DNA of 64,000 bases from Senegalia massiliensis. GTDB lineage: Bacteria; Bacillota; Clostridia; Tissierellales; SIT17. The position numbers and the translations under genes were made by a program. The notes under the pieces were generated by a model. That model was given only the letters and a program-made list of their open reading frames with translations. It was not told where the DNA came from and did not search any database. Location of the stretch: NCBI RefSeq assembly GCF_009911265.1, contig NZ_QXXA01000007.1:124001-188000 (forward strand), given 5' to 3'. Shown here piece after piece: positions 1 through 64,000 of the stretch (position 1 is the stretch's first letter; every line of letters begins with the position of its first letter).

Positions 1-627
1 GTTATTTAGTAAGTGTCCACCACCTAAAGGTTTCATTCCATATATACCTTTACCAGCATTATGACATTTTTTAATTGCTTTTATCATATCTAAAGTTGTT
101 CCATCTTGAATTCCAATACCTAATTTATTTATTATTGGATGAACTACTTCTATTTCATCATATTTAAGTGCAGCTAAAACTCCTTCAACTCTATGAGTTG
201 AAATTCCTATTGCTCTTATAAGTCCTTTTTCCTTAGCTTTTAAAAAATACTCTATTGCTTCAAAATGTCCTTTAATAGTATGTTCACTTTCTTGCTCATG
301 TAACAAAAATAAATCTATGTAATCTGTATTTAATTCTCTTAAAGCCTTATCTAAACTTTTTTTTGCTGTATCTTTAGAATAGGAATAAGATTTTGTAGAT
401 ATAACAAATTCTTTTCTATTTATTTTCTCCAAAAATTTATTTATATGTCCATAATTATTATATAATTCTGCAGTATCTAAAAAATTAATCCCTTTATCAA
501 ACCCATATTTAATAAGTTCTGCACCTTTTTCATATGAAAAATTTCTTTGAAGAGGACTAATAGTAAGCGATCCAAAACATAATCTAGATACCTCTATATT
601 AGTATTTCCTAACTTAACCGTTTCCAT
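1..627 (-). CDS. Aldo/keto reductase family protein (partial, C-terminus outside window)
   Basis: The frame is open from the ATG at 627 to the window edge, giving the first 209 residues; the C-terminal part is missing. The translation has the aldo/keto reductase pattern: a start METVKLGNTNIEVSRLCFG, then DTAELYNN carrying the catalytic Asp and Tyr, a Lys in ISTKSYSYS, and a His in LFLLHEQE, followed by the TIM-barrel segment IRAIGISTHRVEGV. These form the NAD(P)H-dependent oxidoreductase tetrad. The substrate cannot be told; many anaerobes carry such proteins with a C-terminal ferredoxin-like extension, which would lie beyond the edge. It is downstream of ireB but separated by a strong terminator, so it is probably its own unit. 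Confidence 0.88.
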   Translation of the reverse strand, partial: METVKLGNTNIEVSRLCFGSLTISPLQRNFSYEKGAELIKYGFDKGINFLDTAELYNNYGHINKFLEKINRKEFVISTKSYSYSKDTAKKSLDKALRELNTDYIDLFLLHEQESEHTIKGHFEAIEYFLKAKEKGLIRAIGISTHRVEGVLAALKYDEIEVVHPIINKLGIGIQDGTTLDMIKAIKKCHNAGKGIYGMKPLGGGHLLNN

Positions 628-681
628 ATTTTCACCTATCTTTATTGTATCATATATTTCCAAAATATAATATATTTATAA

Positions 682-716
682 AAAATAAAGCGGTATTTGA
701 TTTATCAAATACCGCT
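682..716 (-). terminator. Rho-independent terminator of the alaS-ireB unit
   Basis: A 12-bp perfect stem (AGCGGTATTTGA pairing across a 4-nt loop, 689-716) is followed on the minus strand by a T-rich tract (TTTATTTTTTAT). It lies 13 nt past the ireB stop codon. Confidence 0.85.
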
Positions 717-728
717 ATTTTTATAATA

Positions 729-983
729 TTATTTATTCTTTAAATAACTTTTCAATAACTCTTCTAATAAATCATCTCTTTCCATTTTTCTAATTTTACT
801 TCTAGCATTGTTATGGCTTGTTATATAAGTAGGATCTCCAGATAAAATATAACCTATCATTTGATTTATAGGATTATAACCTTTTTCTTCTAAGGCATGA
901 TATACATATACTAAAATATCCTCTGCTTTATTCTTATCATCTTCTGACACATTAAATTTCATTGTCTCATTTATATCACTCAC
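729..983 (-). CDS. ireB: IreB family regulatory phosphoprotein (UPF0297)
   Basis: A small acidic cytosolic protein of 84 residues matching the UPF0297/IreB family: the NETMKFNV start, then a helical middle ([18 protein letters not shown]) and the conserved [23 protein letters not shown] segment, here cited only in part. In Enterococcus IreB is phosphorylated by the Ser/Thr kinase IreK and negatively controls cephalosporin resistance; that role is family knowledge, not seen here. Start choice: the GTG at 983 has a GAGGGG Shine-Dalgarno 8 nt upstream, whereas the longer GTG at 992 overlaps that motif. It follows alaS as in most Firmicutes, but the usual next gene ruvX/yqgF is absent; an aldo/keto reductase stands there instead. 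Confidence 0.88.
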
Positions 984-1056
984 AAAAAACACCCCTCTTT
1001 TTATAACAATCTTATATTATTATTATATATCAATAATACTCTTACTTCAATGAGAT

Positions 1057-3696
1057 TTATTTATTTAACTGAGATTCTACTAATGATTTAACTAAATCTA
1101 AAGCTTCTTCAATTTTAGAAGATTCATTTCCTCCAGCTTGAGCCATATTAGGTCTTCCACCTCCACCTCCTCCGGTTATCTTTGCAACTTCTCTTATTAT
1201 ATTGCCACAATGAATACCAGATTTAACTGCATCTTCAGTAGCAGTAGCTATAAAATTCACTTTTCCATTTTTTTCAGTAGATAAGACTATTACTGCTTTG
1301 TCTAATTTTTCTTTAATTTTATCTCCTAATTGTCTTAAGCCATCAATATCAATACCGTCTATTTTCTTTGTTACTACATTTACACCATTTATATTATAAA
1401 CATTTTCTAAAATATTATCTAATTTTGAATTTGCAAGTTTAGAATTAAGACTATCTATTTGTTTTTGTAAGTTTCTTACTTCATCCATTATATCATGAGC
1501 CTTATCTATTAAATTATCTTTATTAGTTTTCAAAACATCTGATAGAGTATTTAGTTTATCGTTAAGTGACAAATTAAATTCGTATGCTTTCCTTCCAGTT
1601 ATTGCTTCAATTCTTCTAACACCTGATGCTATTCCTGATTCTGTTAATATTTTAAACATACCTATTTGACTAATATTATTAACATGAGTTCCTCCACATA
1701 ATTCAATTGTATAATCATCCATTTTTACTACTCTTACTTTTTCACCATATTTTTCATCAAATAATGCAGTTGCTCCCATATCTTTTGCCTTATTAATAGA
1801 AGTTTCTACTACTTCTACACCTAATGAATTCCAAATCTTTTCATTGACTTCTCTTTCTATTTTATTTAATTCATCTTTAGTTAAAGATTCAAAATGAGTA
1901 AAGTCAAATCTAAGTCTATCATCTGTAACAAGAGAACCAGCCTGATTTACATGTTGTCCTAAAGTATTTTTCAATGCTTTGTGAAGTAAATGTGTTGCAG
2001 AATGATTTCTTGCTATATCTAGTCTTCTATTTCTATCTACATGTGCTTCTAAGCTATCTCCAATTTTAAGATGTCCATGTCCTACATTAACTAAATGTAG
2101 TAACTTATCATTCTTCTTCTGAGTATCTATTACATATGCCTTAAACTTATCATTTTTAAATATTCCTTTATCTCCTACTTGACCTCCACTTTCTGCATAA
2201 AAAGGACTATTTTCTAATAATACATACCCTTCTTCATTTTGACTTAAAGTATCTATTGATTGACTGCCCTTTATAATGGCTATGACTTTTGATTCAGTTG
2301 ATAATTTTTCATAACCTTCAAATCTGGTTTTTGTATTAATTTTAAAATTAAAATCAGCATCACTGTCCCAATTGTTTTTGTTATCTTTATCTCTTGCACT
2401 TCTTGCTCTATTTTTTTGATTTTCCATCTCTAAATTAAACTGTTCTTCGTCTACATCTAATTTTTCATCTTCTAAAATTTCTTTAGTTAAATCTAATGGA
2501 AAACCATAAGTATCATAAAGTTTGAATGCCTTATATCCATTTAGAATTGTTTCATTATTATTTTTCATATCATCAATATAATTTTTTAATATTTCAATAC
2601 CTTGATCTATTGTTTCTTCAAACTTATCTTCTTCAATCTTTATAATTTTTTTGATTTGTAATCTTTTATCTTCTAAATTACTATAAAATTCTTTCCAATT
2701 TTCTATTACAACATCTGACAAATTAGATAAAAAGCTATTTTTTATACCTAATAACTTACCATGTCTAGATGCACGTCTGATAAGTCTTCTTAAAACATAA
2801 CCTCTTCCTTCATTACTTGGTATTACTCCATCAGATACTAAGAAACATATTGCACGTATATGATCAGTTATTACTCTAATTGATACATCATCTTTATTAT
2901 TGTTTTTATATTTTTTGTTTGTAATTTTTTCTATTTCTTTTATTATAGTTCTAATCGGTTCTATCTCAAAAATATTATCTGCATCATTTAAAACAGCTGT
3001 TATTCTTTCAAGCCCCATACCTGTATCTATATTTGGATTAAGAAGTTCTGAATAGTTTCCTAGTTCATCTTTATCGAATTGTGAAAATACTAAGTTCCAA
3101 ACTTCTACAAACCTATCACATTCACAACCTGGTTTGCAGTTTTCATCTCCACAACTATATTTTTCTCCTCTATCTATATAGATTTCTGAAGATGGACCAC
3201 AAGGTCCTACTTCAAGTTCCCAAAAATTATCCTCTTTTCCTAATCTCACTATTTTATTTTTAGAAACACCTATTTCATTATTCCAAATATTGTATGCTTC
3301 ATCATCGTCTAAATATACTGATACCCAAAGTTTTTCCTTTGATATATTCAGTTGTTTTGTCATAAACTCCCAAGCCCAATTTATTGCTTCTCTTTTAAAA
3401 TAATCACCAAATGAAAAGTTACCTAACATTTCAAAAAAAGTGCCGTGCCTATCTGTCTTACCAACATTTTCTATGTCACTTGTTCGTACACATTTTTGAC
3501 ATGTAGCCATTCTGTTTTTTGGAGGTTTTTTAGTGCCAAGAAAATATGGTTTTAAAGGTGCCATTCCAGCAATTATTAAAAGTAAATTTTTATCATCCTT
3601 TGGCACAAGTGAAAAACTATTGGTTACTAAGTGTCCTTTATTTTCAAAGAAATCTAAGTATTTTTTTCTAATCTCATGTAAATTATATTTTTCCAT
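1057..3696 (-). CDS. alaS: Alanine--tRNA ligase
   Basis: Charges tRNA-Ala with alanine in the cytosol and edits mischarged Ser/Gly. The 879-residue length is typical. The N-terminal class II catalytic core holds the KTDRHGTFFEMLGN block and motif 3 NIDTGMGLERI near residue 225; GRGYVLRRLIRR is the tRNA-recognition segment. The editing domain has HSATHLLHK near 565 and the zinc-binding CGGTHV near 667. The C-terminal DHHA1 region ends with GGGGGGRPNMAQAGG near 843. A cysteine-rich insertion (CGDENCKPGCEC) sits in the catalytic half, as in several clostridial AlaRS. The ATG is preceded by GGGAGAG. Expression is predicted to be controlled by the upstream alanine T-box, so that uncharged tRNA-Ala permits readthrough. 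Confidence 0.98.
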   Translation of the reverse strand: MEKYNLHEIRKKYLDFFENKGHLVTNSFSLVPKDDKNLLLIIAGMAPLKPYFLGTKKPPKNRMATCQKCVRTSDIENVGKTDRHGTFFEMLGNFSFGDYFKREAINWAWEFMTKQLNISKEKLWVSVYLDDDEAYNIWNNEIGVSKNKIVRLGKEDNFWELEVGPCGPSSEIYIDRGEKYSCGDENCKPGCECDRFVEVWNLVFSQFDKDELGNYSELLNPNIDTGMGLERITAVLNDADNIFEIEPIRTIIKEIEKITNKKYKNNNKDDVSIRVITDHIRAICFLVSDGVIPSNEGRGYVLRRLIRRASRHGKLLGIKNSFLSNLSDVVIENWKEFYSNLEDKRLQIKKIIKIEEDKFEETIDQGIEILKNYIDDMKNNNETILNGYKAFKLYDTYGFPLDLTKEILEDEKLDVDEEQFNLEMENQKNRARSARDKDNKNNWDSDADFNFKINTKTRFEGYEKLSTESKVIAIIKGSQSIDTLSQNEEGYVLLENSPFYAESGGQVGDKGIFKNDKFKAYVIDTQKKNDKLLHLVNVGHGHLKIGDSLEAHVDRNRRLDIARNHSATHLLHKALKNTLGQHVNQAGSLVTDDRLRFDFTHFESLTKDELNKIEREVNEKIWNSLGVEVVETSINKAKDMGATALFDEKYGEKVRVVKMDDYTIELCGGTHVNNISQIGMFKILTESGIASGVRRIEAITGRKAYEFNLSLNDKLNTLSDVLKTNKDNLIDKAHDIMDEVRNLQKQIDSLNSKLANSKLDNILENVYNINGVNVVTKKIDGIDIDGLRQLGDKIKEKLDKAVIVLSTEKNGKVNFIATATEDAVKSGIHCGNIIREVAKITGGGGGGRPNMAQAGGNESSKIEEALDLVKSLVESQLNK

Positions 3697-3717
3697 CTAA
3701 TCTCTCCCTTTCTTAAA

Positions 3718-3948
3718 TAAAAAAGACAAAGACTCTGTCCGCATTTAGGGACGAGCTTTGCCGTGGTACCACCCTATTTAAAAATAGTTTACTCTTGGAT
3801 TTATAACGGTTTTATCCGAATTCTTTTTTAAAGAATTAAGCTTAAGAGTAGCTTCTATATATTCTTATCAAGTATTTTCACCAAACATACTCTCTCTAAA
3901 GATAATTATATATATACTTTTCTCTATCATAGCTATCAATATGTTTTT
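3718..3948 (-). promoter_or_regulatory. T-box riboswitch, alanine-specific, upstream of alaS
   Basis: The minus strand carries the hallmark T-box sequence AGGGTGGTACCACG (3762-3775), overlapping a terminator: GGCAAAG-CTC-GTCC pairs with GGAC-GAG-CTTTGTC (3725-3762) and is followed by TCTTTTTT. Upstream are an AGAGAGAG purine run, a stem I-like region and the specifier-loop candidate AGAAGCTACTC, whose GCT (3850-3852) is an alanine codon followed by a purine. This fits an ON switch in which uncharged tRNA-Ala stabilises the antiterminator. It fills the 289-base gap between alaS and the AI-2E gene. Confidence 0.94.
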
Positions 3949-3954
3949 ATATTA

Positions 3955-3983
3955 ATTATAAGAATTATTAATATGTTTGTCAA
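3955..3983 (-). promoter_or_regulatory. Sigma-A promoter of the alaS T-box transcript
   Basis: Consensus-perfect TTGACA (3978-3983) and TATAAT (3955-3960) separated by 17 bp on the minus strand. Predicted start is near 3948, which defines the 5' end of the T-box leader. Confidence 0.85.
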
Positions 3984-3985
3984 CA

Positions 3986-5158
3986 TTACATACTACTTAT
4001 TTTCTGAATAGTATGGGATAAAATGATTTTCAAAGTAGTTGTTATCGGTATTGCTAGTAGCATCCCAATAATACCAAATAAATTTCCTGCTACAAGTAAA
4101 GCTATAATTATTACAACTGGATGAAGCCCTACTTTATCTCCCATTATCTTAGGTTGTAAAATATTCCCTTCAGCTTGTTGTATAATTATAAATAAAATTA
4201 AAACCCATAATGCTTTAATTGGAGTATCTAATAGTGCAAATAACATTGCAAGACCTCCACCTATTATTGGTCCAAAATATGGTATAATATTAGTAACTCC
4301 TGCAATAAGCCCTATTGTAAATGCATAATTCACATCTAATATAAGTAATCCTATTGCAGTTAATGTACCTACAAATATTGCTATAATTAATTGACCTCTA
4401 ATGAAGTTACCTAAAGAATAATCTATTTCACGAGATAGGCTTACAATATTAGGTCTATATTTATTTGGTATAGTTAATACAATATTCTTTTTAAAATACT
4501 CTTTATCCTTAACCAAATAAAATACAACTATAGGAATTAATACAACATTTAAAACTTTAGAGAAAAAATTAATTATAAAATCCATAGTTCCTTTTGCAGT
4601 ATTTACTAAAACACTTTGAAACCTTGATATATTATCTTCTATGCTACTTTTTATTTGATTTAATCCAAATGGTAAATCATCAATATTTTTATAGAAATTA
4701 TTATATATATTATTTACAAAATCACTAACATCATCTGAGTATTTTGGTAATAATTCAATTAAATTTTTAACTTCTTTAAATATCGCTGGAAAAATTAACA
4801 CTGAAATCATATATATAATTGCCAAAATTATTAAATAAACTAATAATATACCAAACCCCCTCTTTACTTTCTTTTTTTCTAAAAAATTAACTATAGGATT
4901 TATAATATACGCAAGTGCTATAGATATAAATACTGTAAATAATATACTTCTAAGTCCACTAATATTTAATATAAAATAAAATAAAATTATAAATAATAAT
5001 AATAAACTTAATCCCGCAATTCGCTTTTTACTTATATGTATACCATCTTTTTCATCTAAATATTTATTACCAAATCTAATTAAAAAATAAGCTGAAAGAG
5101 ATAATAAAACTATAATTGATGCTTCTTTTAAAACATTTAAAATAAAATTAAAATTCAT
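3986..5158 (-). CDS. AI-2E family transporter (PerM/YdiK-type membrane protein)
   Basis: An integral membrane protein of about 390 residues with the AI-2E/UPF0118 layout: two N-terminal helices, a third/fourth pair around SILFTVFISIALAYIINPIV, a hydrophilic coiled region (about 120-200) and four or more C-terminal helices including GLIAGVTNIIPYFGPIIGGG, the family's most conserved block, and QPKIMGDKVGLHPVVIII. Members export small molecules or act as sodium/proton antiporters; the substrate here is unknown and the AI-2 name should not be read as quorum sensing. The ATG at 5158 lies 9 nt from a GGGGG ribosome site; an ATG at 5164 is also possible but only 3 nt away. It follows the 46-residue gene closely. 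Confidence 0.9.
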   Translation of the reverse strand: MNFNFILNVLKEASIIVLLSLSAYFLIRFGNKYLDEKDGIHISKKRIAGLSLLLLFIILFYFILNISGLRSILFTVFISIALAYIINPIVNFLEKKKVKRGFGILLVYLIILAIIYMISVLIFPAIFKEVKNLIELLPKYSDDVSDFVNNIYNNFYKNIDDLPFGLNQIKSSIEDNISRFQSVLVNTAKGTMDFIINFFSKVLNVVLIPIVVFYLVKDKEYFKKNIVLTIPNKYRPNIVSLSREIDYSLGNFIRGQLIIAIFVGTLTAIGLLILDVNYAFTIGLIAGVTNIIPYFGPIIGGGLAMLFALLDTPIKALWVLILFIIIQQAEGNILQPKIMGDKVGLHPVVIIIALLVAGNLFGIIGMLLAIPITTTLKIILSHTIQKISSM

Positions 5159-5209
5159 ATTCATATTCCCCCTATATCTATCAAGGCAGCTAGAGCTGCC
5201 CTGATTTAT

Positions 5210-5350
5210 TTAGAACATATTCATAAACATTTGTCTGGTATTTTTCATCATTTTTCTTTTTTGTCTAGGATTCATCTTAGCTGATGCATACATGCCTACA
5301 GCAGATAAGATAGAACCTGCAATTATACCATTCACTAATCTTCTATTCAT
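5210..5350 (-). CDS. Small hypothetical protein, one membrane/amphipathic helix
   Basis: A 46-residue reading frame with a good ribosome site (AGGTGAT, 3 nt before ATG, longer complementarity upstream) and an in-register stop at 5210. The start is basic (MNRRLVNG), followed by a short hydrophobic helix IIAGSILSAVGMYA and a positively charged, methionine-rich tail ending in MFMNMF. The shape resembles short YtxH/YrzQ-like single-helix proteins, but I cannot assign a family. It sits between the PRC-barrel gene and the AI-2E gene, 30 nt and about 50 nt away, in the same direction, so probably in one transcript. A small 7-bp inverted repeat (5185-5200) lies between it and the AI-2E start but lacks a T-tract. 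Confidence 0.6.
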   Translation of the reverse strand: MNRRLVNGIIAGSILSAVGMYASAKMNPRQKRKMMKNTRQMFMNMF

Positions 5351-5380
5351 ATTATCACCTCAATATTAGTTTGTGCTAAA

Positions 5381-5920
5381 TCATAAATCTAAGTCAAGAA
5401 GTTTTTTGTAATAAATTTTATTTTTTTCATATTCATCCTTAAATTTCTTATCTAATATTAAAGTATTTTCAATTATTTTCATATTATTCATACATGGTAT
5501 AATATTTCTACCTTCAAAAATATCTTGTAGTATTCCATCAGTAAGAACAAAACCTACTAAATTACCATTTTTTTTGTTAAATATTATATCATTTATATAA
5601 CCTAAAATTTCTCCGTCTTTTATTATTACTTTTAATCCAATAAATTCAATATCTTCTTTGGTAGCCTTTTCTATCTCAGGGAAATCTTTCAATTTTTCTA
5701 TCGTATCTTTTTTCTCAATTGCTATAAAATCTTTTCCAAGGTTAAATATATTTTTATATCTTATTATTTTTCCTTCTTTAAATATGCCTTCATCTGAAAC
5801 TAAAAGTGCTAATATCTTAAGTTTTTTTTTAGAGAAAATTACATCTTTTATATTAGCTATTTTTTCTCCTGTAGTATTATCAATTACACTTAATCTCATT
5901 ATTTCTTTGGTGCTTTTCAA
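5381..5920 (-). CDS. PRC-barrel domain-containing protein (two domains)
   Basis: A soluble 179-residue protein with two PRC-barrel repeats: residues about 7-80 (LSVIDNTTGEKIANIKDVIFS) and about 90-165 (FIGLKVIIKDGEILGYINDI ... GNLVGFVLTDG). Each repeat shows the 'G-x-I-x-D-x-x-F ... G-x-x-V/L-A-L-L-V' beta pattern. PRC barrels serve as adaptor or RNA/photocentre-associated folds; no enzyme residues are expected. The start is a TTG at 5920 with GAGGTG 5 nt upstream; an internal ATG at 5899 is the alternative. It heads the run PRC-barrel, 46-residue protein, AI-2E protein. Function unknown. Confidence 0.85.
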   Translation of the reverse strand: MKSTKEIMRLSVIDNTTGEKIANIKDVIFSKKKLKILALLVSDEGIFKEGKIIRYKNIFNLGKDFIAIEKKDTIEKLKDFPEIEKATKEDIEFIGLKVIIKDGEILGYINDIIFNKKNGNLVGFVLTDGILQDIFEGRNIIPCMNNMKIIENTLILDKKFKDEYEKNKIYYKKLLDLDL

Positions 5921-6007
5921 TATTACACCTCGCTTTAGTATGTATTTTATATTATTATTTATATACTTATTATTCCTTTTAAAACCTTTTTTTATTATTT
6001 TATTTTA

Positions 6008-6035
6008 TAAAAAAAGCTACTGATAACAGTAGCTT
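6008..6035 (-). terminator. Terminator of the iscRSU operon
   Basis: A 9-bp stem AAGCTACTG / CAGTAGCTT with a 4-nt loop (6014-6035), followed on the minus strand by a T run. The iscU stop codon lies at the edge of the hairpin. Confidence 0.8.
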
Positions 6036-6450
6036 AATGATGATCTTCTTTTGGTTCAAAATCCTTTAATGCTTCTATTTCTACGCCACTTTTTTCAGAA
6101 TAATCTTTTAAAGCAGCTTTTATAGCTTCTTCAGCAAGTACTGAACAATGCATTTTTACTGGAGGTAGTCCATCTAAAGCCTCAGCAACCGCTTTATTAG
6201 TTATTTTCAAAGCATCTTCTATTGTTTTACCTTTTATAAGTTCTGTTGCCATACTTGATGATGCTATTGCAGAACCACATCCAAAAGTTTTAAATTTTAT
6301 ATCAATTATTTTATCATCATCTATTTTAAGATACATTCTCATAATATCTCCACATTTAGCATTTCCTACTTCACCTATACCATCTGCATCTTTAATCTCT
6401 CCTACATTCCTAGGATTAGTAAAATGGTCCATAACCTTTTCTGAATACAT
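6034..6450 (-). CDS. iscU: Iron-sulfur cluster assembly scaffold IscU/NifU-like
   Basis: Scaffold on which [2Fe-2S] clusters are built from sulfur delivered by the cysteine desulfurase. The 138-residue protein begins MYSEKVMDHFTNPRNVG, characteristic of the family, and keeps the three cluster cysteines C33 (AKCGD, with Asp35), C58 (FGCGSAIAS) and C102 (MHCSVLAE). It lacks the C-terminal Nfu domain of full-length NifU. The ATG overlaps the last base of the iscS stop codon (TAATG), so the two are translationally coupled. The PVKMHC segment replaces the LPPVK(I/L)HC site of HscA-dependent IscU almost exactly, although no hscA/hscB is in this window. Confidence 0.95.
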   Translation of the reverse strand: MYSEKVMDHFTNPRNVGEIKDADGIGEVGNAKCGDIMRMYLKIDDDKIIDIKFKTFGCGSAIASSSMATELIKGKTIEDALKITNKAVAEALDGLPPVKMHCSVLAEEAIKAALKDYSEKSGVEIEALKDFEPKEDHH

Positions 6451-7628
6451 TATTTGTCCTCCTCTAATTTATCATATAACGGTGACATAGCTCTTAATCT
6501 ATCTACTATTTTTTTAAGATTTTCTACAACATAATCTATTTCATCTTCTTCATTAAAATCCCCTAATGAAAGTCTTAATGACCCATGCGCTATTTCATGT
6601 GGTAAACCCATAGCAAGAAGCACATGTGAAGGATCAAGAGAGCCAGAAGTACATGCAGAGCCACTAGATGCTGCAATTCCTACCATATCCAAACTCAAAA
6701 GTAATGCTTCGCCCTCAATGAATTTTAAAGATACATTTACATTACCAGGTAGCCTTTTTTCAGGATGACCATTTAATTTCACATGACTTATATTATCCAT
6801 TATATTTTTTATTAATTTATCTCTTAATAATATTAGTTTTTCATTATGAGATTCTAAATTTTCATATGCAATTTCTAATGCTTTTGTAAGTCCTACAATA
6901 TTTGGTATACTTTCAGTACCTGCTCTTCTATTTCTTTCTTGAGCTCCTCCATGTATATATGGATGAAGTTTCACACTCTTTCTTATATATAATGCTCCTA
7001 CACCTTTTGGACCATAAAGTTTATGTGCTGATAAAGATAATAAATCTATATTTAAATCCTCTACATCAATTTCTATATTTCCTATTGCTTGAACTGCATC
7101 TGTGTGAAAATATATATTGTTTTGCTTTGCTATTTTACCAATTTCTGATATTGGTTGAATTGTACCCACTTCATTATTGGCATATATTACACTTATCAAT
7201 ATAGTCTTATCTGTTATTGCATTTTTTAAATCTTCTAAATTAATCATACCATATTCATCTACATCTAAATAAGTAACATCAAATCCATTTCTTTCTAAAT
7301 ATTCACATGTATGAAGAACAGCATGATGCTCTATTTTAGTAGTAATAATATGATTTCCTTTATCTTTATTTCCGAATGCTACCCCTTTTATTGCCCAATT
7401 ATCTGATTCAGAACCACCACTAGTAAAATATATTTCTCTAGAACTCGCACCCAATATTTTTGCAACTTTTTCTCTAGATTCATCTAATGCTTTTTTTGCT
7501 TCTCTACCTTTTTTGTATATACTTGAAGGATTTCCATAAAATTCTTTAAAATAAGGTATCATGCTATCTAAAACTTCTTTTTTTACAGGAGTAGTAGCAG
7601 CGTTATCCATATATACTTCTCTATTCAA
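6450..7628 (-). CDS. iscS: Cysteine desulfurase IscS/NifS
   Basis: PLP enzyme that removes sulfur from L-cysteine and passes persulfide to IscU. The 392-residue protein is a class V aminotransferase fold: start MNREVYMDNAATTPV, the PLP lysine in SLSAHKLYGPKG near residue 200, and the sulfur-carrying cysteine in ASSGSACTSG near 326. The long loop SGSACTSGSLDPSH is of the IscS/NifS group-I type. The start is TTG at 7628, 8 nt after GGAG; the ATG at 7610 would remove part of the conserved start. It follows iscR by about 34 nt and overlaps iscU by one base. Confidence 0.96.
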   Translation of the reverse strand: MNREVYMDNAATTPVKKEVLDSMIPYFKEFYGNPSSIYKKGREAKKALDESREKVAKILGASSREIYFTSGGSESDNWAIKGVAFGNKDKGNHIITTKIEHHAVLHTCEYLERNGFDVTYLDVDEYGMINLEDLKNAITDKTILISVIYANNEVGTIQPISEIGKIAKQNNIYFHTDAVQAIGNIEIDVEDLNIDLLSLSAHKLYGPKGVGALYIRKSVKLHPYIHGGAQERNRRAGTESIPNIVGLTKALEIAYENLESHNEKLILLRDKLIKNIMDNISHVKLNGHPEKRLPGNVNVSLKFIEGEALLLSLDMVGIAASSGSACTSGSLDPSHVLLAMGLPHEIAHGSLRLSLGDFNEEDEIDYVVENLKKIVDRLRAMSPLYDKLEEDK

Positions 7629-7662
7629 TTCATCATCTCCTCATTTATCATAAAATTCATAA

Positions 7663-8106
7663 TTAGATATAATACATATAGTTACCATCTATATTTTTTT
7701 GTTCATCTACCATGTCTTGAAGTGTTAAAGAGTCTATTACATCATTAATGCTATCTCTAATTTTCATCCATACTCCTCTAGTTACACAATATTCTCCTTT
7801 GGGACAATCTACAGCTTCACCTTCTATTACACAGTCTGAAGGCGCAATACTTCCTTCTAGTGACCTTATTATATCTCCAACAGTTATATTTTTTGGTTCT
7901 TTTGCTAATAGATACCCCCCTTGGGCTCCACGTACACTATTTACTAAGCTATCTTTTTTTAATGTTGCAATTAGTTGCTCCAAATAGTGTTCAGATATAT
8001 TTTGTTTTTCTGCAATATCCTTAAGAGGAAGAGGTCCTTTTCCAAAATGTAAAGCTAATTCAAACATTGCTTTTAAGCCATATCTACCTTTTGTGGATAA
8101 TTTCAT
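7663..8106 (-). CDS. iscR: Rrf2/IscR family transcriptional regulator
   Basis: A 147-residue Rrf2 protein with an N-terminal winged helix (MKLSTKGRYGLKAMFELAL, recognition helix around ISEHYLEQLIATLKK, wing VRGAQGGY). Three cysteines C92, C101 and C107 are spaced as in IscR-type [2Fe-2S] sensors. It is the first gene of iscRSU, so it most likely senses cluster status and represses its own operon. The ATG is preceded by AAAGGGTGAT. A cysteine-metabolism (CymR-like) role is an alternative, but the cysteine set and the isc context favour IscR. Confidence 0.92.
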   Translation of the reverse strand: MKLSTKGRYGLKAMFELALHFGKGPLPLKDIAEKQNISEHYLEQLIATLKKDSLVNSVRGAQGGYLLAKEPKNITVGDIIRSLEGSIAPSDCVIEGEAVDCPKGEYCVTRGVWMKIRDSINDVIDSLTLQDMVDEQKNIDGNYMYYI

Positions 8107-8135
8107 ATTATCACCCTTTCAATTCCTACTATATA

Positions 8136-8182
8136 GGTTGGTATTATAGTAATAGTATAATATAACCTAATATCATTGTCAA
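8136..8182 (-). promoter_or_regulatory. iscR promoter with overlapping palindromic operator
   Basis: TTGACA (8177-8182) and TATACT (8154-8159) are 17 bp apart. A palindrome TATTATA-N7-TATAATA (8142-8162) covers the -10, with outer GGTT/AACC marks (8136-8139 and 8164-8167) in slightly asymmetric positions. Placement over the -10 suits repression by the product of the adjacent Rrf2 gene. Confidence 0.75.
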
Positions 8183-8198
8183 TATTATATCGAATAAT

Positions 8199-9827
8199 CT
8201 ATTCAATAGGAAATTTCACAATAAAATAATTTCCATCTTTAATCATTAATTCTACATTACCATTATTTTTTTCAACAAGTTTTTTTACTATATATAATCC
8301 TAAACCTCTTCCTTTTTTTGCATTTGTAGAATAATTTTTATCAAAAATTTTATCTTTTATACTTTCTTGTATCAAAGGCTTATTATTATATATACAAAAA
8401 ATATAATTACCTAGTTGTTCTTTAATTTCAATCTTTAATAATTTATAAGTTTCATCAGTATTTTTTAATGCTTCTATAGAGTTCTTCAATAAATTTGTCA
8501 ATATTTTTGATAAATCATATATATCTATATTTATATTATCAGGTAATTTTTCTACATCGATATCTACATCAATATTATTTTTCTTTGCTTTATTCACAGC
8601 AGAATAAATTACAGCTTCAATTTCAGGTATCCCAATTTTATATTCTTTAGTTATTAAAGTACCTTCTTTTACTATACCCTTTATATATTGTTTTGCTTTA
8701 TTATTTTCTTTCATCTCTACTAGTCCTTGTATTATCTGGAGTTGATTAAAAAAATCATGTTTGTACATTCTAAGTTTAGTGTTTGTATCTTCTGCAATAT
8801 TTAATTTATAATTAGTAATCTCTTTATCAGATATTAGTTTAGAAAAAAACAATAATTCACTAATTATCCATAAAGCCAATAATAAACCTGCAAATATTAA
8901 TAATATAAAATTATCTATTAAAAATATTTTCGATTTTTTTGATATAGGAGCTAATGATTGAATTATTGTTAAATACAATCCATTAGTACCTTCAATTTTT
9001 GAAGCACCTAGTAATAATTTTTCATTATCAAAATTAAATTCCTTTGTTTTTATATTTGAAGATGAAGATACTATACTATCTATTTCTTTAGTAAATTTAT
9101 AATCAACTTTCCTATTATATGCAATCTTTTCATTATTATCATATATAACTATATCCTTCAAATCTATCATTGGAATATCATTATATAATGAACGTATTTG
9201 ATCAGTTTTAATAATTCCTAACAATAACCCAGTTTGAGTAACTTTATTTCTTCCCTGTAATCCATTTTTTTCAATAATTGCTTCTGGTAAAACATATGAC
9301 AATTTATTTATAACAATCAAATCATTTTTTTTATTATACATCCATTTTTGCTGATTATTATTTTTAGAAAAATCTTCTAGTATATCCTTATCTAAGAATT
9401 TATCAATTTCTATTTTTTCGTCTTCACTTGAAAATATTTCTCCTGAATTACTTAAAAAAAATAAAGATTCAATATTTTTATTTTTATTTTTAGACTCAAC
9501 TAAAATATTATGTAAATAAGCATCTAATCTAACTTTATATTTCTCTTCTAAACTATTATACCTGTATAAAGATGCATTAGAAGAATTGTTATTTGCTATT
9601 TCATGTATTGTATCTTGCAAAGATTTAAATTCATAACTTATAGTTTGAGACGATTTATATAATGTTTGTTCTAATGCTCTAACTCTTTCTTCTTTCAATA
9701 ATTCTACATTTTGATGGTATAGAAATATCATATTTAAAATTAATGGTATAAAAATTAAAAGTACTATTATTATTATCAGTCTTTTCCTAATTATTTTACT
9801 ATTTATTAATTCCTTAAGAAATCCCAT
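8199..9827 (-). CDS. Membrane sensor histidine kinase (Spo0B/GHKL-type), orphan
   Basis: About 542 residues: a short cytoplasmic start, TM helix around 12-32, an extracytoplasmic region of about 260 residues with Cache-like composition, a second TM near 305-325, then a Spo0B-type dimerisation helix with phospho-acceptor His near 357 (KHDFFNQLQIIQGL), and a C-terminal ATPase with the N-box LTNLLKNSIEAL and G-box GRGLGLYIVKK. This is the DcuS/CitA-like branch of kinases. No response regulator is adjacent, so the partner is unknown; orphan kinases in spore formers often feed Spo0F/Spo0A, but that is inference. The ATG at 9827 is chosen because GGGGAG lies at proper spacing; the GTG at 9836 is too close to it. 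Confidence 0.85.
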   Translation of the reverse strand: MGFLKELINSKIIRKRLIIIIVLLIFIPLILNMIFLYHQNVELLKEERVRALEQTLYKSSQTISYEFKSLQDTIHEIANNNSSNASLYRYNSLEEKYKVRLDAYLHNILVESKNKNKNIESLFFLSNSGEIFSSEDEKIEIDKFLDKDILEDFSKNNNQQKWMYNKKNDLIVINKLSYVLPEAIIEKNGLQGRNKVTQTGLLLGIIKTDQIRSLYNDIPMIDLKDIVIYDNNEKIAYNRKVDYKFTKEIDSIVSSSSNIKTKEFNFDNEKLLLGASKIEGTNGLYLTIIQSLAPISKKSKIFLIDNFILLIFAGLLLALWIISELLFFSKLISDKEITNYKLNIAEDTNTKLRMYKHDFFNQLQIIQGLVEMKENNKAKQYIKGIVKEGTLITKEYKIGIPEIEAVIYSAVNKAKKNNIDVDIDVEKLPDNINIDIYDLSKILTNLLKNSIEALKNTDETYKLLKIEIKEQLGNYIFCIYNNKPLIQESIKDKIFDKNYSTNAKKGRGLGLYIVKKLVEKNNGNVELMIKDGNYFIVKFPIE

Positions 9828-9844
9828 TGAATTCACTTCTCCCC

Positions 9845-9872
9845 AAGCTGTATTCCCCAGGAAATACAGCTT
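9845..9872 (-). promoter_or_regulatory. Leader hairpin directly upstream of the orphan kinase ribosome site
   Basis: A 10-bp perfect inverted repeat AAGCTGTATT / AATACAGCTT around an 8-nt centre. On the minus strand it abuts the kinase ribosome site (GGGGAG), and no T-tract follows it in that direction. It may be a translational or protein-binding element; no known riboswitch is recognised. Confidence 0.5.
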
Positions 9873-9904
9873 TATAAAGTTTTTGTATCGAATCTTTAGT
9901 TATT

Positions 9905-9933
9905 TTGTCATATTATAGCAATAAAATTATATC
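9905..9933 (+). promoter_or_regulatory. Candidate gdhA promoter
   Basis: TTGTCA (9905-9910) and TATATC (9928-9933) are separated by 17 bp on the plus strand, leaving a leader of about 90 nt before the gdhA ATG. The -10 is weak, so other A+T-rich sites nearby cannot be excluded. Confidence 0.3.
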
Positions 9934-10006
9934 AAATTTCACTATAAAAAACAATTTTATAAGCTTATTAATATATTTTTATATTTTAACATATATAAGG
10001 GTATAA

Positions 10007-11365
<1,359 letters not shown>

Positions 11366-11389
11366 AAAAAGCCTCTGCAGAGGCTTTTT
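11366..11389. terminator. Bidirectional terminator between gdhA and psuG
   Basis: A 24-bp perfect palindrome: GCCTCTG / CAGAGGC core flanked by A5 and T5. It terminates gdhA (plus) and psuKG (minus), whose stop codons lie 1 and 6 nt away. Confidence 0.9.
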
Positions 11390-11394
11390 ATTGC

Positions 11395-12312
11395 TTATTT
11401 AGAATTTAATAAATCATATGCCAGTTTTGATCCTACAATAGCATTGTTATATACTAATTTAATATTTGCTTCTAAACTTTTCCCTTTAGTTACATCTTTT
11501 ATTTTAGATAATAAATATGGAGTAGCTTCTTTTCCTTTGATATTATTTTCTTCTGCTTCTTTTACTGAATTTTCTATAACATTATTTATCATATCACTAT
11601 CCATTTCATATTCTGTTGGAATTGGATTACCTATTACAATACCACCATTTAAATTCAATTTCCATTTCATATTTATAGCTTCTGCTAACTCTTTTGTATT
11701 TTCTACTTTATAATCTACTCCAAATCCACTTTTTCTAGTATAAAATGCTGGAAATTCATCAGTTCCAAATCCAACTACTGGTACACCATGAGTTTCTAAA
11801 TATTCTAAAGTTAATCCTATATCAAGAATAGATTTTGCACCAGCACATACTACAGCTACATTTGTATTTGCAAGCTCCATTAAATCAGCAGATATATCAA
11901 ATGTTTCCTGCGCATTTCTATGAACTCCTCCTATTCCACCAGTTGCAAATACTTTAATTCCTACCATTTCACTGATTATCATAGTAGATGCCACAGTAGT
12001 TGCTCCGTTTAATTTCTTAGATAATATAAAAGGTAAATCTCTTCTACTAGTCTTAACAACATCTTTTGCTTTCCCTAAATATTCCAATTCATCATCATTT
12101 AATCCGACTTTAATTTTCCCATCTAATATTGCAATTGTAGCTGGAATACTTCCATTTTCTCTAACAAGTTTTTCAACTTTTCTTGCCGTTTCAACATTTT
12201 GAGGGTATGGCATTCCATGGGAAATTATAGTTGATTCAAGTGAAACTACTGGTTTATTTTCATCTAAAGCCTTTTTAACCTCATCTTTTATTTCAATATA
12301 TTCTTTTAACAT
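11395..12312 (-). CDS. psuG: Pseudouridine-5'-phosphate glycosidase
   Basis: Splits pseudouridine 5'-phosphate to uracil and ribose 5-phosphate, the second step of pseudouridine salvage. The 305-residue protein has the family landmarks VSLESTIISHGMPYPQN near the start, the central ATGGIGGVHRNAQETFDISADL, VVCAGAKSILDIG and a C-terminal GKEATPYLLSKI. It overlaps the kinase gene psuK by 7 nt, and both proteins act in sequence. Ribosome site GGAGATGA lies before ATG 12312. Confidence 0.96.
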   Translation of the reverse strand: MLKEYIEIKDEVKKALDENKPVVSLESTIISHGMPYPQNVETARKVEKLVRENGSIPATIAILDGKIKVGLNDDELEYLGKAKDVVKTSRRDLPFILSKKLNGATTVASTMIISEMVGIKVFATGGIGGVHRNAQETFDISADLMELANTNVAVVCAGAKSILDIGLTLEYLETHGVPVVGFGTDEFPAFYTRKSGFGVDYKVENTKELAEAINMKWKLNLNGGIVIGNPIPTEYEMDSDMINNVIENSVKEAEENNIKGKEATPYLLSKIKDVTKGKSLEANIKLVYNNAIVGSKLAYDLLNSK

Positions 12313-13397
12313 ATATTCATCTCCTCTATTATATTTTTTATATTATTTATAGACATATCTCTACTTACAGTATTATAGCTTTTCATTGTAATAATTGATG
12401 CACCAATTGAAAATATTACTCTTTCTTCTAAAGAAAAATCGTTTAAATATCCATATATAAGTGATGCCATAAAAGAATCTCCAGCTCCAGTAGCATTAAT
12501 TATATCTATTTCTGGACTTTTGATATGACCAGATGTATTTTCATTTTTATAAAATACTCCTTCTTTACCAAGTGTAATAATAATATTTTTTACACCCTTA
12601 TTTAAGAAGTAATTTGCTACCTTTTCCAAGTCATTTTTGCTTTTTATTTTTATTCCACTAAGAATTTCAGCTTCATATTTATTAGGTTTAATTGTATGAA
12701 ACTTACCTATGATATCTTTTATTTTTAATGCTTTAGTAGTAGACACTGTATCTATAAATATATCTTTATGGCTATAATTATTTGTAATATAATCTATAGT
12801 CTCTTTAGTTAAATTTGTATCCAATACTATACATTTAGACATGTTTATGATTCCAGATTTTTCCCTTAAAAATTCAGATGTTATTTCATTAAAAATATCC
12901 ATTGCTGATATTGCAACATCCATATCTCCATCATTGTCTAATATTGATAAATACGTAGATGTAGAATGTTTTTTAGAAATTAACATATTATCTGTAACTA
13001 TATTTGAGAATTTAAGTTCATTTAATACTTTTTTTCCATAAATATCATCACCAATTGCAGAAATTAGATTAACATTTTCTTTTAATAAAGATAAATTTTC
13101 AGCAATATTTCTTGCAACCCCACCAACAGAAAGCTCAATTTTACCTGGATTTGAGTCATTTCTAATTAGCTTCTCATTACTAAATCCTTGTATATCTATA
13201 TTGCTTCCACCAATTACTATTATTTCTTGATTATTGAGTATATAACCCTTACCTTTTATTATACCTTTCTTTATCAAATTACCAATATGAACCGCTACAG
13301 AAGAACGTTTTATATTTAATATATCTGCAAGTTCCTTTTGGCTTATAAGAGGATTTTCACTTATAAGTTTTAAAATTTCTCGTTCTCTACCTGTCAT
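12306..13397 (-). CDS. psuK: Pseudouridine kinase with N-terminal winged-helix domain
   Basis: Phosphorylates pseudouridine for PsuG. Residues 1-50 form a winged helix (TGREREILKLISENPLISQKELADIL-type, MarR/Lrp-like), followed by a PfkB-family sugar kinase domain from about 58: VIGGSNIDIQG at its start and the catalytic anion hole NATGAGDSFMASLIYG near 305. Such HTH-PfkB fusions are known in Firmicutes and enteric bacteria next to psuG, and may autoregulate the operon; DNA binding here is inference. It is the first gene of psuKG; the ATG at 13397 has GGTGATGA upstream. Confidence 0.9.
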   Translation of the reverse strand: MTGREREILKLISENPLISQKELADILNIKRSSVAVHIGNLIKKGIIKGKGYILNNQEIIVIGGSNIDIQGFSNEKLIRNDSNPGKIELSVGGVARNIAENLSLLKENVNLISAIGDDIYGKKVLNELKFSNIVTDNMLISKKHSTSTYLSILDNDGDMDVAISAMDIFNEITSEFLREKSGIINMSKCIVLDTNLTKETIDYITNNYSHKDIFIDTVSTTKALKIKDIIGKFHTIKPNKYEAEILSGIKIKSKNDLEKVANYFLNKGVKNIIITLGKEGVFYKNENTSGHIKSPEIDIINATGAGDSFMASLIYGYLNDFSLEERVIFSIGASIITMKSYNTVSRDMSINNIKNIIEEMNIC

Positions 13398-13463
13398 TTC
13401 ATCACCAACTTAAGTTTATATTATAAGCTTATGCTTACATTGTATATTATTTAAAAGCTTTTA

Positions 13464-14729
13464 TCAAGTATTTTTTCTAATTTTATTTTGATATTCACTA
13501 TATTTATTTTCTAATTTATTATCTGCAGCTTTATAATATTTTCTTCCTTTTAAATCATCAGGTAAATATTCTTGACTAACATAATGATTTTTATAATTAT
13601 GAGGATATTTATACTGTAATCCTCTCTCCATGCTTTTCGCACCTTTATAATGACTATCTTTTAAATGTTTTGGAATTTCACCAATATTACCTTTATCTAA
13701 ATCTTCTAATGCTTTATCTATAGAAATATATGCTGAATTTGATTTAGGAGAATTTGATAATAATATGGTTGCTTGAGATAATGGTATTCTAGCTTCAGGT
13801 AATCCTAATTTATATGCAGCTTCTACACAACTATTTGTAATAGTGATTGCATTTGGATAAGCTAATCCTATATCTTCTGATGCAATAACTAGTAACCTTC
13901 TACATATAGATATTAAATCACCAGCCTTTATAAGGCGAGCCAAATAATGAATTGCTGCATCAGCATCACTACCTCTAATTGATTTTTGAAAGGCACTAAG
14001 GGTATCATAATGATTATCTCCAAATTTATCATAATTAAAACCAGAAGTTTGAGTACATTCTTTAGCAACATCTAAATTAATATAAATTTCTTTTTTATTT
14101 AAACAATAATATATTGCTGATTCTAAATCATTTAATCCTCTTCTTAAATCTCCATTTGACATATTTGCAATATAATATAGAGCCTTCTCATCGTATTTTA
14201 TATTTTTTTTCACTATTTTCTCTTCTGAAATAACTATACCTCTTTTTAAACCTTCTACAATTTCATCATTATTTAATTTCTTAAATTCAAATACTGTAGA
14301 TCTACTTATAATTGCATTAAATATTGTAAAATACGGATTTTCTGTAGTGCTAGATATAAGAGTAATTTCTCCACTTTCTATAAATTTAAGTAAGGATTGT
14401 TGCTGCTTTTTATTAAAGTTCTGAATTTCATCTAAATATAGTAAAATTCCTTTATTTGCTAGAAAAGTATCTATTTCCTCTGTTATCATTTTAATATCTT
14501 TTACAGATGCATTAGTAGCATTTAATTTATATAATTTTTTATTTGTAGATTCTGCTATGATATTTGCAACAGTGGTTTTTCCAGTTCCAGGAGGACCATA
14601 AAAAATCATATTTGGTATATGTTTTGATTGAATTATATTCTTTAGTAACTTATTATTTCCTAATATATGAGTTTGACCTATAACTTCTTCTATTTTTTTA
14701 GGTCTTATAATATCTGCTAATGGTTTCAC
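13464..14729 (-). CDS. rarA: Replication-associated recombination protein A (MgsA/RarA AAA+ ATPase)
   Basis: Clamp-loader-like AAA+ protein acting at stalled forks. The 421-residue protein begins MKPLADIIRPKKIEEVIGQ, with Walker A GPPGTGKTT near residues 45-53, Walker B LLYLDEIQNF near 96-105, sensor 1 LISSTTENP, an arginine-finger region IISRST and the C-terminal tetramerisation/DUF domain with YKGAKSMERGLQYKYPHNY. The start is GTG at 14729 with AAGGTGAT upstream. It is monocistronic: a terminator precedes it, and psuK starts 66 nt beyond its stop in the same direction. Confidence 0.96.
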   Translation of the reverse strand: MKPLADIIRPKKIEEVIGQTHILGNNKLLKNIIQSKHIPNMIFYGPPGTGKTTVANIIAESTNKKLYKLNATNASVKDIKMITEEIDTFLANKGILLYLDEIQNFNKKQQQSLLKFIESGEITLISSTTENPYFTIFNAIISRSTVFEFKKLNNDEIVEGLKRGIVISEEKIVKKNIKYDEKALYYIANMSNGDLRRGLNDLESAIYYCLNKKEIYINLDVAKECTQTSGFNYDKFGDNHYDTLSAFQKSIRGSDADAAIHYLARLIKAGDLISICRRLLVIASEDIGLAYPNAITITNSCVEAAYKLGLPEARIPLSQATILLSNSPKSNSAYISIDKALEDLDKGNIGEIPKHLKDSHYKGAKSMERGLQYKYPHNYKNHYVSQEYLPDDLKGRKYYKAADNKLENKYSEYQNKIRKNT

Positions 14730-14743
14730 TTTATCACCTTTCC

Positions 14744-14780
14744 AAAAAAATTAAGGATATAAGAAATTTCTTATATCCTT
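14744..14780 (-). terminator. Terminator of the ornithine degradation operon
   Basis: A perfect 28-nt palindrome AAGGATATAAGAAA / TTTCTTATATCCTT (14753-14780) followed on the minus strand by AATTTTTTT. It ends the operon 55 nt past the orr stop and insulates rarA. Confidence 0.88.
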
Positions 14781-14835
14781 TAAATTTATTCTATATTATA
14801 TTATATCACCAGTTATATAGCTTTCAATATATATC

Positions 14836-15900
14836 TTAAATTATATTTTTAGATACATAACTAGAAGTCATAAGTTTTAAAATGCCACCATAATTAAGCC
14901 CAAATTTTATTATATCACCTGTTTTATACATTGATATACTATCAGTAACATCTATAATTAAATGATCACTACTTTGACCAATTATAGCGATATTTTCATC
15001 TTTAGGAAATAAATCTTCAACATCTATATCTTGCTTTCCTATTGCACATATAGCTCTTTTCCTATTACCTTTATCTATAAAAGATGGTTTTCTGCCAAAA
15101 GCATCCATACCTATTTCACCTATTGGTATTGAAGGTTTACTTTTCAATTCAATTATTTCAGCCTCAAGTTCAAACACATCATTATGAGTTCCAGTAATTT
15201 GATGTCCAAAAGCAGTTTCTCTTCCTAAAATTAATGATTCTCCTAATCTTAACTGATTAATTTCATCAGGCATATCATCTGTTTCTAAAAGATATAATGA
15301 AGATGAATTTCCACCAGATAATATTTCAATCTGTACTTCAAATTCTTTTTCTATCTTTTCTTTTATTTCAGCTAATTTACAAAGATTATCTCTCCTAGGT
15401 ATAACTCCTCCATAACAAGTCAAATTAGTGCCTAATCCAATTAATCTTACTCCTTTTAACCTAATTATCTCTGTTATTACCTCATATATCTCTGTTTCTT
15501 CAAATATACCTTCTCTTAAATCTCCTAAATCTACCATTAAAATAATATCATGAACCTTATTTTGTTTTTCTCCTTCACGAGATAATTCTTTTATGGTTGA
15601 AAGTTCAGAGTTAAGAGATATATCAGCATATCTTACAACCTTTTTTGCTTCAGAAATCATAGGAAGTCTTAACATTATCTTTGGTAAATTAAACTTTTCA
15701 AGACCTATTAAATTTTCTATCCTAGAATCTGCTAGAAAGCTTACTCCACCTTGTACAAATATCTCTGATAACCTTATATCTCCAGAAAAAACTTTAGTAA
15801 CTCCTCCAGCATTTATGCCGTATTTTTTACAAATTTTCATAAGAACTTCAACATTCTCTTTTAATTTTTTACTATCTATTATTAAACTTGGATAATTCAT
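14836..15900 (-). CDS. orr: Ornithine racemase (alanine racemase-fold)
   Basis: Converts L-ornithine to D-ornithine, the substrate of the aminomutase. The 354-residue protein has the alanine racemase N-terminal barrel fold: PLP lysine K36 in GGVTKVFSGD, then HDIILMVDLGDLREG, IGLGTNLTCYGG and EILSGGNSSSLYLL, all typical of the Orr/alanine-racemase-like group rather than Alr. It is the last gene of the operon, 12 nt after the glmL-like gene, and assignment to ornithine rests partly on this context. ATG 15900 has GGAGGAA upstream. Confidence 0.9.
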   Translation of the reverse strand: MNYPSLIIDSKKLKENVEVLMKICKKYGINAGGVTKVFSGDIRLSEIFVQGGVSFLADSRIENLIGLEKFNLPKIMLRLPMISEAKKVVRYADISLNSELSTIKELSREGEKQNKVHDIILMVDLGDLREGIFEETEIYEVITEIIRLKGVRLIGLGTNLTCYGGVIPRRDNLCKLAEIKEKIEKEFEVQIEILSGGNSSSLYLLETDDMPDEINQLRLGESLILGRETAFGHQITGTHNDVFELEAEIIELKSKPSIPIGEIGMDAFGRKPSFIDKGNRKRAICAIGKQDIDVEDLFPKDENIAIIGQSSDHLIIDVTDSISMYKTGDIIKFGLNYGGILKLMTSSYVSKNII

Positions 15901-15912
15901 ATTTTCCTCCTA

Positions 15913-17277
15913 CTAAATTTCTAAACTCTGTTTTAAAAGTTTAAGTGCAGCTTCACTATATTCAGTAGATAGCACTCCTAAAGATGCCATAATATAATTA
16001 TTGTCAACCAAAACTGAAGCCTCACTAGTTGGGAATAAATCATCCCCTTTATTACTTTTAGCTATAGATTTCATTATTTCAACTCTATTAGGAAGTCTTG
16101 TTAAAGCACCACCAGTACCAATAATATATTTTATATTAGTTAAGTCTTTACCTTCAGCAACAGTTTTTTTGCCAGATGCACCATATAGAGCTCTAAATTT
16201 ACCAGCATGTCTTTTTACTGAAGTAATAACTGCTTCTTTTGTAAGTTCTTCTACAAACTTTTTCTCTAAGTCCTTAGTAGGTATAGGTTTATGGTTTTCA
16301 ATTAAGTCATCTAATTCTTCAGTAGATATTGAGAGCTTGTTAGATAAAGTATCTTTACCTATTCTATCTACAATATTTTTCATATTTACATATACACCTA
16401 AATCACCTTCTACTGTTCTTTTAGCTAAAGGCTCAGGACTAATTAAAATTCTATTTACCTCTTCACTACCTTCTGTAACAGAATGCAAGTCAGTAGTTGC
16501 TCCTCCAACATCTAGTGTAATAAGATCTCCTATATCTTCTTTTAAAAGTTTAGAAGCGGTCATTACTGCTCCAGGTGTTGGCATTATGTGACCATTTACC
16601 ATTTCTTTTACTTTTTTCATTCCTGGTGCATGAATAATATGCTCTTCAAATACATCTTGAATTACTTTCCTTGTAGGTTCAATGTTTAATTTGTCAATTT
16701 TCGGATAAACATTTTCTACAATATATAATTTACCAGGATAATCTTCAAATATTAATTTTATTTCTTCTTGATTTTCTATGTTCCCAGCATATATAACAGG
16801 AACATCAAATTTTAAATCTGCAATCTTTTCAGCATTATATATTGAAGTATCACGTTCTCCATAATCTACTCCGCCTGCAATTAATATTATATTAGGTTTT
16901 ATTTCTTTTAATTTATTTATATCTGTTCTTCTAATCTTTCCAGCAGTTACTTGATGAATATTTGCTCCAGCTCCAAGTGCCGCTTCTTTTGCAGCTCTTA
17001 CAGTCATATCATATACAAGTCCATGAACTGTCATACGAAGTCCTCCAGCTGCTGAGCTAGTTGCAACTAATTTATCATATTCTATGGTCTCTATATTTAA
17101 ATTTCCTTTTAAATTTTCAATTGCATTATTAAGACCAATATTTACATCACCTTCATCCACTGTTGTTGCAGCTTGCCCCTGCCCAATAAATTTGGGCTGG
17201 GAGCTGAATATTCCATTAAATGCATTTATCACTGTAGTAGTACTTCCTATTTCAGCAACTAAAACATTAATTTTCAT
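15913..17277 (-). CDS. GlmL/MutL-related ornithine degradation protein (ATPase, likely B12-enzyme repair factor)
   Basis: A 454-residue ASKHA-fold ATPase of the glutamate mutase L family: phosphate-binding loops VAEIGSTTTVIN at residues 7-18 and TLDVGGATTDLHS near 263, plus NIILIAGGVDYGERD. In clostridial glutamate and ornithine mutase clusters this protein is thought to reactivate the adenosylcobalamin enzyme by exchanging damaged cofactor; that is family inference, not shown here. It overlaps the end of oraE by 11 nt, implying tight coupling to the B12 subunit. Not DNA mismatch repair MutL despite the shared name. Confidence 0.9.
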   Translation of the reverse strand: MKINVLVAEIGSTTTVINAFNGIFSSQPKFIGQGQAATTVDEGDVNIGLNNAIENLKGNLNIETIEYDKLVATSSAAGGLRMTVHGLVYDMTVRAAKEAALGAGANIHQVTAGKIRRTDINKLKEIKPNIILIAGGVDYGERDTSIYNAEKIADLKFDVPVIYAGNIENQEEIKLIFEDYPGKLYIVENVYPKIDKLNIEPTRKVIQDVFEEHIIHAPGMKKVKEMVNGHIMPTPGAVMTASKLLKEDIGDLITLDVGGATTDLHSVTEGSEEVNRILISPEPLAKRTVEGDLGVYVNMKNIVDRIGKDTLSNKLSISTEELDDLIENHKPIPTKDLEKKFVEELTKEAVITSVKRHAGKFRALYGASGKKTVAEGKDLTNIKYIIGTGGALTRLPNRVEIMKSIAKSNKGDDLFPTSEASVLVDNNYIMASLGVLSTEYSEAALKLLKQSLEI

Positions 17278-19480
17278 TTTTTTTCCTTCTCTCTTTTACT
17301 AAGGCTGTAGCTACATGAATTCCTTTAGTACCTCTACCAAAACCTGCATCCATTCCATTCTTTTCAGCAATTTCTGGTGTTACTTGTGTACCTCCTGCAA
17401 GTATTACTAATTTATCACGTATACCTTTTTCTATTGCTAAATCATGAATATTTTTCATGTTTTTATAATGAACATCATCATGACTAATAATTGTAGAAGC
17501 AAGTATTGCATCTGCATTTAATTCTATAGCTGCATCTACAAGTTTTTCTACAGGAACTGAAGTTCCAAGATAGTGTACATCTATTCCATATTTTTCTATT
17601 CCACCATGTTTTATGTCAATGATTTCTCTAAGTCCTACAGAGTGTTCATCTTCACCAACTGTACCTGCAACTATTGTCATTGGGTTATTGTTGATTTCTT
17701 CCCTTATTTCATCTTCAGTCATAACCTGAGGCTTTGGAGGGATTACTAATTCATCTAAATCAATAGCAAATGGCACTCTACCTTTTATTTCTACTCTTGT
17801 ACCTTCTGCTTGTTGCATAACTTCTTTATGAATCATTTCAACATCAAGTAAGCCCATCTTTTTCCCTACTTCTATAGCTGCAAATTCAGCAGTTCTTTCA
17901 TCTACAGGTAAAAATAAAGTAGTTTGTACTATTCCATCACCTTTCCATTCCATCTCTGGTTTAATTTTAGATGACTCTCTTAATTCTTCTGTTTCAGCAA
18001 GTCTTAAATTAACATTATCATTTTCATCTAGTTCATCTATATAGATTATTTTATCAGGATCTTTAAATGTATCTCCATCAATTAATTTTGAAGGATCATC
18101 TTTTGCATCTTCATTATACTGCTCTATATTATTATACCCAAAGAATGCAGTTACTGGTGCCATATAATCTTCATCTCTCTCAAATATAGTACCTCTTCCG
18201 ATTCCTCCATCCATTTTTCTTGCAATTCCATCTCCATTTCTTTCAGGATATTCTCCAGAATCTACAAAGAAACCTTCTTCTACAGCTTTAAAATATCCAC
18301 CTACTTCTAATATTTCTTCCATAAATAATATAGCTCTTTCTTTTAATTCCCTTACTTTATCAGCCAATTCACCTTTATCTCTTTTAAGCTCTATCATCTC
18401 CATCAAGCCATCCATACCTACAAGAGCTTGTTTTGCTGTATCTGTTCCTTCTATATTATATATGTGCCACGGTACATTTCTGCCCTCATCAGGAGTAATT
18501 GTAGATTGTATCTCAGCACGTGTTAATTTTGATATTAATAAATTTAAAGTATGAGTTACAGTTGCCTCTCTTGTAGAAGATCCCATATATTTTGTGTTTT
18601 GTTGAGCTCTCATCTTATATTCTCTAAATAACTCTCTTAACGCAACAGCATATGGTAAGTCAAGCCTCATACTTGGCGCTGGTGGAGCAGTTGGAGGAAC
18701 TGTTGATAATGCAATATCTTCTTTTTTCATTCCTGCTTTCACAGAAAAAATTGAATTTAATGCATGTTGAACCATTAGTTCTGGCATAACTTTCCATGCT
18801 TCTCTTGCAGTAGCATTTGCATTATGAGCTCCATCTATTTGAACTATTCCAGCCCACGCCATTACTTTTTTTGCATTTGCAGCATCTACAAATGATCTAA
18901 TCATATTTATATTTCTATAAAGAACATTGTATTGTGGATCCTGATGGGCACCATTTACACCTTCTTCTGCAAACATAACTGCTATTTCAGGTCCTGCTAC
19001 ACCACTTACATAAGAATGGTAGTTTATTGGTCTTCCAACTTCATCTTCTATTATATCTAAAGCTTTTCTTTGTGCTCTAACTTGTTTTCTAGTAATTGGT
19101 ATTCCGCCTATACCTTGTGGTGTTCCTTCAATTAAGCCATCAAAATGACTTTGTCCTGCAGTTCTAATTACCATTAAGTGATCTGCACCATGCCACGCTG
19201 CCATACGCATTCTTCTAATATCATCTTCAAATCTACCAGAAGCTATTTCTGTAGTAATTACATTTGTAGGTTGTGGATCTATATCATTAAAATAATGAGC
19301 AGATGGTAAAGATTGACTCTTATCTAGATTTTCTGCTGTATCATAATATTCAAATTGTCCTATTTTTCTTTTTTCTCCAGTTCCTTTTCTCCACTGCCAT
19401 CCTCTTCTTCGTGGCCTATATTTATCTAAATCTTTTAGTAATTCTTTTATATCTAATCTTTCATTTGGTTTAAGATTCAT
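17267..19480 (-). CDS. oraE: D-ornithine 4,5-aminomutase large subunit OraE (B12- and PLP-binding)
   Basis: Moves the terminal amino group of D-ornithine to C4, giving 2,4-diaminopentanoate, using adenosylcobalamin and PLP. The 737-residue protein has an N-terminal TIM-barrel region (residues to about 540) and a C-terminal Rossmann B12 domain with the D-x-H-x-x-G signature DEHSVG (D611, H613, G616) and the following GIDVHYLGTSVPVEKLVDAA. The ATG at 19480 is chosen because GGAGG lies 8 nt upstream; the longer GTG at 19489 overlaps the ribosome site. It overlaps oraS by 11 nt and the glmL-like gene by 11 nt. Confidence 0.96.
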   Translation of the reverse strand: MNLKPNERLDIKELLKDLDKYRPRRRGWQWRKGTGEKRKIGQFEYYDTAENLDKSQSLPSAHYFNDIDPQPTNVITTEIASGRFEDDIRRMRMAAWHGADHLMVIRTAGQSHFDGLIEGTPQGIGGIPITRKQVRAQRKALDIIEDEVGRPINYHSYVSGVAGPEIAVMFAEEGVNGAHQDPQYNVLYRNINMIRSFVDAANAKKVMAWAGIVQIDGAHNANATAREAWKVMPELMVQHALNSIFSVKAGMKKEDIALSTVPPTAPPAPSMRLDLPYAVALRELFREYKMRAQQNTKYMGSSTREATVTHTLNLLISKLTRAEIQSTITPDEGRNVPWHIYNIEGTDTAKQALVGMDGLMEMIELKRDKGELADKVRELKERAILFMEEILEVGGYFKAVEEGFFVDSGEYPERNGDGIARKMDGGIGRGTIFERDEDYMAPVTAFFGYNNIEQYNEDAKDDPSKLIDGDTFKDPDKIIYIDELDENDNVNLRLAETEELRESSKIKPEMEWKGDGIVQTTLFLPVDERTAEFAAIEVGKKMGLLDVEMIHKEVMQQAEGTRVEIKGRVPFAIDLDELVIPPKPQVMTEDEIREEINNNPMTIVAGTVGEDEHSVGLREIIDIKHGGIEKYGIDVHYLGTSVPVEKLVDAAIELNADAILASTIISHDDVHYKNMKNIHDLAIEKGIRDKLVILAGGTQVTPEIAEKNGMDAGFGRGTKGIHVATALVKERRKKNEN

Positions 19481-19844
19481 GACTTTCACCTCCGTTGAAT
19501 ACTTCTATTGCTCTATCCCATAATTCACCATCTAATAACTTAAGACCTGTTTCCCTTATACCTAAATCCTGATCTTTTGATAGCTTATATATTACATTTC
19601 CTGCTCCTTTTCCCATAAGACCTCTATCCATTACTCCTTCAACTATTGCCTTTGACTCTATACTAGAAAACCCCATTCTCATTATTACCGATCTCTCTAT
19701 TGATGGAGTAGTATTTTTTTCTGCTAATTCTACTATTGGATCCATTATTTTTTCTGCTAACTCCCAAAATTTATTTTCTAATTCTTTTTCAGATAAATTT
19801 TCTAAATGCTTTCTTCTTTGTTTGAAATCATCTTCTCTTTTCAT
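19470..19844 (-). CDS. oraS: D-ornithine 4,5-aminomutase small subunit OraS
   Basis: The 124-residue small subunit that holds OraE in the heterodimeric aminomutase. It is mostly helical: KQRRKHLENLSEKELENKFWELAEKI, then RSVIMRMGFSSIESKAIVEG and the Gly-rich GLMGKGAGNVIYKLS region expected for OraS. It contains no cofactor motif itself. Placement between ortB (18 nt upstream) and oraE (11-nt overlap) confirms the call. ATG 19844 follows GGAGGTG. Confidence 0.95.
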   Translation of the reverse strand: MKREDDFKQRRKHLENLSEKELENKFWELAEKIMDPIVELAEKNTTPSIERSVIMRMGFSSIESKAIVEGVMDRGLMGKGAGNVIYKLSKDQDLGIRETGLKLLDGELWDRAIEVFNGGESHES

Positions 19845-19861
19845 TTACTACACCTCCGTAA

Positions 19862-21277
19862 TTAGTTATCTTTTAATTTTTCAATCATACTTATTACAAA
19901 TTCTTTACTTGACTTTGTATCTTCAGCTAAAAACTCTATATCTTTTTCTGTAATTTCAATATCTTCATTATTTTTTAAGCAATTTTTGATATAAGACTTT
20001 TTAATTTTTTCTAAGTCCAAATCATCAACTTTTATAAAGCTTGGATCCTTTGGTAAGATTATATTTTCACCTGCGACTTCATCCTTAGGATCACCTATTT
20101 TTATATCTACTCCATTATCCTTTGCAAAAGATAGTTGAGGCTGAATATGTTTTCCTGCTCCTGTATATTCAGTTTCTTGTACTACTATAATTTTATCTTC
20201 ATCTAATTCTTGTGCTATAGAAAATGCTGCAGCTAAAGAGGTATTTCCAGCTGGTCCTCTTTCAAGACCCTCAACTTGAGCTAATGCTTCTGTAATATAG
20301 AATACTTCTCCTTGATTAACTGTTACATATCTATCCATATATCTTAAAGGTCTTGCAGCAGAACGAGGTACATCAGATCTATCAGGCCATGTTGCAAATG
20401 GAATACCAAATCCTGTATGTCCTGTAGTGAATGATTTTTTATTAAATTGTGTATCACTAGCCATGTGAAGACCTTTTAAATTTACACTTGCCCCTATAAT
20501 TTCAACATTATCAGCTCCTGCTTTTATAAGTCCTCTTGCTGTTCCTGTAAGATTTCCGCCTCCTGCATTTGTTGCAACTACAACATCAGGATCTCTTCCT
20601 TCTAATTCCCTAAATTGCATAGCAATTTCATACCCTAATGTTTCTACACCGGCTATACCAAATGGTGTATATAATGAAGCATTAAAATATCCTGTTTCTT
20701 CAAGCAATTTTAAGAATGTATAGAACAATTCTGGACCTACAGTTAATTGTAATACTTCTGCTCCATATGCTTCACATTTCCTAGCCTTTTCTACTATCTC
20801 TGGCTGACCTACTCCCCTAGAATCATAACACTCTTGAACTATTATACATTTAAGTCCAAGCATAGCTGCTTGACTTGCAACAGCTGCACCATAATTACCA
20901 CTTGTTGCTGCTATAACACCTTTATAGCCATTTTTCTTAGCATGATATACACTAGTAGCTGCTCGTCTTGCTTTATAACTACCTGATGGATTTGAAGCTT
21001 CATCTTTTATAAATATTCTAGCCCCTTTTCCTTCAGGTGCAAATTTTCTTGCAAGTTTAGTGATATTTTTTAATTCTAAAAGTGGTGTATTTCCAATTCC
21101 TGTTTCTTTTTGTGTTCTCTGAATTTCAGATAAGTCATATCCAGTTTTATGCATCATATCATTGTAATCGAAACGTATTCCTTTAGTTTCAAAAGCTTCG
21201 TAATCTATCCCTACAGCTTTTTTCATTATTTCATTTTTTCTTTCCATTACTGATTTATAGCTCATATCTTTATTCAT
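19862..21277 (-). CDS. ortB: 2-amino-4-oxopentanoate thiolase subunit OrtB (PLP)
   Basis: With OrtA it cleaves 2-amino-4-oxopentanoate with CoA to D-alanine and acetyl-CoA, the energy-yielding step. The protein is a fold-type II PLP enzyme resembling threonine synthase: internal lysine in ASNPSGSYKARRA near residue 120, GYKGVIAATSGNYGAAVASQAAM, a Gly-rich phosphate loop VVATNAGGGNLTGTARGL and GPAGNTSLAAAFS. Start ATG 21277 has AGGTGG 8 nt upstream; the GTG codons at 21286-21289 are within the ribosome site. It overlaps ortA by 8 nt. Confidence 0.95.
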   Translation of the reverse strand: MNKDMSYKSVMERKNEIMKKAVGIDYEAFETKGIRFDYNDMMHKTGYDLSEIQRTQKETGIGNTPLLELKNITKLARKFAPEGKGARIFIKDEASNPSGSYKARRAATSVYHAKKNGYKGVIAATSGNYGAAVASQAAMLGLKCIIVQECYDSRGVGQPEIVEKARKCEAYGAEVLQLTVGPELFYTFLKLLEETGYFNASLYTPFGIAGVETLGYEIAMQFRELEGRDPDVVVATNAGGGNLTGTARGLIKAGADNVEIIGASVNLKGLHMASDTQFNKKSFTTGHTGFGIPFATWPDRSDVPRSAARPLRYMDRYVTVNQGEVFYITEALAQVEGLERGPAGNTSLAAAFSIAQELDEDKIIVVQETEYTGAGKHIQPQLSFAKDNGVDIKIGDPKDEVAGENIILPKDPSFIKVDDLDLEKIKKSYIKNCLKNNEDIEITEKDIEFLAEDTKSSKEFVISMIEKLKDN

Positions 21278-21578
21278 TATCTTCACCACCTTCTAAAATA
21301 CCTCTTAATTGCCTTCCAATATAGAGTAATTCAGGAACAGACTTTCCATAACTATGAGTATAATATGGATCAATTTCTAGTAATTGTCCTTTTATTCTTC
21401 TTCCTATATATGTTTCAACTTCTACTTGATCTCCTATTTCAGCATTTTCATTTATCAAAAATCCCTTGTCCCACATTTCAAGTGGTACTTTTTTTGTATC
21501 ATCAGGTACTTGTGGGGCTCTCTCACTTGATTTTAAGACTATATTATATATCCTTACCCAATCACCTTTTTTTGCCAT
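21270..21578 (-). CDS. ortA: 2-amino-4-oxopentanoate thiolase subunit OrtA
   Basis: The 102-residue partner of OrtB. Sequence features: a beta-rich start AKKGDWVRIYNIVL, the conserved SSERAPQVPDDTKKVPLEMW block and a C-terminal IDPYYTHSYGKSVPELL. No cofactor site is visible. It lies 9 nt after ord and overlaps ortB, matching the order in known ornithine fermenters. ATG 21578 is preferred (AGGGA 6 nt upstream) over the GTG one codon earlier. Confidence 0.95.
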   Translation of the reverse strand: MAKKGDWVRIYNIVLKSSERAPQVPDDTKKVPLEMWDKGFLINENAEIGDQVEVETYIGRRIKGQLLEIDPYYTHSYGKSVPELLYIGRQLRGILEGGEDNE

Positions 21579-21587
21579 CACATATCC

Positions 21588-22631
21588 CTACTTTCTTATT
21601 AATTCTCTTATATCTCCCATTATTGCTCTTGGAACTGGTAAATCTATCATTGTCTTAAGACCTGATGGAGCATTTATAACATGTGGAATCATATTTACAC
21701 ACATGGCTATAGTTCCAAGTCCACCTTCAACTTCTGGTTTTATAGACATATTAACTTCTGGCGTTCCTTTAATTCTTATATAATCCCCAGTATGAGTTCC
21801 TTCCATTTCTGGTTCTATTTGTTGAGGATGCTTCATATCAATTTTTACCTCTCCATCAACATAGCCTTGACCCGTCATATTAACACCTGCAACATTACCA
21901 GCTTTTGCAAATCCATATGGAGATTGTCTATCTACATTAGTAACAATTGGCTTCATTTGTTGTTCAAATTTTTCAACAGGCCATCCAATTGCATCGCCTA
22001 TCATATTAATTGATTCTTTAAATCCTACATGCCCTGCTAACGTTCCATCCTTAACACCTTTTTCAAATTCATCAACTGTTATACCTACTCCTTGTTCCTC
22101 CATTACAGCTGAACCAAATGGAGAAAGACTATTAACTCTTTCTGCTTCAATGTGTTCAACATCTGTCATACACCCTGTAAGACACACTACTAGTAAATCC
22201 ATTATTAATCCTGGATTAATACCTGTCCCTAACACAGAAACGTTATTCTCTTTAGCTATTTCATCTAGCTTTTTAGATAATTCTGGATTTTGAGCTTTAG
22301 GATATGCCATCTCTTCAGCAGTGGAAATTACATTAATTTTATTTTCTAATAATTGCTTTAATTTAGGAAACGTTTTCTCTGTAAAAGAATCAGTAGCAAC
22401 TAAAGCTATATCAGGTTTTGTACTCATAACTGATTCAATATCTGAATTAATTATTACTTCATTATGATTTTTATTTTCAACACCTAGCACTTCAAATATG
22501 CTTTTCCCAACTCTCTTTTCGTTTCTATCACATACACCTACTATTTCGACACCTTTTTTCTTTAATAACATTTTTGCCATTCCACTTCCCATGGCACCAA
22601 ATCCCCATATAATCACTTTAATTTTTTCCAT
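21588..22631 (-). CDS. ord: 2,4-diaminopentanoate dehydrogenase
   Basis: Oxidatively deaminates 2,4-diaminopentanoate to 2-amino-4-oxopentanoate with NAD(P)+. The 347-residue protein has an N-terminal dinucleotide-binding fold (IWGFGAMGSGMAKML, residues 8-22, then VGVCDRN) and a C-terminal domain with GTGINPGLIMDLLVV and SPFGSAVMEEQGVG, as in dihydrodipicolinate reductase-like DAPDH. It is the first gene of the ornithine operon, 29 nt from the predicted sigma-54 transcription start; GGAGGTG lies before ATG 22631. The gene order ord-ortA-ortB-oraS-oraE matches the chemistry. Confidence 0.95.
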   Translation of the reverse strand: MEKIKVIIWGFGAMGSGMAKMLLKKKGVEIVGVCDRNEKRVGKSIFEVLGVENKNHNEVIINSDIESVMSTKPDIALVATDSFTEKTFPKLKQLLENKINVISTAEEMAYPKAQNPELSKKLDEIAKENNVSVLGTGINPGLIMDLLVVCLTGCMTDVEHIEAERVNSLSPFGSAVMEEQGVGITVDEFEKGVKDGTLAGHVGFKESINMIGDAIGWPVEKFEQQMKPIVTNVDRQSPYGFAKAGNVAGVNMTGQGYVDGEVKIDMKHPQQIEPEMEGTHTGDYIRIKGTPEVNMSIKPEVEGGLGTIAMCVNMIPHVINAPSGLKTMIDLPVPRAIMGDIRELIRK

Positions 22632-22669
22632 CTGTTACACCTCCATATTATTTTACACCTATATACTTA

Positions 22670-22686
22670 TGCAAATATCTTGCCAA
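22670..22686 (-). promoter_or_regulatory. Sigma-54 (-24/-12) promoter of the ornithine operon
   Basis: Minus strand TTGGCA-N7-TTGCA: the invariant GG (-24) and GC (-12) are exactly 10 nt apart. Predicted start is near 22660, giving a short leader before ord. The adjacent upstream gene encodes a sigma-54 activator. Confidence 0.85.
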
Positions 22687-22772
22687 AATAGAAATTTCTA
22701 AATATTATATCTATTGGCTATATTTCAATCATTTAAATTTCATAAAATTTGTGAATATATATACAAGACATG

Positions 22773-22819
22773 AAAATGCCCATATTTTTGCATGATTCAT
22801 GCAAAAATATGGGCATTTT
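22773..22819 (-). promoter_or_regulatory. 47-bp near-perfect palindrome: terminator of the activator gene and/or upstream activator site
   Basis: Two 23-nt arms match perfectly around one central T (22796). The outer part reads AAAATGCCCATA, the inner part TGCATGA-T-TCATGCA. It overlaps the stop codon of the sigma-54 activator, and on the minus strand ends in TTTT, so it can act as a terminator. Its centre lies about 136 bp upstream of the predicted sigma-54 start, where enhancer sites usually are. Confidence 0.7.
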
Positions 22820-24224
22820 ATTTTAGGTTATATCTTTTTATTTTATGTTGTAATGTTTGTCTTTTAATATTTAAATTTCTTGCTGTTTGAGATATATTAT
22901 GATTATTTTGAGTTAATTCTCTTTCTATTATTTTTTTCTCAATATCATTAATTGTCTTTTGCAGAGAATTTTTTATTTCTATATCAAAATCATTTTTAGA
23001 CTCTCTCTTCCTGATATTTTTAAAATCACTTATATAATCAGGAAAATGTTCAATATGAAGTACATGTTCATCATTTTCCACAAAATTCATTGCACCTTCA
23101 ATCATATTTTCTAATTCCCTTATATTCCCAGGCCAACTATAATTATTAAACAAGTCCATAACTTCCCGGGATATCATCCATACATCTTTCTCTAGTTTAA
23201 AATTAAATTTTTTTATGAATTCATTTATTAATAATTTTAAGTCTCCAATTCTTTTTTTTAATGGAGGGATATCAATATATATTACATTTAATCTAAAATA
23301 TAAATCTTTTCTTAAATTCCCACTCTTTATTGATTCTAAAGGTGTTTGGTTAGTTGTAGCAATAATTTTAACATCAATGGGTATATCATTAAGTCCTCCA
23401 ACTCTTCTAATATAACCTTCCTGTAATACTCTTAATAATTTAGATTGTAATATCAGTCCCATAGAGTCGATCTCATCAAGAAGAAGAGTCCCTCCATTTG
23501 CTTGTTCAAAAAGCCCTGGTCTATCAATTGCACCTGTAAAACCACCTTTTACTGTTCCAAATAATAAGCCTTCTAAAAGTTGTTCTGGAAGTGCTGCACA
23601 ATTCTGGGCAATAAAAGGTTTATTGCTTCTTATCCCAGAATAATGAATACTCTGAGAAAATAATTCTTTTCCAGTTCCAGTTTCACCATATATTAAAACA
23701 CTAGAAGATGAGTTTGATGCTTTTTTTGCTATTCTTATAGCCTTTTTAATAGATTCTGATTTACCTATAATATGATCAAATGTATATTTTTTTATTTTAT
23801 CTTCAGATTTTAATTTTTCTCTGTTAGATAACTTATTTCTTAGTTCAATCAATTCTTCTGATAACTTCTTTATCTTAGTTATATCTTTTCCAATTTCTAC
23901 TGCTCCTATTAAATCATTATCATTAAATAAGGGAATTGTTGTATTAACAGAAGATATTTTTTTACCTTTATAATTTAAATATGTCTGACTCCTATTTACA
24001 ATTGGCCTCCCGTTTTTTATAACGGTAAGTAAAGTACTAGTTTTTTCATCTAAAGAAGGAAATAACTCTAATAATTGTTTTCCAAGAATATTCTCAGGCT
24101 CAATTCCTTCTATTTTTTCCATAGATTTATTATATAATATAGTTTTACCTTCAATATCTATAACATGAATACCTTCATCTAAATACTCTAAAATATTTTT
24201 CAAAATTATATAATTTAGATCCAC
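22818..24224 (-). CDS. Sigma-54-dependent transcriptional activator (PAS, AAA+, Fis-type HTH)
   Basis: A 468-residue enhancer-binding protein. Residues about 5-115 are a PAS sensor (DLNYIILKNILEYLDEGIHVID-type start, cited in part); about 145-375 are the AAA+ domain with Walker A GETGTGKE, Walker B TLLLDEIDSM and the sigma-54 contact loop reading GGFTGA instead of the usual GAFTGA; the C-terminus has a Fis helix-turn-helix (NNHNISQTARNLNIKRQTLQHKIKR). Being directly upstream of the sigma-54 promoter of the ornithine operon, it is the likely activator, sensing ornithine or a related ligand through PAS (inference). Start is GTG 24224 with AAGGTGAT; 12 nt after phoR-like gene. Confidence 0.92.
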   Translation of the reverse strand: MDLNYIILKNILEYLDEGIHVIDIEGKTILYNKSMEKIEGIEPENILGKQLLELFPSLDEKTSTLLTVIKNGRPIVNRSQTYLNYKGKKISSVNTTIPLFNDNDLIGAVEIGKDITKIKKLSEELIELRNKLSNREKLKSEDKIKKYTFDHIIGKSESIKKAIRIAKKASNSSSSVLIYGETGTGKELFSQSIHYSGIRSNKPFIAQNCAALPEQLLEGLLFGTVKGGFTGAIDRPGLFEQANGGTLLLDEIDSMGLILQSKLLRVLQEGYIRRVGGLNDIPIDVKIIATTNQTPLESIKSGNLRKDLYFRLNVIYIDIPPLKKRIGDLKLLINEFIKKFNFKLEKDVWMISREVMDLFNNYSWPGNIRELENMIEGAMNFVENDEHVLHIEHFPDYISDFKNIRKRESKNDFDIEIKNSLQKTINDIEKKIIERELTQNNHNISQTARNLNIKRQTLQHKIKRYNLK

Positions 24225-24236
24225 TTTATCACCTTC

Positions 24237-25997
24237 TTATTTATTTCTAATAGGTAATATTATCTTAAATTCAGTACCTTTACCCATTTCACTTTTAACC
24301 TTTATATCTCCATTAAATTGAATTACAATATGCTTTACTATAGCAAGACCTAAACCTGTACCAGCAATCTTTTTTGAGCGTGCTTTATCAACTCTAAAAA
24401 ACCTTTCAAATAATCTATCTAAATATTCTTTTTCTATTCCTATCCCAGTATCTTTTATTGAAATAATTAATTGATCACTTACATTATATGCAGTTATTGT
24501 TATCTGTCCATTTGGTTTAGTATATTTTATAGCATTATCAATTAAATTTATAAGCATCTGCTTAAACCAACCTCTATTTCCATATATATCTGGTAAATTA
24601 CCATTTACTTTATCTATAATTGTAATATTCTTTTCAACTGCTAGTTCAGTTAGAAATTGTATAACTTCATTTATAGATATATTAGGATTGATAATTTCAT
24701 GCTTTATTTTATTCTTACTATTTTCTATATCTGTAAGTATTAATAAATCTTCAATTAGATTATTTAATCTATAAGTTTCTTCATCAATAATATTTAAAAA
24801 CTTATTTCTTAAATTTTCATCCTCTACTGCTCCTGATTTTAATGTTTCTATAAATCCTTTTATAGAAGTGAGAGGAGTTTTTAATTCGTGACTAACATTA
24901 GCTACAAAATCTTTTCTCATAGTTTCAAGTTTTCTCATCTCAGTTATATCTTCCAATATTATAAGTGTACCTATTTTTCTATTTGGATTATCTTGGTATG
25001 TTATTGGACTTGTATATACTTTTAAAATATTAGTTAAAGGATGATTAATATAAATTTCTATACTTTCTTTATTATCTTTATACAGTAAATCTTCTAAATC
25101 ACTATTTAATTTTGTATTTTGAATGACTTCAAATAAACTTTGATTCCTAACCAATTCATTTTTTATAGAAAACATTTTTTCAGCTGATGGATTTATATAC
25201 ATAATATTATTATTTGTATCTAATGCAATAACACCATTTAACATACTCTTGAGTATTGCTCTTAAGTTTGTATTACTATTTTTAAGTTCTTCTATCTTTT
25301 CACTTAATTCTATACTCATAATATTAAAGCTTTCTGCTAATATCCCTAGTTCATCATCATTATTAATCCTAACTTTTTCACCATAATTTCCTTTACTAAT
25401 ATTTCTTGTTACTTTAGTAAATTGTTCTATGGGATAAGTTAATTTATTAATATATCTTATGGCTAATATTATAGCTATAAAAAGACCAGTAAATGCTGAA
25501 ATTATAATATTCATATATATTTTTTTTGTGTATTTATTAATGTATTTTAAAGGAAGAGATAATCTTATAGCAGCAATATTTGAATTTTCTTGTTCGAAAG
25601 GAATAGATACATAATACATTTCAGTATTAAGAGAATTACTATATCTTTGACTAATACCTATCGTGCCATTTAAAGCTTTTTTTATTTCGGGTCTATTTAT
25701 ATGACTTTTAAGATCTTCTATATTTGCATGAGAATCTCCTACAACATTTCCATTTTTGTCTATAATTGTTATCCTGCTATCTATTTCTTGTGCATATTTT
25801 TCTGATATTTCATTTAAGTCAATATAATCATTAAGATTATTCTTTAAAAATGAATTAATAAGCTTTGCGTTAGATATCATTCTTTTTTCTATATTATCAA
25901 TATAATTTTTTCTCACTAAACTTATTGATAAAGATCCAGTAGCTATTACTCCAATTAAAATTAATATAGAAAAAATTATAAATACTCTTCTTTTCAT
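24237..25997 (-). CDS. phoR: PhoR-like sensor histidine kinase
   Basis: A 586-residue membrane kinase: TM helix about 5-27, an extracytoplasmic domain to about 160, second TM about 161-182, HAMP linker (YPIEQFTKVTRNISKGNYGEKV), PAS domain (ILKSMLNGVIALDTNNNIMYINPS), HisKA box FVANVSHELKTPLTSIKGF with the phospho-acceptor His, and a HATPase with DNAIKYTKPNGQ and GTGLGLAIVKHI. Domain order equals PhoR/WalK-type kinases. It lies 10 nt after the regulator gene, so they form one unit. Given Pho boxes before pstS in the same window, phosphate sensing is plausible but not proven. Confidence 0.9.
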   Translation of the reverse strand: MKRRVFIIFSILILIGVIATGSLSISLVRKNYIDNIEKRMISNAKLINSFLKNNLNDYIDLNEISEKYAQEIDSRITIIDKNGNVVGDSHANIEDLKSHINRPEIKKALNGTIGISQRYSNSLNTEMYYVSIPFEQENSNIAAIRLSLPLKYINKYTKKIYMNIIISAFTGLFIAIILAIRYINKLTYPIEQFTKVTRNISKGNYGEKVRINNDDELGILAESFNIMSIELSEKIEELKNSNTNLRAILKSMLNGVIALDTNNNIMYINPSAEKMFSIKNELVRNQSLFEVIQNTKLNSDLEDLLYKDNKESIEIYINHPLTNILKVYTSPITYQDNPNRKIGTLIILEDITEMRKLETMRKDFVANVSHELKTPLTSIKGFIETLKSGAVEDENLRNKFLNIIDEETYRLNNLIEDLLILTDIENSKNKIKHEIINPNISINEVIQFLTELAVEKNITIIDKVNGNLPDIYGNRGWFKQMLINLIDNAIKYTKPNGQITITAYNVSDQLIISIKDTGIGIEKEYLDRLFERFFRVDKARSKKIAGTGLGLAIVKHIVIQFNGDIKVKSEMGKGTEFKIILPIRNK

Positions 25998-26007
25998 TTA
26001 TATCTCC

Positions 26008-26691
26008 TTATTTAATTTTATAGCCTACACCTCTTATGGTTTCAATAACATCCTCTTTAAGATTTAATTTTTTCCTTAAATGCCTTATATGAACATCTAC
26101 AGTTCTAGTTTCTCCATAAAAATCATATCCCCATATTTTATCAAGCAAAAAGTTTCTTGATAAAACTTTTCCTCTATTTTCTGATAATAATTTTAAAAGT
26201 TCAAATTCTTTAAAAGTTAAATCTATAATTTCATTATCTACCTTAACTTCATAACTTTCTATATCAATAATAATATTATCTACTTTCAATATATCTTTGC
26301 TAGATTCCGTACTATTGTTAGTTCTTCTTAATACAGCCTTTATTCTAGCAATTAATTCTCTAATATTGAAAGGTTTTGTCATATAATCATCTGCTCCTAT
26401 CTCTAACCCTAAAACTTTATCAGTTTCTTCTGATTTAGCAGTTAACATAATTATAGGAATATTTTCAGATGTTTTATTCTTTTTTAATTTTTTACATACT
26501 TCAACTCCATCTAGCAATGGTAACATAATATCTAGGAGAATCAAATCAGGACTTTCCTCTATTGCTTTATTGTATGCTTCTTCTCCATCAAATGCAGTAA
26601 TAACATTATAACTATTATTTTCTAAATTATATTTTAGCAGCTCCACTATATGTTCTTCATCATCTACTACTAATATTTTTTTATAACTCAT
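26008..26691 (-). CDS. phoB: PhoB/PhoP-like response regulator (OmpR family)
   Basis: A 227-residue response regulator: receiver domain with acidic pocket VVDDEEH, phospho-acceptor D54 in LILLDIMLP, switch MLTAKSEE and YMTKPFN; then an OmpR winged helix from about 130 with TFKEFELLKLLSENRGKVLSR, RTVDVHIRHLRKKL and the ending ETIRGVGYKI. The ATG at 26691 is preceded by GTAAAGAAAATG. It is followed 10 nt later by its kinase. Likely target: TTAACA direct repeats spaced by 11 bp before pstS (61853-61891). Confidence 0.92.
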   Translation of the reverse strand: MSYKKILVVDDEEHIVELLKYNLENNSYNVITAFDGEEAYNKAIEESPDLILLDIMLPLLDGVEVCKKLKKNKTSENIPIIMLTAKSEETDKVLGLEIGADDYMTKPFNIRELIARIKAVLRRTNNSTESSKDILKVDNIIIDIESYEVKVDNEIIDLTFKEFELLKLLSENRGKVLSRNFLLDKIWGYDFYGETRTVDVHIRHLRKKLNLKEDVIETIRGVGYKIK

Positions 26692-26727
26692 TTTCTTTAC
26701 CTACCTTCTAAATTATTAGAATGAAAA

Positions 26728-27183
26728 TTACTTTTCATCAAGTAATTTTTTTAATTCATCCATAAAAGTATTAATATCTTTAAACTGTCTATATACTGAA
26801 GCAAATCGTACATAAGCTACTTCATCTTTATCCTTTAACTTTTCCATAATCATTTGACCTATTTTTGTAGTGGATATCTCTTTTTCCATAGAATTACTAA
26901 TAGATTTCTCAATGTCATTTACTATTTTTTCCATTTGCTCAACAGACACAGGTCTTTTTTCACAGGCTCTAATAATACCATTTAAAACTTTATTTCTATT
27001 ATATGGTTGTCTAGTTCCATCTTTTTTAATCACTACAATAGGTATTTCTTCAATTTTTTCATAAGTTGTAAATCTTTTATTACATTTAGAACACTCTCTA
27101 CGTCTTCTTATAGCATGTCCTTCTTCTGTAGGTCTAGAATCTACAACTTTAGTCTCATAATATTCGCAATAAGGGCATATCAT
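26728..27183 (-). CDS. nrdR: Transcriptional repressor NrdR
   Basis: A 151-residue nucleotide-dependent repressor of ribonucleotide reductase genes. The N-terminal zinc ribbon has CPYC (residues 3-6) and CSKC near 31-34, with [20 protein letters not shown] between, followed by an ATP-cone domain ([27 protein letters not shown]). Length is typical. The ATG at 27183 is chosen because GGAGTG is 6 nt upstream and homologues begin with M-x-CP; the 27201 start would add six atypical residues. No nrd gene or NrdR-box pair is visible in this window, so its targets are elsewhere. Confidence 0.95.
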
Positions 27184-27245
27184 ATAATTCACTCCAAACA
27201 TTTATATTCTAAATATATTATAATTTATATAAGTTATTTTGTCTA

Positions 27246-27286
27246 ATAGACAATAATAAATCTCAGGCAGCCCTGAGATTTATTAT
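27246..27286 (-). terminator. Terminator of the gcv-folD operon
   Basis: A 15-bp stem (AATAAATCTCAGG paired across loop CAGC, 27253-27286) ends the operon immediately after the stop of the UGA-containing gene and before nrdR. Confidence 0.85.
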
Positions 27287-27589
27287 TTAAATATTTAATT
27301 TATATCTGAAAATTAATGTATGTTTTCCTTTTCTCTCTCTAACATCACCTTTTAAAATTTCAACTTCTTCTCCAGTATCGAGGTTGATATTCTTGCCTTC
27401 AATTTCTTTAAAAGTTTTTCTAACTTCTTCAGAATTTTCAGCTTCTACTTCCTCTTTAACGCCCCAGGCGCTTGCAAGTACACTTGCCATGTTTCAAGTA
27501 TCACAAGCGTCTTTTTTCCTTTGTTCTATTGATTGTTTTATTATATCTTTCAATGCTACTATTGGCTCTTTTCCATATGGAAAATTCAT
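27287..27589 (-). CDS. Candidate small selenoprotein (CxxU motif, in-frame UGA at 27494-27496)
   Basis: The frame runs from ATG 27589 to TAA 27287 with one interruption, a TGA as codon 32, giving 100 residues if read as selenocysteine. The ATG follows the folD stop with no gap (TAG-ATG), and its ribosome site GGAGGAAAATAG lies in the folD end, so translation clearly starts there, not at the ATG after the TGA, which has no ribosome site. Before the TGA: MNFPYGKEPIVALKDIIKQ, then ...KKDACDT; after it: NMASVLASAWGVKEEV. Cys29 and the UGA form C-x-x-U, a thioredoxin-like redox pair. Hairpins follow at 27455-27490. I do not recognise the family. Alternatives: a nonsense mutation or sequencing error. 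Confidence 0.7.
27455..27490 (-). promoter_or_regulatory. Possible bacterial SECIS element downstream of the in-frame UGA
   Basis: Within 40 nt after the UGA the minus-strand RNA can form AGCGCC-UGG-GGCGUU (loop starting 28 nt after the UGA, G in the loop's second position) or, closer, GCAAG-UGUA-CUUGC (loop from the 12th nt). Bacterial SECIS hairpins lie in this window with a G near the loop start. Judged by eye only. Confidence 0.45.
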
Positions 27590-28438
27590 CTATTTTCCTC
27601 CTTTTACTTTCATTGCTGATTTTACAGTATTGTAAATTAACATTGTTATAGTCATTGGTCCAACTCCACCTGGTACTGGTGTAATATGACCTACAGTTTC
27701 TTTTACATCTTCAAAGTCTACATCTCCAGCTAATTTACCATCTACTCTATTGATACCTACATCTATAACTGTAGCACCTTTTTTAACCATGTCACGCTTT
27801 ACAAAATTTGCTTTTCCTATAGCAGCTACAAGTATATCTGCTTCTTTAGTAATTTCTTTCAAGTTTTTAGTTCTAGAATGACATATTGTAACTGTAGCAT
27901 TTTTTTGTAACAATAATAATGAAATTGGTTTTCCTACAATATTACTTCTACCTAGTACAACTACTCTTTTTCCTTCAACATCAATGTCATTACTTTCTAT
28001 AAGTTTAATTATCCCATGAGGAGTACAAGGGATGAATGTGTCTTCTCCTACAAGTAATTTCCCTGCATTTATAGGATGAAATCCATCTACATCTTTTTCA
28101 ATAGATATTTTCTCAATTACTTTTTTTTCATCTATATGTGCAGGTAATGGTAATTGTACTAATATTCCATGTATGGTGTCATCATTATTTAATTTCTCAA
28201 TCAAATCTAATAATTCACTCTCTGAAACATCTTTATCTAAGGAGTGAACTTCAGATTTCATTCCTAATTTTTTACATGCTTTATCTTTACTTCTTACATA
28301 GGATTGAGATGCAGGATTCTCTCCAACTATTATTACTGAAAGGCCTGGAACAATCCCCTTTTCTTTAAGTTCATTTATTTTAATCTGTAAGTCTTCTCTT
28401 ATATTATTTGAAACTTCTCTTCCATTTATAATTTGCAA
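27590..28438 (-). CDS. folD: Bifunctional methylenetetrahydrofolate dehydrogenase/cyclohydrolase
   Basis: Converts 5,10-methylene-THF to 10-formyl-THF. The 282-residue protein has the catalytic Y47-x-x-x-K51 in SYVRSKDKACKKLG, the HGILVQLPLPAH folate segment, PCTPHGII, the NAD(P) site VVLGRSNIVGKPISLLLLQ and the family ending DVDFEDVKETVGHITPVPGGVGPMT-type block (cited in part). Start is TTG 28438 with AGGTGGTG upstream. It follows gcvPB by 16 nt, so methylene-THF made by glycine cleavage is processed by the next gene in the operon. Confidence 0.97.
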   Translation of the reverse strand: MQIINGREVSNNIREDLQIKINELKEKGIVPGLSVIIVGENPASQSYVRSKDKACKKLGMKSEVHSLDKDVSESELLDLIEKLNNDDTIHGILVQLPLPAHIDEKKVIEKISIEKDVDGFHPINAGKLLVGEDTFIPCTPHGIIKLIESNDIDVEGKRVVVLGRSNIVGKPISLLLLQKNATVTICHSRTKNLKEITKEADILVAAIGKANFVKRDMVKKGATVIDVGINRVDGKLAGDVDFEDVKETVGHITPVPGGVGPMTITMLIYNTVKSAMKVKGGK

Positions 28439-28454
28439 ATTAACACCACCTAAT

Positions 28455-29906
28455 TTAATTCCATTTTAATTTTAAATTTCTTGCTGCTCTAACTTCATCC
28501 ACTCTTCTAACTGGAGCATTATGAGGAGCTTCTTTTAGAAGTTCAGGATTACTTTCTGCTTCTTTTGCTATTTTAATCATAGCATCTATAAAGTTATCTA
28601 AGGTTTCTTTGCTCTCTGTTTCTGTAGGTTCTATCATTAATGCTTCTTTAACTATTAATGGGAAATAAACAGTAGGAGGATGATAACCATAATCTAATAA
28701 TCTTTTAGCTACATCCATTGTATTAACTTCTAGACTATCTTCTTTTAAACCAGCTAATACAAACTCATGTTTACATACTGTTTTTATTGGTAAGTTATAA
28801 TGTTCTTTTAGTTTATTCATCATATAATTTGCATTTAATACTGCAGTTTCACTTACTTTCTTTAATCCATTGCCTCCAAGAGCAAGTATATAAGTATACG
28901 CCCTTAGATTAACAGCATAATTACCATAAAACCCTTTTACTTTTCCTATAGATTCTTTTCTATCATAATCTAAAACAAATTTATCATTCTTCTTTTCCAC
29001 TACAGGTACAGGTAAGAATTTAGCTAAATGTTCCTTTATTCCAACAGCTCCACTACCTGGACCTCCACCTCCATGAGGAGTTGAAAAAGTTTTGTGAAGA
29101 TTAAAATGCATAACGTCAAATCCCATATCACCTGGCCTTACTCTTCCCATTATAGCATTCATATTTGCACCATCATAATATAAAAGCCCTCCTGCTTCAT
29201 GAACAAGCCCTGCTATTTCTTTCATATCTTTTTCAAATAATCCTAATGTATTTGGATTTGTAAGCATAAGTCCAGCCACTTTATCATCTAAAATCTTCTT
29301 TAAATTTTCAACATCTACTAAGCCTTCATTTGAAGATTTTACTTCTACAATATCATAACCTGCCATTGCAGCAGTAGCAGGATTTGTTCCATGAGCAGAA
29401 TCTGGAACTATTATTTTTGTTCTATGATTATCATTATTTGCATTATGATATGCTTTTATAAGCATAATACCTGTTAATTCGCCATGAGCTCCAGCAGCTG
29501 GCTGTAGAGTAACTCTATCCATTCCAGATATTTCAGCTAAATGATTAGATAGATTATACATTAACTCAAGTGATCCTTGAACAGTATCTTCTGATTGATA
29601 AGGATGAATATTTGTTAAACTATCCATATTTGCCATATCTTCATTTATTTTTGGATTATATTTCATAGTACAGGAGCCTAATGGATAAAATCCTGTATCA
29701 ATACTATAATTTAATTGTGATAAATTAGTATAATGTCTTACAACATCTAATTCGGATACTTCTGGAAGTTCCAAATCTTTATCACTTAAATATTCTTTTG
29801 GAATAAGTTGTTCTATTTCTTTTTCCAATACATCATTTTTTGGAAGGCTATATGCCTTTCTACCTTTTTTTGATAGTTCAAAAATTAATTTATCATAATT
29901 TTTCAT
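28455..29906 (-). CDS. gcvPB: Glycine dehydrogenase (decarboxylating) subunit 2
   Basis: PLP-bearing half of the split P-protein, which decarboxylates glycine and passes aminomethyl to lipoyl-GcvH. The 483-residue protein carries the PLP lysine in [19 protein letters not shown] (about residue 270), preceded by [20 protein letters not shown] and the conserved [16 protein letters not shown]. The C-terminal [17 protein letters not shown] is typical. ATG overlaps the gcvPA stop by one base (TAATG), giving equal synthesis of both subunits. Confidence 0.97.
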
Positions 29907-31249
29907 TATAGCACCTCCAATACGGAAACTAATTTATCTATCTCTTCTTTAGTTCTCTTTTCAGTTACTGCAAACAATATTGAATTATCAATATCATTAT
30001 AATCCTTACCTAAATCATAACCACCAAGAATTTTATTTTCTAGTAACTTTTCATTTACTTCATTAACTTTTATATCACTTTTAACAGCAAACTCTTTAAA
30101 AAATGGTTTATTAAATACTGGTTTAAATTTACCACTTTCAGTTATTTTATCAAATGCATAATGAGCTTTTTGTAAAGATTGAATTGCAACTTCTTTTAAT
30201 CCTTCTTTACCCATTGTAACTAAATATATTGCTGACATTAAAGCATTTAGCCCTTGATTTGAACATATATTTGATATAGCTTTATATCTTCTTATATGTT
30301 GTTCACGAGCTTGTAAAGTAAGAACAAATGATCTTTTATTATCCTTGTCAACTGTTTCTCCTACTATTCTTCCAGGTATTTTTCTTGCTAATTTCTGCTT
30401 AACTGCCATAAACCCTAGTGTAGGACCACCAAAATTCAATTTATTACCTAAGCTTTGACCTTCTCCTACTACAATATCAGCACCTAAATCACCTGGAGAT
30501 TTTAAAACACCTAATGAAATAGGGTCAACATAAGTTATAAACTTAGCTTTTTTAGTATTATGAGTGATTTCTTCAATCTCTTTCAAATTCTCGATAATTC
30601 CAAAAAAGTTTGGATTCTGTACTATTATACCCGCTGTATTGTCATCAGCAACTTCTTTTAATTTATCTACATCTGTTACTCCATCTTTCATATCAACTTC
30701 TATTAGTTCAATATCTCTAAATTTCATATAAGTTTTTACAACTTTCCTTACTTCAGGATGAACTGTTTTTGAAATGATTACTTTATTTTTTCTAGTTACA
30801 TCTGCTGCTACAAGACCTGCTTCAGCACATGCAGTAGGGCCATCATACATAGAAGCATTTGAAACATCCATGCCAGTAAGATTAGATATAAGAGTCTGAT
30901 ATTCAAAAATCACCCTAAGTGTTCCTTGGCTTATTTCAGCTTGATAAGGAGTATAAGACGTTAAAAATTCCCCTCTAGATGCTATATGACCTATTAAAGA
31001 TGGTATATAATGATCATACATGCCTGCTCCTAAAAAACAAGTTAAGTCATCAATAGTTTGATTTTTATTTCCAAGCTTTTTCATATGATTTCTTATTTCT
31101 AATTCAGATAATGAATCATCTATTTTTAAATCTCTATCTAGTCTTAAAGACTTTGGAATATCCTTAAATAAATCATCAATAGAATTAGCACCTATTACAT
31201 CTAACATCTCATCTCTATCTTGTTTAGTATTAGGTATATATCTATGCAT
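29906..31249 (-). CDS. gcvPA: Glycine dehydrogenase (decarboxylating) subunit 1
   Basis: The 447-residue non-lysine half of the P-protein. Landmarks: [20 protein letters not shown] at the start, [42 protein letters not shown] and [14 protein letters not shown]-like segment (here [14 protein letters not shown]). Start ATG 31249 lies one base after the gcvH stop, with GAGGAA in the gcvH end; a longer frame to 31279 is inside gcvH and improbable. Operon order gcvT-gcvH-gcvPA-gcvPB is usual for clostridia. Confidence 0.97.
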
Positions 31250-31250
31250 A

Positions 31251-31634
31251 TTATTCCTCCTCTGCACAGAATTTTTCATAATCTTCTTTATCCATTAAAT
31301 CATCTAATTTAGCGTTATCTGCCATTTCCACTTTTATAAACCAACTTCCAAAAGCATCTTCATTTACAAGTTCTGGAGAGTCTTCTAACTCTTCATTTAC
31401 TTCAATTACAGTTCCAGATACTGGCATATAGATATCTGATGCAGTTTTAACAGATTCTACTACTCCAAAAGATTCTTCCTTTTCTAACTCATCATCTACT
31501 TCTGGTAATTCCACATAAACTATTTCACCTAAATTATGTTGTGCATGGTCTGTTATACCTATTAACGCCTTATTACCTTCTACCTTTACCCACTCATGAT
31601 CACTTGAATAATATAAACCTTCTACTGTTTTCAT
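31251..31634 (-). CDS. gcvH: Glycine cleavage system H protein
   Basis: The 127-residue lipoyl carrier moving the aminomethyl group between P and T proteins. The lipoylation lysine is K63 in [18 protein letters not shown]; the fold is the small barrel starting [13 protein letters not shown] and continuing [19 protein letters not shown]. The C-terminus has [10 protein letters not shown] follows GGAGGAATTTTA. It lies 20 nt after gcvT. Confidence 0.97.
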
Positions 31635-31654
31635 TAAAATTCCTCCTTAAATTT

Positions 31655-32761
31655 TTATTTTTTATTTTGTTTTAAAAATTTTGTATTAACAACTTTAACT
31701 TTTGCAAATCTTTTTCTAATTTTGATATCAAATTCTGTTCCAAGATCTGCATAATCAATATCAACCATTGCTTTACCAATATTTTTCTTTAATGTAGGTG
31801 AATGATAACCTGTTGTAACAAAACCAATTTTTTTATCATCCTTATATACTTCATAACCACTTCTTGGTATGCCTTTATCTATCATTTCAAACCCTACTAT
31901 TTTTCTTTTTAATCCCTCTTCTTTTTGTTTCTTTAAAGCTTCTTTCCCTATAAAATCAGACTCTTTATTTAATTTAACAAAAAATCCTAATCCTGCTTCT
32001 AATGGAGTTATATCTTTAGATAACTCATTTCCATATAAAGGCAAATTAGCTTCAAAACGAAGGGTATCTCTTGAACCAAGTCCTGCTGGTTTTATTCCTT
32101 CTTCTTTGCCAACTTCTAATAATTTTTCCCAAACTTCTACAATATCATTATTCGCTAAATATATTTCAAAACCATCTTCCCCTGTGTAACCAGTTCTTGA
32201 TACTATAGCTTTTTTTCCATCAACAAATACATTTCTATCAAGATAGAAAAATTTAATATCAGATAAATTTTTGTCAGTAATTTTTTGTAATATTTGTTCA
32301 GCCTTAGGTCCTTGAATAGCTATTTCAGAATATTTGTCTGATAAATCATTAATTTCCACATGATAATCTTTTCTGTTTTCTTTTATCCATTCATAATCCT
32401 TTTCTAAATTACTTGCATTTACTACTAAAAAATAATGGGTGTCAGAAAATTTATAAACAAGTAAATCATCTACTACTCCACCATCTGGATAGAGAAAAAA
32501 TGTGTAAAGAATTTGATTGTTCTTAAGTGTTGTTATATCGTTTGTTACTAAATAACCTACAAAGTCTTTTGCATCATCTCCTTTTATTTCAATTTCTCCC
32601 ATATGAGAAACATCGAAAATTCCTGCATCACTTCTAACTGCTTCATGCTCCAAAGTAAGACCTTCAAATTCTACAGGTAATTTCCATCCATAATAATCTG
32701 TCATTTTTCCGTTTAACCTTAGATGAGAATCATATAAAGCTGTTTTTTTTGAATCTACCAT
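31655..32761 (-). CDS. gcvT: Aminomethyltransferase (glycine cleavage T protein)
   Basis: Transfers the one-carbon unit to THF and releases ammonia. The protein starts MVDSKKTALYDSHLRLNGKM, followed by the folate-binding GWKLPVEFEG, AGIFDVSHMGEIEIKG and C-terminal FVTTGYHSPTLKKNIGKAMV. The ATG at 32761 is chosen: AAGGAG is 7 nt upstream (an adjacent ATG at 32764 is possible). Extending to 32842 would put 26 codons over the riboswitch terminator, which is not credible. It is the first gene after the glycine riboswitch. Confidence 0.96.
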   Translation of the reverse strand: MVDSKKTALYDSHLRLNGKMTDYYGWKLPVEFEGLTLEHEAVRSDAGIFDVSHMGEIEIKGDDAKDFVGYLVTNDITTLKNNQILYTFFLYPDGGVVDDLLVYKFSDTHYFLVVNASNLEKDYEWIKENRKDYHVEINDLSDKYSEIAIQGPKAEQILQKITDKNLSDIKFFYLDRNVFVDGKKAIVSRTGYTGEDGFEIYLANNDIVEVWEKLLEVGKEEGIKPAGLGSRDTLRFEANLPLYGNELSKDITPLEAGLGFFVKLNKESDFIGKEALKKQKEEGLKRKIVGFEMIDKGIPRSGYEVYKDDKKIGFVTTGYHSPTLKKNIGKAMVDIDYADLGTEFDIKIRKRFAKVKVVNTKFLKQNKK

Positions 32762-32815
32762 CATATCACTCCTTAAATATTTTTCCCCCTTGAAAAGGTT
32801 TTCATTAAGGGACAT

Positions 32816-33045
32816 TAAAAAAAGAAATATAAAAACATACAAAATATATGCCTTATATTTCTCTGTATCTAGCCTGAGAGCTTTACATATTAATGTATTT
32901 CTCCTTCGGCGTCGCTAAAGCGATCTCTCCAGAGTTTCATCAAATAACGATCCTTTTACCTGAGAGTTTCTATAAAAATTATGGCGAATTTTATATATTG
33001 CTCCATCGGCTATCTATTTAAAGATATCTCTCGTTATTCTCATCT
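32816..33045 (-). promoter_or_regulatory. Tandem glycine riboswitch with intrinsic-terminator platform
   Basis: Minus strand shows two glycine aptamers: first (about 33045-32944) with CGAGAGAT, GCCGATGGAGCAA and CTCTCAGGTAAAAGGA; second (about 32937-32860) with CTGGAGAGAT, GCCGAAGGAG and GCTCTCAGGC. Aptamer-2 P1 (CTCTG 32930-32934 with CAGAG 32861-32865) overlaps the 5' arm of a downstream hairpin AGAAATATAA / TTATATTTCT (32823-32862) followed by T7. So glycine binding should break the terminator: an ON switch for gcv. It fills most of the gap between gcvT and ylmC. Confidence 0.95.
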
Positions 33046-33069
33046 GAGTATTATATTATTAATTACATA

Positions 33070-33098
33070 ATAATATATTTGAGCAATTATTACAACAA
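33070..33098 (-). promoter_or_regulatory. Candidate promoter of the glycine riboswitch/gcv operon
   Basis: TTGTTG (33093-33098) and TATTAT (33070-33075) with a 17-bp spacer; predicted start about 33062, just before the first aptamer. Confidence 0.5.
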
Positions 33099-33139
33099 TA
33101 GTTATTATTTTAACTTATTATTTATAATTTTCTTAATAA

Positions 33140-33406
33140 TTATATATTATCATTTAAATCTTTATATTTTTGTGAATCTATGTTTACTAATATAACTTCA
33201 TTTCCTATCCTAACTATATCCTCCCAATCAATAACTACATTATTATACTTAGTAAAAAGACTCATTATTCCACCAGCTTTGGGCATTATTATAGCTTTTA
33301 TTTTTGCATTTTCCAAATCAATTTCTATATCATTTATCATACCCAATTTTGAACCATCAACAACATTTATTATTTCTTTTTCTGTTAATTCCGATGCTTT
33401 AATCAT
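33140..33406 (-). CDS. YlmC/YmxH family sporulation protein (PRC-barrel)
   Basis: An 88-residue single PRC-barrel protein of the YlmC/YmxH family: MIKASELTEKEIINVVDGSKLGMI start, DIEIDLENAKIKAIIMP and the ending VIDWEDIVRIGNEVILVNI. YlmC is present in nearly all spore formers, often after sigG as here; the molecular role is not established. It lies about 80 nt past the sigG stop, beyond a terminator, so it is probably a separate transcript. ATG has GAGGTGAT upstream. Confidence 0.9.
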   Translation of the reverse strand: MIKASELTEKEIINVVDGSKLGMINDIEIDLENAKIKAIIMPKAGGIMSLFTKYNNVVIDWEDIVRIGNEVILVNIDSQKYKDLNDNI

Positions 33407-33467
33407 ATTATCACCTCTTATCCTTTTATAATATATTTATATTAACTTGTCTTAAATTATGCATAAT

Positions 33468-33501
33468 AAAAAAAATTAGTATAGAATCTATACTAATTTT
33501 T
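33468..33501 (-). terminator. Terminator of sigG
   Basis: A 14-bp stem (AAAAATTAGTATAG paired across loop AAT, 33471-33501) with the sigG stop codon inside its 5' arm on the minus strand, followed by T-rich sequence. Confidence 0.85.
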
Positions 33502-34261
33502 TCATATGATTTAAAGCAGTTTTCTCTAATCTAGAAACCTGAGCTTGAGAAATACCTATTTCTTCTGCAACTTCCATTTGAGTTTTACCTTCATAGAATC
33601 TCAAGTTTAATATTAGCTTTTCCCTATCATTTAATTTTCTTATACCTTCTCTTAGTGCTATTTCTTCTAACCATAGTTCATCTTCACTTTTTTCATCACT
33701 TACTTGATCCATTACATATATTGCATCTCCATTATCATGATAAATAGGTTCAAATAAGGATATTGGATCCTGAATAGCATCTAATGCAAATACAACATCT
33801 TCTTTAGGTAAATTCAATTCATCAGATATTTCTGTTATTGTAGGTTCTTTTGAATTCTTTTTTATCAATTGCTCTCTTGCTTGTAACGCTTTATATGCTA
33901 TATCTCTAAGTGATCTACTAACTCTAATAGAATTGTTATCCCTTAAATATCGCCTAATTTCACCTATTATCATAGGTACAGCATAAGTTGAGAATTTCAC
34001 ATTATGTTTTAAGTCAAAATTGTCTATTGCTTTTATTAATCCTATACAGCCTACTTGAAATAAATCGTCAACATTTTCTCCTCTTTTGTTAAACCTTTTT
34101 ATAACACTTAAAACTAGTCTTAAATTTCCTTGGATAAATTCTTCTCTAGCTTTCATATCTCCTTTATGAATTCTATCAAATAATTTCCTCATTTCTTTAT
34201 TAGTTAATACGGGCAACTCTGATGTATTTACTCCACAAATTTCTACTTTGTTAATGTACAT
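33488..34261 (-). CDS. sigG: RNA polymerase sporulation sigma factor SigG
   Basis: Late forespore sigma factor. The 257-residue protein starts MYINKVEICGVNTSELPVL, diagnostic for SigG, and carries sigma-70 regions 2 (GDMKAREEFIQGNLRLVLSVI; NVDDLFQVGCIGLIKAIDNF; KFSTYAVPMIIGEIRRYLRD), 3 and 4 (LNDREKLILNLRF; QMEVAEEIGISQAQVSRLEK). ATG 34261 follows AGAAGGGA. It is downstream of sigE, separated by a terminator, as in spoIIGA-sigE-sigG of Bacillus and Clostridium. Confidence 0.97.
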   Translation of the reverse strand: MYINKVEICGVNTSELPVLTNKEMRKLFDRIHKGDMKAREEFIQGNLRLVLSVIKRFNKRGENVDDLFQVGCIGLIKAIDNFDLKHNVKFSTYAVPMIIGEIRRYLRDNNSIRVSRSLRDIAYKALQAREQLIKKNSKEPTITEISDELNLPKEDVVFALDAIQDPISLFEPIYHDNGDAIYVMDQVSDEKSEDELWLEEIALREGIRKLNDREKLILNLRFYEGKTQMEVAEEIGISQAQVSRLEKTALNHMKKLV

Positions 34262-34303
34262 TTATGTTCATTCCCTTCTAGATGATCTACCCCTTTCAAT
34301 ATA

Positions 34304-34332
34304 AATTATTACCTTAGCTTTATATTTTATAC
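34304..34332 (-). promoter_or_regulatory. Candidate sigma-F/sigma-G promoter of sigG
   Basis: Minus strand GTATA (34328-34332), 14 bp, GGTAATAATT (34304-34313), close to the forespore consensus G-Y-ATA and GG-n-n-A-n-A-n-T. sigG is transcribed by sigma-F and sigma-G in related bacteria. Spacing is 1 bp short of the usual value, so this is tentative. Confidence 0.4.
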
Positions 34333-34383
34333 AAAAGTAAATTGGTTATTTTTTCATATAAAATATTTTAATTTATTATTTCC

Positions 34384-34415
34384 TAAAAAAAAAATAGCAT
34401 ACATTTGTATGCTAT
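34384..34415 (-). terminator. Terminator of the spoIIGA-sigE operon
   Basis: Stem ATAGCATAC / GTATGCTAT with a 4-nt loop (34394-34415), then T10 on the minus strand. The sigE stop codon lies within the hairpin. Confidence 0.9.
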
Positions 34416-35146
34416 ACCATTTTACTTATTTCCTTTTGTAACCTTCTTACTATACGTTTCTCAAGTCTAGAAATATAAGATTGTGATATTCCTAAAATAT
34501 CTGCTACTTCTTTTTGAGTTTTTTCTTCACCTGTCTTTTTAATTCCAAATCTCAGCTCCATTATTTTTCTTTCTCTTTCAGATAAAGACTCCATAGCTTC
34601 CATTAATAATTCTTTATCTATTTCCTCTTCTAATAATTTAAAAATTATATCACTGTCCGTACCTAAAATATCAGATAATAATAATTCATTTCCATCCCAA
34701 TCCGTATTCAAAGGTTCATCAAAAGATATTTCAGTTTTAGTTTTATTGTTTTTTCTTAGGTACATTAATATTTCATTTTCTATACATTTTGAAGCATATG
34801 TAGCTAATTTGATGTTTTTATCTGGTTTAAATGTATTTACAGCTTTTATAAGTCCAATAGAACCTATAGATATTAAATCTTCTATCCCTATACCAGTATT
34901 TTCAAATTTTCTTGATATGTATACAACCAATCTTAAATTTCTCTCTATTAATATTGTTTTTATACTTTCATCATTTTCAATTTTAGATATTAAATACTTT
35001 TCTTCTTCTGGTTCTAGTGGAGGAGGAAGAATTTCACTTCCACCTATATAAAATATACTTTCTTCTTCATATAAATTTAGCATTTTTAAACATTTAATAT
35101 ATAAAATTTTAATCTTTAATTTCATTATTGTTAATAATTTTTTCAA
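34412..35146 (-). CDS. sigE: RNA polymerase sporulation sigma factor SigE (pro-sigma-E)
   Basis: Mother-cell sigma factor made as an inactive precursor. The 244-residue protein has a basic, amphipathic pro-sequence of about 30 residues ([20 protein letters not shown]) before the mature start near [18 protein letters not shown]; regions 2 ([53 protein letters not shown]) and 4 ([35 protein letters not shown]) follow. Start is TTG 35146 with GGAGG 8 nt upstream. The upstream gene encodes its processing protease SpoIIGA, 15 nt away. Confidence 0.97.
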
Positions 35147-35161
35147 TTTTTACGCCTCCAG

Positions 35162-36061
35162 TTAGTTAATTATTTCAGGATGTAATAGGGCCACATAATC
35201 ATTATTATTTGTCAAATGACTATTATAAATTCCTATTACAATTTCTGATACTTGCTTGTCTTCATCATTTTCAATGATTATTCTATCTGGTTTAAAACCC
35301 AGTAACATTCCATTTTCTTTGCCCACTGACTTAAATGGTATAAGTCTAAATTTAATAAGTTCATTGCTATTAGATATTACTCTTGATATTATACTTAAAT
35401 CATCTTCACTATATATTGTAAATATATCCCGTATTGAACTAGGTAATAATTCACTTATTGCTGAAAATTCAACCACAATAACTGGTATATTTGTTATTGG
35501 ATCTATTAGTGAATTACCAGTATCTACAAGTCCTTTTAATCTTGCTGTCTTATCTTGTAATTTAACTATAAAGCTTACATACATATTTTCTTTACTTATT
35601 TTACTATAAATATATTGTGATGCTATTTTATAAAATATATAAGATATGATTATTCCAACTATCAATATAGATGGCTTAAAATTATTTATACTTTTTATAT
35701 AAAATATGCCTTCTCCAAAATATACTTTAGAATTAGTTAAATAAAAAAGAGCAAATGAACCACCTGCAAATACAAATGATACTGTATAAAATGTAGCAAA
35801 TAATTTTAAAAACTTTTTAAGTTTAAAAGGATTAAATGCTAAAATTATCAAAATTATAGAAATACATATTTTCCCAATAAAATTGCCCATAAAATGTAAT
35901 TTGGGAATGAATACTATTAATGTATATAAAGCACCTAGTAATGCAGATAATATAATTCTTATATTATTAGTATCTGTTCTTGTAAATCTTTTTGTGACAT
36001 ATAATATTATATAATTGATTATAAAATTTTCTATTAATAAATATTCAGCATAGATGTACAA
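35162..36061 (-). CDS. spoIIGA: Sigma-E processing peptidase SpoIIGA
   Basis: Membrane aspartic protease that cleaves pro-sigma-E when signalled by SpoIIR. The 299-residue protein has five hydrophobic helices in the first 150 residues (YIYAEYLLIENFIINYIILYV-type start, cited in part) and a cytoplasmic C-terminal domain with the catalytic Asp in GLVDTGNSLIDPITN near residue 180. Start is TTG 36061 with GGGGGG 7 nt upstream. It heads the spoIIG operon; the promoter at 36155-36187 resembles the Spo0A-activated type. Confidence 0.95.
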   Translation of the reverse strand: MYIYAEYLLIENFIINYIILYVTKRFTRTDTNNIRIILSALLGALYTLIVFIPKLHFMGNFIGKICISIILIILAFNPFKLKKFLKLFATFYTVSFVFAGGSFALFYLTNSKVYFGEGIFYIKSINNFKPSILIVGIIISYIFYKIASQYIYSKISKENMYVSFIVKLQDKTARLKGLVDTGNSLIDPITNIPVIVVEFSAISELLPSSIRDIFTIYSEDDLSIISRVISNSNELIKFRLIPFKSVGKENGMLLGFKPDRIIIENDEDKQVSEIVIGIYNSHLTNNNDYVALLHPEIIN

Positions 36062-36154
36062 ATTTAGCCCCCCTTAAAATGTATTTTATCTATGCATAAA
36101 ACTATATTAAATCTTCTTATAAACTTTTATGCATTTATAGTACAATATATTCCT

Positions 36155-36201
36155 ATTATACAGAAGTTTAATCTAAAATTATGTCAAAGTCTGAAGTCGA
36201 A
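36155..36201 (-). promoter_or_regulatory. Spo0A-type spoIIG promoter
   Basis: TTGACA (36182-36187) and TATAAT (36155-36160) are perfect hexamers but 21 bp apart, longer than sigma-A allows alone; the B. subtilis spoIIG promoter has a similarly extended spacer and needs Spo0A. Just upstream, AGTCGAA on the plus strand (36195-36201) differs from the 0A box TGTCGAA at one or two positions. Confidence 0.65.
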
Positions 36202-36236
36202 AAAAGACCCATTTCGTCATTCGAAATGAGTCTTTT
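36200..36236 (-). terminator. Terminator of ftsZ
   Basis: AAAAGAC-C-CATTTCG pairs with CGAAATG-A-GTCTTTT across loop TCAT (one mismatch), followed by TTTTTT on the minus strand, 18 nt past the ftsZ stop. Confidence 0.8.
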
Positions 36237-36253
36237 AAAAATTCTATTTTATA

Positions 36254-37357
36254 TTATCTATTTGTTCTTCTTCTTAAAAAAGTTGGTATATCTAGTTCAT
36301 CTTTCAAATCATTTTTTTCATTATTATCTTTGTTAATTTGTGTATGTTGATCATTTTTATCAGAAGTATTTTTAAAAGGATTTTGTGATGAATTCTCTTT
36401 AGGATTATTATTAAAGCCTGTTGCAATAACAGTAATTTGAATATCATCTTTAAGAGTTTCATCTACAACTGCACCAAAAATTATATTTGCATCTGGATCT
36501 ACATTTTGTTTAATAAGATCTGCTGCCTCATTCACCTCAAATAAACCAAGATTTGATCCTCCAGTAATATTAAGTAGTACTCCATTAGCACCTTCAATAG
36601 AAGTTTCTAATAGCGGACTATGTATTGCTTGTTTTGCAGCTTCAGTAGCTCTGTTTTCACCATTTGCTCTACCAATACCCATATGAGCTAATCCTTGATC
36701 TAACATAATTGTTGTAACATCAGCAAAATCAAGGTTTACAAGTCCAGGTACAGCTATTAAATCAGATATCCCTTGAATACCTTGTCTTAAAACATCATCT
36801 GCTATTTTAAATGCATCCATTATAGATGTCTTTTTCTCTACTATTTGTAACAATCTATCATTAGGAATAGTAACTAAAGTATCTACTTTAGTTTGTAATT
36901 CTTCTATACCTTTAGCTGCATGTGAACTTCTTCTTCCTCCTTCAAACATAAATGGTTTAGTTACAACACCAACTGTAAGTATTTCCATTTCTTTTGCTAC
37001 TTCAGCTACTACAGGTGCAGCACCTGTACCTGTTCCTCCTCCCATTCCTGCAGTTATAAATACCATATCTGCACCTTCTAATGCTTCTTGTATTTCATTT
37101 CTACTTTCTTCAGCAGCCTTTTTTCCTATTTCAGGATTAGCTCCAGCACCCAAACCTCTTGTTAACTTTTCGCCTATTTGAATTTTTATATCAGCTTGAG
37201 AAGAATGAAGAGCTTGTCTATCTGTATTAACAGCAATAAAATTTACTCCTTTAACACCTTCATCTATCATTCTATTTACAGCATTATTTCCACCGCCGCC
37301 TACACCTACTACTTTTATTTGAGCGAATTGTTCCATATCTACATCAAATTCAAACAC
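36254..37357 (-). CDS. ftsZ: Cell division protein FtsZ
   Basis: Tubulin-like GTPase forming the division ring. The 367-residue protein has the N-terminal nucleotide fold [16 protein letters not shown], the tubulin signature [16 protein letters not shown] near 105, the T7 loop NLDFADVT and a variable linker (about 315-355) ending in the conserved partner-binding peptide [14 protein letters not shown] 37357 follows GGGGG. Unlike many genomes, ftsA is not upstream; the preceding gene is the small basic protein sbp, 236 nt away. Confidence 0.97.
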
Positions 37358-37414
37358 AATTTAACCCCCTTATTACATTTTATCATTTTATCGTTTCTTT
37401 TATAATCATCTCTT

Positions 37415-37450
37415 ATTATAAGATAAATCTCATTAGAATTATATTCGACA
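37415..37450 (-). promoter_or_regulatory. Candidate ftsZ promoter region with a 0A-box match
   Basis: In the 236-nt ftsZ upstream gap, minus strand TGTCGAA (37444-37450) is an exact 0A-box consensus and a TATAAT (37415-37420) follows 23 bp downstream. No standard -35 is visible at 17 bp. Nothing else was recognised in this gap. Confidence 0.35.
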
Positions 37451-37593
37451 TAGGATTCTTATATCCTTCTTAACTTTAAAATATAATTTTAATATTATAA
37501 TTATTTTATCATATTATTTTACATTATAATCAATAATTTTAGTATCTTTAAATATTAAATTTAGAACATAAACAATATTATATCAGCATTTTA

Positions 37594-37947
37594 TTAATCG
37601 TTCAAATGCTGTTTGTTGAAAAAAAACCTTCTTATAATAGCAAAATTATTAAAAAGCCTAATTCCAAATGCAAATATTGCTGCATAATATAAGGGAACTC
37701 CTAATTTATCACCAATATATGCAAGCAATGCTGCTAAAATAGCATTCCCAATAAAACCAGAAATAAATATCCCTGAGTTAAATTTATTTTCAAGAGATGC
37801 CCTTACTCCTCCAAAAACTGAATCCATACATGCAAGTATAGCTACAGACATATATGTTGAGTAGCTTAATGAGAAAGTAACAGGCATATATAATCCTATT
37901 ACTACTCCTAATATAATACCAATTAACGCAATTAACAAATTATTCAC
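37594..37947 (-). CDS. sbp: Small basic family protein Sbp (DUF1290)
   Basis: A membrane protein of about 117 residues with three hydrophobic helices: LLIALIGIILGVVIGLYMP, a central segment with the family hallmark ACMDSVFGGVRASLE, FISGFIGNAILAALLAYIGDKLG and FGIRLFNNFAIIRR. Sbp is found beside divIB and ftsA/ftsZ in Gram-positive dcw clusters; the role is unknown. The GTG at 37947 lies within its own ribosome-site sequence, so the TTG at 37938 may be the real start. It overlaps the preceding DUF881 gene by 8 nt. Confidence 0.88.
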   Translation of the reverse strand: MNNLLIALIGIILGVVIGLYMPVTFSLSYSTYMSVAILACMDSVFGGVRASLENKFNSGIFISGFIGNAILAALLAYIGDKLGVPLYYAAIFAFGIRLFNNFAIIRRFFFNKQHLND

Positions 37948-38662
37948 CTTCTTCTATAGGATTCATATATTTTACTTCCAACTTATCATTATATTTAGGT
38001 ATAACAATAAGGTCTCTTTCTTCACTTTCTATTTGTAAATCCCTAGCATCATTTAAATATCTTCCATATGTTCCTTGAGCATTTATAGCAGAATATAATT
38101 TATTTGGATCACCTATGGCTTTTATTATAAAAGGAGATACTAGATTTTTCTTATTGACTCTTATAACTGGTCCTCCACATCTAACTGGGGAATTTAATAT
38201 TACTCTTTGTCCTCCAATATCTATAGCTTCAGCTCCAGCAACCTTTAAATCATTTAAAATATTCTGTATGTCAGCATCATGTACGATACCACTTGTATCA
38301 CTCTGACCTATAACAAAATCTTCTGCACTATCTTGTATTTTTATAACTATTCCAGGACCAGATAAATCCTTAAACCCTCCCAAGCTTTTAAATCTCTCAA
38401 TATCACTTTCAAGTAGTGAAATAATCTCTGTTGTATTATTTGCTGTTTCAATTTTTTCAAGCTTTTTTTCTTGTTCTTTTATAATCTTTTTTATATCAAT
38501 AACTTCACTTTTAGTTTTTTCTAATTTATTTTGTGTCTGCTTTATAGTACTTAAAGTCACAAATGAATTATCTCCTGTATTATTTCTTATTTGTTGAGGA
38601 ATTATTATACCTAAAGCTAAACATAACAAAAATATTATCACTCTTATTATATACTTATTCAT
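37940..38662 (-). CDS. DUF881 family protein (YlxW/YlxX-like)
   Basis: A 240-residue membrane-anchored protein: one N-terminal TM (IIRVIIFLLCLALGIIIPQQI), a coiled-coil (about 45-90, QNKLEKTKSEVIDIKKIIKE), and the DUF881 domain with GPGIVIKIQDS, NILNDLKVAGAEAIDIGGQRV and GGPVIRVNKKNLVSPFIIKAIG. Role unknown; the position between divIB and ftsZ suggests division or envelope work. It is tandem with a second DUF881 gene, from which it is separated by 18 nt, and the two probably arose by duplication. Confidence 0.88.
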   Translation of the reverse strand: MNKYIIRVIIFLLCLALGIIIPQQIRNNTGDNSFVTLSTIKQTQNKLEKTKSEVIDIKKIIKEQEKKLEKIETANNTTEIISLLESDIERFKSLGGFKDLSGPGIVIKIQDSAEDFVIGQSDTSGIVHDADIQNILNDLKVAGAEAIDIGGQRVILNSPVRCGGPVIRVNKKNLVSPFIIKAIGDPNKLYSAINAQGTYGRYLNDARDLQIESEERDLIVIPKYNDKLEVKYMNPIEEGE

Positions 38663-38680
38663 ATAAAGACCCTCCTAGGT

Positions 38681-39406
38681 CTATTCTTCTTCAGTTATAG
38701 GGTTTGCATATTTAAATTCTTTTATTTCAGTATATCTAGGTATTTTTATACTATCTTTTTTATTTATTTCAACCTTATATCCATAGCTTTCTAATAAATC
38801 AATTATACCTCCATTAATTTCTAGAGCAGTTTTTAAATCATCACTTGGACCAATAGATTTAATAACTATAGGAACTCCAATAGGTTTGTTATTAATATTT
38901 AAATGATCACCTGCTACTAACATCTCTGAAAATGATGTATATCTTAAATCATTTATTGCTATAGCTTCTGAGCCAGTTACATTTAAATAACTTATTATAT
39001 CAAGTAAATATTCATAATCTTCAACTATTGAAATTGGATATCCATAAGCATCTTCTGAATCTGGATTATTTATAATAATCTCAATACCTTTCCCTTCTAC
39101 TTCTGTATAACCTGCAAACATTTTATATTTAGAAAGCTCTTTTGAAAGCTCTTCTACATAGTCACTTTCTTCAGACACTTCAGATTCATACTTTTGAACT
39201 CTATTCTCTAAATTAGTAAGCTCATTCATTAATGCATCTTTTTCTTCTTGTACTTTTGAAAGCTCATTTACTAATTCTTTATTTTTCTGACTTGGTACAA
39301 AATCAGGGCCAACTAAATTACTTACTGTTTTATATTGTATAGCAATTATTATTCCCAAAATCACACATACAGTAACTATTAAAGACTTTGATACTAAATT
39401 TTTCAT
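38681..39406 (-). CDS. DUF881 family protein (YlxX/YlxW-like)
   Basis: A 241-residue paralogue of the next gene: N-terminal TM about 7-25 (SLIVTVCVILGIIIAIQY), coiled-coil to about 105 (ELSKVQEEKDALMNELTNLENR), then DUF881 with EGKGIEIIINNPDSEDAYG, LNVTGSEAIAINDLRYT and GVPIVIKSIGPSDDL. It differs from its neighbour in lacking the Cys-Gly-Gly-Pro block. Both proteins end with a similar (K)YxNPIxEE tail. ATG has GGAGGTAACAA upstream. Confidence 0.88.
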   Translation of the reverse strand: MKNLVSKSLIVTVCVILGIIIAIQYKTVSNLVGPDFVPSQKNKELVNELSKVQEEKDALMNELTNLENRVQKYESEVSEESDYVEELSKELSKYKMFAGYTEVEGKGIEIIINNPDSEDAYGYPISIVEDYEYLLDIISYLNVTGSEAIAINDLRYTSFSEMLVAGDHLNINNKPIGVPIVIKSIGPSDDLKTALEINGGIIDLLESYGYKVEINKKDSIKIPRYTEIKEFKYANPITEEE

Positions 39407-39422
39407 TTGTTACCTCCTGGCA

Positions 39423-40175
39423 TTATTTAATAACTATAGGATTTTTACCTTTATCAAATTTAATTTGTTTTACAGATATACCTTTATCCTCTAAATCTTT
39501 TACTATTTTTTCAATGAATTCTAATTTATATTTTATATCATTTAACCCATCTAACGCAACATTAATTCCAGAATTTAAGACCAGAGTAGTATTTTTATCT
39601 TGTTCAATTATTTTTGATATTTTGTATGAATACTGTTCTTTATTATAATTATTTAATAGTTTTAATATTTTAGAAATATAATTATTATTTTTAAAATTAA
39701 TTTTTTTATTTAATTCATATTCTATAGAGTGAGTAGTTTCTAATAAAGGTATATTTTTATTTTTCAACTTAGATAATGTATTAAGTACGAAACCTTCATT
39801 ATCAATATATATATAATTACCATTATTATTATATACTATAACTTCTTTTCTTTCTTGTATATTTATAACAAATGTATCTGGAAGTTTCATATCTATATTT
39901 GCAGTTTTAATATAAGGATGATCTGTTAAATTTTCTACTATAGTTTTTTTATTGATCTTAAAGATATTTTCTCCTTTAATAATTCCTGAAGCAAGTATTA
40001 TTTTCTCATCTTCAAGTTCATTTTTTCCTTTTATATTAATATTTTTCACATGAAATAAAGTAGTTTGAGTAAAAAGTATAAAAAAAAGTAATGATATTAA
40101 CAATAATATTATCATGGTCATAATTAATATTCTTTTTTTCTTTATTTTTTTATCAACTTTGTATTTCTTTTCCAT
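39423..40175 (-). CDS. ftsQ: Cell division protein FtsQ/DivIB
   Basis: Bitopic divisome protein of 250 residues: basic cytoplasmic start (MEKKYKVDKKIKKKR), TM about 17-38, then a POTRA domain (FHVKNINIKGKNELEDEKI ... GIIKGENIFKINKKTIVENL) and a beta domain with DTFVINIQERKEVIVYNNNG. The ATG at 40175 is preferred since GGAGGAAATT precedes it; the ATG at 40187 overlaps that motif. It follows murA by about 57 nt and precedes the DUF881 pair. Confidence 0.9.
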   Translation of the reverse strand: MEKKYKVDKKIKKKRILIMTMIILLLISLLFFILFTQTTLFHVKNINIKGKNELEDEKIILASGIIKGENIFKINKKTIVENLTDHPYIKTANIDMKLPDTFVINIQERKEVIVYNNNGNYIYIDNEGFVLNTLSKLKNKNIPLLETTHSIEYELNKKINFKNNNYISKILKLLNNYNKEQYSYKISKIIEQDKNTTLVLNSGINVALDGLNDIKYKLEFIEKIVKDLEDKGISVKQIKFDKGKNPIVIK

Positions 40176-40232
40176 AATTTCCTCCATAGCTTGTACATTT
40201 TGCTACAATTCTTATAAGCAGCCTTAAGCTGC

Positions 40233-41486
40233 TTATTTTATTCTTCTTATATTAGCACCTATTGATTTTAAGTTTTCTTCCAGTCTCTCATATCCTCTAT
40301 CTATATGTGATATATTATCTATTATAGTAGCGCCTTCTGCTGCAAGTCCTGCTAACAATAATGATGCTCCACCTCTTAAGTCTTTTGCAGTTACTTTGGC
40401 ACCTGTTAATTGCTTAACTCCTTTTATGACAGCTACATTTCCTAAAGTTCTAATATTTGCTCCCATTCTCACAAGTTCTGGAACATGTTTAAATCTATTT
40501 TCAAATATCGTTTCAGATATTACACTTGTTCCACTTGACAGTGTTAATAATGCCATTATCTGGGCTTGCATATCTGTTGGAAATCCAGGATATGGTAAAG
40601 TTTGTAAGGATTCAATAGGATTTATTATTCTAGGACCAATAATTTTAAGTGTAGTACAATTATTATAAATAGAACATCCTGTCTCTCTTAATTTAGCAAT
40701 TATAGATTGTATATGATCAACCTGAATATTTTTTAAAATTATTTCACCTTTAGTAATTGCTGATGCCACCATATATGTACCAGCAACTATTCTATCTGGT
40801 ATAATAGTATGTTCAACACTATTTAGGTTGTTTACACCATCTATCCTTATTATACTTGTTCCAGCACCATATATTCTACCACCAATTGAATTTAAAAAAT
40901 TTTGAAGATCAATTATTTCAGGTTCTCTTGCGGCATTTCTTATAATTGTAGTTCCTTGGGCTCTAATGCTAGCTAACATTATATTTTCTGTTGCTCCTAC
41001 ACTAGGATAATCTAATTGAATATCTGCTCCTTTTAAACTTTTACCTTTACAATATATAAAGCCGTGAGATTCTTCTATTTCAGCACCTAATTCTTTTAAT
41101 GCTTTAAGATGAAAATCAATTGGTCTAACTCCAATTTCACATCCTCCAGGATATGAAACTTCAACTTCACCACACCTAGAAAGCATTGCTCCCATTAGTA
41201 TTATAGAAGAACGCATCTCTCTAACTAATTCCTCTGGTATTCTTACTTTATCTAAATTTCTTGAATCTACAGTAACAATATTATCAACAGCATTAACTTT
41301 ACAACCTATAGCTTTTAAAATTTTAACCATAACTTTTAAATCACTTATTTCTGGTATATTAAAAATTATATTAATATTATTATTTAAAATTGAAGCAGCA
41401 AGTATAGGTAAAACTGAATTTTTTGCTCCTCTTACAGTAATTTCACCTGATAATTTGTTACTCCCTTCTATTACATACTTAGACAT
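40233..41486 (-). CDS. murA: UDP-N-acetylglucosamine 1-carboxyvinyltransferase
   Basis: Adds enolpyruvate to UDP-GlcNAc, first committed step of peptidoglycan synthesis. The 417-residue EPT-fold protein has K22 in RGAKNSVLPILAAS, catalytic C116 in SYPGGCEIGVRPIDFHL, and DMQAQIMALLTL and GGASLLLAGLAAEG in the second half. Catalytic Cys is present, so it is the fosfomycin-sensitive type. It is within the dcw cluster, between murG and ftsQ. Confidence 0.97.
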   Translation of the reverse strand: MSKYVIEGSNKLSGEITVRGAKNSVLPILAASILNNNINIIFNIPEISDLKVMVKILKAIGCKVNAVDNIVTVDSRNLDKVRIPEELVREMRSSIILMGAMLSRCGEVEVSYPGGCEIGVRPIDFHLKALKELGAEIEESHGFIYCKGKSLKGADIQLDYPSVGATENIMLASIRAQGTTIIRNAAREPEIIDLQNFLNSIGGRIYGAGTSIIRIDGVNNLNSVEHTIIPDRIVAGTYMVASAITKGEIILKNIQVDHIQSIIAKLRETGCSIYNNCTTLKIIGPRIINPIESLQTLPYPGFPTDMQAQIMALLTLSSGTSVISETIFENRFKHVPELVRMGANIRTLGNVAVIKGVKQLTGAKVTAKDLRGGASLLLAGLAAEGATIIDNISHIDRGYERLEENLKSIGANIRRIK

Positions 41487-41566
41487 TTGGGCACCTCCAT
41501 GAAATGAAAATAGTTATATGTAAACTATATTACATTTTATGCTTTATCTAAGGAGGTGTGACTATA

Positions 41567-42670
41567 CTATATAAGTTGTAATATTAGGTTATATATTTTA
41601 TCAACTGAATCTTTTTTGCCTAGTTTTTTACTGTTCATACTCATTTGAATTAACCTTTCTTTATTTTTTAGTAAAGAAAGCATTTCATCATTTAATTTTT
41701 CTCCTGATACATCTTTGTCTAATATTGTAATTCCTGCACCAGCCTTTTCTATAGCTCTAGCATTATACTCCTGATGATTACCTGTAGTGTAACCTTTAGG
41801 TATTATTATACTTGGTAATCCAAGTGCAGTTATCTCAGCAAGAGTTATTGCTCCCGCACTAGTAATAACTAGATCAGCTATTTTAAATCCACTAGGCATG
41901 TCATAAAAAAATGGAACTACATTTATATGAGGTGGTAACTTACTTATTCCTCTACTTTTTAATTTATGAATAAACTTATCATAATGATTTTTACCTGTTA
42001 TATGAAATAATTGTAAATTTTCATTCTCTAAATTCTTTTCTATTAAACTAATTATTGATTCATTTAAACTTTTTTGCCCTCCACTACCACCTAGTGAAAT
42101 CACAAAGTCCTTATTTCTATCTATTTTCAGATTTTTATATGCCTCTTCTTTATCCACTTCAAAAAAATCTATTTTAACAGGATTACCTGTAATTGTAACC
42201 TTATCTTCATTTTTAAAATACTTTTTACTTTCTTCAAAACTTGCAGCTATTTTATCTACAAAACCAGATAATATTCTATTAGTAGCACCTGGTAAAGCAT
42301 TTTGTTCATGGATAAGAGTAGGTATTTTTTTTAATGATGCAATTAATACTACTGGACCACACACATATCCACCTGTTCCAATTACAATATCAGGACTAAA
42401 ATCCTTTACAATTTTTCTTGCATCATTTAGCCCATATAATAATTCTTTTACAGACTTAATTGTATCAAAGGATAATCTCCTTTCAAATCCCTTTACTCTT
42501 ATTCCCTTAAATTTAAATCCTTCTCTAGGCACTAATTCAGACTCCATACTATTATGAGTACCTACATATAATATCTCAGAATCTGGTTTTTCTTTTTTTA
42601 TTTTTTTTGCAATAGCTAGAGCAGGAGAAATATGACCTCCTGTACCTCCGCCTGTAATTAAAAATTTCAT
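41567..42670 (-). CDS. murG: UDP-N-acetylglucosamine--lipid pyrophosphoryl-undecaprenol GlcNAc transferase
   Basis: Makes lipid II from lipid I at the inner membrane face. A GT28 protein of 367 residues with the N-terminal G-loop ITGGGTGGHISPALAIA, HEQNALPGATNRIL, the second G-loop SLGGSGGQKSLN and the UDP-GlcNAc site SAGAITLAEITALGLPSIIIP with YTTGNHQEYNA. ATG 42670 (AGGAG 9 nt upstream) is preferred over TTG 42679. It starts 5 nt after ftsW. Confidence 0.97.
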   Translation of the reverse strand: MKFLITGGGTGGHISPALAIAKKIKKEKPDSEILYVGTHNSMESELVPREGFKFKGIRVKGFERRLSFDTIKSVKELLYGLNDARKIVKDFSPDIVIGTGGYVCGPVVLIASLKKIPTLIHEQNALPGATNRILSGFVDKIAASFEESKKYFKNEDKVTITGNPVKIDFFEVDKEEAYKNLKIDRNKDFVISLGGSGGQKSLNESIISLIEKNLENENLQLFHITGKNHYDKFIHKLKSRGISKLPPHINVVPFFYDMPSGFKIADLVITSAGAITLAEITALGLPSIIIPKGYTTGNHQEYNARAIEKAGAGITILDKDVSGEKLNDEMLSLLKNKERLIQMSMNSKKLGKKDSVDKIYNLILQLI

Positions 42671-42675
42671 TAATT

Positions 42676-43776
42676 TCAACTCCTATCTAATGAGACATGT
42701 CTAGATATATTTAAAAGTATTCCAATACATGCCATAAACATCATAAGTGAAGTCCCTCCCGCACTTACAAATGGTAGTGGTATCCCTGTTGGAGGCAGAG
42801 AACTTGTGACTACACCTATATGAATTAAAGTTTGAATTGCAATAAGCGCAGTAATTCCTGATGCTAAATAACACCCAAATAAGTCTTTAGCGGATAAAGC
42901 AATTTTAATTCCTCTCCAAATGATTATCAAAAATAAAATAATAACTATTACACTACCAATAAATCCAAGTTCTTCACCTATAATAGAAAATATAAAATCA
43001 TTATATGGTTCAGATAGATAAAAGAATTTTTGCTTGCTTTTCCCGAGACCAGCACCAAATAATCCTCCTGAGCCTAATGCATATAAGGATTGAATAACTT
43101 GCCATCCTGCATCAGTTGGATCATCAAAAGGATGCAAAAATACAGTCATTCTTCTAAGTCTATATGCTTCACCCTTTATCGCAAAGAAAAGTCCTACTAC
43201 TCCAATAGCACCTATTCCTGACAAATGACTCATCTTTGCTCCAGAAACAAATAACATTGCTACTAACGTAGTAGCAAGAGTTGCACTAGTACTCAAGTCT
43301 GGTTGTATTATTATAAGTGCAGCTGAAAACCCTATAATTAATAATGCAGGTACGAGTCCTTTCCAAAATTTTCTTATATCATCTTTTTTCTTTGCTAAAA
43401 AAGTAGCCATTAATATTATGGAGGCAAATTTTATAGCATCTGATGGCATAATGGTATTTCCAAATATAACTACCCATCTAGTTGCTCCTCCTATTTCTTT
43501 ACCTAATGGGGTAAATAAAAGTGCATCTAAAACTATAGCACCTAAAAATATAATTTTAGATAATTTAGCTAATCGAGTATATTTAAAATTCATAAAAAAA
43601 ATCATTACAAATAACCCTAAAATAGCAAAGATTAATTGCTTCACAAGAAAATGATAAGGATTGTTTAATTTATAATAAGCATCAGGATAACTAGAGCTAA
43701 ATACCATTATTATTCCTATAAAAACTAAAACAATTGTAGTAATCATTAATGTAAAATCACTAGCCTTTTTGGCCAT
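42676..43776 (-). CDS. ftsW: SEDS peptidoglycan polymerase FtsW/SpoVE
   Basis: Multi-pass lipid II polymerase of 366 residues with about ten helices: ITTIVLVFIGIIMVFSSSYP at the start, IQPDLSTSATLATTLVAML, the family motif EPYNDFIFSIIGEELGFIG and the C-terminal PPTGIPLPFVSAGGTSLM. The catalytic Asp lies in the IIQPDLSTS loop. It works with the adjacent class B PBP. In spore formers the dcw member is often SpoVE; the two cannot be distinguished by eye. It overlaps murD by 17 nt; GGAGGAA precedes ATG. Confidence 0.93.
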   Translation of the reverse strand: MAKKASDFTLMITTIVLVFIGIIMVFSSSYPDAYYKLNNPYHFLVKQLIFAILGLFVMIFFMNFKYTRLAKLSKIIFLGAIVLDALLFTPLGKEIGGATRWVVIFGNTIMPSDAIKFASIILMATFLAKKKDDIRKFWKGLVPALLIIGFSAALIIIQPDLSTSATLATTLVAMLFVSGAKMSHLSGIGAIGVVGLFFAIKGEAYRLRRMTVFLHPFDDPTDAGWQVIQSLYALGSGGLFGAGLGKSKQKFFYLSEPYNDFIFSIIGEELGFIGSVIVIILFLIIIWRGIKIALSAKDLFGCYLASGITALIAIQTLIHIGVVTSSLPPTGIPLPFVSAGGTSLMMFMACIGILLNISRHVSLDRS

Positions 43777-45136
43777 TATGGTTCCTCCTTATACTTTTAA
43801 CCATATTTTTGAATTCATCTCCTCTTTCTTCATAATTATTATACATATCCCAACTAGCACAAGCAGGAGATAATAAAATAGTACTATTTGAGCTTGCTAA
43901 ATTGTATGCTTTATAAACTGCTTCTTTCATATTATTAACCATATAAATGTTTTCTATATCATATTTTTCAGCAACTTTCTTTATTTCATTTGCAGTTTGT
44001 CCTAACAATATTAAATTATCAATTTTTCCTTTTGAAACTTTTATAAGTTCATCATATGAGGAGTCCTTATTATATCCACCTGCAATCAATATTATATCTT
44101 TTTTTATAGCATTGATTGCCTGTATAGAAGCATCAACATTTGTAGCTTTTGAATCATTATAATATCTCACTCCATTAATTTCATCAACAAATTCCAATCT
44201 ATGTGATACGCCTTGAAAATCTGAAATAGATTTTTTTATATTATTTATATCTATATTAGCTGCAAGACATATACCTATAGAAGTCATTATATTTTCAATA
44301 TTGTGTTTACCAGGAACTTTTATGTCATCTAATTTAATTATATTGATACTTTTAATACCGTCACTATAAACTATATGTCCACAATTTATAAAAATTCCTC
44401 TATTTAGTTTTTGTTTTTGACTAAAATATATGACTTTAGCTTTTGTACTATCTGCTAATTTCTTAACTTCTAAATCATCATAATTTAATATTGTAAAATC
44501 TTTTTCATCTTGGTTTCTAAGAACTTTTATTTTTGAATTTTTATAATTCATATAATTTCCATGCCAATCTAAATGATCTGGATTAAAATTTATTATGGCA
44601 CTAATATTTGGTTTAAATGAATAAGTGTTCTCTAATTGAAAGCTACTAGCTTCTATAATAAAATAATCTTCTTCTTTTGAATTAACCAATTCCCACAATA
44701 TGCCCACTCCTATATTACCTGTTATATGGGCAGTAATATTTGCTTCTTTAAAAATTTTTCCTACTAAAGTTGTTGTTGTTGTTTTGCCATTAGTTCCAGT
44801 TATAGCAATAAATTTATTCTTAAATAATCTATATCCTACTTCAATATCTGTAACTACCTCAATATTCTTTTGAATTGCATCTTGAATTATAGGTACTGAA
44901 TTCTTTATTCCTGGACTTTTTATTATTAAATCAATATCCTTTAAATTTAGATTATTATGGCCTAATTTATAATCAATATCAATATTTTTTAAATTATCAA
45001 TATATTGTTCAAGTTCATTTTTATTTTTAGAATCATTAATAATTATATTAGCTTTTAATTTATCTAATGCTTTTGCAGTAGACACGCCACTTATACCTAA
45101 ACCTAATATTAATACATTTTTATTTTCAATATTCAT
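43760..45136 (-). CDS. murD: UDP-N-acetylmuramoyl-L-alanine--D-glutamate ligase
   Basis: ATP-dependent ligase adding D-Glu. The 458-residue protein shows the Mur ligase domains: N-terminal Rossmann with LGLGISGVSTAKAL, P-loop ITGTNGKTTTTTLVG near 113, EASSFQLENTYSFKPNISAIINF and the C-terminal FQGVSHRLEFVDEINGVRYYNDSKATN. It lies 13 nt after mraY. No murC or murB follows. Confidence 0.97.
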   Translation of the reverse strand: MNIENKNVLILGLGISGVSTAKALDKLKANIIINDSKNKNELEQYIDNLKNIDIDYKLGHNNLNLKDIDLIIKSPGIKNSVPIIQDAIQKNIEVVTDIEVGYRLFKNKFIAITGTNGKTTTTTLVGKIFKEANITAHITGNIGVGILWELVNSKEEDYFIIEASSFQLENTYSFKPNISAIINFNPDHLDWHGNYMNYKNSKIKVLRNQDEKDFTILNYDDLEVKKLADSTKAKVIYFSQKQKLNRGIFINCGHIVYSDGIKSINIIKLDDIKVPGKHNIENIMTSIGICLAANIDINNIKKSISDFQGVSHRLEFVDEINGVRYYNDSKATNVDASIQAINAIKKDIILIAGGYNKDSSYDELIKVSKGKIDNLILLGQTANEIKKVAEKYDIENIYMVNNMKEAVYKAYNLASSNSTILLSPACASWDMYNNYEERGDEFKNMVKSIRRNHNGQKG

Positions 45137-45149
45137 TTAAATCCTCCAT

Positions 45150-46124
45150 CTATATATAATATTTAAGTGATAATAGACTAAATAATGATAATAAAACTGT
45201 TACACCCCAGAATACAGTAACTACCTTAGTTTCTTTCCAACCAGATAACTCAAAATGATGATGAAGAGGACTCATTTTAAACAACCTTTTTCCTGTAAGC
45301 TTAAAACTTAAAACTTGTAAAATAACTGATAGTGTCTCTGCAAAATATACTCCACCAACAATAGGTAATATTAAAGGTAATTTTAAAATAATTGATATAG
45401 CTGCTATTGCACCTCCAAGTGCAAGAGATCCTGTGTCTCCCATAAAAACTCTAGCAGGATATGAGTTGTATTTTAAAAAACCAAGACATCCTCCAGCAAG
45501 TGCTGCTGAAAATACTGTAACAGCTCCATATCCCATTTTTAAAGCAACTAAACTAAAAAATGACAATACTATTAATGTAATCCCTGTAGCAAGCCCATCT
45601 AATCCATCTGTTAAATTCACACTATTTACAGTCCCAACAACTACAAATATTATGAAAGGTAAATAAAGAACACCTAAATCCAAATAAAAATTATTTAAAA
45701 ATGGTACAATTATCTCTGTTCCTTGAGACGCAGTTTTAGTTTGATATATCACTAAAATGACAGCTATTAAAATTTGTGCTAATAGCTTTTGATATGCTCT
45801 TAACCCCAAATTTCTCTTCAATACAACTTTAATGAAATCATCTATAAATCCTATTGCTCCAAATCCCAATGTAGAAAATATTAATAGAGATATATCTTTA
45901 TTAATAATACCTGAAGTTAATGATGTTACTATTGCTGCTACTAAAAATATTATTCCTCCCATTGTTGGAGTACCACTTTTTTTAATATGACTTTTTGGAC
46001 CTTCTTCTCTAATACTTTGACCAACATTTAATTTTCTAAGCAATGGTATACTAAGTGGTCCTAGTAACAATGCTATAATAAATGAAATTCCTATAATTCT
46101 AATTATATCTATATAATCTAACAT
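45150..46124 (-). CDS. mraY: Phospho-N-acetylmuramoyl-pentapeptide transferase
   Basis: Makes lipid I. The 324-residue, ten-helix protein contains GPKSHIKKSGTPTMGGIIFL, the catalytic Asp cluster FIDDFIKVV, NSVNLTDGLDGLATG, PARVFMGDTGSLALGG and the HHHFELSG motif. GAGGAGAACGTA precedes ATG. It follows murE directly; the usual murF between them is missing. Confidence 0.97.
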   Translation of the reverse strand: MLDYIDIIRIIGISFIIALLLGPLSIPLLRKLNVGQSIREEGPKSHIKKSGTPTMGGIIFLVAAIVTSLTSGIINKDISLLIFSTLGFGAIGFIDDFIKVVLKRNLGLRAYQKLLAQILIAVILVIYQTKTASQGTEIIVPFLNNFYLDLGVLYLPFIIFVVVGTVNSVNLTDGLDGLATGITLIVLSFFSLVALKMGYGAVTVFSAALAGGCLGFLKYNSYPARVFMGDTGSLALGGAIAAISIILKLPLILPIVGGVYFAETLSVILQVLSFKLTGKRLFKMSPLHHHFELSGWKETKVVTVFWGVTVLLSLFSLLSLKYYI

Positions 46125-46152
46125 TACGTTCTCCTCTCATGTATATAATATA

Positions 46153-47622
46153 TTATTTTTGCCTATAGCTATCTAGAATATCTTTAACTATTTTATATTC
46201 ATCAAATTCAATTTTTTTCTGATTTATTATTTGATATGTTTCATGACCTTTACCTAAAATCATGACAATATCATATGGTCTTGCTATTTCTATAGCCTTT
46301 TTTATAGCCTTTTTTCTATCGGGTATTTTAAAATATTCATAAGAACTTTCTTCTATACCTTGTATTATTTGCTCTATAATTACTTGTGTGTCTTCACTCC
46401 TAGAATTATCACTTGTAAGTATACATATATCCGAATATTTAGCTGCTATTTCTCCCATTTTAGGTCTTTTTGATTTGTCTCTATCTCCTCCACATCCAAA
46501 TACAGTTATAATTCTAGCCTTTGCAAATTCATTAACAGTTTTTAATACATTTTTAAATCCATCAGGTGAATGAGCAAAATCTATTATAACATCAAAATCT
46601 TCATCTGATTTAATAACCTGAAATCTCCCTTTAACATTTTCAAGTTTTTCTAATCCCTGTTTTATAGTCTTTAAATCAATTCCCAATGCAATAGAACAAC
46701 TTATAGCTGCTAATGCATTATATATATTAAATATCCCAGGAGTATTTAATTTAATATTTATATTTCCTAAACTTGTAACTAAATCAAAACTTATGTTTTT
46801 GGTCATTTGAATTATATTCTTAGCTTGTATATCTCCAGAATTTATTCCATATGTTATAATTCTGGTTTTTAAATCTTTTAATTTAGAAATCATCTTCTTT
46901 CCAAATTCATCATCAGAATTTATAATATTGATTTTATCAGTCATATAAAATAATTTTATTTTTGAATTCATATATTCATCTAATGATTTATGAAAATCTA
47001 AATGCTCCTCACTTAAATTTGTAAATATACCAATATCAAATTGAATCTTATGAACTCTATTAAGTGATAATGAATGAGAAGACACTTCCATTATACAATG
47101 ATTAATATCTTTTTCTAACATATTATGTAAAAACAGTTGTAAATTATTAGCTTCAGGAGTTGTTTTATCTATATTATAATTTTGTTCATTTATTTTTACC
47201 CCTAATGTTCCTATAACTCCAGTTTTCCACTGATTATTTTTAAATATAGACTCTAAAAAATAACTAGTTGAAGTTTTACCATTTGTCCCTGTTATACCTA
47301 CAATATTTAATCTTGTAGAAGGATAATTATAAAAAGCATTAGATAAAACAGCCAAAGCTATTCTAGAATTTTTAACTGTTATTATAGTAATATCATCTCT
47401 CTTATTATAAAAATTATTATTTTCTACGACAATAACTTTGGATCCTCTACTTAAAGCATCAAATATAAAATCATGTCCATCCAATTTAAAGCCTTTAATT
47501 GCTATAAACAAAAAATTTTCTTTTATATTTTTTGAATTATGCTCAATTCCTGATATTTGTTTTTCCAAATCACCTGATATATTAATATAGTCTAGATCCT
47601 CAATTAATTTTTGTAGCTTCAA
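46153..47622 (-). CDS. murE: UDP-N-acetylmuramoyl-tripeptide synthetase MurE
   Basis: Adds the third amino acid of the stem peptide. The 489-residue protein has P-loop ITGTNGKTSTSYF near 112, IMEVSSHSLSLNRVH and the C-terminal CGGDRDKSKRPKMG. The substrate-selecting motif reads DNSR (DNPR in meso-diaminopimelate enzymes, with another residue for the Arg in lysine enzymes); the retained Arg suggests meso-DAP. Start is TTG 47622 with AGGGGTG. A terminator-like hairpin separates it from the PBP gene. Confidence 0.95.
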   Translation of the reverse strand: MKLQKLIEDLDYINISGDLEKQISGIEHNSKNIKENFLFIAIKGFKLDGHDFIFDALSRGSKVIVVENNNFYNKRDDITIITVKNSRIALAVLSNAFYNYPSTRLNIVGITGTNGKTSTSYFLESIFKNNQWKTGVIGTLGVKINEQNYNIDKTTPEANNLQLFLHNMLEKDINHCIMEVSSHSLSLNRVHKIQFDIGIFTNLSEEHLDFHKSLDEYMNSKIKLFYMTDKINIINSDDEFGKKMISKLKDLKTRIITYGINSGDIQAKNIIQMTKNISFDLVTSLGNINIKLNTPGIFNIYNALAAISCSIALGIDLKTIKQGLEKLENVKGRFQVIKSDEDFDVIIDFAHSPDGFKNVLKTVNEFAKARIITVFGCGGDRDKSKRPKMGEIAAKYSDICILTSDNSRSEDTQVIIEQIIQGIEESSYEYFKIPDRKKAIKKAIEIARPYDIVMILGKGHETYQIINQKKIEFDEYKIVKDILDSYRQK

Positions 47623-47699
47623 TGTTATACACCCCTATAATAATAACATAATTTTATATACTATTCTATTAAAATATTAACTTATTAACTTTTCTAAAA

Positions 47700-47741
47700 T
47701 TTCAAAAAGACAACCTCTACAATGAATAATTGAAGTTGTCT
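47700..47741 (-). terminator. Weak terminator between the PBP gene and murE
   Basis: AGACAAC / GTTGTCT arms (47708-47714 and 47735-47741) with further inner pairs, followed by TTTTTG on the minus strand. It may split the dcw cluster into two partly coupled transcripts. Confidence 0.5.
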
Positions 47742-47759
47742 AAGCTTTTCTATCTAGTG

Positions 47760-49769
47760 TTATTTAGGGTTTTTTAAATATAATTCTATAATTTCTTCCT
47801 TCTTAACTTCAGTACCTGATTTAGGTATTTGATCTATCACTTTATCTTCTTTTTTTGGAGTAACAATATCTGTAACATGCTTTAATTCCAATTCTCTTAA
47901 TCTTTTTGATGCTTCAGTTATTGTAAGTCCTTTTAGATTAGGTACTGTAACTAATACATCCCCATATTCTTCCTTTTCTTCTTTTGATAACTTAGGCTCA
48001 TAATCAAGATAATCAAGAGTTTCTTTAAGAATATTTCCAGCCACAGGTGCAGCTATTTGTCCACCATAATAAACGCCTGCACTTGGTTCATCAATAACTA
48101 CTAAGGCTACAGCTTTTGGATTATCAACAGGCGCTATTCCGGCAAATGAAGCAATGTATTTCCCATTTGCATACTTACCATCAATAACTTTTTGAGCAGT
48201 GCCAGTTTTTCCCCCTATCTTATATCCAGGTTTATAAGCTTTACTTCCACTTCCTTTAGATACTACTGATTCTAATATCTCTAAAAGTTCTTTTGAAGTT
48301 TGATTTGATATAACTCTTCTAACTATATTTTCTTTTTTTTCTTTAATTAGGTTTCCTTCATTATCAGTAATACTTTTAACTATATTTGGTTCCATTAAAT
48401 TACCACCATTTGCTACAGCAGAAATTGCAGAAATCATTTGTATAGGAGTTACTGATATTCCTTGACCAAATGAAATTGTTGCTAAATTTACCTTTTTCAT
48501 TGATTTAAGTGGCCTTACTATTCCTGATGTTTCCCCAGTTAATTCAATCCCTGTCTTCTCTCCAAATCCAAATTTCTCAATATATTCATGCATTTTTGCT
48601 TCTCCTAATTTAAGTCCAACACTAACAAAAACCTCATTGCATGAATTCTGGACCCCTTCAGTAAAATTTTGACTTCCATGTGGATTATAATATCGCCAAC
48701 ATTTTATCTTTGCACCTTTAATTTGTGTAACATATCCATCACAATGAAACTTACTGTTTTGTGTTACTACTTTTTCTTCTAATCCTGCAGCTGCAGTAAT
48801 TATTTTAAATGTAGAACCAGGTTCATAATTATCATTAATAGAAAAATTTCTCCAACTTTCATACAGTAATTGAGATTTTTGGTCCCATGGTAAATCTGTA
48901 TATTTTTTTCTTTCTTTTTCATCTAAAGGCTTCCATTGCTCATCTGGATTAAATAATAATGTATTTCTATTATTAGGGTTATAATCAGGCTTTGTTGCCA
49001 TAGCTAGAAGATCACCATTATTAGGATTCATCACTATTACTGAAACATTTTTAGCTTTATTTTTCACTAGAGCTTCCAATGCAGCCTTTTCAGCTAAATG
49101 TTGTATAGTTTCATCAATTGTAAGTAAAATGTTATTTCCAGGTTGTGGTTCAAAAAAACCTTCGTTTTCATAAGGCAACTGTTTTTGTTTTCCATCAACC
49201 ATTTTTATCCATTTCCCATTTGTTCCTGTAAGTTCTTCATCATATATTTTTTCTATTCCATACAGTCCATAGTTATCTATATCTGTAAACCCTAGTATAT
49301 GAGATGCAAAATTATCCATTGGATAATATCTTTTGTTATCATCAACAACCTCTATACCCTTTATTTTCAAGCTTCTCAACTTATCTGCATCCTTTTTACT
49401 TATCCATTTTTTTATAATTGTTAAGCTTTGCTTTTTAGTTATTAATTTGTATATATTATTTGAATCCATATCTAATATATTAGCAATTTTTATTGCTACT
49501 TTATCAGGTTCAAATATATCTGCAGGCCTTGCCCATATTGTATAGCTACTTACATTTGTAGCCAATATATTTTTATTTCTATCATAAATCATACCTCTTT
49601 TAGAAGGCACAGGAATATTCCTTGACCATTGTTCTAATGCTTTTTCTCTTAACTCTATTCCTTTTATTACTTGTATATGAAATAATCTAATAATTAATAA
49701 TAATATAATTACTATACAAAATATTAGTGTAAAAAATAATCTTTTTTTAACTATAATAGTTGATGACAA
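47760..49769 (-). CDS. Class B penicillin-binding protein with PASTA domain (SpoVD/FtsI-like)
   Basis: Peptidoglycan transpeptidase anchored by an N-terminal TM (LFFTLIFCIVIILLLIIRLF, about 10-30). The 669-residue protein has the dimerisation domain, active-site STFK near 319 (EPGSTFKIITA), SCN near 376 (QNSCNEVFVSVG), KTGT near 521 (IGGKTGTAQK) and one PASTA domain at the C-terminus (VPNLKGLTITEASKRLRELEL-type, about 605-669). One PASTA and position in the dcw cluster fit SpoVD or the vegetative PBP2B; I cannot choose. Start is TTG 49769 with AGGAGG 9 nt upstream. Confidence 0.93.
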   Translation of the reverse strand: MSSTIIVKKRLFFTLIFCIVIILLLIIRLFHIQVIKGIELREKALEQWSRNIPVPSKRGMIYDRNKNILATNVSSYTIWARPADIFEPDKVAIKIANILDMDSNNIYKLITKKQSLTIIKKWISKKDADKLRSLKIKGIEVVDDNKRYYPMDNFASHILGFTDIDNYGLYGIEKIYDEELTGTNGKWIKMVDGKQKQLPYENEGFFEPQPGNNILLTIDETIQHLAEKAALEALVKNKAKNVSVIVMNPNNGDLLAMATKPDYNPNNRNTLLFNPDEQWKPLDEKERKKYTDLPWDQKSQLLYESWRNFSINDNYEPGSTFKIITAAAGLEEKVVTQNSKFHCDGYVTQIKGAKIKCWRYYNPHGSQNFTEGVQNSCNEVFVSVGLKLGEAKMHEYIEKFGFGEKTGIELTGETSGIVRPLKSMKKVNLATISFGQGISVTPIQMISAISAVANGGNLMEPNIVKSITDNEGNLIKEKKENIVRRVISNQTSKELLEILESVVSKGSGSKAYKPGYKIGGKTGTAQKVIDGKYANGKYIASFAGIAPVDNPKAVALVVIDEPSAGVYYGGQIAAPVAGNILKETLDYLDYEPKLSKEEKEEYGDVLVTVPNLKGLTITEASKRLRELELKHVTDIVTPKKEDKVIDQIPKSGTEVKKEEIIELYLKNPK

Positions 49770-49845
49770 TTATGAAGACCTCCTAAACACTTTACTTTAG
49801 AATTATATTCTTATGTTAAATACAGAGTTCTTCATTCGTTAACCA

Positions 49846-50217
49846 CTAATTTTTTTTACTTAAATCCACATATACTTTTTGAGATTCTTTTGGATAACTC
49901 ATTCCTAATGAATTTAAAGCTACTATTTCAATCCATCTAGAATCTTTAACTTTTCCAAGCTCAATAGAAATATTTTGCTTCTCCTTAATTAAGGTTTCTA
50001 CTTCAGATTCTGTAGACGATAAGTCATATTGTAGTTTAGATATATGTGCAAATCTCAATAATACTAGTATAGATATAGTTAATATTACTGTAGCATATAA
50101 AAATAATTTTAATTTTATTTTTGTATTATTTTTTTTAGGCTTTTTATTTCTTTTAGGTTTTTGGAGTTTTTTTTCTTCTAAATCATAAACTTGAAATTCT
50201 TTTTTAGCTACTACCAA
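49846..50217 (-). CDS. ftsL: FtsL/DivIC-like septum formation protein
   Basis: A 123-residue bitopic protein: lysine-rich cytoplasmic start (about 45 residues, KPKRNKKPKKNNTKIK), TM helix LFLYATVILTISILVLLRF (about 46-65), extracytoplasmic coiled coil (LQYDLSSTESEVETLIKEKQ) and a short tail VALNSLGMSYPKESQKVYV typical of FtsL. Position between rsmH and the PBP gene fits FtsL. TTG 50217 with GAGGTG 7 nt upstream. Confidence 0.82.
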   Translation of the reverse strand: MVVAKKEFQVYDLEEKKLQKPKRNKKPKKNNTKIKLKLFLYATVILTISILVLLRFAHISKLQYDLSSTESEVETLIKEKQNISIELGKVKDSRWIEIVALNSLGMSYPKESQKVYVDLSKKN

Positions 50218-50247
50218 TTTTATTCACCTCTTTCTATTTTTAGAACA

Positions 50248-51180
50248 CTATATCTTTTCAGCTATACGAAGCTTTGCACTTCTAGCTCTTTTATTATTTT
50301 CTAATTCATCTATTGATGCTACTATAGGTTTTTTATTTATAAGTTTTATTTCTCTTTTTTTATCACATTTACATATAGGAAATTCCTTTGGACAAATACA
50401 ATTTTTATATAAATATTTATACGTTTCTTTCACTATTCTATCTTCCAATGAATGAAATGTAATAATGCTAAGTCTTCCATTAGGGTTTAAACAACCTACT
50501 ATATCAATAATAGCTTGTTTTAATATTCCTAGTTCATTATTAACTTCAATTCTAATTGCTTGAAAAGTTCTTCTAGCTGGATGTGGGCCATCTTTTCTTA
50601 CTGCCTTAGGTATTGCATTTTTAATTATTTCAACTAATTCACCAGTAGTTTCAATATATTTCTCTCTTCTTTTATCTACTATAAATTCAGCAATTCTTTT
50701 AGACCATCTTTCTTCGCCATAATCTTTTAATATTCTATCTAATTCTTCTACACTATAAGTATTTATAATATCTTTTGCTGAAATACTATCATATTCATTC
50801 ATCCTCATATCTAATGGAGCATCTTTATGATAAGAAAAGCCCCTATTTCCTGTGTCTAATTGATGTGAAGAAACACCCAAATCTAATAATACTCCATCAA
50901 CCTTTTCAATATTTAACTCTCTCAATATTTGTTTTATATTTTTAAAATTATCATGTATTAATATAGCTTTATCTTTATATTCTTTTAATTTTTCTTTTGA
51001 CTTATTTATTGCATTTATATCTTGATCTACTCCTATTAATTTTCCTGTATCTAATTTTTTTACTATTTCTAATGAATGGCCAGCTCCACCCATTGTTCCA
51101 TCAATATATATTCCATCAGACTTAATATTTAATCCATTTAAAGATTCTTCTAACAAGACTGATATATGATTAAATTCCAT
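50248..51180 (-). CDS. rsmH: 16S rRNA (cytosine(1402)-N4)-methyltransferase
   Basis: SAM-dependent methyltransferase of 310 residues with [14 protein letters not shown] start, SAM loop [47 protein letters not shown] and [18 protein letters not shown]. The cysteine set [15 protein letters not shown] near residue 265 is characteristic. GAGGTGTGAAAA precedes the ATG. It follows mraZ by 24 nt. Confidence 0.97.
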
Positions 51181-51204
51181 TTTTCACACCTCAAATTCAA
51201 TTAT

Positions 51205-51636
51205 TTATATTCCAAGTTCAGACATTTTTTCGGCTATATTTTCATAACTTAAATCATCATCTTCATTATATTTCGTCCATTCATCACTGCTCCAAATTTC
51301 CACTCTATTTGAAACACCAATTATGGTAGCTTCTTTATCCAACTTTGCATGTTTTTTTAAGTTGCTTGGTATTAATATTCTTCCTTGTTTGTCTAATTCA
51401 CACTCCGTAGCGCCAGAAAAGAAAAAGCGAACAAAAGCTCTTGCATCTTTTCGAGTAAGCGGTAAATTCTTTAATTTATTCTCTAATACCTTCCATTCAT
51501 CTTCAGGATAAATAAACAAACAATTATCTAACCCTTTAGTTAAAATAAAGTTATTACCTAGATTACTTCTAAATTTTACAGGTATTATTAATCTGGATTT
51601 TTTATCAATAGAATGATTATATTCACCTATAAACAT
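51205..51636 (-). CDS. mraZ: Transcriptional regulator MraZ
   Basis: First gene of the dcw cluster. The 143-residue protein has two AbrB-like swapped-hairpin repeats: [23 protein letters not shown] and [22 protein letters not shown] (each cited as family marks). MraZ forms ring oligomers that bind direct repeats before its own gene. Here four AAGTGG-type repeats on a 10-bp grid lie just upstream, so autoregulation is likely. ATG 51636 follows GGGGCAAAGGT. Confidence 0.96.
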
Positions 51637-51645
51637 ACCTTTGCC

Positions 51646-51689
51646 CCACTTTTCATATAATTATACCACTTAACACCACTTTTCACCAC
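51646..51689 (-). promoter_or_regulatory. MraZ operator and -10 of the dcw cluster promoter
   Basis: Minus strand GTGG boxes at 51646-51649, 51666-51669, 51676-51679 and 51686-51689 fall on an exact 10-bp grid (the position at 51656 is degenerate), most preceded by AA. A TATAAT (51660-51665) lies between them and no good -35 is present. The pattern matches the AAAGTGG repeats bound by MraZ in Mycoplasma. Confidence 0.75.
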
Positions 51690-51762
51690 ATTATATTACT
51701 TCTACATTGATTTTAAAATTCCTTTATTTTTTATAAATTTATTAAATATTTTTTTAAAATAA

Positions 51763-51798
51763 AAAAAGGCATTTTAATTTTCATTAAAATGCCTTTTT
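51763..51798 (-). terminator. Terminator of the Spo0E-like gene
   Basis: A 16-bp stem AAAAAGGCATTTTAAT / ATTAAAATGCCTTTTT with loop TTTC; its 5' arm on the minus strand contains the stop codon, and T-rich sequence follows. Confidence 0.88.
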
Positions 51799-51952
51799 AG
51801 CTGCTTTTATTCTTTTTTATCTCTCTATAATATTCTAGAATTAAACTATCTATGTAAATGCTTAATTTATATATTTCATAATAATTTGCATTAATTGATA
51901 TAAGATAATTTAGCTCGTCCCTAAAAATATTAATCTTTTCATTAATTTTCAT
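51797..51952 (-). CDS. Spo0E family aspartyl-phosphate phosphatase (small)
   Basis: A 51-residue, two-helix protein (MKINEKINIFRDELNYLIS ... YKLSIYIDSLILEYYREI). The L-S-x-x-(I/L)-D-x-L-I-x-x-Y pattern is the Spo0E signature, normally S-x-x-L-D. Spo0E proteins dephosphorylate Spo0A and delay sporulation. ATG 51952 has GGAAGGTG 5 nt upstream; a longer frame to 52012 would add hydrophobic residues without a ribosome site. Monocistronic, with a strong terminator. Specific target unproven. Confidence 0.75.
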   Translation of the reverse strand: MKINEKINIFRDELNYLISINANYYEIYKLSIYIDSLILEYYREIKKNKSS

Positions 51953-52133
51953 TTTAACACCTTCCACTATTAACAGTGATTTCATTTTATAATTTAAAAA
52001 CATAAAAATCAATTTCTGAAAAGACTAATCCACATAGATAAAATCTAAAACCAATTGCTATGTTACAAATCACTTCATAATTCTTTAAAATATTAATTGT
52101 TTGTATCATTTTTTTACAAATAGTGACAACCTT

Positions 52134-52865
52134 TTACACATCTCTCTTTCGTTTAATAAAAAATAATATTCCAGAGAATATAATTAAAGATACACTTATC
52201 AGTTGAGCAACCCTAAACTGTCCCCACATCAAGCTATCAGTTCTAAGTCCTTCTATAAAAAGTCTTCCTAAAGAATATAATGCTAAGTACAGTAAAAACA
52301 CTTCTCCATTTGCTTGTTTTTTATTTTTTCTATACCATATTAAAAATATAAATACAATAATATTCCATATTGATTCATAAAGAAATGTTGGATGTACATT
52401 TACTCCATTTACTTCAATAGCCCATGGTAAATCTGTAGGGCCTCCATGTGCTTCTTTATTTACATAATTTCCCCATCTACCTATAGCTTGACCTAATATT
52501 ATACTTGGTGCAGTTATATCTGCAAGTTGCCAAAAGTTAATATTTCTTATTTTACAATATATAATTGCTGTTAAAACACTAGCTATTATCCCCCCATGAA
52601 TCGCAAGTCCTCCTAACCTGATATTTATCATTTCCATAAAATTCCCTTGATAATAATCCCATTTAAATATTACATAATATACTCTAGCCCCAATTATAGC
52701 CATAGGTATAGCAAATATAAGCATATTAATTAACTCTTCTTCATCAAATCCTATTTCCCTTGATCTTTTTATAGCTAATAGAGCTCCTATTATCATTCCT
52801 GATGCTATAAGAATACCATACCATCTAACAGCTATACCAAATATCTCAAATGCAACTGGATCCAT
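52134..52865 (-). CDS. lgt: Prolipoprotein diacylglyceryl transferase
   Basis: Attaches diacylglycerol to the lipobox cysteine of pre-lipoproteins (such as PstS and the YhcN-like protein here). The 243-residue, seven-helix protein contains the Lgt signature GQAIGRWGNYVNKEAHGG, IHGGIIASVLTAIIY with the essential His, and PTFLYESIWNIIVF. ATG 52865 follows GAGGTGTTGAA. It lies about 97 nt past ymfH in the same direction. Confidence 0.97.
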   Translation of the reverse strand: MDPVAFEIFGIAVRWYGILIASGMIIGALLAIKRSREIGFDEEELINMLIFAIPMAIIGARVYYVIFKWDYYQGNFMEMINIRLGGLAIHGGIIASVLTAIIYCKIRNINFWQLADITAPSIILGQAIGRWGNYVNKEAHGGPTDLPWAIEVNGVNVHPTFLYESIWNIIVFIFLIWYRKNKKQANGEVFLLYLALYSLGRLFIEGLRTDSLMWGQFRVAQLISVSLIIFSGILFFIKRKRDV

Positions 52866-52962
52866 TTCAACACCTCTTTTATATTTATATGTAATTCGTT
52901 AATAGCTACTTAACTAAGTAGCTATTAATAAATTATAATACATCATTTTAAAAGTCAACAAA

Positions 52963-54255
52963 CTATTTAGGATTTATAACTGATAATATATAATTATCAA
53001 CTGTAAAATGACTCTTAAATCTTTTTTCTATATCTTGAAAGTTTATGCTTTTTAGTATATTGATATAGTCAAATAATGATGAATTTTGAAATTCATATTT
53101 TGTAAAGCTATTTGCTATATACTCTAAAGAATCAAAACTCATTATATGATGTCCTATCATTTTATTCTTAATTCTATTAAAATCTTCTTTATTTAACCCT
53201 ACTTCATTTAAATGATTTATATTCTCTATAACTTTATCTAATACTTTTTTAGGATTTGATGACTCTCCTCCTATTATAGAATGAGAATAAGTTTTACTTG
53301 CTACAAATTGAGCTCCAAAGCTATTATTAACTAATCCTTCTTCATACATATTCTTATAAAGTTCTGTTGATTCTCCAAAGATCATATCAAGAAGTATATT
53401 TGTTACAATTTCTTTTTCTAATAACTCATTTCCATCAAATCCCACATCTTTATCCTTAAAGCCTATATTAAATAACGGTATTGATACACTTAAACTTTCT
53501 TCAATATATCTATTTTTAATTTCTTTAGGTTCATTTGGATAAATTCTTTCAATTTTATTTTGTGTATTTAAATCTTTATTTTTAATATTTTTTTCTATTG
53601 TCTTTATTGCTTTTTCAAAATCAATATCACCAACTAAAAAAAGAATCATATTTGTAGGATGATAAAATGTATTATAACATTTATAAAGGGTTTCTTTATC
53701 TATTTTAGTAATGCTTTCAACAGTTCCAGCAATATCTTCTTTTACAGGATGATAATGATACATAGCTTTCAATGAATTAAAAAATACCTTCCATCCTGGA
53801 TTGTCTTCATACATTTTTATTTCTTGCGCAATTATTCCTTTTTCTTTATTCACATTTTCATCAGTAAAATATGGGTTTTCTACAAATGATACTAATAATT
53901 CTAAATTTTTATAAAAGTTATCAGTACAAGAAAACAAATATGCAGTTTGATTAAAATTTGTAAATGCATTCACATAAGATCCTAATTTAGAAAATTCATC
54001 AAATATGTTACCTTCTTGTTCTTCAAATAGTTTATGTTCTAGAAAATGTGCTATTCCTTCTGGAACTTTAATAGCTTCATTTTCTCCGATAGGAACAAAC
54101 TCATTGTCATTCGAACCATAATTTGTAGAGAATATAGCATATTTTTTAGAAAATCCTAACTTAGGTACAAAATATACTTTTAAACCATTTTTCAAGACAT
54201 ATAAAAATGATTCTTCTTTTAATATATCACTTTTAATTGTACTAATATTTTCCAT
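52963..54255 (-). CDS. ymfH: M16 family zinc peptidase YmfH-type (active subunit)
   Basis: A 430-residue pitrilysin-fold protein with the inverted zinc motif HFLEH (IAHFLEHKLFEEQ, about residue 70) and the distal Glu in KGIIAQEIKMYEDNPG; C-terminal domain contains GQ-like GAQFVASKTYSHSIIGGES. It pairs with the inactive homologue encoded just upstream, as in the Bacillus ymfF-ymfH pair associated with EF-P 5-aminopentanol modification. The in vivo substrate is unknown. ATG 54255, 20 nt after ymfF. Confidence 0.88.
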   Translation of the reverse strand: MENISTIKSDILKEESFLYVLKNGLKVYFVPKLGFSKKYAIFSTNYGSNDNEFVPIGENEAIKVPEGIAHFLEHKLFEEQEGNIFDEFSKLGSYVNAFTNFNQTAYLFSCTDNFYKNLELLVSFVENPYFTDENVNKEKGIIAQEIKMYEDNPGWKVFFNSLKAMYHYHPVKEDIAGTVESITKIDKETLYKCYNTFYHPTNMILFLVGDIDFEKAIKTIEKNIKNKDLNTQNKIERIYPNEPKEIKNRYIEESLSVSIPLFNIGFKDKDVGFDGNELLEKEIVTNILLDMIFGESTELYKNMYEEGLVNNSFGAQFVASKTYSHSIIGGESSNPKKVLDKVIENINHLNEVGLNKEDFNRIKNKMIGHHIMSFDSLEYIANSFTKYEFQNSSLFDYINILKSINFQDIEKRFKSHFTVDNYILSVINPK

Positions 54256-54275
54256 GTTAACCTCTCCTCGACGAC

Positions 54276-55538
54276 TTATTTATCTTTTAAGAAATAAACT
54301 GTATCTAATTTTATTTTATTAATAGCTGCTATTATATCTTCTTTATTAACTTCCCGTATAGATTCTATAAGCCCTTCAATATTTTTATCGTCATTTGATA
54401 AAACCTTACTTAAATAAAACTCAGATATTGAAAATATATCATCATTTATTGTTTTCATTGAAGTAATAATTGCTTTTTTAGATTGTTCTATACTTTTTTG
54501 ATCAAATTCTCCTTGTTTCATTAATTCTATTTGTTCTTTTATTATTTTCAATGCATCTTCAAATTTATCAAATTCGATACCTGCTGATATAAGCATAATT
54601 GACTTATATTTATAGACCCTTGAATAAACATAATATGCCAAACTATGTTTTTCACGTACATTTAAGAATAACTTTGAATCTGGTCCTCCACCTAAAATAT
54701 AGTTTCCTACTAAAAACGCACTATATAACTTGTCTTCATATGGAATATTTGTTCTATATCCTAAAGTTAACTTCCCTTGTGTTACATCCATCTTATCTAT
54801 TATGATTTTTTCTTTTATTTCATTAAATATTACTTTTTCCCTTTCAAGATTTATTTCTTCTCTCTCATTATAGGAAAATTTATCTTTAATGCTTTTTCTT
54901 ATTTGTTCTGACTCTAGATTGCTTACTATATTAATTTCTATTCGAGCTCTTTTTAATAAATCTAAATAATGTTTATATAGATTTACTTCATTAATCTTAT
55001 CTAAATCTTCTATATAACCATATTTATATATGCTATATTTTTCATCTCTAAACATTTCTTCAACTGTTCTTTGAACTGCATATTGTTGTTTATCATTAAT
55101 TTTTGAGCTAATTCTATCTTTTAAGTTTCTCTTTTCTTGATTTACATAGTCTTTTTTAAAAACATTATTTATCAATAAAGGTTCATAAATTATACTTTTA
55201 AGTATGTCTAATTTATTGTTAAATATTTTATTCGATTCAACAAAATTTTCACTAGGTCCTTCTATACTAAATCTTAAAACATGCTTTTCTCCTTTTTTTG
55301 TAACACTAATACTTAAATCAGAACCATATAACTCTTCTAACCTTTTTTCTATTTCCATAGAATTATTATAGTCTTTAGTACCTCTCTTTAATACTAGTGG
55401 AATCATTGTATTAAAAGTTACATCTTGTTTGTTTAATGGAAGTATAAAATATACACTTATTAATTCTGTTTTAAATTTATCAGAATTAATAACATTTAAA
55501 TATACTCCTTCACTTACTTTTTCTCTTATCCTTTTCAT
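54276..55538 (-). CDS. ymfF: M16 family protein YmfF-type (non-catalytic subunit)
   Basis: A 420-residue M16 homologue lacking H-x-x-E-H at the expected site (PLVLKRGTKDYNNSMEIEKRLEELYG), but retaining the C-terminal substrate-binding half with GNYILGGGPDSKLFLNVREKHSLAYYVYSR. This is the usual asymmetry of M16B heterodimers. ATG 55538 has AGGAGG 8 nt upstream; the frame extends to 55562 with no ribosome site. Lies 11 nt after the membrane chelatase-like gene. Confidence 0.87.
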   Translation of the reverse strand: MKRIREKVSEGVYLNVINSDKFKTELISVYFILPLNKQDVTFNTMIPLVLKRGTKDYNNSMEIEKRLEELYGSDLSISVTKKGEKHVLRFSIEGPSENFVESNKIFNNKLDILKSIIYEPLLINNVFKKDYVNQEKRNLKDRISSKINDKQQYAVQRTVEEMFRDEKYSIYKYGYIEDLDKINEVNLYKHYLDLLKRARIEINIVSNLESEQIRKSIKDKFSYNEREEINLEREKVIFNEIKEKIIIDKMDVTQGKLTLGYRTNIPYEDKLYSAFLVGNYILGGGPDSKLFLNVREKHSLAYYVYSRVYKYKSIMLISAGIEFDKFEDALKIIKEQIELMKQGEFDQKSIEQSKKAIITSMKTINDDIFSISEFYLSKVLSNDDKNIEGLIESIREVNKEDIIAAINKIKLDTVYFLKDK

Positions 55539-55549
55539 TTGGTTGCCTC

Positions 55550-56731
55550 CTAATTTTTCCATTTTTGCATATCTATATATTCAATTTTCTTTATTATATC
55601 TTTAACCATATTATTGTCATTAACAAATCCATCTATAACTTTTACTTTTACACCTTCAGGTAATTCACTTGTTTTTATTGAATTATGGTAAATATCATAT
55701 TTAATTAAATCACTTGATTCAACATTAACTGGTATAATAATCAACTCAGAAATTCCATATTCAAATAATTCCATATTTTTCGATATAAAATCAGGACTTA
55801 AATCATTATACCACGATAATTTTATTAATGAAGGGTCAATATTAAATTCTGTAATTAGTTTTTCTTTAATTTTATTTCTAAATAATATATTTTGTTTTAT
55901 TGATTCACTTTTATCTTCATCTATTATATCTTTATCTATTCCAACTAAATTAATTCCTGATTTGTTTATATTTTTAAAATTCAATTTTATTTTTTGAATA
56001 TAAGAATCTACTAAAGACTCACTTTTCCAAAGTGTATCTATATATTTATATTCTATTCCATAATTATAAAGCTTGAAATCCTCCATTCTTTTTTTGAGAT
56101 TTAAGACATTATAATTATCATCTAAGAACATGGGTACAACTATTATTTTTTGATACCCTTCTTTTACTATGTTTAATATTTCTTTTTCTAAATATTTATC
56201 ATCATATAAATATCCCATGTATACTTTATAAGTATCTTCTATTTCATTAGATAATTTATGATAAAATTCTTTAGTTTTATTTTTATATTGACTTTTTCCT
56301 ATTTTATTATATAGTAATTTATTTTCATATAATTTAATTGGATAAAAAAGTATATCTTTTTTGTTATTAAGTAGTAAAAGTCGTGTAATTTGATTCGTTG
56401 TAGAATACATTGAATCTTCACCTGAATATACTAAAATAACTGCAACTTTATTATTCGCATTATTAATTGTTGGAATATTTTTTGGTATTTGTACTTTATT
56501 TATAAATAAAATAATGAATATCAAAATATAAATTATAATAATTATTATTAAACTTTTTATTATTGATAAATATTGTTTTTTCTTATATAAACTATATATT
56601 AAAGTTATAGAAAGTGTAAATATTATTATTGATAAATTTTCAATCCAGTTATTAAAACATAAATATATCAAAAAAGACATTGTAAGAGAAGTTAAAAGAA
56701 AATATTTATAATAATTTTTAGTTTTATCCAT
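55550..56731 (-). CDS. Membrane-anchored protein with a chelatase (ferrochelatase/CbiK)-like domain, function unknown
   Basis: A 393-residue protein I cannot name. Residues about 10-78 form three TM helices (FLLTSLTMSFLIYLCFN; IIIFTLSITLIYSLY; SLIIIIIIYILIFIILFI). The soluble part has the two-lobe rhythm of class II chelatases: VAVILVYSGED, then GYLYDDKYLEKEILNIVKEG-YQKIIVVPMFLDDNY, and in the second lobe IKLSWYNDLSPDFISKNMEL-FEYGISELIIIPVNVESSD. The catalytic His expected after the strand is not evident, so it may be catalytically dead. It heads the run with ymfF-ymfH. A clear ribosome site GGGGGAATTAA precedes the ATG. Confidence 0.55.
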   Translation of the reverse strand: MDKTKNYYKYFLLTSLTMSFLIYLCFNNWIENLSIIIFTLSITLIYSLYKKKQYLSIIKSLIIIIIIYILIFIILFINKVQIPKNIPTINNANNKVAVILVYSGEDSMYSTTNQITRLLLLNNKKDILFYPIKLYENKLLYNKIGKSQYKNKTKEFYHKLSNEIEDTYKVYMGYLYDDKYLEKEILNIVKEGYQKIIVVPMFLDDNYNVLNLKKRMEDFKLYNYGIEYKYIDTLWKSESLVDSYIQKIKLNFKNINKSGINLVGIDKDIIDEDKSESIKQNILFRNKIKEKLITEFNIDPSLIKLSWYNDLSPDFISKNMELFEYGISELIIIPVNVESSDLIKYDIYHNSIKTSELPEGVKVKVIDGFVNDNNMVKDIIKKIEYIDMQKWKN

Positions 56732-56787
56732 TTAATTCCCCCAAACTATTTATTATTTATATTTATGTAAACAAAGTAGTATATTAT

Positions 56788-56823
56788 GAAAAAATCTCAG
56801 TAAAATTTACTGAGATTTTTTTA
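56788..56823 (-). terminator. Terminator of the YhcN-like lipoprotein gene
   Basis: Perfect stem AAAATCTCAGTAAA / TTTACTGAGATTTT (56791-56818), followed by T run, 4 nt past the stop codon. Confidence 0.88.
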
Positions 56824-56826
56824 TAA

Positions 56827-57381
56827 TTATTTAGTTTTTGGAGTTATTCTGTCAATAATTTCTGCTATATCGTCTGAAAAATCTTCAATAGGATTACCGC
56901 CTCTTACATCATTTGAAATCGTATTAATTCTTTCAAATAAATCAGGCTCATTAGATACATATACTTCATTAATATTACTATCTTCTTCTTTTATCTTTGA
57001 TTCTATTTCTTGTTTCATATCATCACTTATGTTATCTTCTCCATTTATATCTATACCTACCAATGCAACTTCATCCATAGTAACTACTGTGGCATCATTA
57101 ATACCATCCATTTCCACTATACTATTTGCCAAAGCATCATTGTCAATATCCATGTTCTGATCTTGATCTGTCATACCTTCGTCATTATTATTTGGATCTG
57201 TTGCATCCTCATCATTCATGTTTTCATTCGTATCCCCATTATTCATATCATTATCTTCTGTTTCCATATCATCATTTTCTTCTGTTCCATTATTATCTTT
57301 ATTTTGACATCCTATACTAATTGCTGAAACCATAAGTATAATTAAGAAAATTATGCTTATGCCTTTAAATCTTTTTACCAT
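56827..57381 (-). CDS. YhcN/YlaJ family sporulation lipoprotein
   Basis: A 184-residue lipoprotein: signal helix ending in the lipobox ISIGC with Cys25, then a highly acidic low-complexity linker (about 28-80, rich in Asn, Asp, Glu), and a C-terminal domain (NSIVEMDGINDATVVTMDE ... VALVGID ... INEVYVSNEPDLFERIN) matching YhcN/YlaJ spore proteins. Members locate to the spore inner membrane or cortex. Low-complexity acidic linker explains the odd opposite-strand reading frames. GGAGGTGAAAAA precedes ATG. Confidence 0.85.
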   Translation of the reverse strand: MVKRFKGISIIFLIILMVSAISIGCQNKDNNGTEENDDMETEDNDMNNGDTNENMNDEDATDPNNNDEGMTDQDQNMDIDNDALANSIVEMDGINDATVVTMDEVALVGIDINGEDNISDDMKQEIESKIKEEDSNINEVYVSNEPDLFERINTISNDVRGGNPIEDFSDDIAEIIDRITPKTK

Positions 57382-57445
57382 TTTTTCACCTCCTATAATT
57401 AGTATTGCATTATTTCTAATTTTTATTATAAAACTTTTTATGTTT

Positions 57446-57476
57446 AAAAAAATAACTTCACTTTAAAAGTGAAGTT
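57446..57476 (-). terminator. Terminator of the pstCAB-phoU unit
   Basis: Stem AACTTCACTT / AAGTGAAGTT (57454-57476) with a 3-nt loop, then ATTTTTTT on the minus strand, overlapping the phoU stop codon. Confidence 0.88.
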
Positions 57477-58123
57477 TAATAATGTATTCTTTTTCCATCT
57501 ACCATAAATATAATTTTTTCACAGATATTAGTAGTATGATCAGCTATTCTTTCTATATATCTACCTATAAACAATAAGTTTATTACTTGATTCATAATTC
57601 TTTTATCCTCAGTTAATTTATTTAATAATTCTACATATATTTCTTCATATATATTATCTACAGTATCATCCATCTTTGCTACTTGTTTTGCTAATTGAAC
57701 ATCTTTTTCAACAAAACTTTCTAAGCTCCTTCTTATCATCTCTTTAGAAATATCAGCCATTTTTGGAATATCTATTAAAGGTTTTATATATTCTTCTTTA
57801 CTTATACGCTTAGTAACCTTAGCAATATTTACTCCATGATCTCCTATTCTCTCTATATCTGTTATAATTTTAAGTATAGCACTAATTTCTCTTAAATCTT
57901 TTGCCATTGGTTGTTGAAGTGCTATTAGCTCTAGACATTTTCTTTCAATAATGTATTCCATTTCATCAACTTTTTCATCTAGTTTTATTGCTCTATTAGC
58001 TAATTTTTCATCTTTTTTTAAAAGTGAATTTATCGATATATCTATTATTTCTTCTGCTAATATACCCATATCAAACAACATTTTTTTTAATTTTTTCATA
58101 TCATTATCAAAATATTTTCTCAT
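57476..58123 (-). CDS. phoU: Phosphate transport system regulatory protein PhoU
   Basis: A 215-residue protein of two three-helix bundles with metal-binding acidic motifs ELIALQQPMAKDLREI, ERIGDHGVNIAK and ERIADHTTNICE. PhoU links PstSCAB to PhoR signalling and moderates phosphate uptake. ATG 58123 has GGGGG 6 nt upstream; a longer frame to 58210 would overlap pstB by 77 nt without a ribosome site. Last gene of the pst unit, 10 nt after pstB. Confidence 0.95.
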   Translation of the reverse strand: MRKYFDNDMKKLKKMLFDMGILAEEIIDISINSLLKKDEKLANRAIKLDEKVDEMEYIIERKCLELIALQQPMAKDLREISAILKIITDIERIGDHGVNIAKVTKRISKEEYIKPLIDIPKMADISKEMIRRSLESFVEKDVQLAKQVAKMDDTVDNIYEEIYVELLNKLTEDKRIMNQVINLLFIGRYIERIADHTTNICEKIIFMVDGKRIHY

Positions 58124-58133
58124 AATATACCCC

Positions 58134-58889
58134 CTAACCAAATCTGCCTGTAATATAATCCTCTGTTCTTTTATCTTGTGGATTTGAAAAAATGTCTGCA
58201 GTTTTCCCAAACTCTACTAATCTTCCCATTAAGAAAAATGCCGTATTATCAGATATCCTACCTGCTTGCTGCATAGAATGAGTTACTATAACAATAGTAT
58301 ATTTATTTTTTAACTCTTCTATAAGTTCTTCTATTTTTGATGTTGCTACAGGGTCAAGAGCAGAAGTTGGTTCATCCATTAATAATACATCTGGCTCCAT
58401 TGCTAATGCCCTAGCAATACATAACCTTTGTTGTTGTCCTCCAGATAAGGACCATGCTGAGGAGTCTAATCTGTCCTTTACCTCATCCCATAAGGCAGCA
58501 TCTTTCAAACTTGTTTCAACTATTTTATCTAGTTCTGATTTTTTCTTAATACCATGTCTTTTTGGTCCAAAAACTACATTTTCATATATTGACTTTGGAA
58601 ATGGGTTTGGTTTTTGAAAAACCATTCCCACTCTTTTTCTTAGATCAACTACATCAACCTTAGATGAGTATATATCTTTCCCTTCATATACTATTTCACC
58701 TTTATGACTAGTACCATCAATAAGATCATTCATCCTATTAATTATTCTAATAAATGTAGATTTCCCACATCCAGAAGGTCCAATTAAAGCTGTTACTTTC
58801 CTATCTTCAATTTTCATATTTATATCACTTAGAGCTTTGAAATCTCCATAGTAAAAATCTAAATTTTTAATATCTATTTTAACTCCCAT
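58134..58889 (-). CDS. pstB: Phosphate ABC transporter ATP-binding protein PstB
   Basis: A 251-residue ABC ATPase: Walker [13 protein letters not shown], the PstB-type [20 protein letters not shown]-loop [19 protein letters not shown], signature [15 protein letters not shown], Walker [14 protein letters not shown] and H-loop [10 protein letters not shown]. It lies 16 nt after pstA. Confidence 0.98.
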
Positions 58890-58905
58890 ACTTAATCCTC
58901 CAATT

Positions 58906-59766
58906 CTATCCTTTTATTCTACTTTGATATTTATTTCTTAATATTATTGATATAGCATTTGCTCCTAACAATAATATTAATAATACAATTATTCCTCCAG
59001 CTGCTAAATCATGAAATTCAGCTTGAGGCATTGTTGACCAATTATATATTTGCATTGGTAATGTTGTAAATTTATCAAATATACTTTCTGGAGTAAAAGC
59101 TATAAACGTTACAGCTCCTATCATAATCAATGGAGCAGTTTCTCCCAATGCTCTTGCTATTGCCAATATAGAGCCCGTCAATATACCAGGTAAAGAATAA
59201 GGTAATACTACCCCTTTAATTACTTGCCACTTAGTAATTCCTAATGCATAAGCCCCATATCTAAGTTCCTTTGGAACACTTTTAATAGCCTCTTGAGCTG
59301 ATACAATAATAATTGGTAATATAAGCAAAGTTAATGTTAACCCACCTGATAATATACTTCTTCCAAATCCAAGTGTATTTACAAATATACCTAGACCTAA
59401 TATTCCAAATACGATAGAAGGTACTCCTGCTAAATTAGATATATTTAATTTTATAATTCTTGTTAATAAACTTTTATCATCAGAATATTCTTCTAAATAT
59501 AATGCAGTACCTACTCCAATTGGAAACGAAAAAATAATAGTAACAAATATAACCCATATACTACCTGTAATTGCTGCTTTTATCCCTGCTTTTTCTATGA
59601 ATCTAGAAGTGAAGTTAGTAAAAAAATCTAGACTTAACCACTTTGTTCCATCTTTGAAGATATCAAATAATAATATAAATAGTACAATTAATGCAAATGA
59701 TGTTGTACAAAATACTAACCCATGAAAAAATCTATCTATGATCTTTCTTTTCTTTAGATTATTCAT
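58906..59766 (-). CDS. pstA: Phosphate ABC transporter permease PstA
   Basis: A 286-residue, six-helix permease; EAA loop is [20 protein letters not shown] followed by [20 protein letters not shown], and [16 protein letters not shown] is the PstA mark. The ATG overlaps the pstC stop by one base (TAATG). Confidence 0.97.
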
Positions 59767-60689
59767 TAATATTCCTCCCTATATTTCTTAATTATCATTC
59801 TAGCTATGATATTCATTAATAATGTAATTAAGAATAATAACATTCCTACTGCAAATATAGTTTTATATATAAGACCTCCATGGGTTACATCTCCAGATGC
59901 AACTTGTACAATAAAAGAAGTCATTGTCTGAACACTTTCTAAAGGATTTAATGTTAATCTAGGAGTAGACCCAGCCGCTAGTGTAACAATCATTGTTTCT
60001 CCAATTGCTCTAGAAATAGCTAAAACAAAAGATGAAATTATACTAGATAGTGCAGCAGGAATAACAACTTTTGTAGAAACTTCAAATTTAGTAGCTCCTA
60101 GAGCATATGCTCCTTGTCTAATTTCATCTGGTACAGCCTTCATTGCATCTTCACTCAATGATGAAATCATAGGTATTATCATAATCCCTACAGCAATACT
60201 AGCACTTAATGCATTAAACACATTTATATCAGGAAAAAATTTCTTTAATATAGGTGTTATAAATGTTAATGCAAAATATCCATATACTATAGATGGGATA
60301 CCTGCTAAAATTTCTAATAAAGGCTTTACTATTTTTCTTGTTTTATCTGAAGCATATTCACTTAAATAAATTGCACTTCCAAGACCTACTGGAATAGCTA
60401 CTATACTTCCATATATTGCTATCATTAAAGTACCTAATACGAGTGGTAATACCCCAAATTTTGGATTAGCAAATAATGCAGTCCATTCTGTACCAGTTAA
60501 AAAATCTTTTATACTAATTTCTTGAAAAAATAAAAAAGTTTCTTTAGATAATATCACTATTATTCCAATTGTTGTTAATATAGATATTGATGCTAATACC
60601 ATTAATATTTTTGATATTATTTTCTCTTTTGTTTTTCCTCTTTTTAATGTCTTATTACTTGACTTTATTGGTGTATTTTCATATATCAT
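59766..60689 (-). CDS. pstC: Phosphate ABC transporter permease PstC
   Basis: A 307-residue permease with an extended cytoplasmic N-terminus and six helices; YGSIVAIPVGLGSAIYLSEYA and GIPSIVYGYFALTFITP are PstC marks, and the EAA loop is KAVPDEIRQGAYALGATKFE. It follows pstS after a terminator-like hairpin, which would lower transporter relative to binding protein. Confidence 0.97.
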   Translation of the reverse strand: MIYENTPIKSSNKTLKRGKTKEKIISKILMVLASISILTTIGIIVILSKETFLFFQEISIKDFLTGTEWTALFANPKFGVLPLVLGTLMIAIYGSIVAIPVGLGSAIYLSEYASDKTRKIVKPLLEILAGIPSIVYGYFALTFITPILKKFFPDINVFNALSASIAVGIMIIPMISSLSEDAMKAVPDEIRQGAYALGATKFEVSTKVVIPAALSSIISSFVLAISRAIGETMIVTLAAGSTPRLTLNPLESVQTMTSFIVQVASGDVTHGGLIYKTIFAVGMLLFLITLLMNIIARMIIKKYREEY

Positions 60690-60792
60690 AATAAATCCTC
60701 CCTTATTACATTAATACTTCAACATCATTATATTTCATTTAGGGATTACTGTTGTTTTATTGGAGTTAATATTATGTTAATTCTAAGTTAAC

Positions 60793-60837
60793 TTTAATAA
60801 AGAAATAAAATAAGAATCAAATTAATTTGATTCTTAT
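60793..60837 (-). terminator. Intra-operon terminator between pstS and pstC
   Basis: A perfect 28-nt palindrome ATAAGAATCAAATT / AATTTGATTCTTAT (60810-60837) followed on the minus strand by TTTATTTCTTT, 12 nt past the pstS stop. Likely partial, as pstC has no other obvious promoter. Confidence 0.75.
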
Positions 60838-60848
60838 CTTAGAGTATA

Positions 60849-61784
60849 TTATTTTAATTTATTTAATTCTTCCTCATATTTTTCTTTTGATAATGCTACA
60901 TAACCTGTAGAAGGAACTATTTCAGTTGCATTATTTATATAATAATTTACAAATTCTTTTACTTGATTTTGATTATTATAATGATCTTTATTTACATAAA
61001 TAAATAATGGTCTTGATAATGGAGTATATTTTCCACTTTCAATATTTTCAGGTGTTGGTTCTACTCCATTAATTGATAGTGCTTTTAATTTATCTTTATT
61101 TTCTTCATAGTATGCGTAACCAAAATATCCTAATGAATATTTGTCTCCAGAGATACCTTGTACTAATACATTATCATCCTCACTTGCAGTAAAATCTGTT
61201 CTTATTGCTCCTTCTTCTCCGTTTATTGCTTCTGTAAAGTAATCAAATGTTCCTGAATCTGTTCCTGGACCATATAATTTAATTTCCTCTTCAGGCCATT
61301 CTGGATTAACGTCACTCCACATTTTAACACTACTATTAGGTTCCCATATTTTATTTAAATCTTCAATTGTAATATCATCGACCCAATCATTACTTGGATT
61401 TACGACTACTGAGATACCATCTAATGCCACCTTCAACTCAGAAAACTCTACATTGTTTTCTTCAGCTTTTTTTGATTCTTCCTCTTTAATTGGTCTAGAA
61501 GCATTGCTTATACTTGTATCTCCAGTAGTAAATCTTTTCATTCCACCACCTGTTCCTGAAACCCCAACTGTAACTTGTACATCTGGATTACTTGCTTGAA
61601 ATTCTTCAGCCATTGCCATTGTTACAGGATATACAGTTGAAGACCCATCAACTTCTACTTCTCCATTTAAATCTGATGATGTATCATCTGATTTTTCTTC
61701 ATCAGTACTACACCCCGCAAATAATAATAAGGATAAAATTGATACTAAAATTAATGTTAATTTTAATTTAAATAATTTCTTCAT
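60849..61784 (-). CDS. pstS: Phosphate-binding lipoprotein PstS
   Basis: Extracytoplasmic phosphate receptor of 311 residues: signal peptide ending in the lipobox LFAGC with Cys25, an acidic linker, VDGSSTVYPVTMAMAEEFQ, phosphate-binding VGVSGTGGGMKRF, DTSISNASRPIKEEE and GTDSGTFDYFTEAI. GAAAGGAGATTT precedes ATG 61784. First gene of the operon and under Pho boxes. Confidence 0.97.
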   Translation of the reverse strand: MKKLFKLKLTLILVSILSLLLFAGCSTDEEKSDDTSSDLNGEVEVDGSSTVYPVTMAMAEEFQASNPDVQVTVGVSGTGGGMKRFTTGDTSISNASRPIKEEESKKAEENNVEFSELKVALDGISVVVNPSNDWVDDITIEDLNKIWEPNSSVKMWSDVNPEWPEEEIKLYGPGTDSGTFDYFTEAINGEEGAIRTDFTASEDDNVLVQGISGDKYSLGYFGYAYYEENKDKLKALSINGVEPTPENIESGKYTPLSRPLFIYVNKDHYNNQNQVKEFVNYYINNATEIVPSTGYVALSKEKYEEELNKLK

Positions 61785-61826
61785 ATAAATCTCCTTTCAA
61801 AAGTTAAGTTTTATCTAACAATTAGA

Positions 61827-61891
61827 ATTATAGCACCTTATTTAAATTAGTATGTTGTCTATAAGTTAATTGGATGTTAAATAAGTGTTAA
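61827..61891 (-). promoter_or_regulatory. pstS promoter with four Pho-box repeats
   Basis: Minus strand TTAACA (61886-61891), TTAACA (61875-61880), TTAACT (61864-61869) and ACAACA (61853-61858) are spaced exactly 11 bp, the PhoP repeat of Bacillus. TATAAT (61827-61832) lies 20 bp downstream of the last, and no -35 is seen, as expected for an activated promoter. Confidence 0.85.
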
Positions 61892-61902
61892 TAGTCTTTA
61901 TA

Positions 61903-61931
61903 TTGAAGTTCTCACATATATAATGTATAAT
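61903..61931 (+). promoter_or_regulatory. ychF promoter
   Basis: TTGAAG (61903-61908) and TATAAT (61926-61931) with a 17-bp spacer on the plus strand, about 38 nt before the ychF ATG. Confidence 0.6.
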
Positions 61932-61976
61932 TTTATAAGTATGTAAACACAATATATTTGTTGAAAGGAGATTTAT

Positions 61977-63068
61977 ATGAAATTAGGCATAGTAGGACTT
62001 CCTAATGTAGGAAAGTCAACATTATTTAATGCAATCACAAAAGCAGGTGCTGAATCTGCTAATTATCCATTTTGTACAATAGAGCCTAATGTTGGAGTAG
62101 TATCTGTGCCAGATGAAAGACTAGACAGGTTAACTGAAGTTTTTTCTTCAGAGAAGAAAATTCCTACTGCTATAGAATTTTTTGATATTGCTGGATTAGT
62201 AAAAGGTGCTAGTAAAGGCGAAGGTTTGGGTAATAAATTTTTATCTCATATAAGAGAAGTTGAAGCAATTGTACATGTAGTAAGGTGTTTTGAAGATGAA
62301 AATATCACTCATGTAGAAGGTAATATAGATCCTTTAAGAGATATTGAAATAATTGATTTAGAGCTAATACTATCAGACTTAGAAGTAATGAATAAGAGAC
62401 TTTCTAAAACGAAAAAATTAGTTAAAAATGATAAGTCTTTATCTAAAGAGTTCAAAATCTTACAAAGAATAGTTACAACTTTAGAGGAAGGTAAACCAGT
62501 AAGAAAGTTAGAGTTTGACTTAGAAGAAGAAATATTCGTAAAAAGCTTAAATTTATTATCAAAAAAACCTGTATTGTATGCTGCTAATATTTCAGAAGAT
62601 GATATTGTAAATAAAAATGAAAATGAATATCTTACTAAACTAAAAAATTATGCAAAAGAAGAAAATTCAGGACTTATTACTATATGTGGTAAAATTGAGT
62701 CAGAAATTGCTGAACTAGAAGAAGAAGAAAAAGAAATGTTTTTAGAGGAGCTAGGTTTAGAAGAATCTGGTTTAGATAGATTAATAAAAGCGAGTTACGA
62801 ACTTTTAGGTCTTATTTCTTTCTTAACTGCTGGTCCTAAAGAGGCTAGAGCTTGGACAATAAAAAAAGGTTCTAAAGCGCCACAAGCTGCCGGAAAAATT
62901 CATTCAGATATGGAAAAAGGATTTATAAGAGCTGAAACAATAAGCTTTCAAGATTTAAGTAACGTAGGAAGTATGGTTAAGGCCAAAGAACAAGGTTTGG
63001 TTAGACTTGAAGGTAAAGATTATATAATGAATGATGGAGATGTAGTAATATTTAGGTTTAATGTGTAA
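61977..63068 (+). CDS. ychF: Redox-regulated ATPase YchF
   Basis: An Obg-family protein of 363 residues that prefers ATP and binds ribosomes. Motifs: P-loop GLPNVGKSTLFNAITKAG, the switch FFDIAGLVKGASKGEGLGN, the altered base-recognition motif NISEDD (N-x-x-E in place of NKxD, the YchF hallmark) near 208, a coiled-coil arm and a C-terminal TGS domain (LISFLTAGPKEARAWTIKKG; RAETISFQDL). AAAGGAG precedes ATG. Plus-strand single gene, divergent from pstS. Confidence 0.97.
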   Translation: MKLGIVGLPNVGKSTLFNAITKAGAESANYPFCTIEPNVGVVSVPDERLDRLTEVFSSEKKIPTAIEFFDIAGLVKGASKGEGLGNKFLSHIREVEAIVHVVRCFEDENITHVEGNIDPLRDIEIIDLELILSDLEVMNKRLSKTKKLVKNDKSLSKEFKILQRIVTTLEEGKPVRKLEFDLEEEIFVKSLNLLSKKPVLYAANISEDDIVNKNENEYLTKLKNYAKEENSGLITICGKIESEIAELEEEEKEMFLEELGLEESGLDRLIKASYELLGLISFLTAGPKEARAWTIKKGSKAPQAAGKIHSDMEKGFIRAETISFQDLSNVGSMVKAKEQGLVRLEGKDYIMNDGDVVIFRFNV

Positions 63069-63071
63069 AAG

Positions 63072-63097
63072 ATAGTCCTTATGGGCTATTTTTTTAT
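63072..63097 (+). terminator. Terminator of ychF
   Basis: Stem ATAGTCC / GGGCTAT (one G-U pair) with a short loop, then T8 on the plus strand. It overlaps the 3' end of the convergent yaaR gene. Confidence 0.7.
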
Positions 63098-63510
63098 GCA
63101 TAGATATCTATTAACATTCCTTCTATTTCACCAACTAATTTCAATATCTTTAACTTATTATCTTCTTCATTTAATACATTATCTGTTATCTCAATAAGTT
63201 TTTTATCTACATTTTCAACTATTTTTAATATTCTTGTTCTGCCTCCCCTTTTATTTAATTCTAATCCTGATTGCAAAGCAGTATCTAATAATTCTTTAAT
63301 TTTCTTTTTATAATTTAAAAGATTTATTATAGTTCTTTTATTTGCCAATTTTCTTCCAGACTCTGTGATATCTGATATCATTTTATTAATTTTTTTAGTA
63401 TTAAGAATACTTGCCTTTTTATCTATAACCTCTTGAAAAGAAGTTTCAGTATTATTATTTTTATAATTAACTGGGTTAACATTTGTATTTGCAACTCTAC
63501 CTATTTTCAC
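63094..63510 (-). CDS. YaaR family protein (DUF327)
   Basis: A 138-residue, mostly helical, soluble protein of the DUF327/YaaR family: VKIGRVANTNVNP start, TSFQEVIDKKASI, LANKRTIINLLNYKKKIKELLDTAL and NKRGGRTRILKIVENVDKKL. In Bacillus yaaR is near DNA replication genes and its role is unknown. Start is GTG 63510 with AGGAGG 6 nt upstream; a frame to 63531 is possible but starts inside the ribosome site region. It is convergent with ychF. Confidence 0.85.
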   Translation of the reverse strand: MKIGRVANTNVNPVNYKNNNTETSFQEVIDKKASILNTKKINKMISDITESGRKLANKRTIINLLNYKKKIKELLDTALQSGLELNKRGGRTRILKIVENVDKKLIEITDNVLNEEDNKLKILKLVGEIEGMLIDIYA

Positions 63511-63602
63511 TATAATCCTCCTAAAATACATTCTGTATACATAACTTAACTATCACTTCATATAATATATCGACATATTTACATTTTTATTTAATTATAC
63601 TT

Positions 63603-63638
63603 AAAAATAAGTTAGGTCAAATGACCTAACTTATTTTT
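63603..63638 (-). terminator. Terminator of deoC
   Basis: A 17-bp stem (AAAAATAAGTTAGGTCA paired across loop AA), with the deoC stop codon at its edge and T-rich sequence following on the minus strand. Confidence 0.88.
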
Positions 63639-64000
63639 TAATAATCTGAACTTCCTTTTTCTCCTTTTACTATTGAAACTGATGAGCTAGCTCCAATTCT
63701 GTTAGCTCCTGATTCAACCATCATTGATGCCGTTTCGATATCTCTTACTCCTCCAGATGCCTTAACACCTAAATTATCTCCTACAACCTTTTTCATAAGT
63801 TTTACATCATGAATAGTTGCTCCTCCAGTTGAAAAACCAGTTGATGTTTTTACAAAATCAGCTTTTGCTTTCATTGCTATTTCACAAGCTTTAATTTTTT
63901 CTTCATCTGTAAGTAAACATGCTTCTATTATTACTTTAACCATTTTATTATTTGATGCATTAACTACAGCTTGAATATCTTCTTTAACTAAATCATAATT
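63638..64000 (-). CDS. deoC: Deoxyribose-phosphate aldolase (partial, N-terminus outside window)
   Basis: The frame is open to the window edge, giving the last 120 residues of a class I aldolase that splits 2-deoxyribose 5-phosphate to glyceraldehyde 3-phosphate and acetaldehyde. Landmarks: [18 protein letters not shown], Schiff-base lysine in [16 protein letters not shown], second active lysine in [14 protein letters not shown], and the phosphate-binding [11 protein letters not shown]. Internal Met at 63943 is not the start: upstream codons continue in frame ([16 protein letters not shown]). Confidence 0.95.

Follow-up and report, generated by a model that had tools for sequence, protein, structure and literature searches.

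A PrpU-like selenoprotein gene closes a glycine cleavage operon of Senegalia massiliensis at the place where lipoamide dehydrogenase usually lies

When glycine is decarboxylated, the lipoyl arm of GcvH is left reduced, and lipoamide dehydrogenase (lpd) normally reoxidizes it with NAD+. Eubacterium (Peptoclostridium) acidaminophilum has been reported to be without dihydrolipoamide dehydrogenase, and its glycine decarboxylase operon encodes PrpU, an 11-kDa selenoprotein with a CxxU motif (PMC4056300) that is also present in Clostridium litorale (PMC4118067). In 2014, PrpU was suggested to link 'glycine decarboxylase to glycine reductase with the thioredoxin system' (PMC4056300). On the glycine reductase side, an excerpt of PMC3091704 gives the chain as thioredoxin reductase, thioredoxin, GrdA and GrdB. 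Among open-access papers, PrpU was found as a selenoprotein only in PMC4056300 and PMC4118067, with most subscription papers outside this search, and a 2026 review (PMC13188914), which tabulates 119 families of prokaryotic selenoproteins, does not name this family in the accessible part of its table.

The window analyzed here, a stretch of 64,000 nucleotides from the genome of Senegalia massiliensis (G000; other genomes and loci carry G and L numbers), contains a PrpU-like selenoprotein gene at 27287-27589 on the minus strand. Its frame runs from 27589 down to 27290 and comprises 100 codons followed by a TAA stop at 27289-27287. The in-frame TGA at 27494-27496 (-) is codon 32 and forms the motif C29-D-T-U32 (CxxU); with this TGA translated as U, the product has 100 residues and a mass of 11.46 kDa, computed with Cys in place of Sec. 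The start ATG stands immediately after the folD stop TAG (27592-27590) with AAAGGAGGAAAA upstream of it, in which the last stretch of folD supplies a Shine-Dalgarno GGAGG (27590-27604 (-)). The internal ATG at codon 34 is preceded by ACGCTTGTGATACTTGAAAC, where there is no Shine-Dalgarno sequence. The first-pass annotation, which did not state the strand, had described a single TGA at codon 32 of a 100-codon frame, a ribosome site within folD and an ATG touching the folD stop, and all of these are confirmed. It had also placed an operon terminator right after the stop. A perfect 16-bp inverted repeat does begin at the stop codon (27252-27287 (-), arms 27252-27267 and 27272-27287, 4-nt loop, -23.4 kcal/mol, z -7.5), but this terminator-like hairpin is missing from the terminators listed by the terminator scan because it has no classical T-run. 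Beyond the hairpin lies nrdR (26728-27201 (-)), and a gene that looks NrdD-like by eye stands near the lone selenoprotein copy of G011 (L033); a tie to ribonucleotide reduction was set aside as a probable chance.

The selenoprotein gene is the last of a riboswitch-led gcvT-gcvH-gcvPA-gcvPB-folD operon on the minus strand. Tandem glycine riboswitch aptamers (32861-33043 (-); Rfam RF00504, 57.3 and 46.3 bits) precede the genes, which were named by NCBIfam: gcvT (31655-32842 as listed), gcvH, encoding the lipoyl carrier and putative redox partner (31251-31634), gcvPA (29906-31279), gcvPB (28455-29906) and folD, encoding methylene-THF dehydrogenase / cyclohydrolase (27590-28438). The true start of gcvT is probably later than listed, since the family match starts near residue 31. 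The window also holds the ornithine oxidation genes OraE, OrtB, OrtA and Ord (NCBIfam; 17267-22631 (-)) with more genes of the cluster around them, which suggests that the host ferments amino acids in the Stickland manner. A T-box leader (3744-3939 (-)) lies before an alaS-like gene (1057-3696, labeled by eye).

The 100-codon frame with its one TGA is a real selenoprotein gene. A first scan of genome contigs gave three homologues of 49-59% identity, all of which have TGA at this codon too. We then used profile searches of overlapping samples, comprising 249 genomes of the order, 391 of the class and, with a wider profile, 398 of the phylum. Matches were obtained in 8/249, 9/391 (G000 included) and 6/398 genomes, respectively. 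In the phylum sample only G000 and G662 are real; the other four weak matches were judged to be chance and were not counted, three of them, from genomes of one genus, lying in a larger protein that we take to be Ku-like and the fourth in an unrelated frame. The total is 21 copies in 19 genomes (17 numbered genomes and two Alkaliphilus records), including the window's genome, with L019 (G329), which is the same contig as L005, counted once. All 21 copies carry TGA at the same column and none carries Cys, and a chance TGA is excluded by its retention across the 19 genomes. In an alignment of 19 rows this is the sole all-TGA column, and five residues never vary (Cys29, Sec32, Val44, Leu92 and Tyr96). 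Upstream of the TGA, the differences at codon positions 1/2/3 were 0.43/0.36/0.59, and downstream of it 0.46/0.37/0.62, a similar pattern on both sides, as expected from one translated frame.

The machinery for selenocysteine is in place as well. In the host genome, selA shares a 12-kb stretch with selB, selD and a tRNA-Sec gene (selC); the host grdA also has a TGA in its frame. An in-frame TGA (ASGUAAKIG) was found upstream of the frame first listed for selD (L008:8357-9322 (-) and upstream), indicating that the host SelD is itself a selenoprotein. Among the 17 numbered carriers, selB was above the cut-off in every one, compared with 157/249 order genomes. The selenoprotein proposed by the first-pass annotation is thus borne out, and the sel genes for which it had suggested looking are present. 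It had further anticipated homologues with either Cys or UGA at this column: homologues spanning the UGA exist, whereas none of the three samples (249 order, 391 class and 398 phylum genomes) yielded a Cys form. According to the accessible part of the deep-Sep paper (PMC12013277), that method's own filter may lose selenoproteins without Cys homologues, and an absence of this family from selenoprotein lists would fit such a loss. Given that the family is missing from the 2026 table and that its members matched no Pfam or NCBIfam model, we think that such genes probably often go unnoticed or receive a truncated annotation.

We also looked at RNA folding after the TGA, where a possible SECIS region spans 39 nt (27455-27493 (-)). 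This stretch folds more strongly than synonymous recodings in 20/20 sequences (mean z -1.67), compared with -0.42 to +0.19 for five other stretches under the same test. In the control set of 19 grdA genes, however, the test gave +0.15 after the TGA and -1.44 (18/18 negative) in an unrelated stretch. The test thus missed the grdA site, which should carry a SECIS, and signaled where none is expected, and we build no argument on the post-TGA fold in either direction. RNAalifold gave -4.4 kcal/mol on 20 sequences and -13.7 kcal/mol without five divergent rows, and Rfam at a low threshold returned only matches well under the gathering scores.

The window protein matches no Pfam family, and NCBIfam gave one family only, far under its cut-off. 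In searches of 19 members against NCBIfam and Pfam at E<=0.1, there was no match to SelW-like (PF10262), CC/Se motif (NF041239) or other modeled CxxU families. The AlphaFold model, built from four sequences (mean pLDDT 84.2, pTM 0.75), consists of a long helix (9-27), the CxxU loop, a short helix, a strand (42-48), a helix (50-63) and three more strands. Foldseek with this model found nothing at E<=0.001, and a PDB sequence search gave one chance row only (E 0.34). The structure rows from VIA, at Z 3.5-5.5, are a mixture of TusA-like, Alba-like, phage tail and other folds; candidates for a TusA/SirA-like or Alba-like fold are 8k1r_B (Z 5.0, 2.6 Å over 68 residues), 1udv_A (Z 4.9) and 3hz7 (Z 4.5), with unrelated rows reaching Z 5.5. 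None of the rows listed is named thioredoxin, which excludes nothing. Kinship to GrdA was ruled out, as hhalign gave a probability of 0.2% and none of the 19 members matched PF04723 in Pfam. The family tree is mostly unresolved. Two genomes have second, divergent TGA-containing copies away from gcv (L017 in G019 and L018 in G104), and L018 forms a very long branch.

The selenoprotein gene follows gcvPB, directly or past folD or fhs, in 16/21 copies, namely those of the window, G003 (L070), L003, L004, L034, L036, L037, L040-L047 and L049; at L003, L004 and L046 the gcvT-gcvH side is not shown. The five copies away from gcv are those of G011 (L033) and G570 (L048), the second, divergent copy of G019 (L035) and both copies of G104 (L038 and L039), which sit on contigs of ~5 kb. 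None of the 16 gcv-linked copies has lpd directly downstream, and the next genes are lipB-lipA in 7/16 and lplA in 3/16. We compared these loci with the gcvPB surroundings in 71 same-order genomes out of 128 that matched at E<=1e-80 (the 30 best loci, 40 hand-picked from further down the list with one repeat, and G019 and G020). Where the selenoprotein gene is missing from the gcv locus, lpd is the next recognized gene after gcvPB in 54/65 loci, and in 24 of these 54 it is the first frame downstream. Where the selenoprotein gene is present, lpd is next in 0/6. The hypergeometric probability of this contrast is 8.6e-5, a value that ignores kinship, the six loci falling in three families. Among the 11 loci without lpd, L122 ends 23 bases past gcvPB, so that its downstream side is unseen, and among the 65 is that of G011, which carries the selenoprotein gene elsewhere in its genome. 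In G451, outside the order, lpd lies within the gcv cluster, between gcvT and gcvH, beside the selenoprotein gene. A 165-aa gene without an NCBIfam match follows gcvPB in G159 (L138:6623-7117) and likewise in G160 (L073), holding the spot where the selenoprotein gene stands in G158 of the same genus.

GrdA is present in 17/17 carriers compared with 135/249 order genomes, though these counts are not independent because the carriers are related to each other. The tie to glycine metabolism that had been proposed from the window is supported. Within the window's genus, gcvPB and the selenoprotein gene occur together in G000 and G003 and are both missing from G001 and G002, although GrdA and selB are present in each of the four genomes. 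In the family f8, G019, G020 and G022 combine gcv, GrdA and the selenoprotein gene, while G021 has gcv-lipB-lipA and selB without GrdA and without the selenoprotein gene. Gcv, GrdA and selB are all present in G159 and G160, yet the selenoprotein gene is not, and the same holds for most genomes with all three. The selenoprotein is thus accessory, as G159 and G160 and its occurrence in only 8/249 order genomes indicate. Lipoamide dehydrogenase was found at E<=1e-50 in 13/17 carriers; those without a match are G268, G329, G400 and G420, with completeness of 97, 93, 98 and 84%, respectively. The window's genome has two lipoamide dehydrogenases above the cut-off and one weaker. Of the two above the cut-off, one belongs to a pyruvate dehydrogenase operon, and the second, located near an AhpD-like gene, is extended at its N-terminus by ~110 residues resembling a lipoyl domain (lipoyl and AhpD labels by eye).

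Conservation, genomic context and co-occurrence were established here by comparison, and from them we infer an electron relay. The place of the gene, where lpd usually lies, suggests that PrpU is an electron carrier from glycine breakdown. With lpd away from its usual place in these operons, PrpU would reoxidize the dihydrolipoyl H-protein instead: its S-Se bond in the CxxU motif would accept two electrons from GcvH by thiol-selenol exchange and could pass them on to the pool of thioredoxin and thioredoxin reductase and from there to GrdA of glycine reductase. On genomic grounds, we lean slightly toward the view that PrpU helps to reoxidize the dihydrolipoyl H-protein and sends electrons toward thioredoxin and glycine reductase. 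Against such a relay stand the lipoamide dehydrogenase matches in most carriers, the lpd within the gcv cluster of G451 and the copies found off gcv. A bolder version, in which PrpU is a Sec-dependent stand-in for the L-protein that takes the electrons of dihydrolipoyl-GcvH with no flavin or NAD and passes them via thioredoxin or directly to glycine reductase, is tentative and somewhat doubtful. If it were true, glycine fermentation would run as a closed thiol-selenol relay, and PrpU would also be a selenoprotein family for which no Cys form is known, of the sort that search methods requiring Cys homologues discard.

Other functions have to be weighed against this relay. The selenoprotein might serve the lipoylation or upkeep of GcvH, by maintaining the proper redox state of the lipoyl arm or of the machinery that attaches it, as the lipB-lipA or lplA genes downstream of some gcv-linked copies could suggest; we regard this as unlikely, because it leaves the tie to GrdA unexplained and G021 retains gcv-lipB-lipA without the selenoprotein gene. 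Small CxxU proteins commonly have redox roles, and the five copies away from gcv would suit a protein with a general thiol-selenol redox or antioxidant role whose gene is only a passenger of the gcv operon. The 16 copies at gcvPB, however, come from genomes of many families, and the gene and gcvPB are present or absent together in the window's genus, making this explanation less probable again. A GrdA-like role in carrying a carbon unit, with an intermediate of glycine or C1 metabolism bound to Se, would fit the CxxU motif that GrdA likewise has and the folD or fhs gene beside the selenoprotein gene (window, L049), but we consider it very improbable, as there is no GrdA profile similarity and folD and fhs neighbors are exceptions. 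That the TGA is an ordinary stop, leaving a peptide of 31 codons and an independent frame of 67 codons, would agree with the failure to find a Cys homologue in the three samples and with the SECIS test, whose grdA control failed, but is scarcely credible given the common TGA in every copy with a frame open on both sides, the coding pattern on both sides, the absence of a ribosome site before the internal ATG and the sel machinery in the host.

The preferred reading, PrpU as an electron carrier that relieves the reduced H-protein, bears on how electrons could pass from glycine decarboxylase to glycine reductase without the normal lipoamide dehydrogenase. What is new here is the place opposite lpd, the co-occurrence with GrdA and the lack of Cys forms in the genomes sampled; the link to thioredoxin was suggested in 2014 (PMC4056300). 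The gene is most likely of the PrpU kind, which would then be more widespread than the two published genomes, with likely relatives in 19 genomes. Their occurrence at the lpd place and together with GrdA makes the 2014 idea directly testable, and the carriers without a lipoamide dehydrogenase match are the hosts in which to look for the relay.

Among known systems, lipoamide dehydrogenase (L-protein, TIGR01350) follows gcvPB in the majority of related operons and would share with the selenoprotein the substrate dihydrolipoyl-GcvH, but it is a 460-residue FAD enzyme that works with NAD+ and has no kinship to the 100-residue selenoprotein. GrdA (PF04723) is likewise a CxxU selenoprotein of glycine metabolism; it differs in its length of ~155 residues, its separate operon and its lack of profile similarity. 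PrdC of proline reductase, as presented in the consulted excerpt of PMC3091704, also has a CxxU center proposed to pass electrons to a Stickland reductase, but it has 428 residues, is related to RnfC and uses NADH. The closest system is PrpU, and the protein, which the first-pass annotation had called undescribed, is not without precedent: PrpU of the same size, motif and operon has been published (PMC4056300, PMC4118067), and the match is one of description. A tblastn search with L027 against plasmid sequences gave no match. Two differences can be noted, in that the window has folD between gcvPB and the selenoprotein gene, unlike the published PrpU operon, and the window's genome encodes lipoamide dehydrogenases, one of them belonging to a pyruvate dehydrogenase operon, whereas E. 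acidaminophilum is reported to have none; we take the absence of dihydrolipoamide dehydrogenase as a trait of that host and not as defining PrpU. The PrpU operon includes formyl-THF synthetase, and L049 is alike, with gcvPB, formate-THF ligase (fhs) and then the selenoprotein gene. In their size of ~11 kDa, CxxU motif, operon with glycine decarboxylase genes, glycine-reductase hosts and proposed electron transfer, the two agree, and this likeness in size, motif and operon strongly suggests that the window protein is of the PrpU type.
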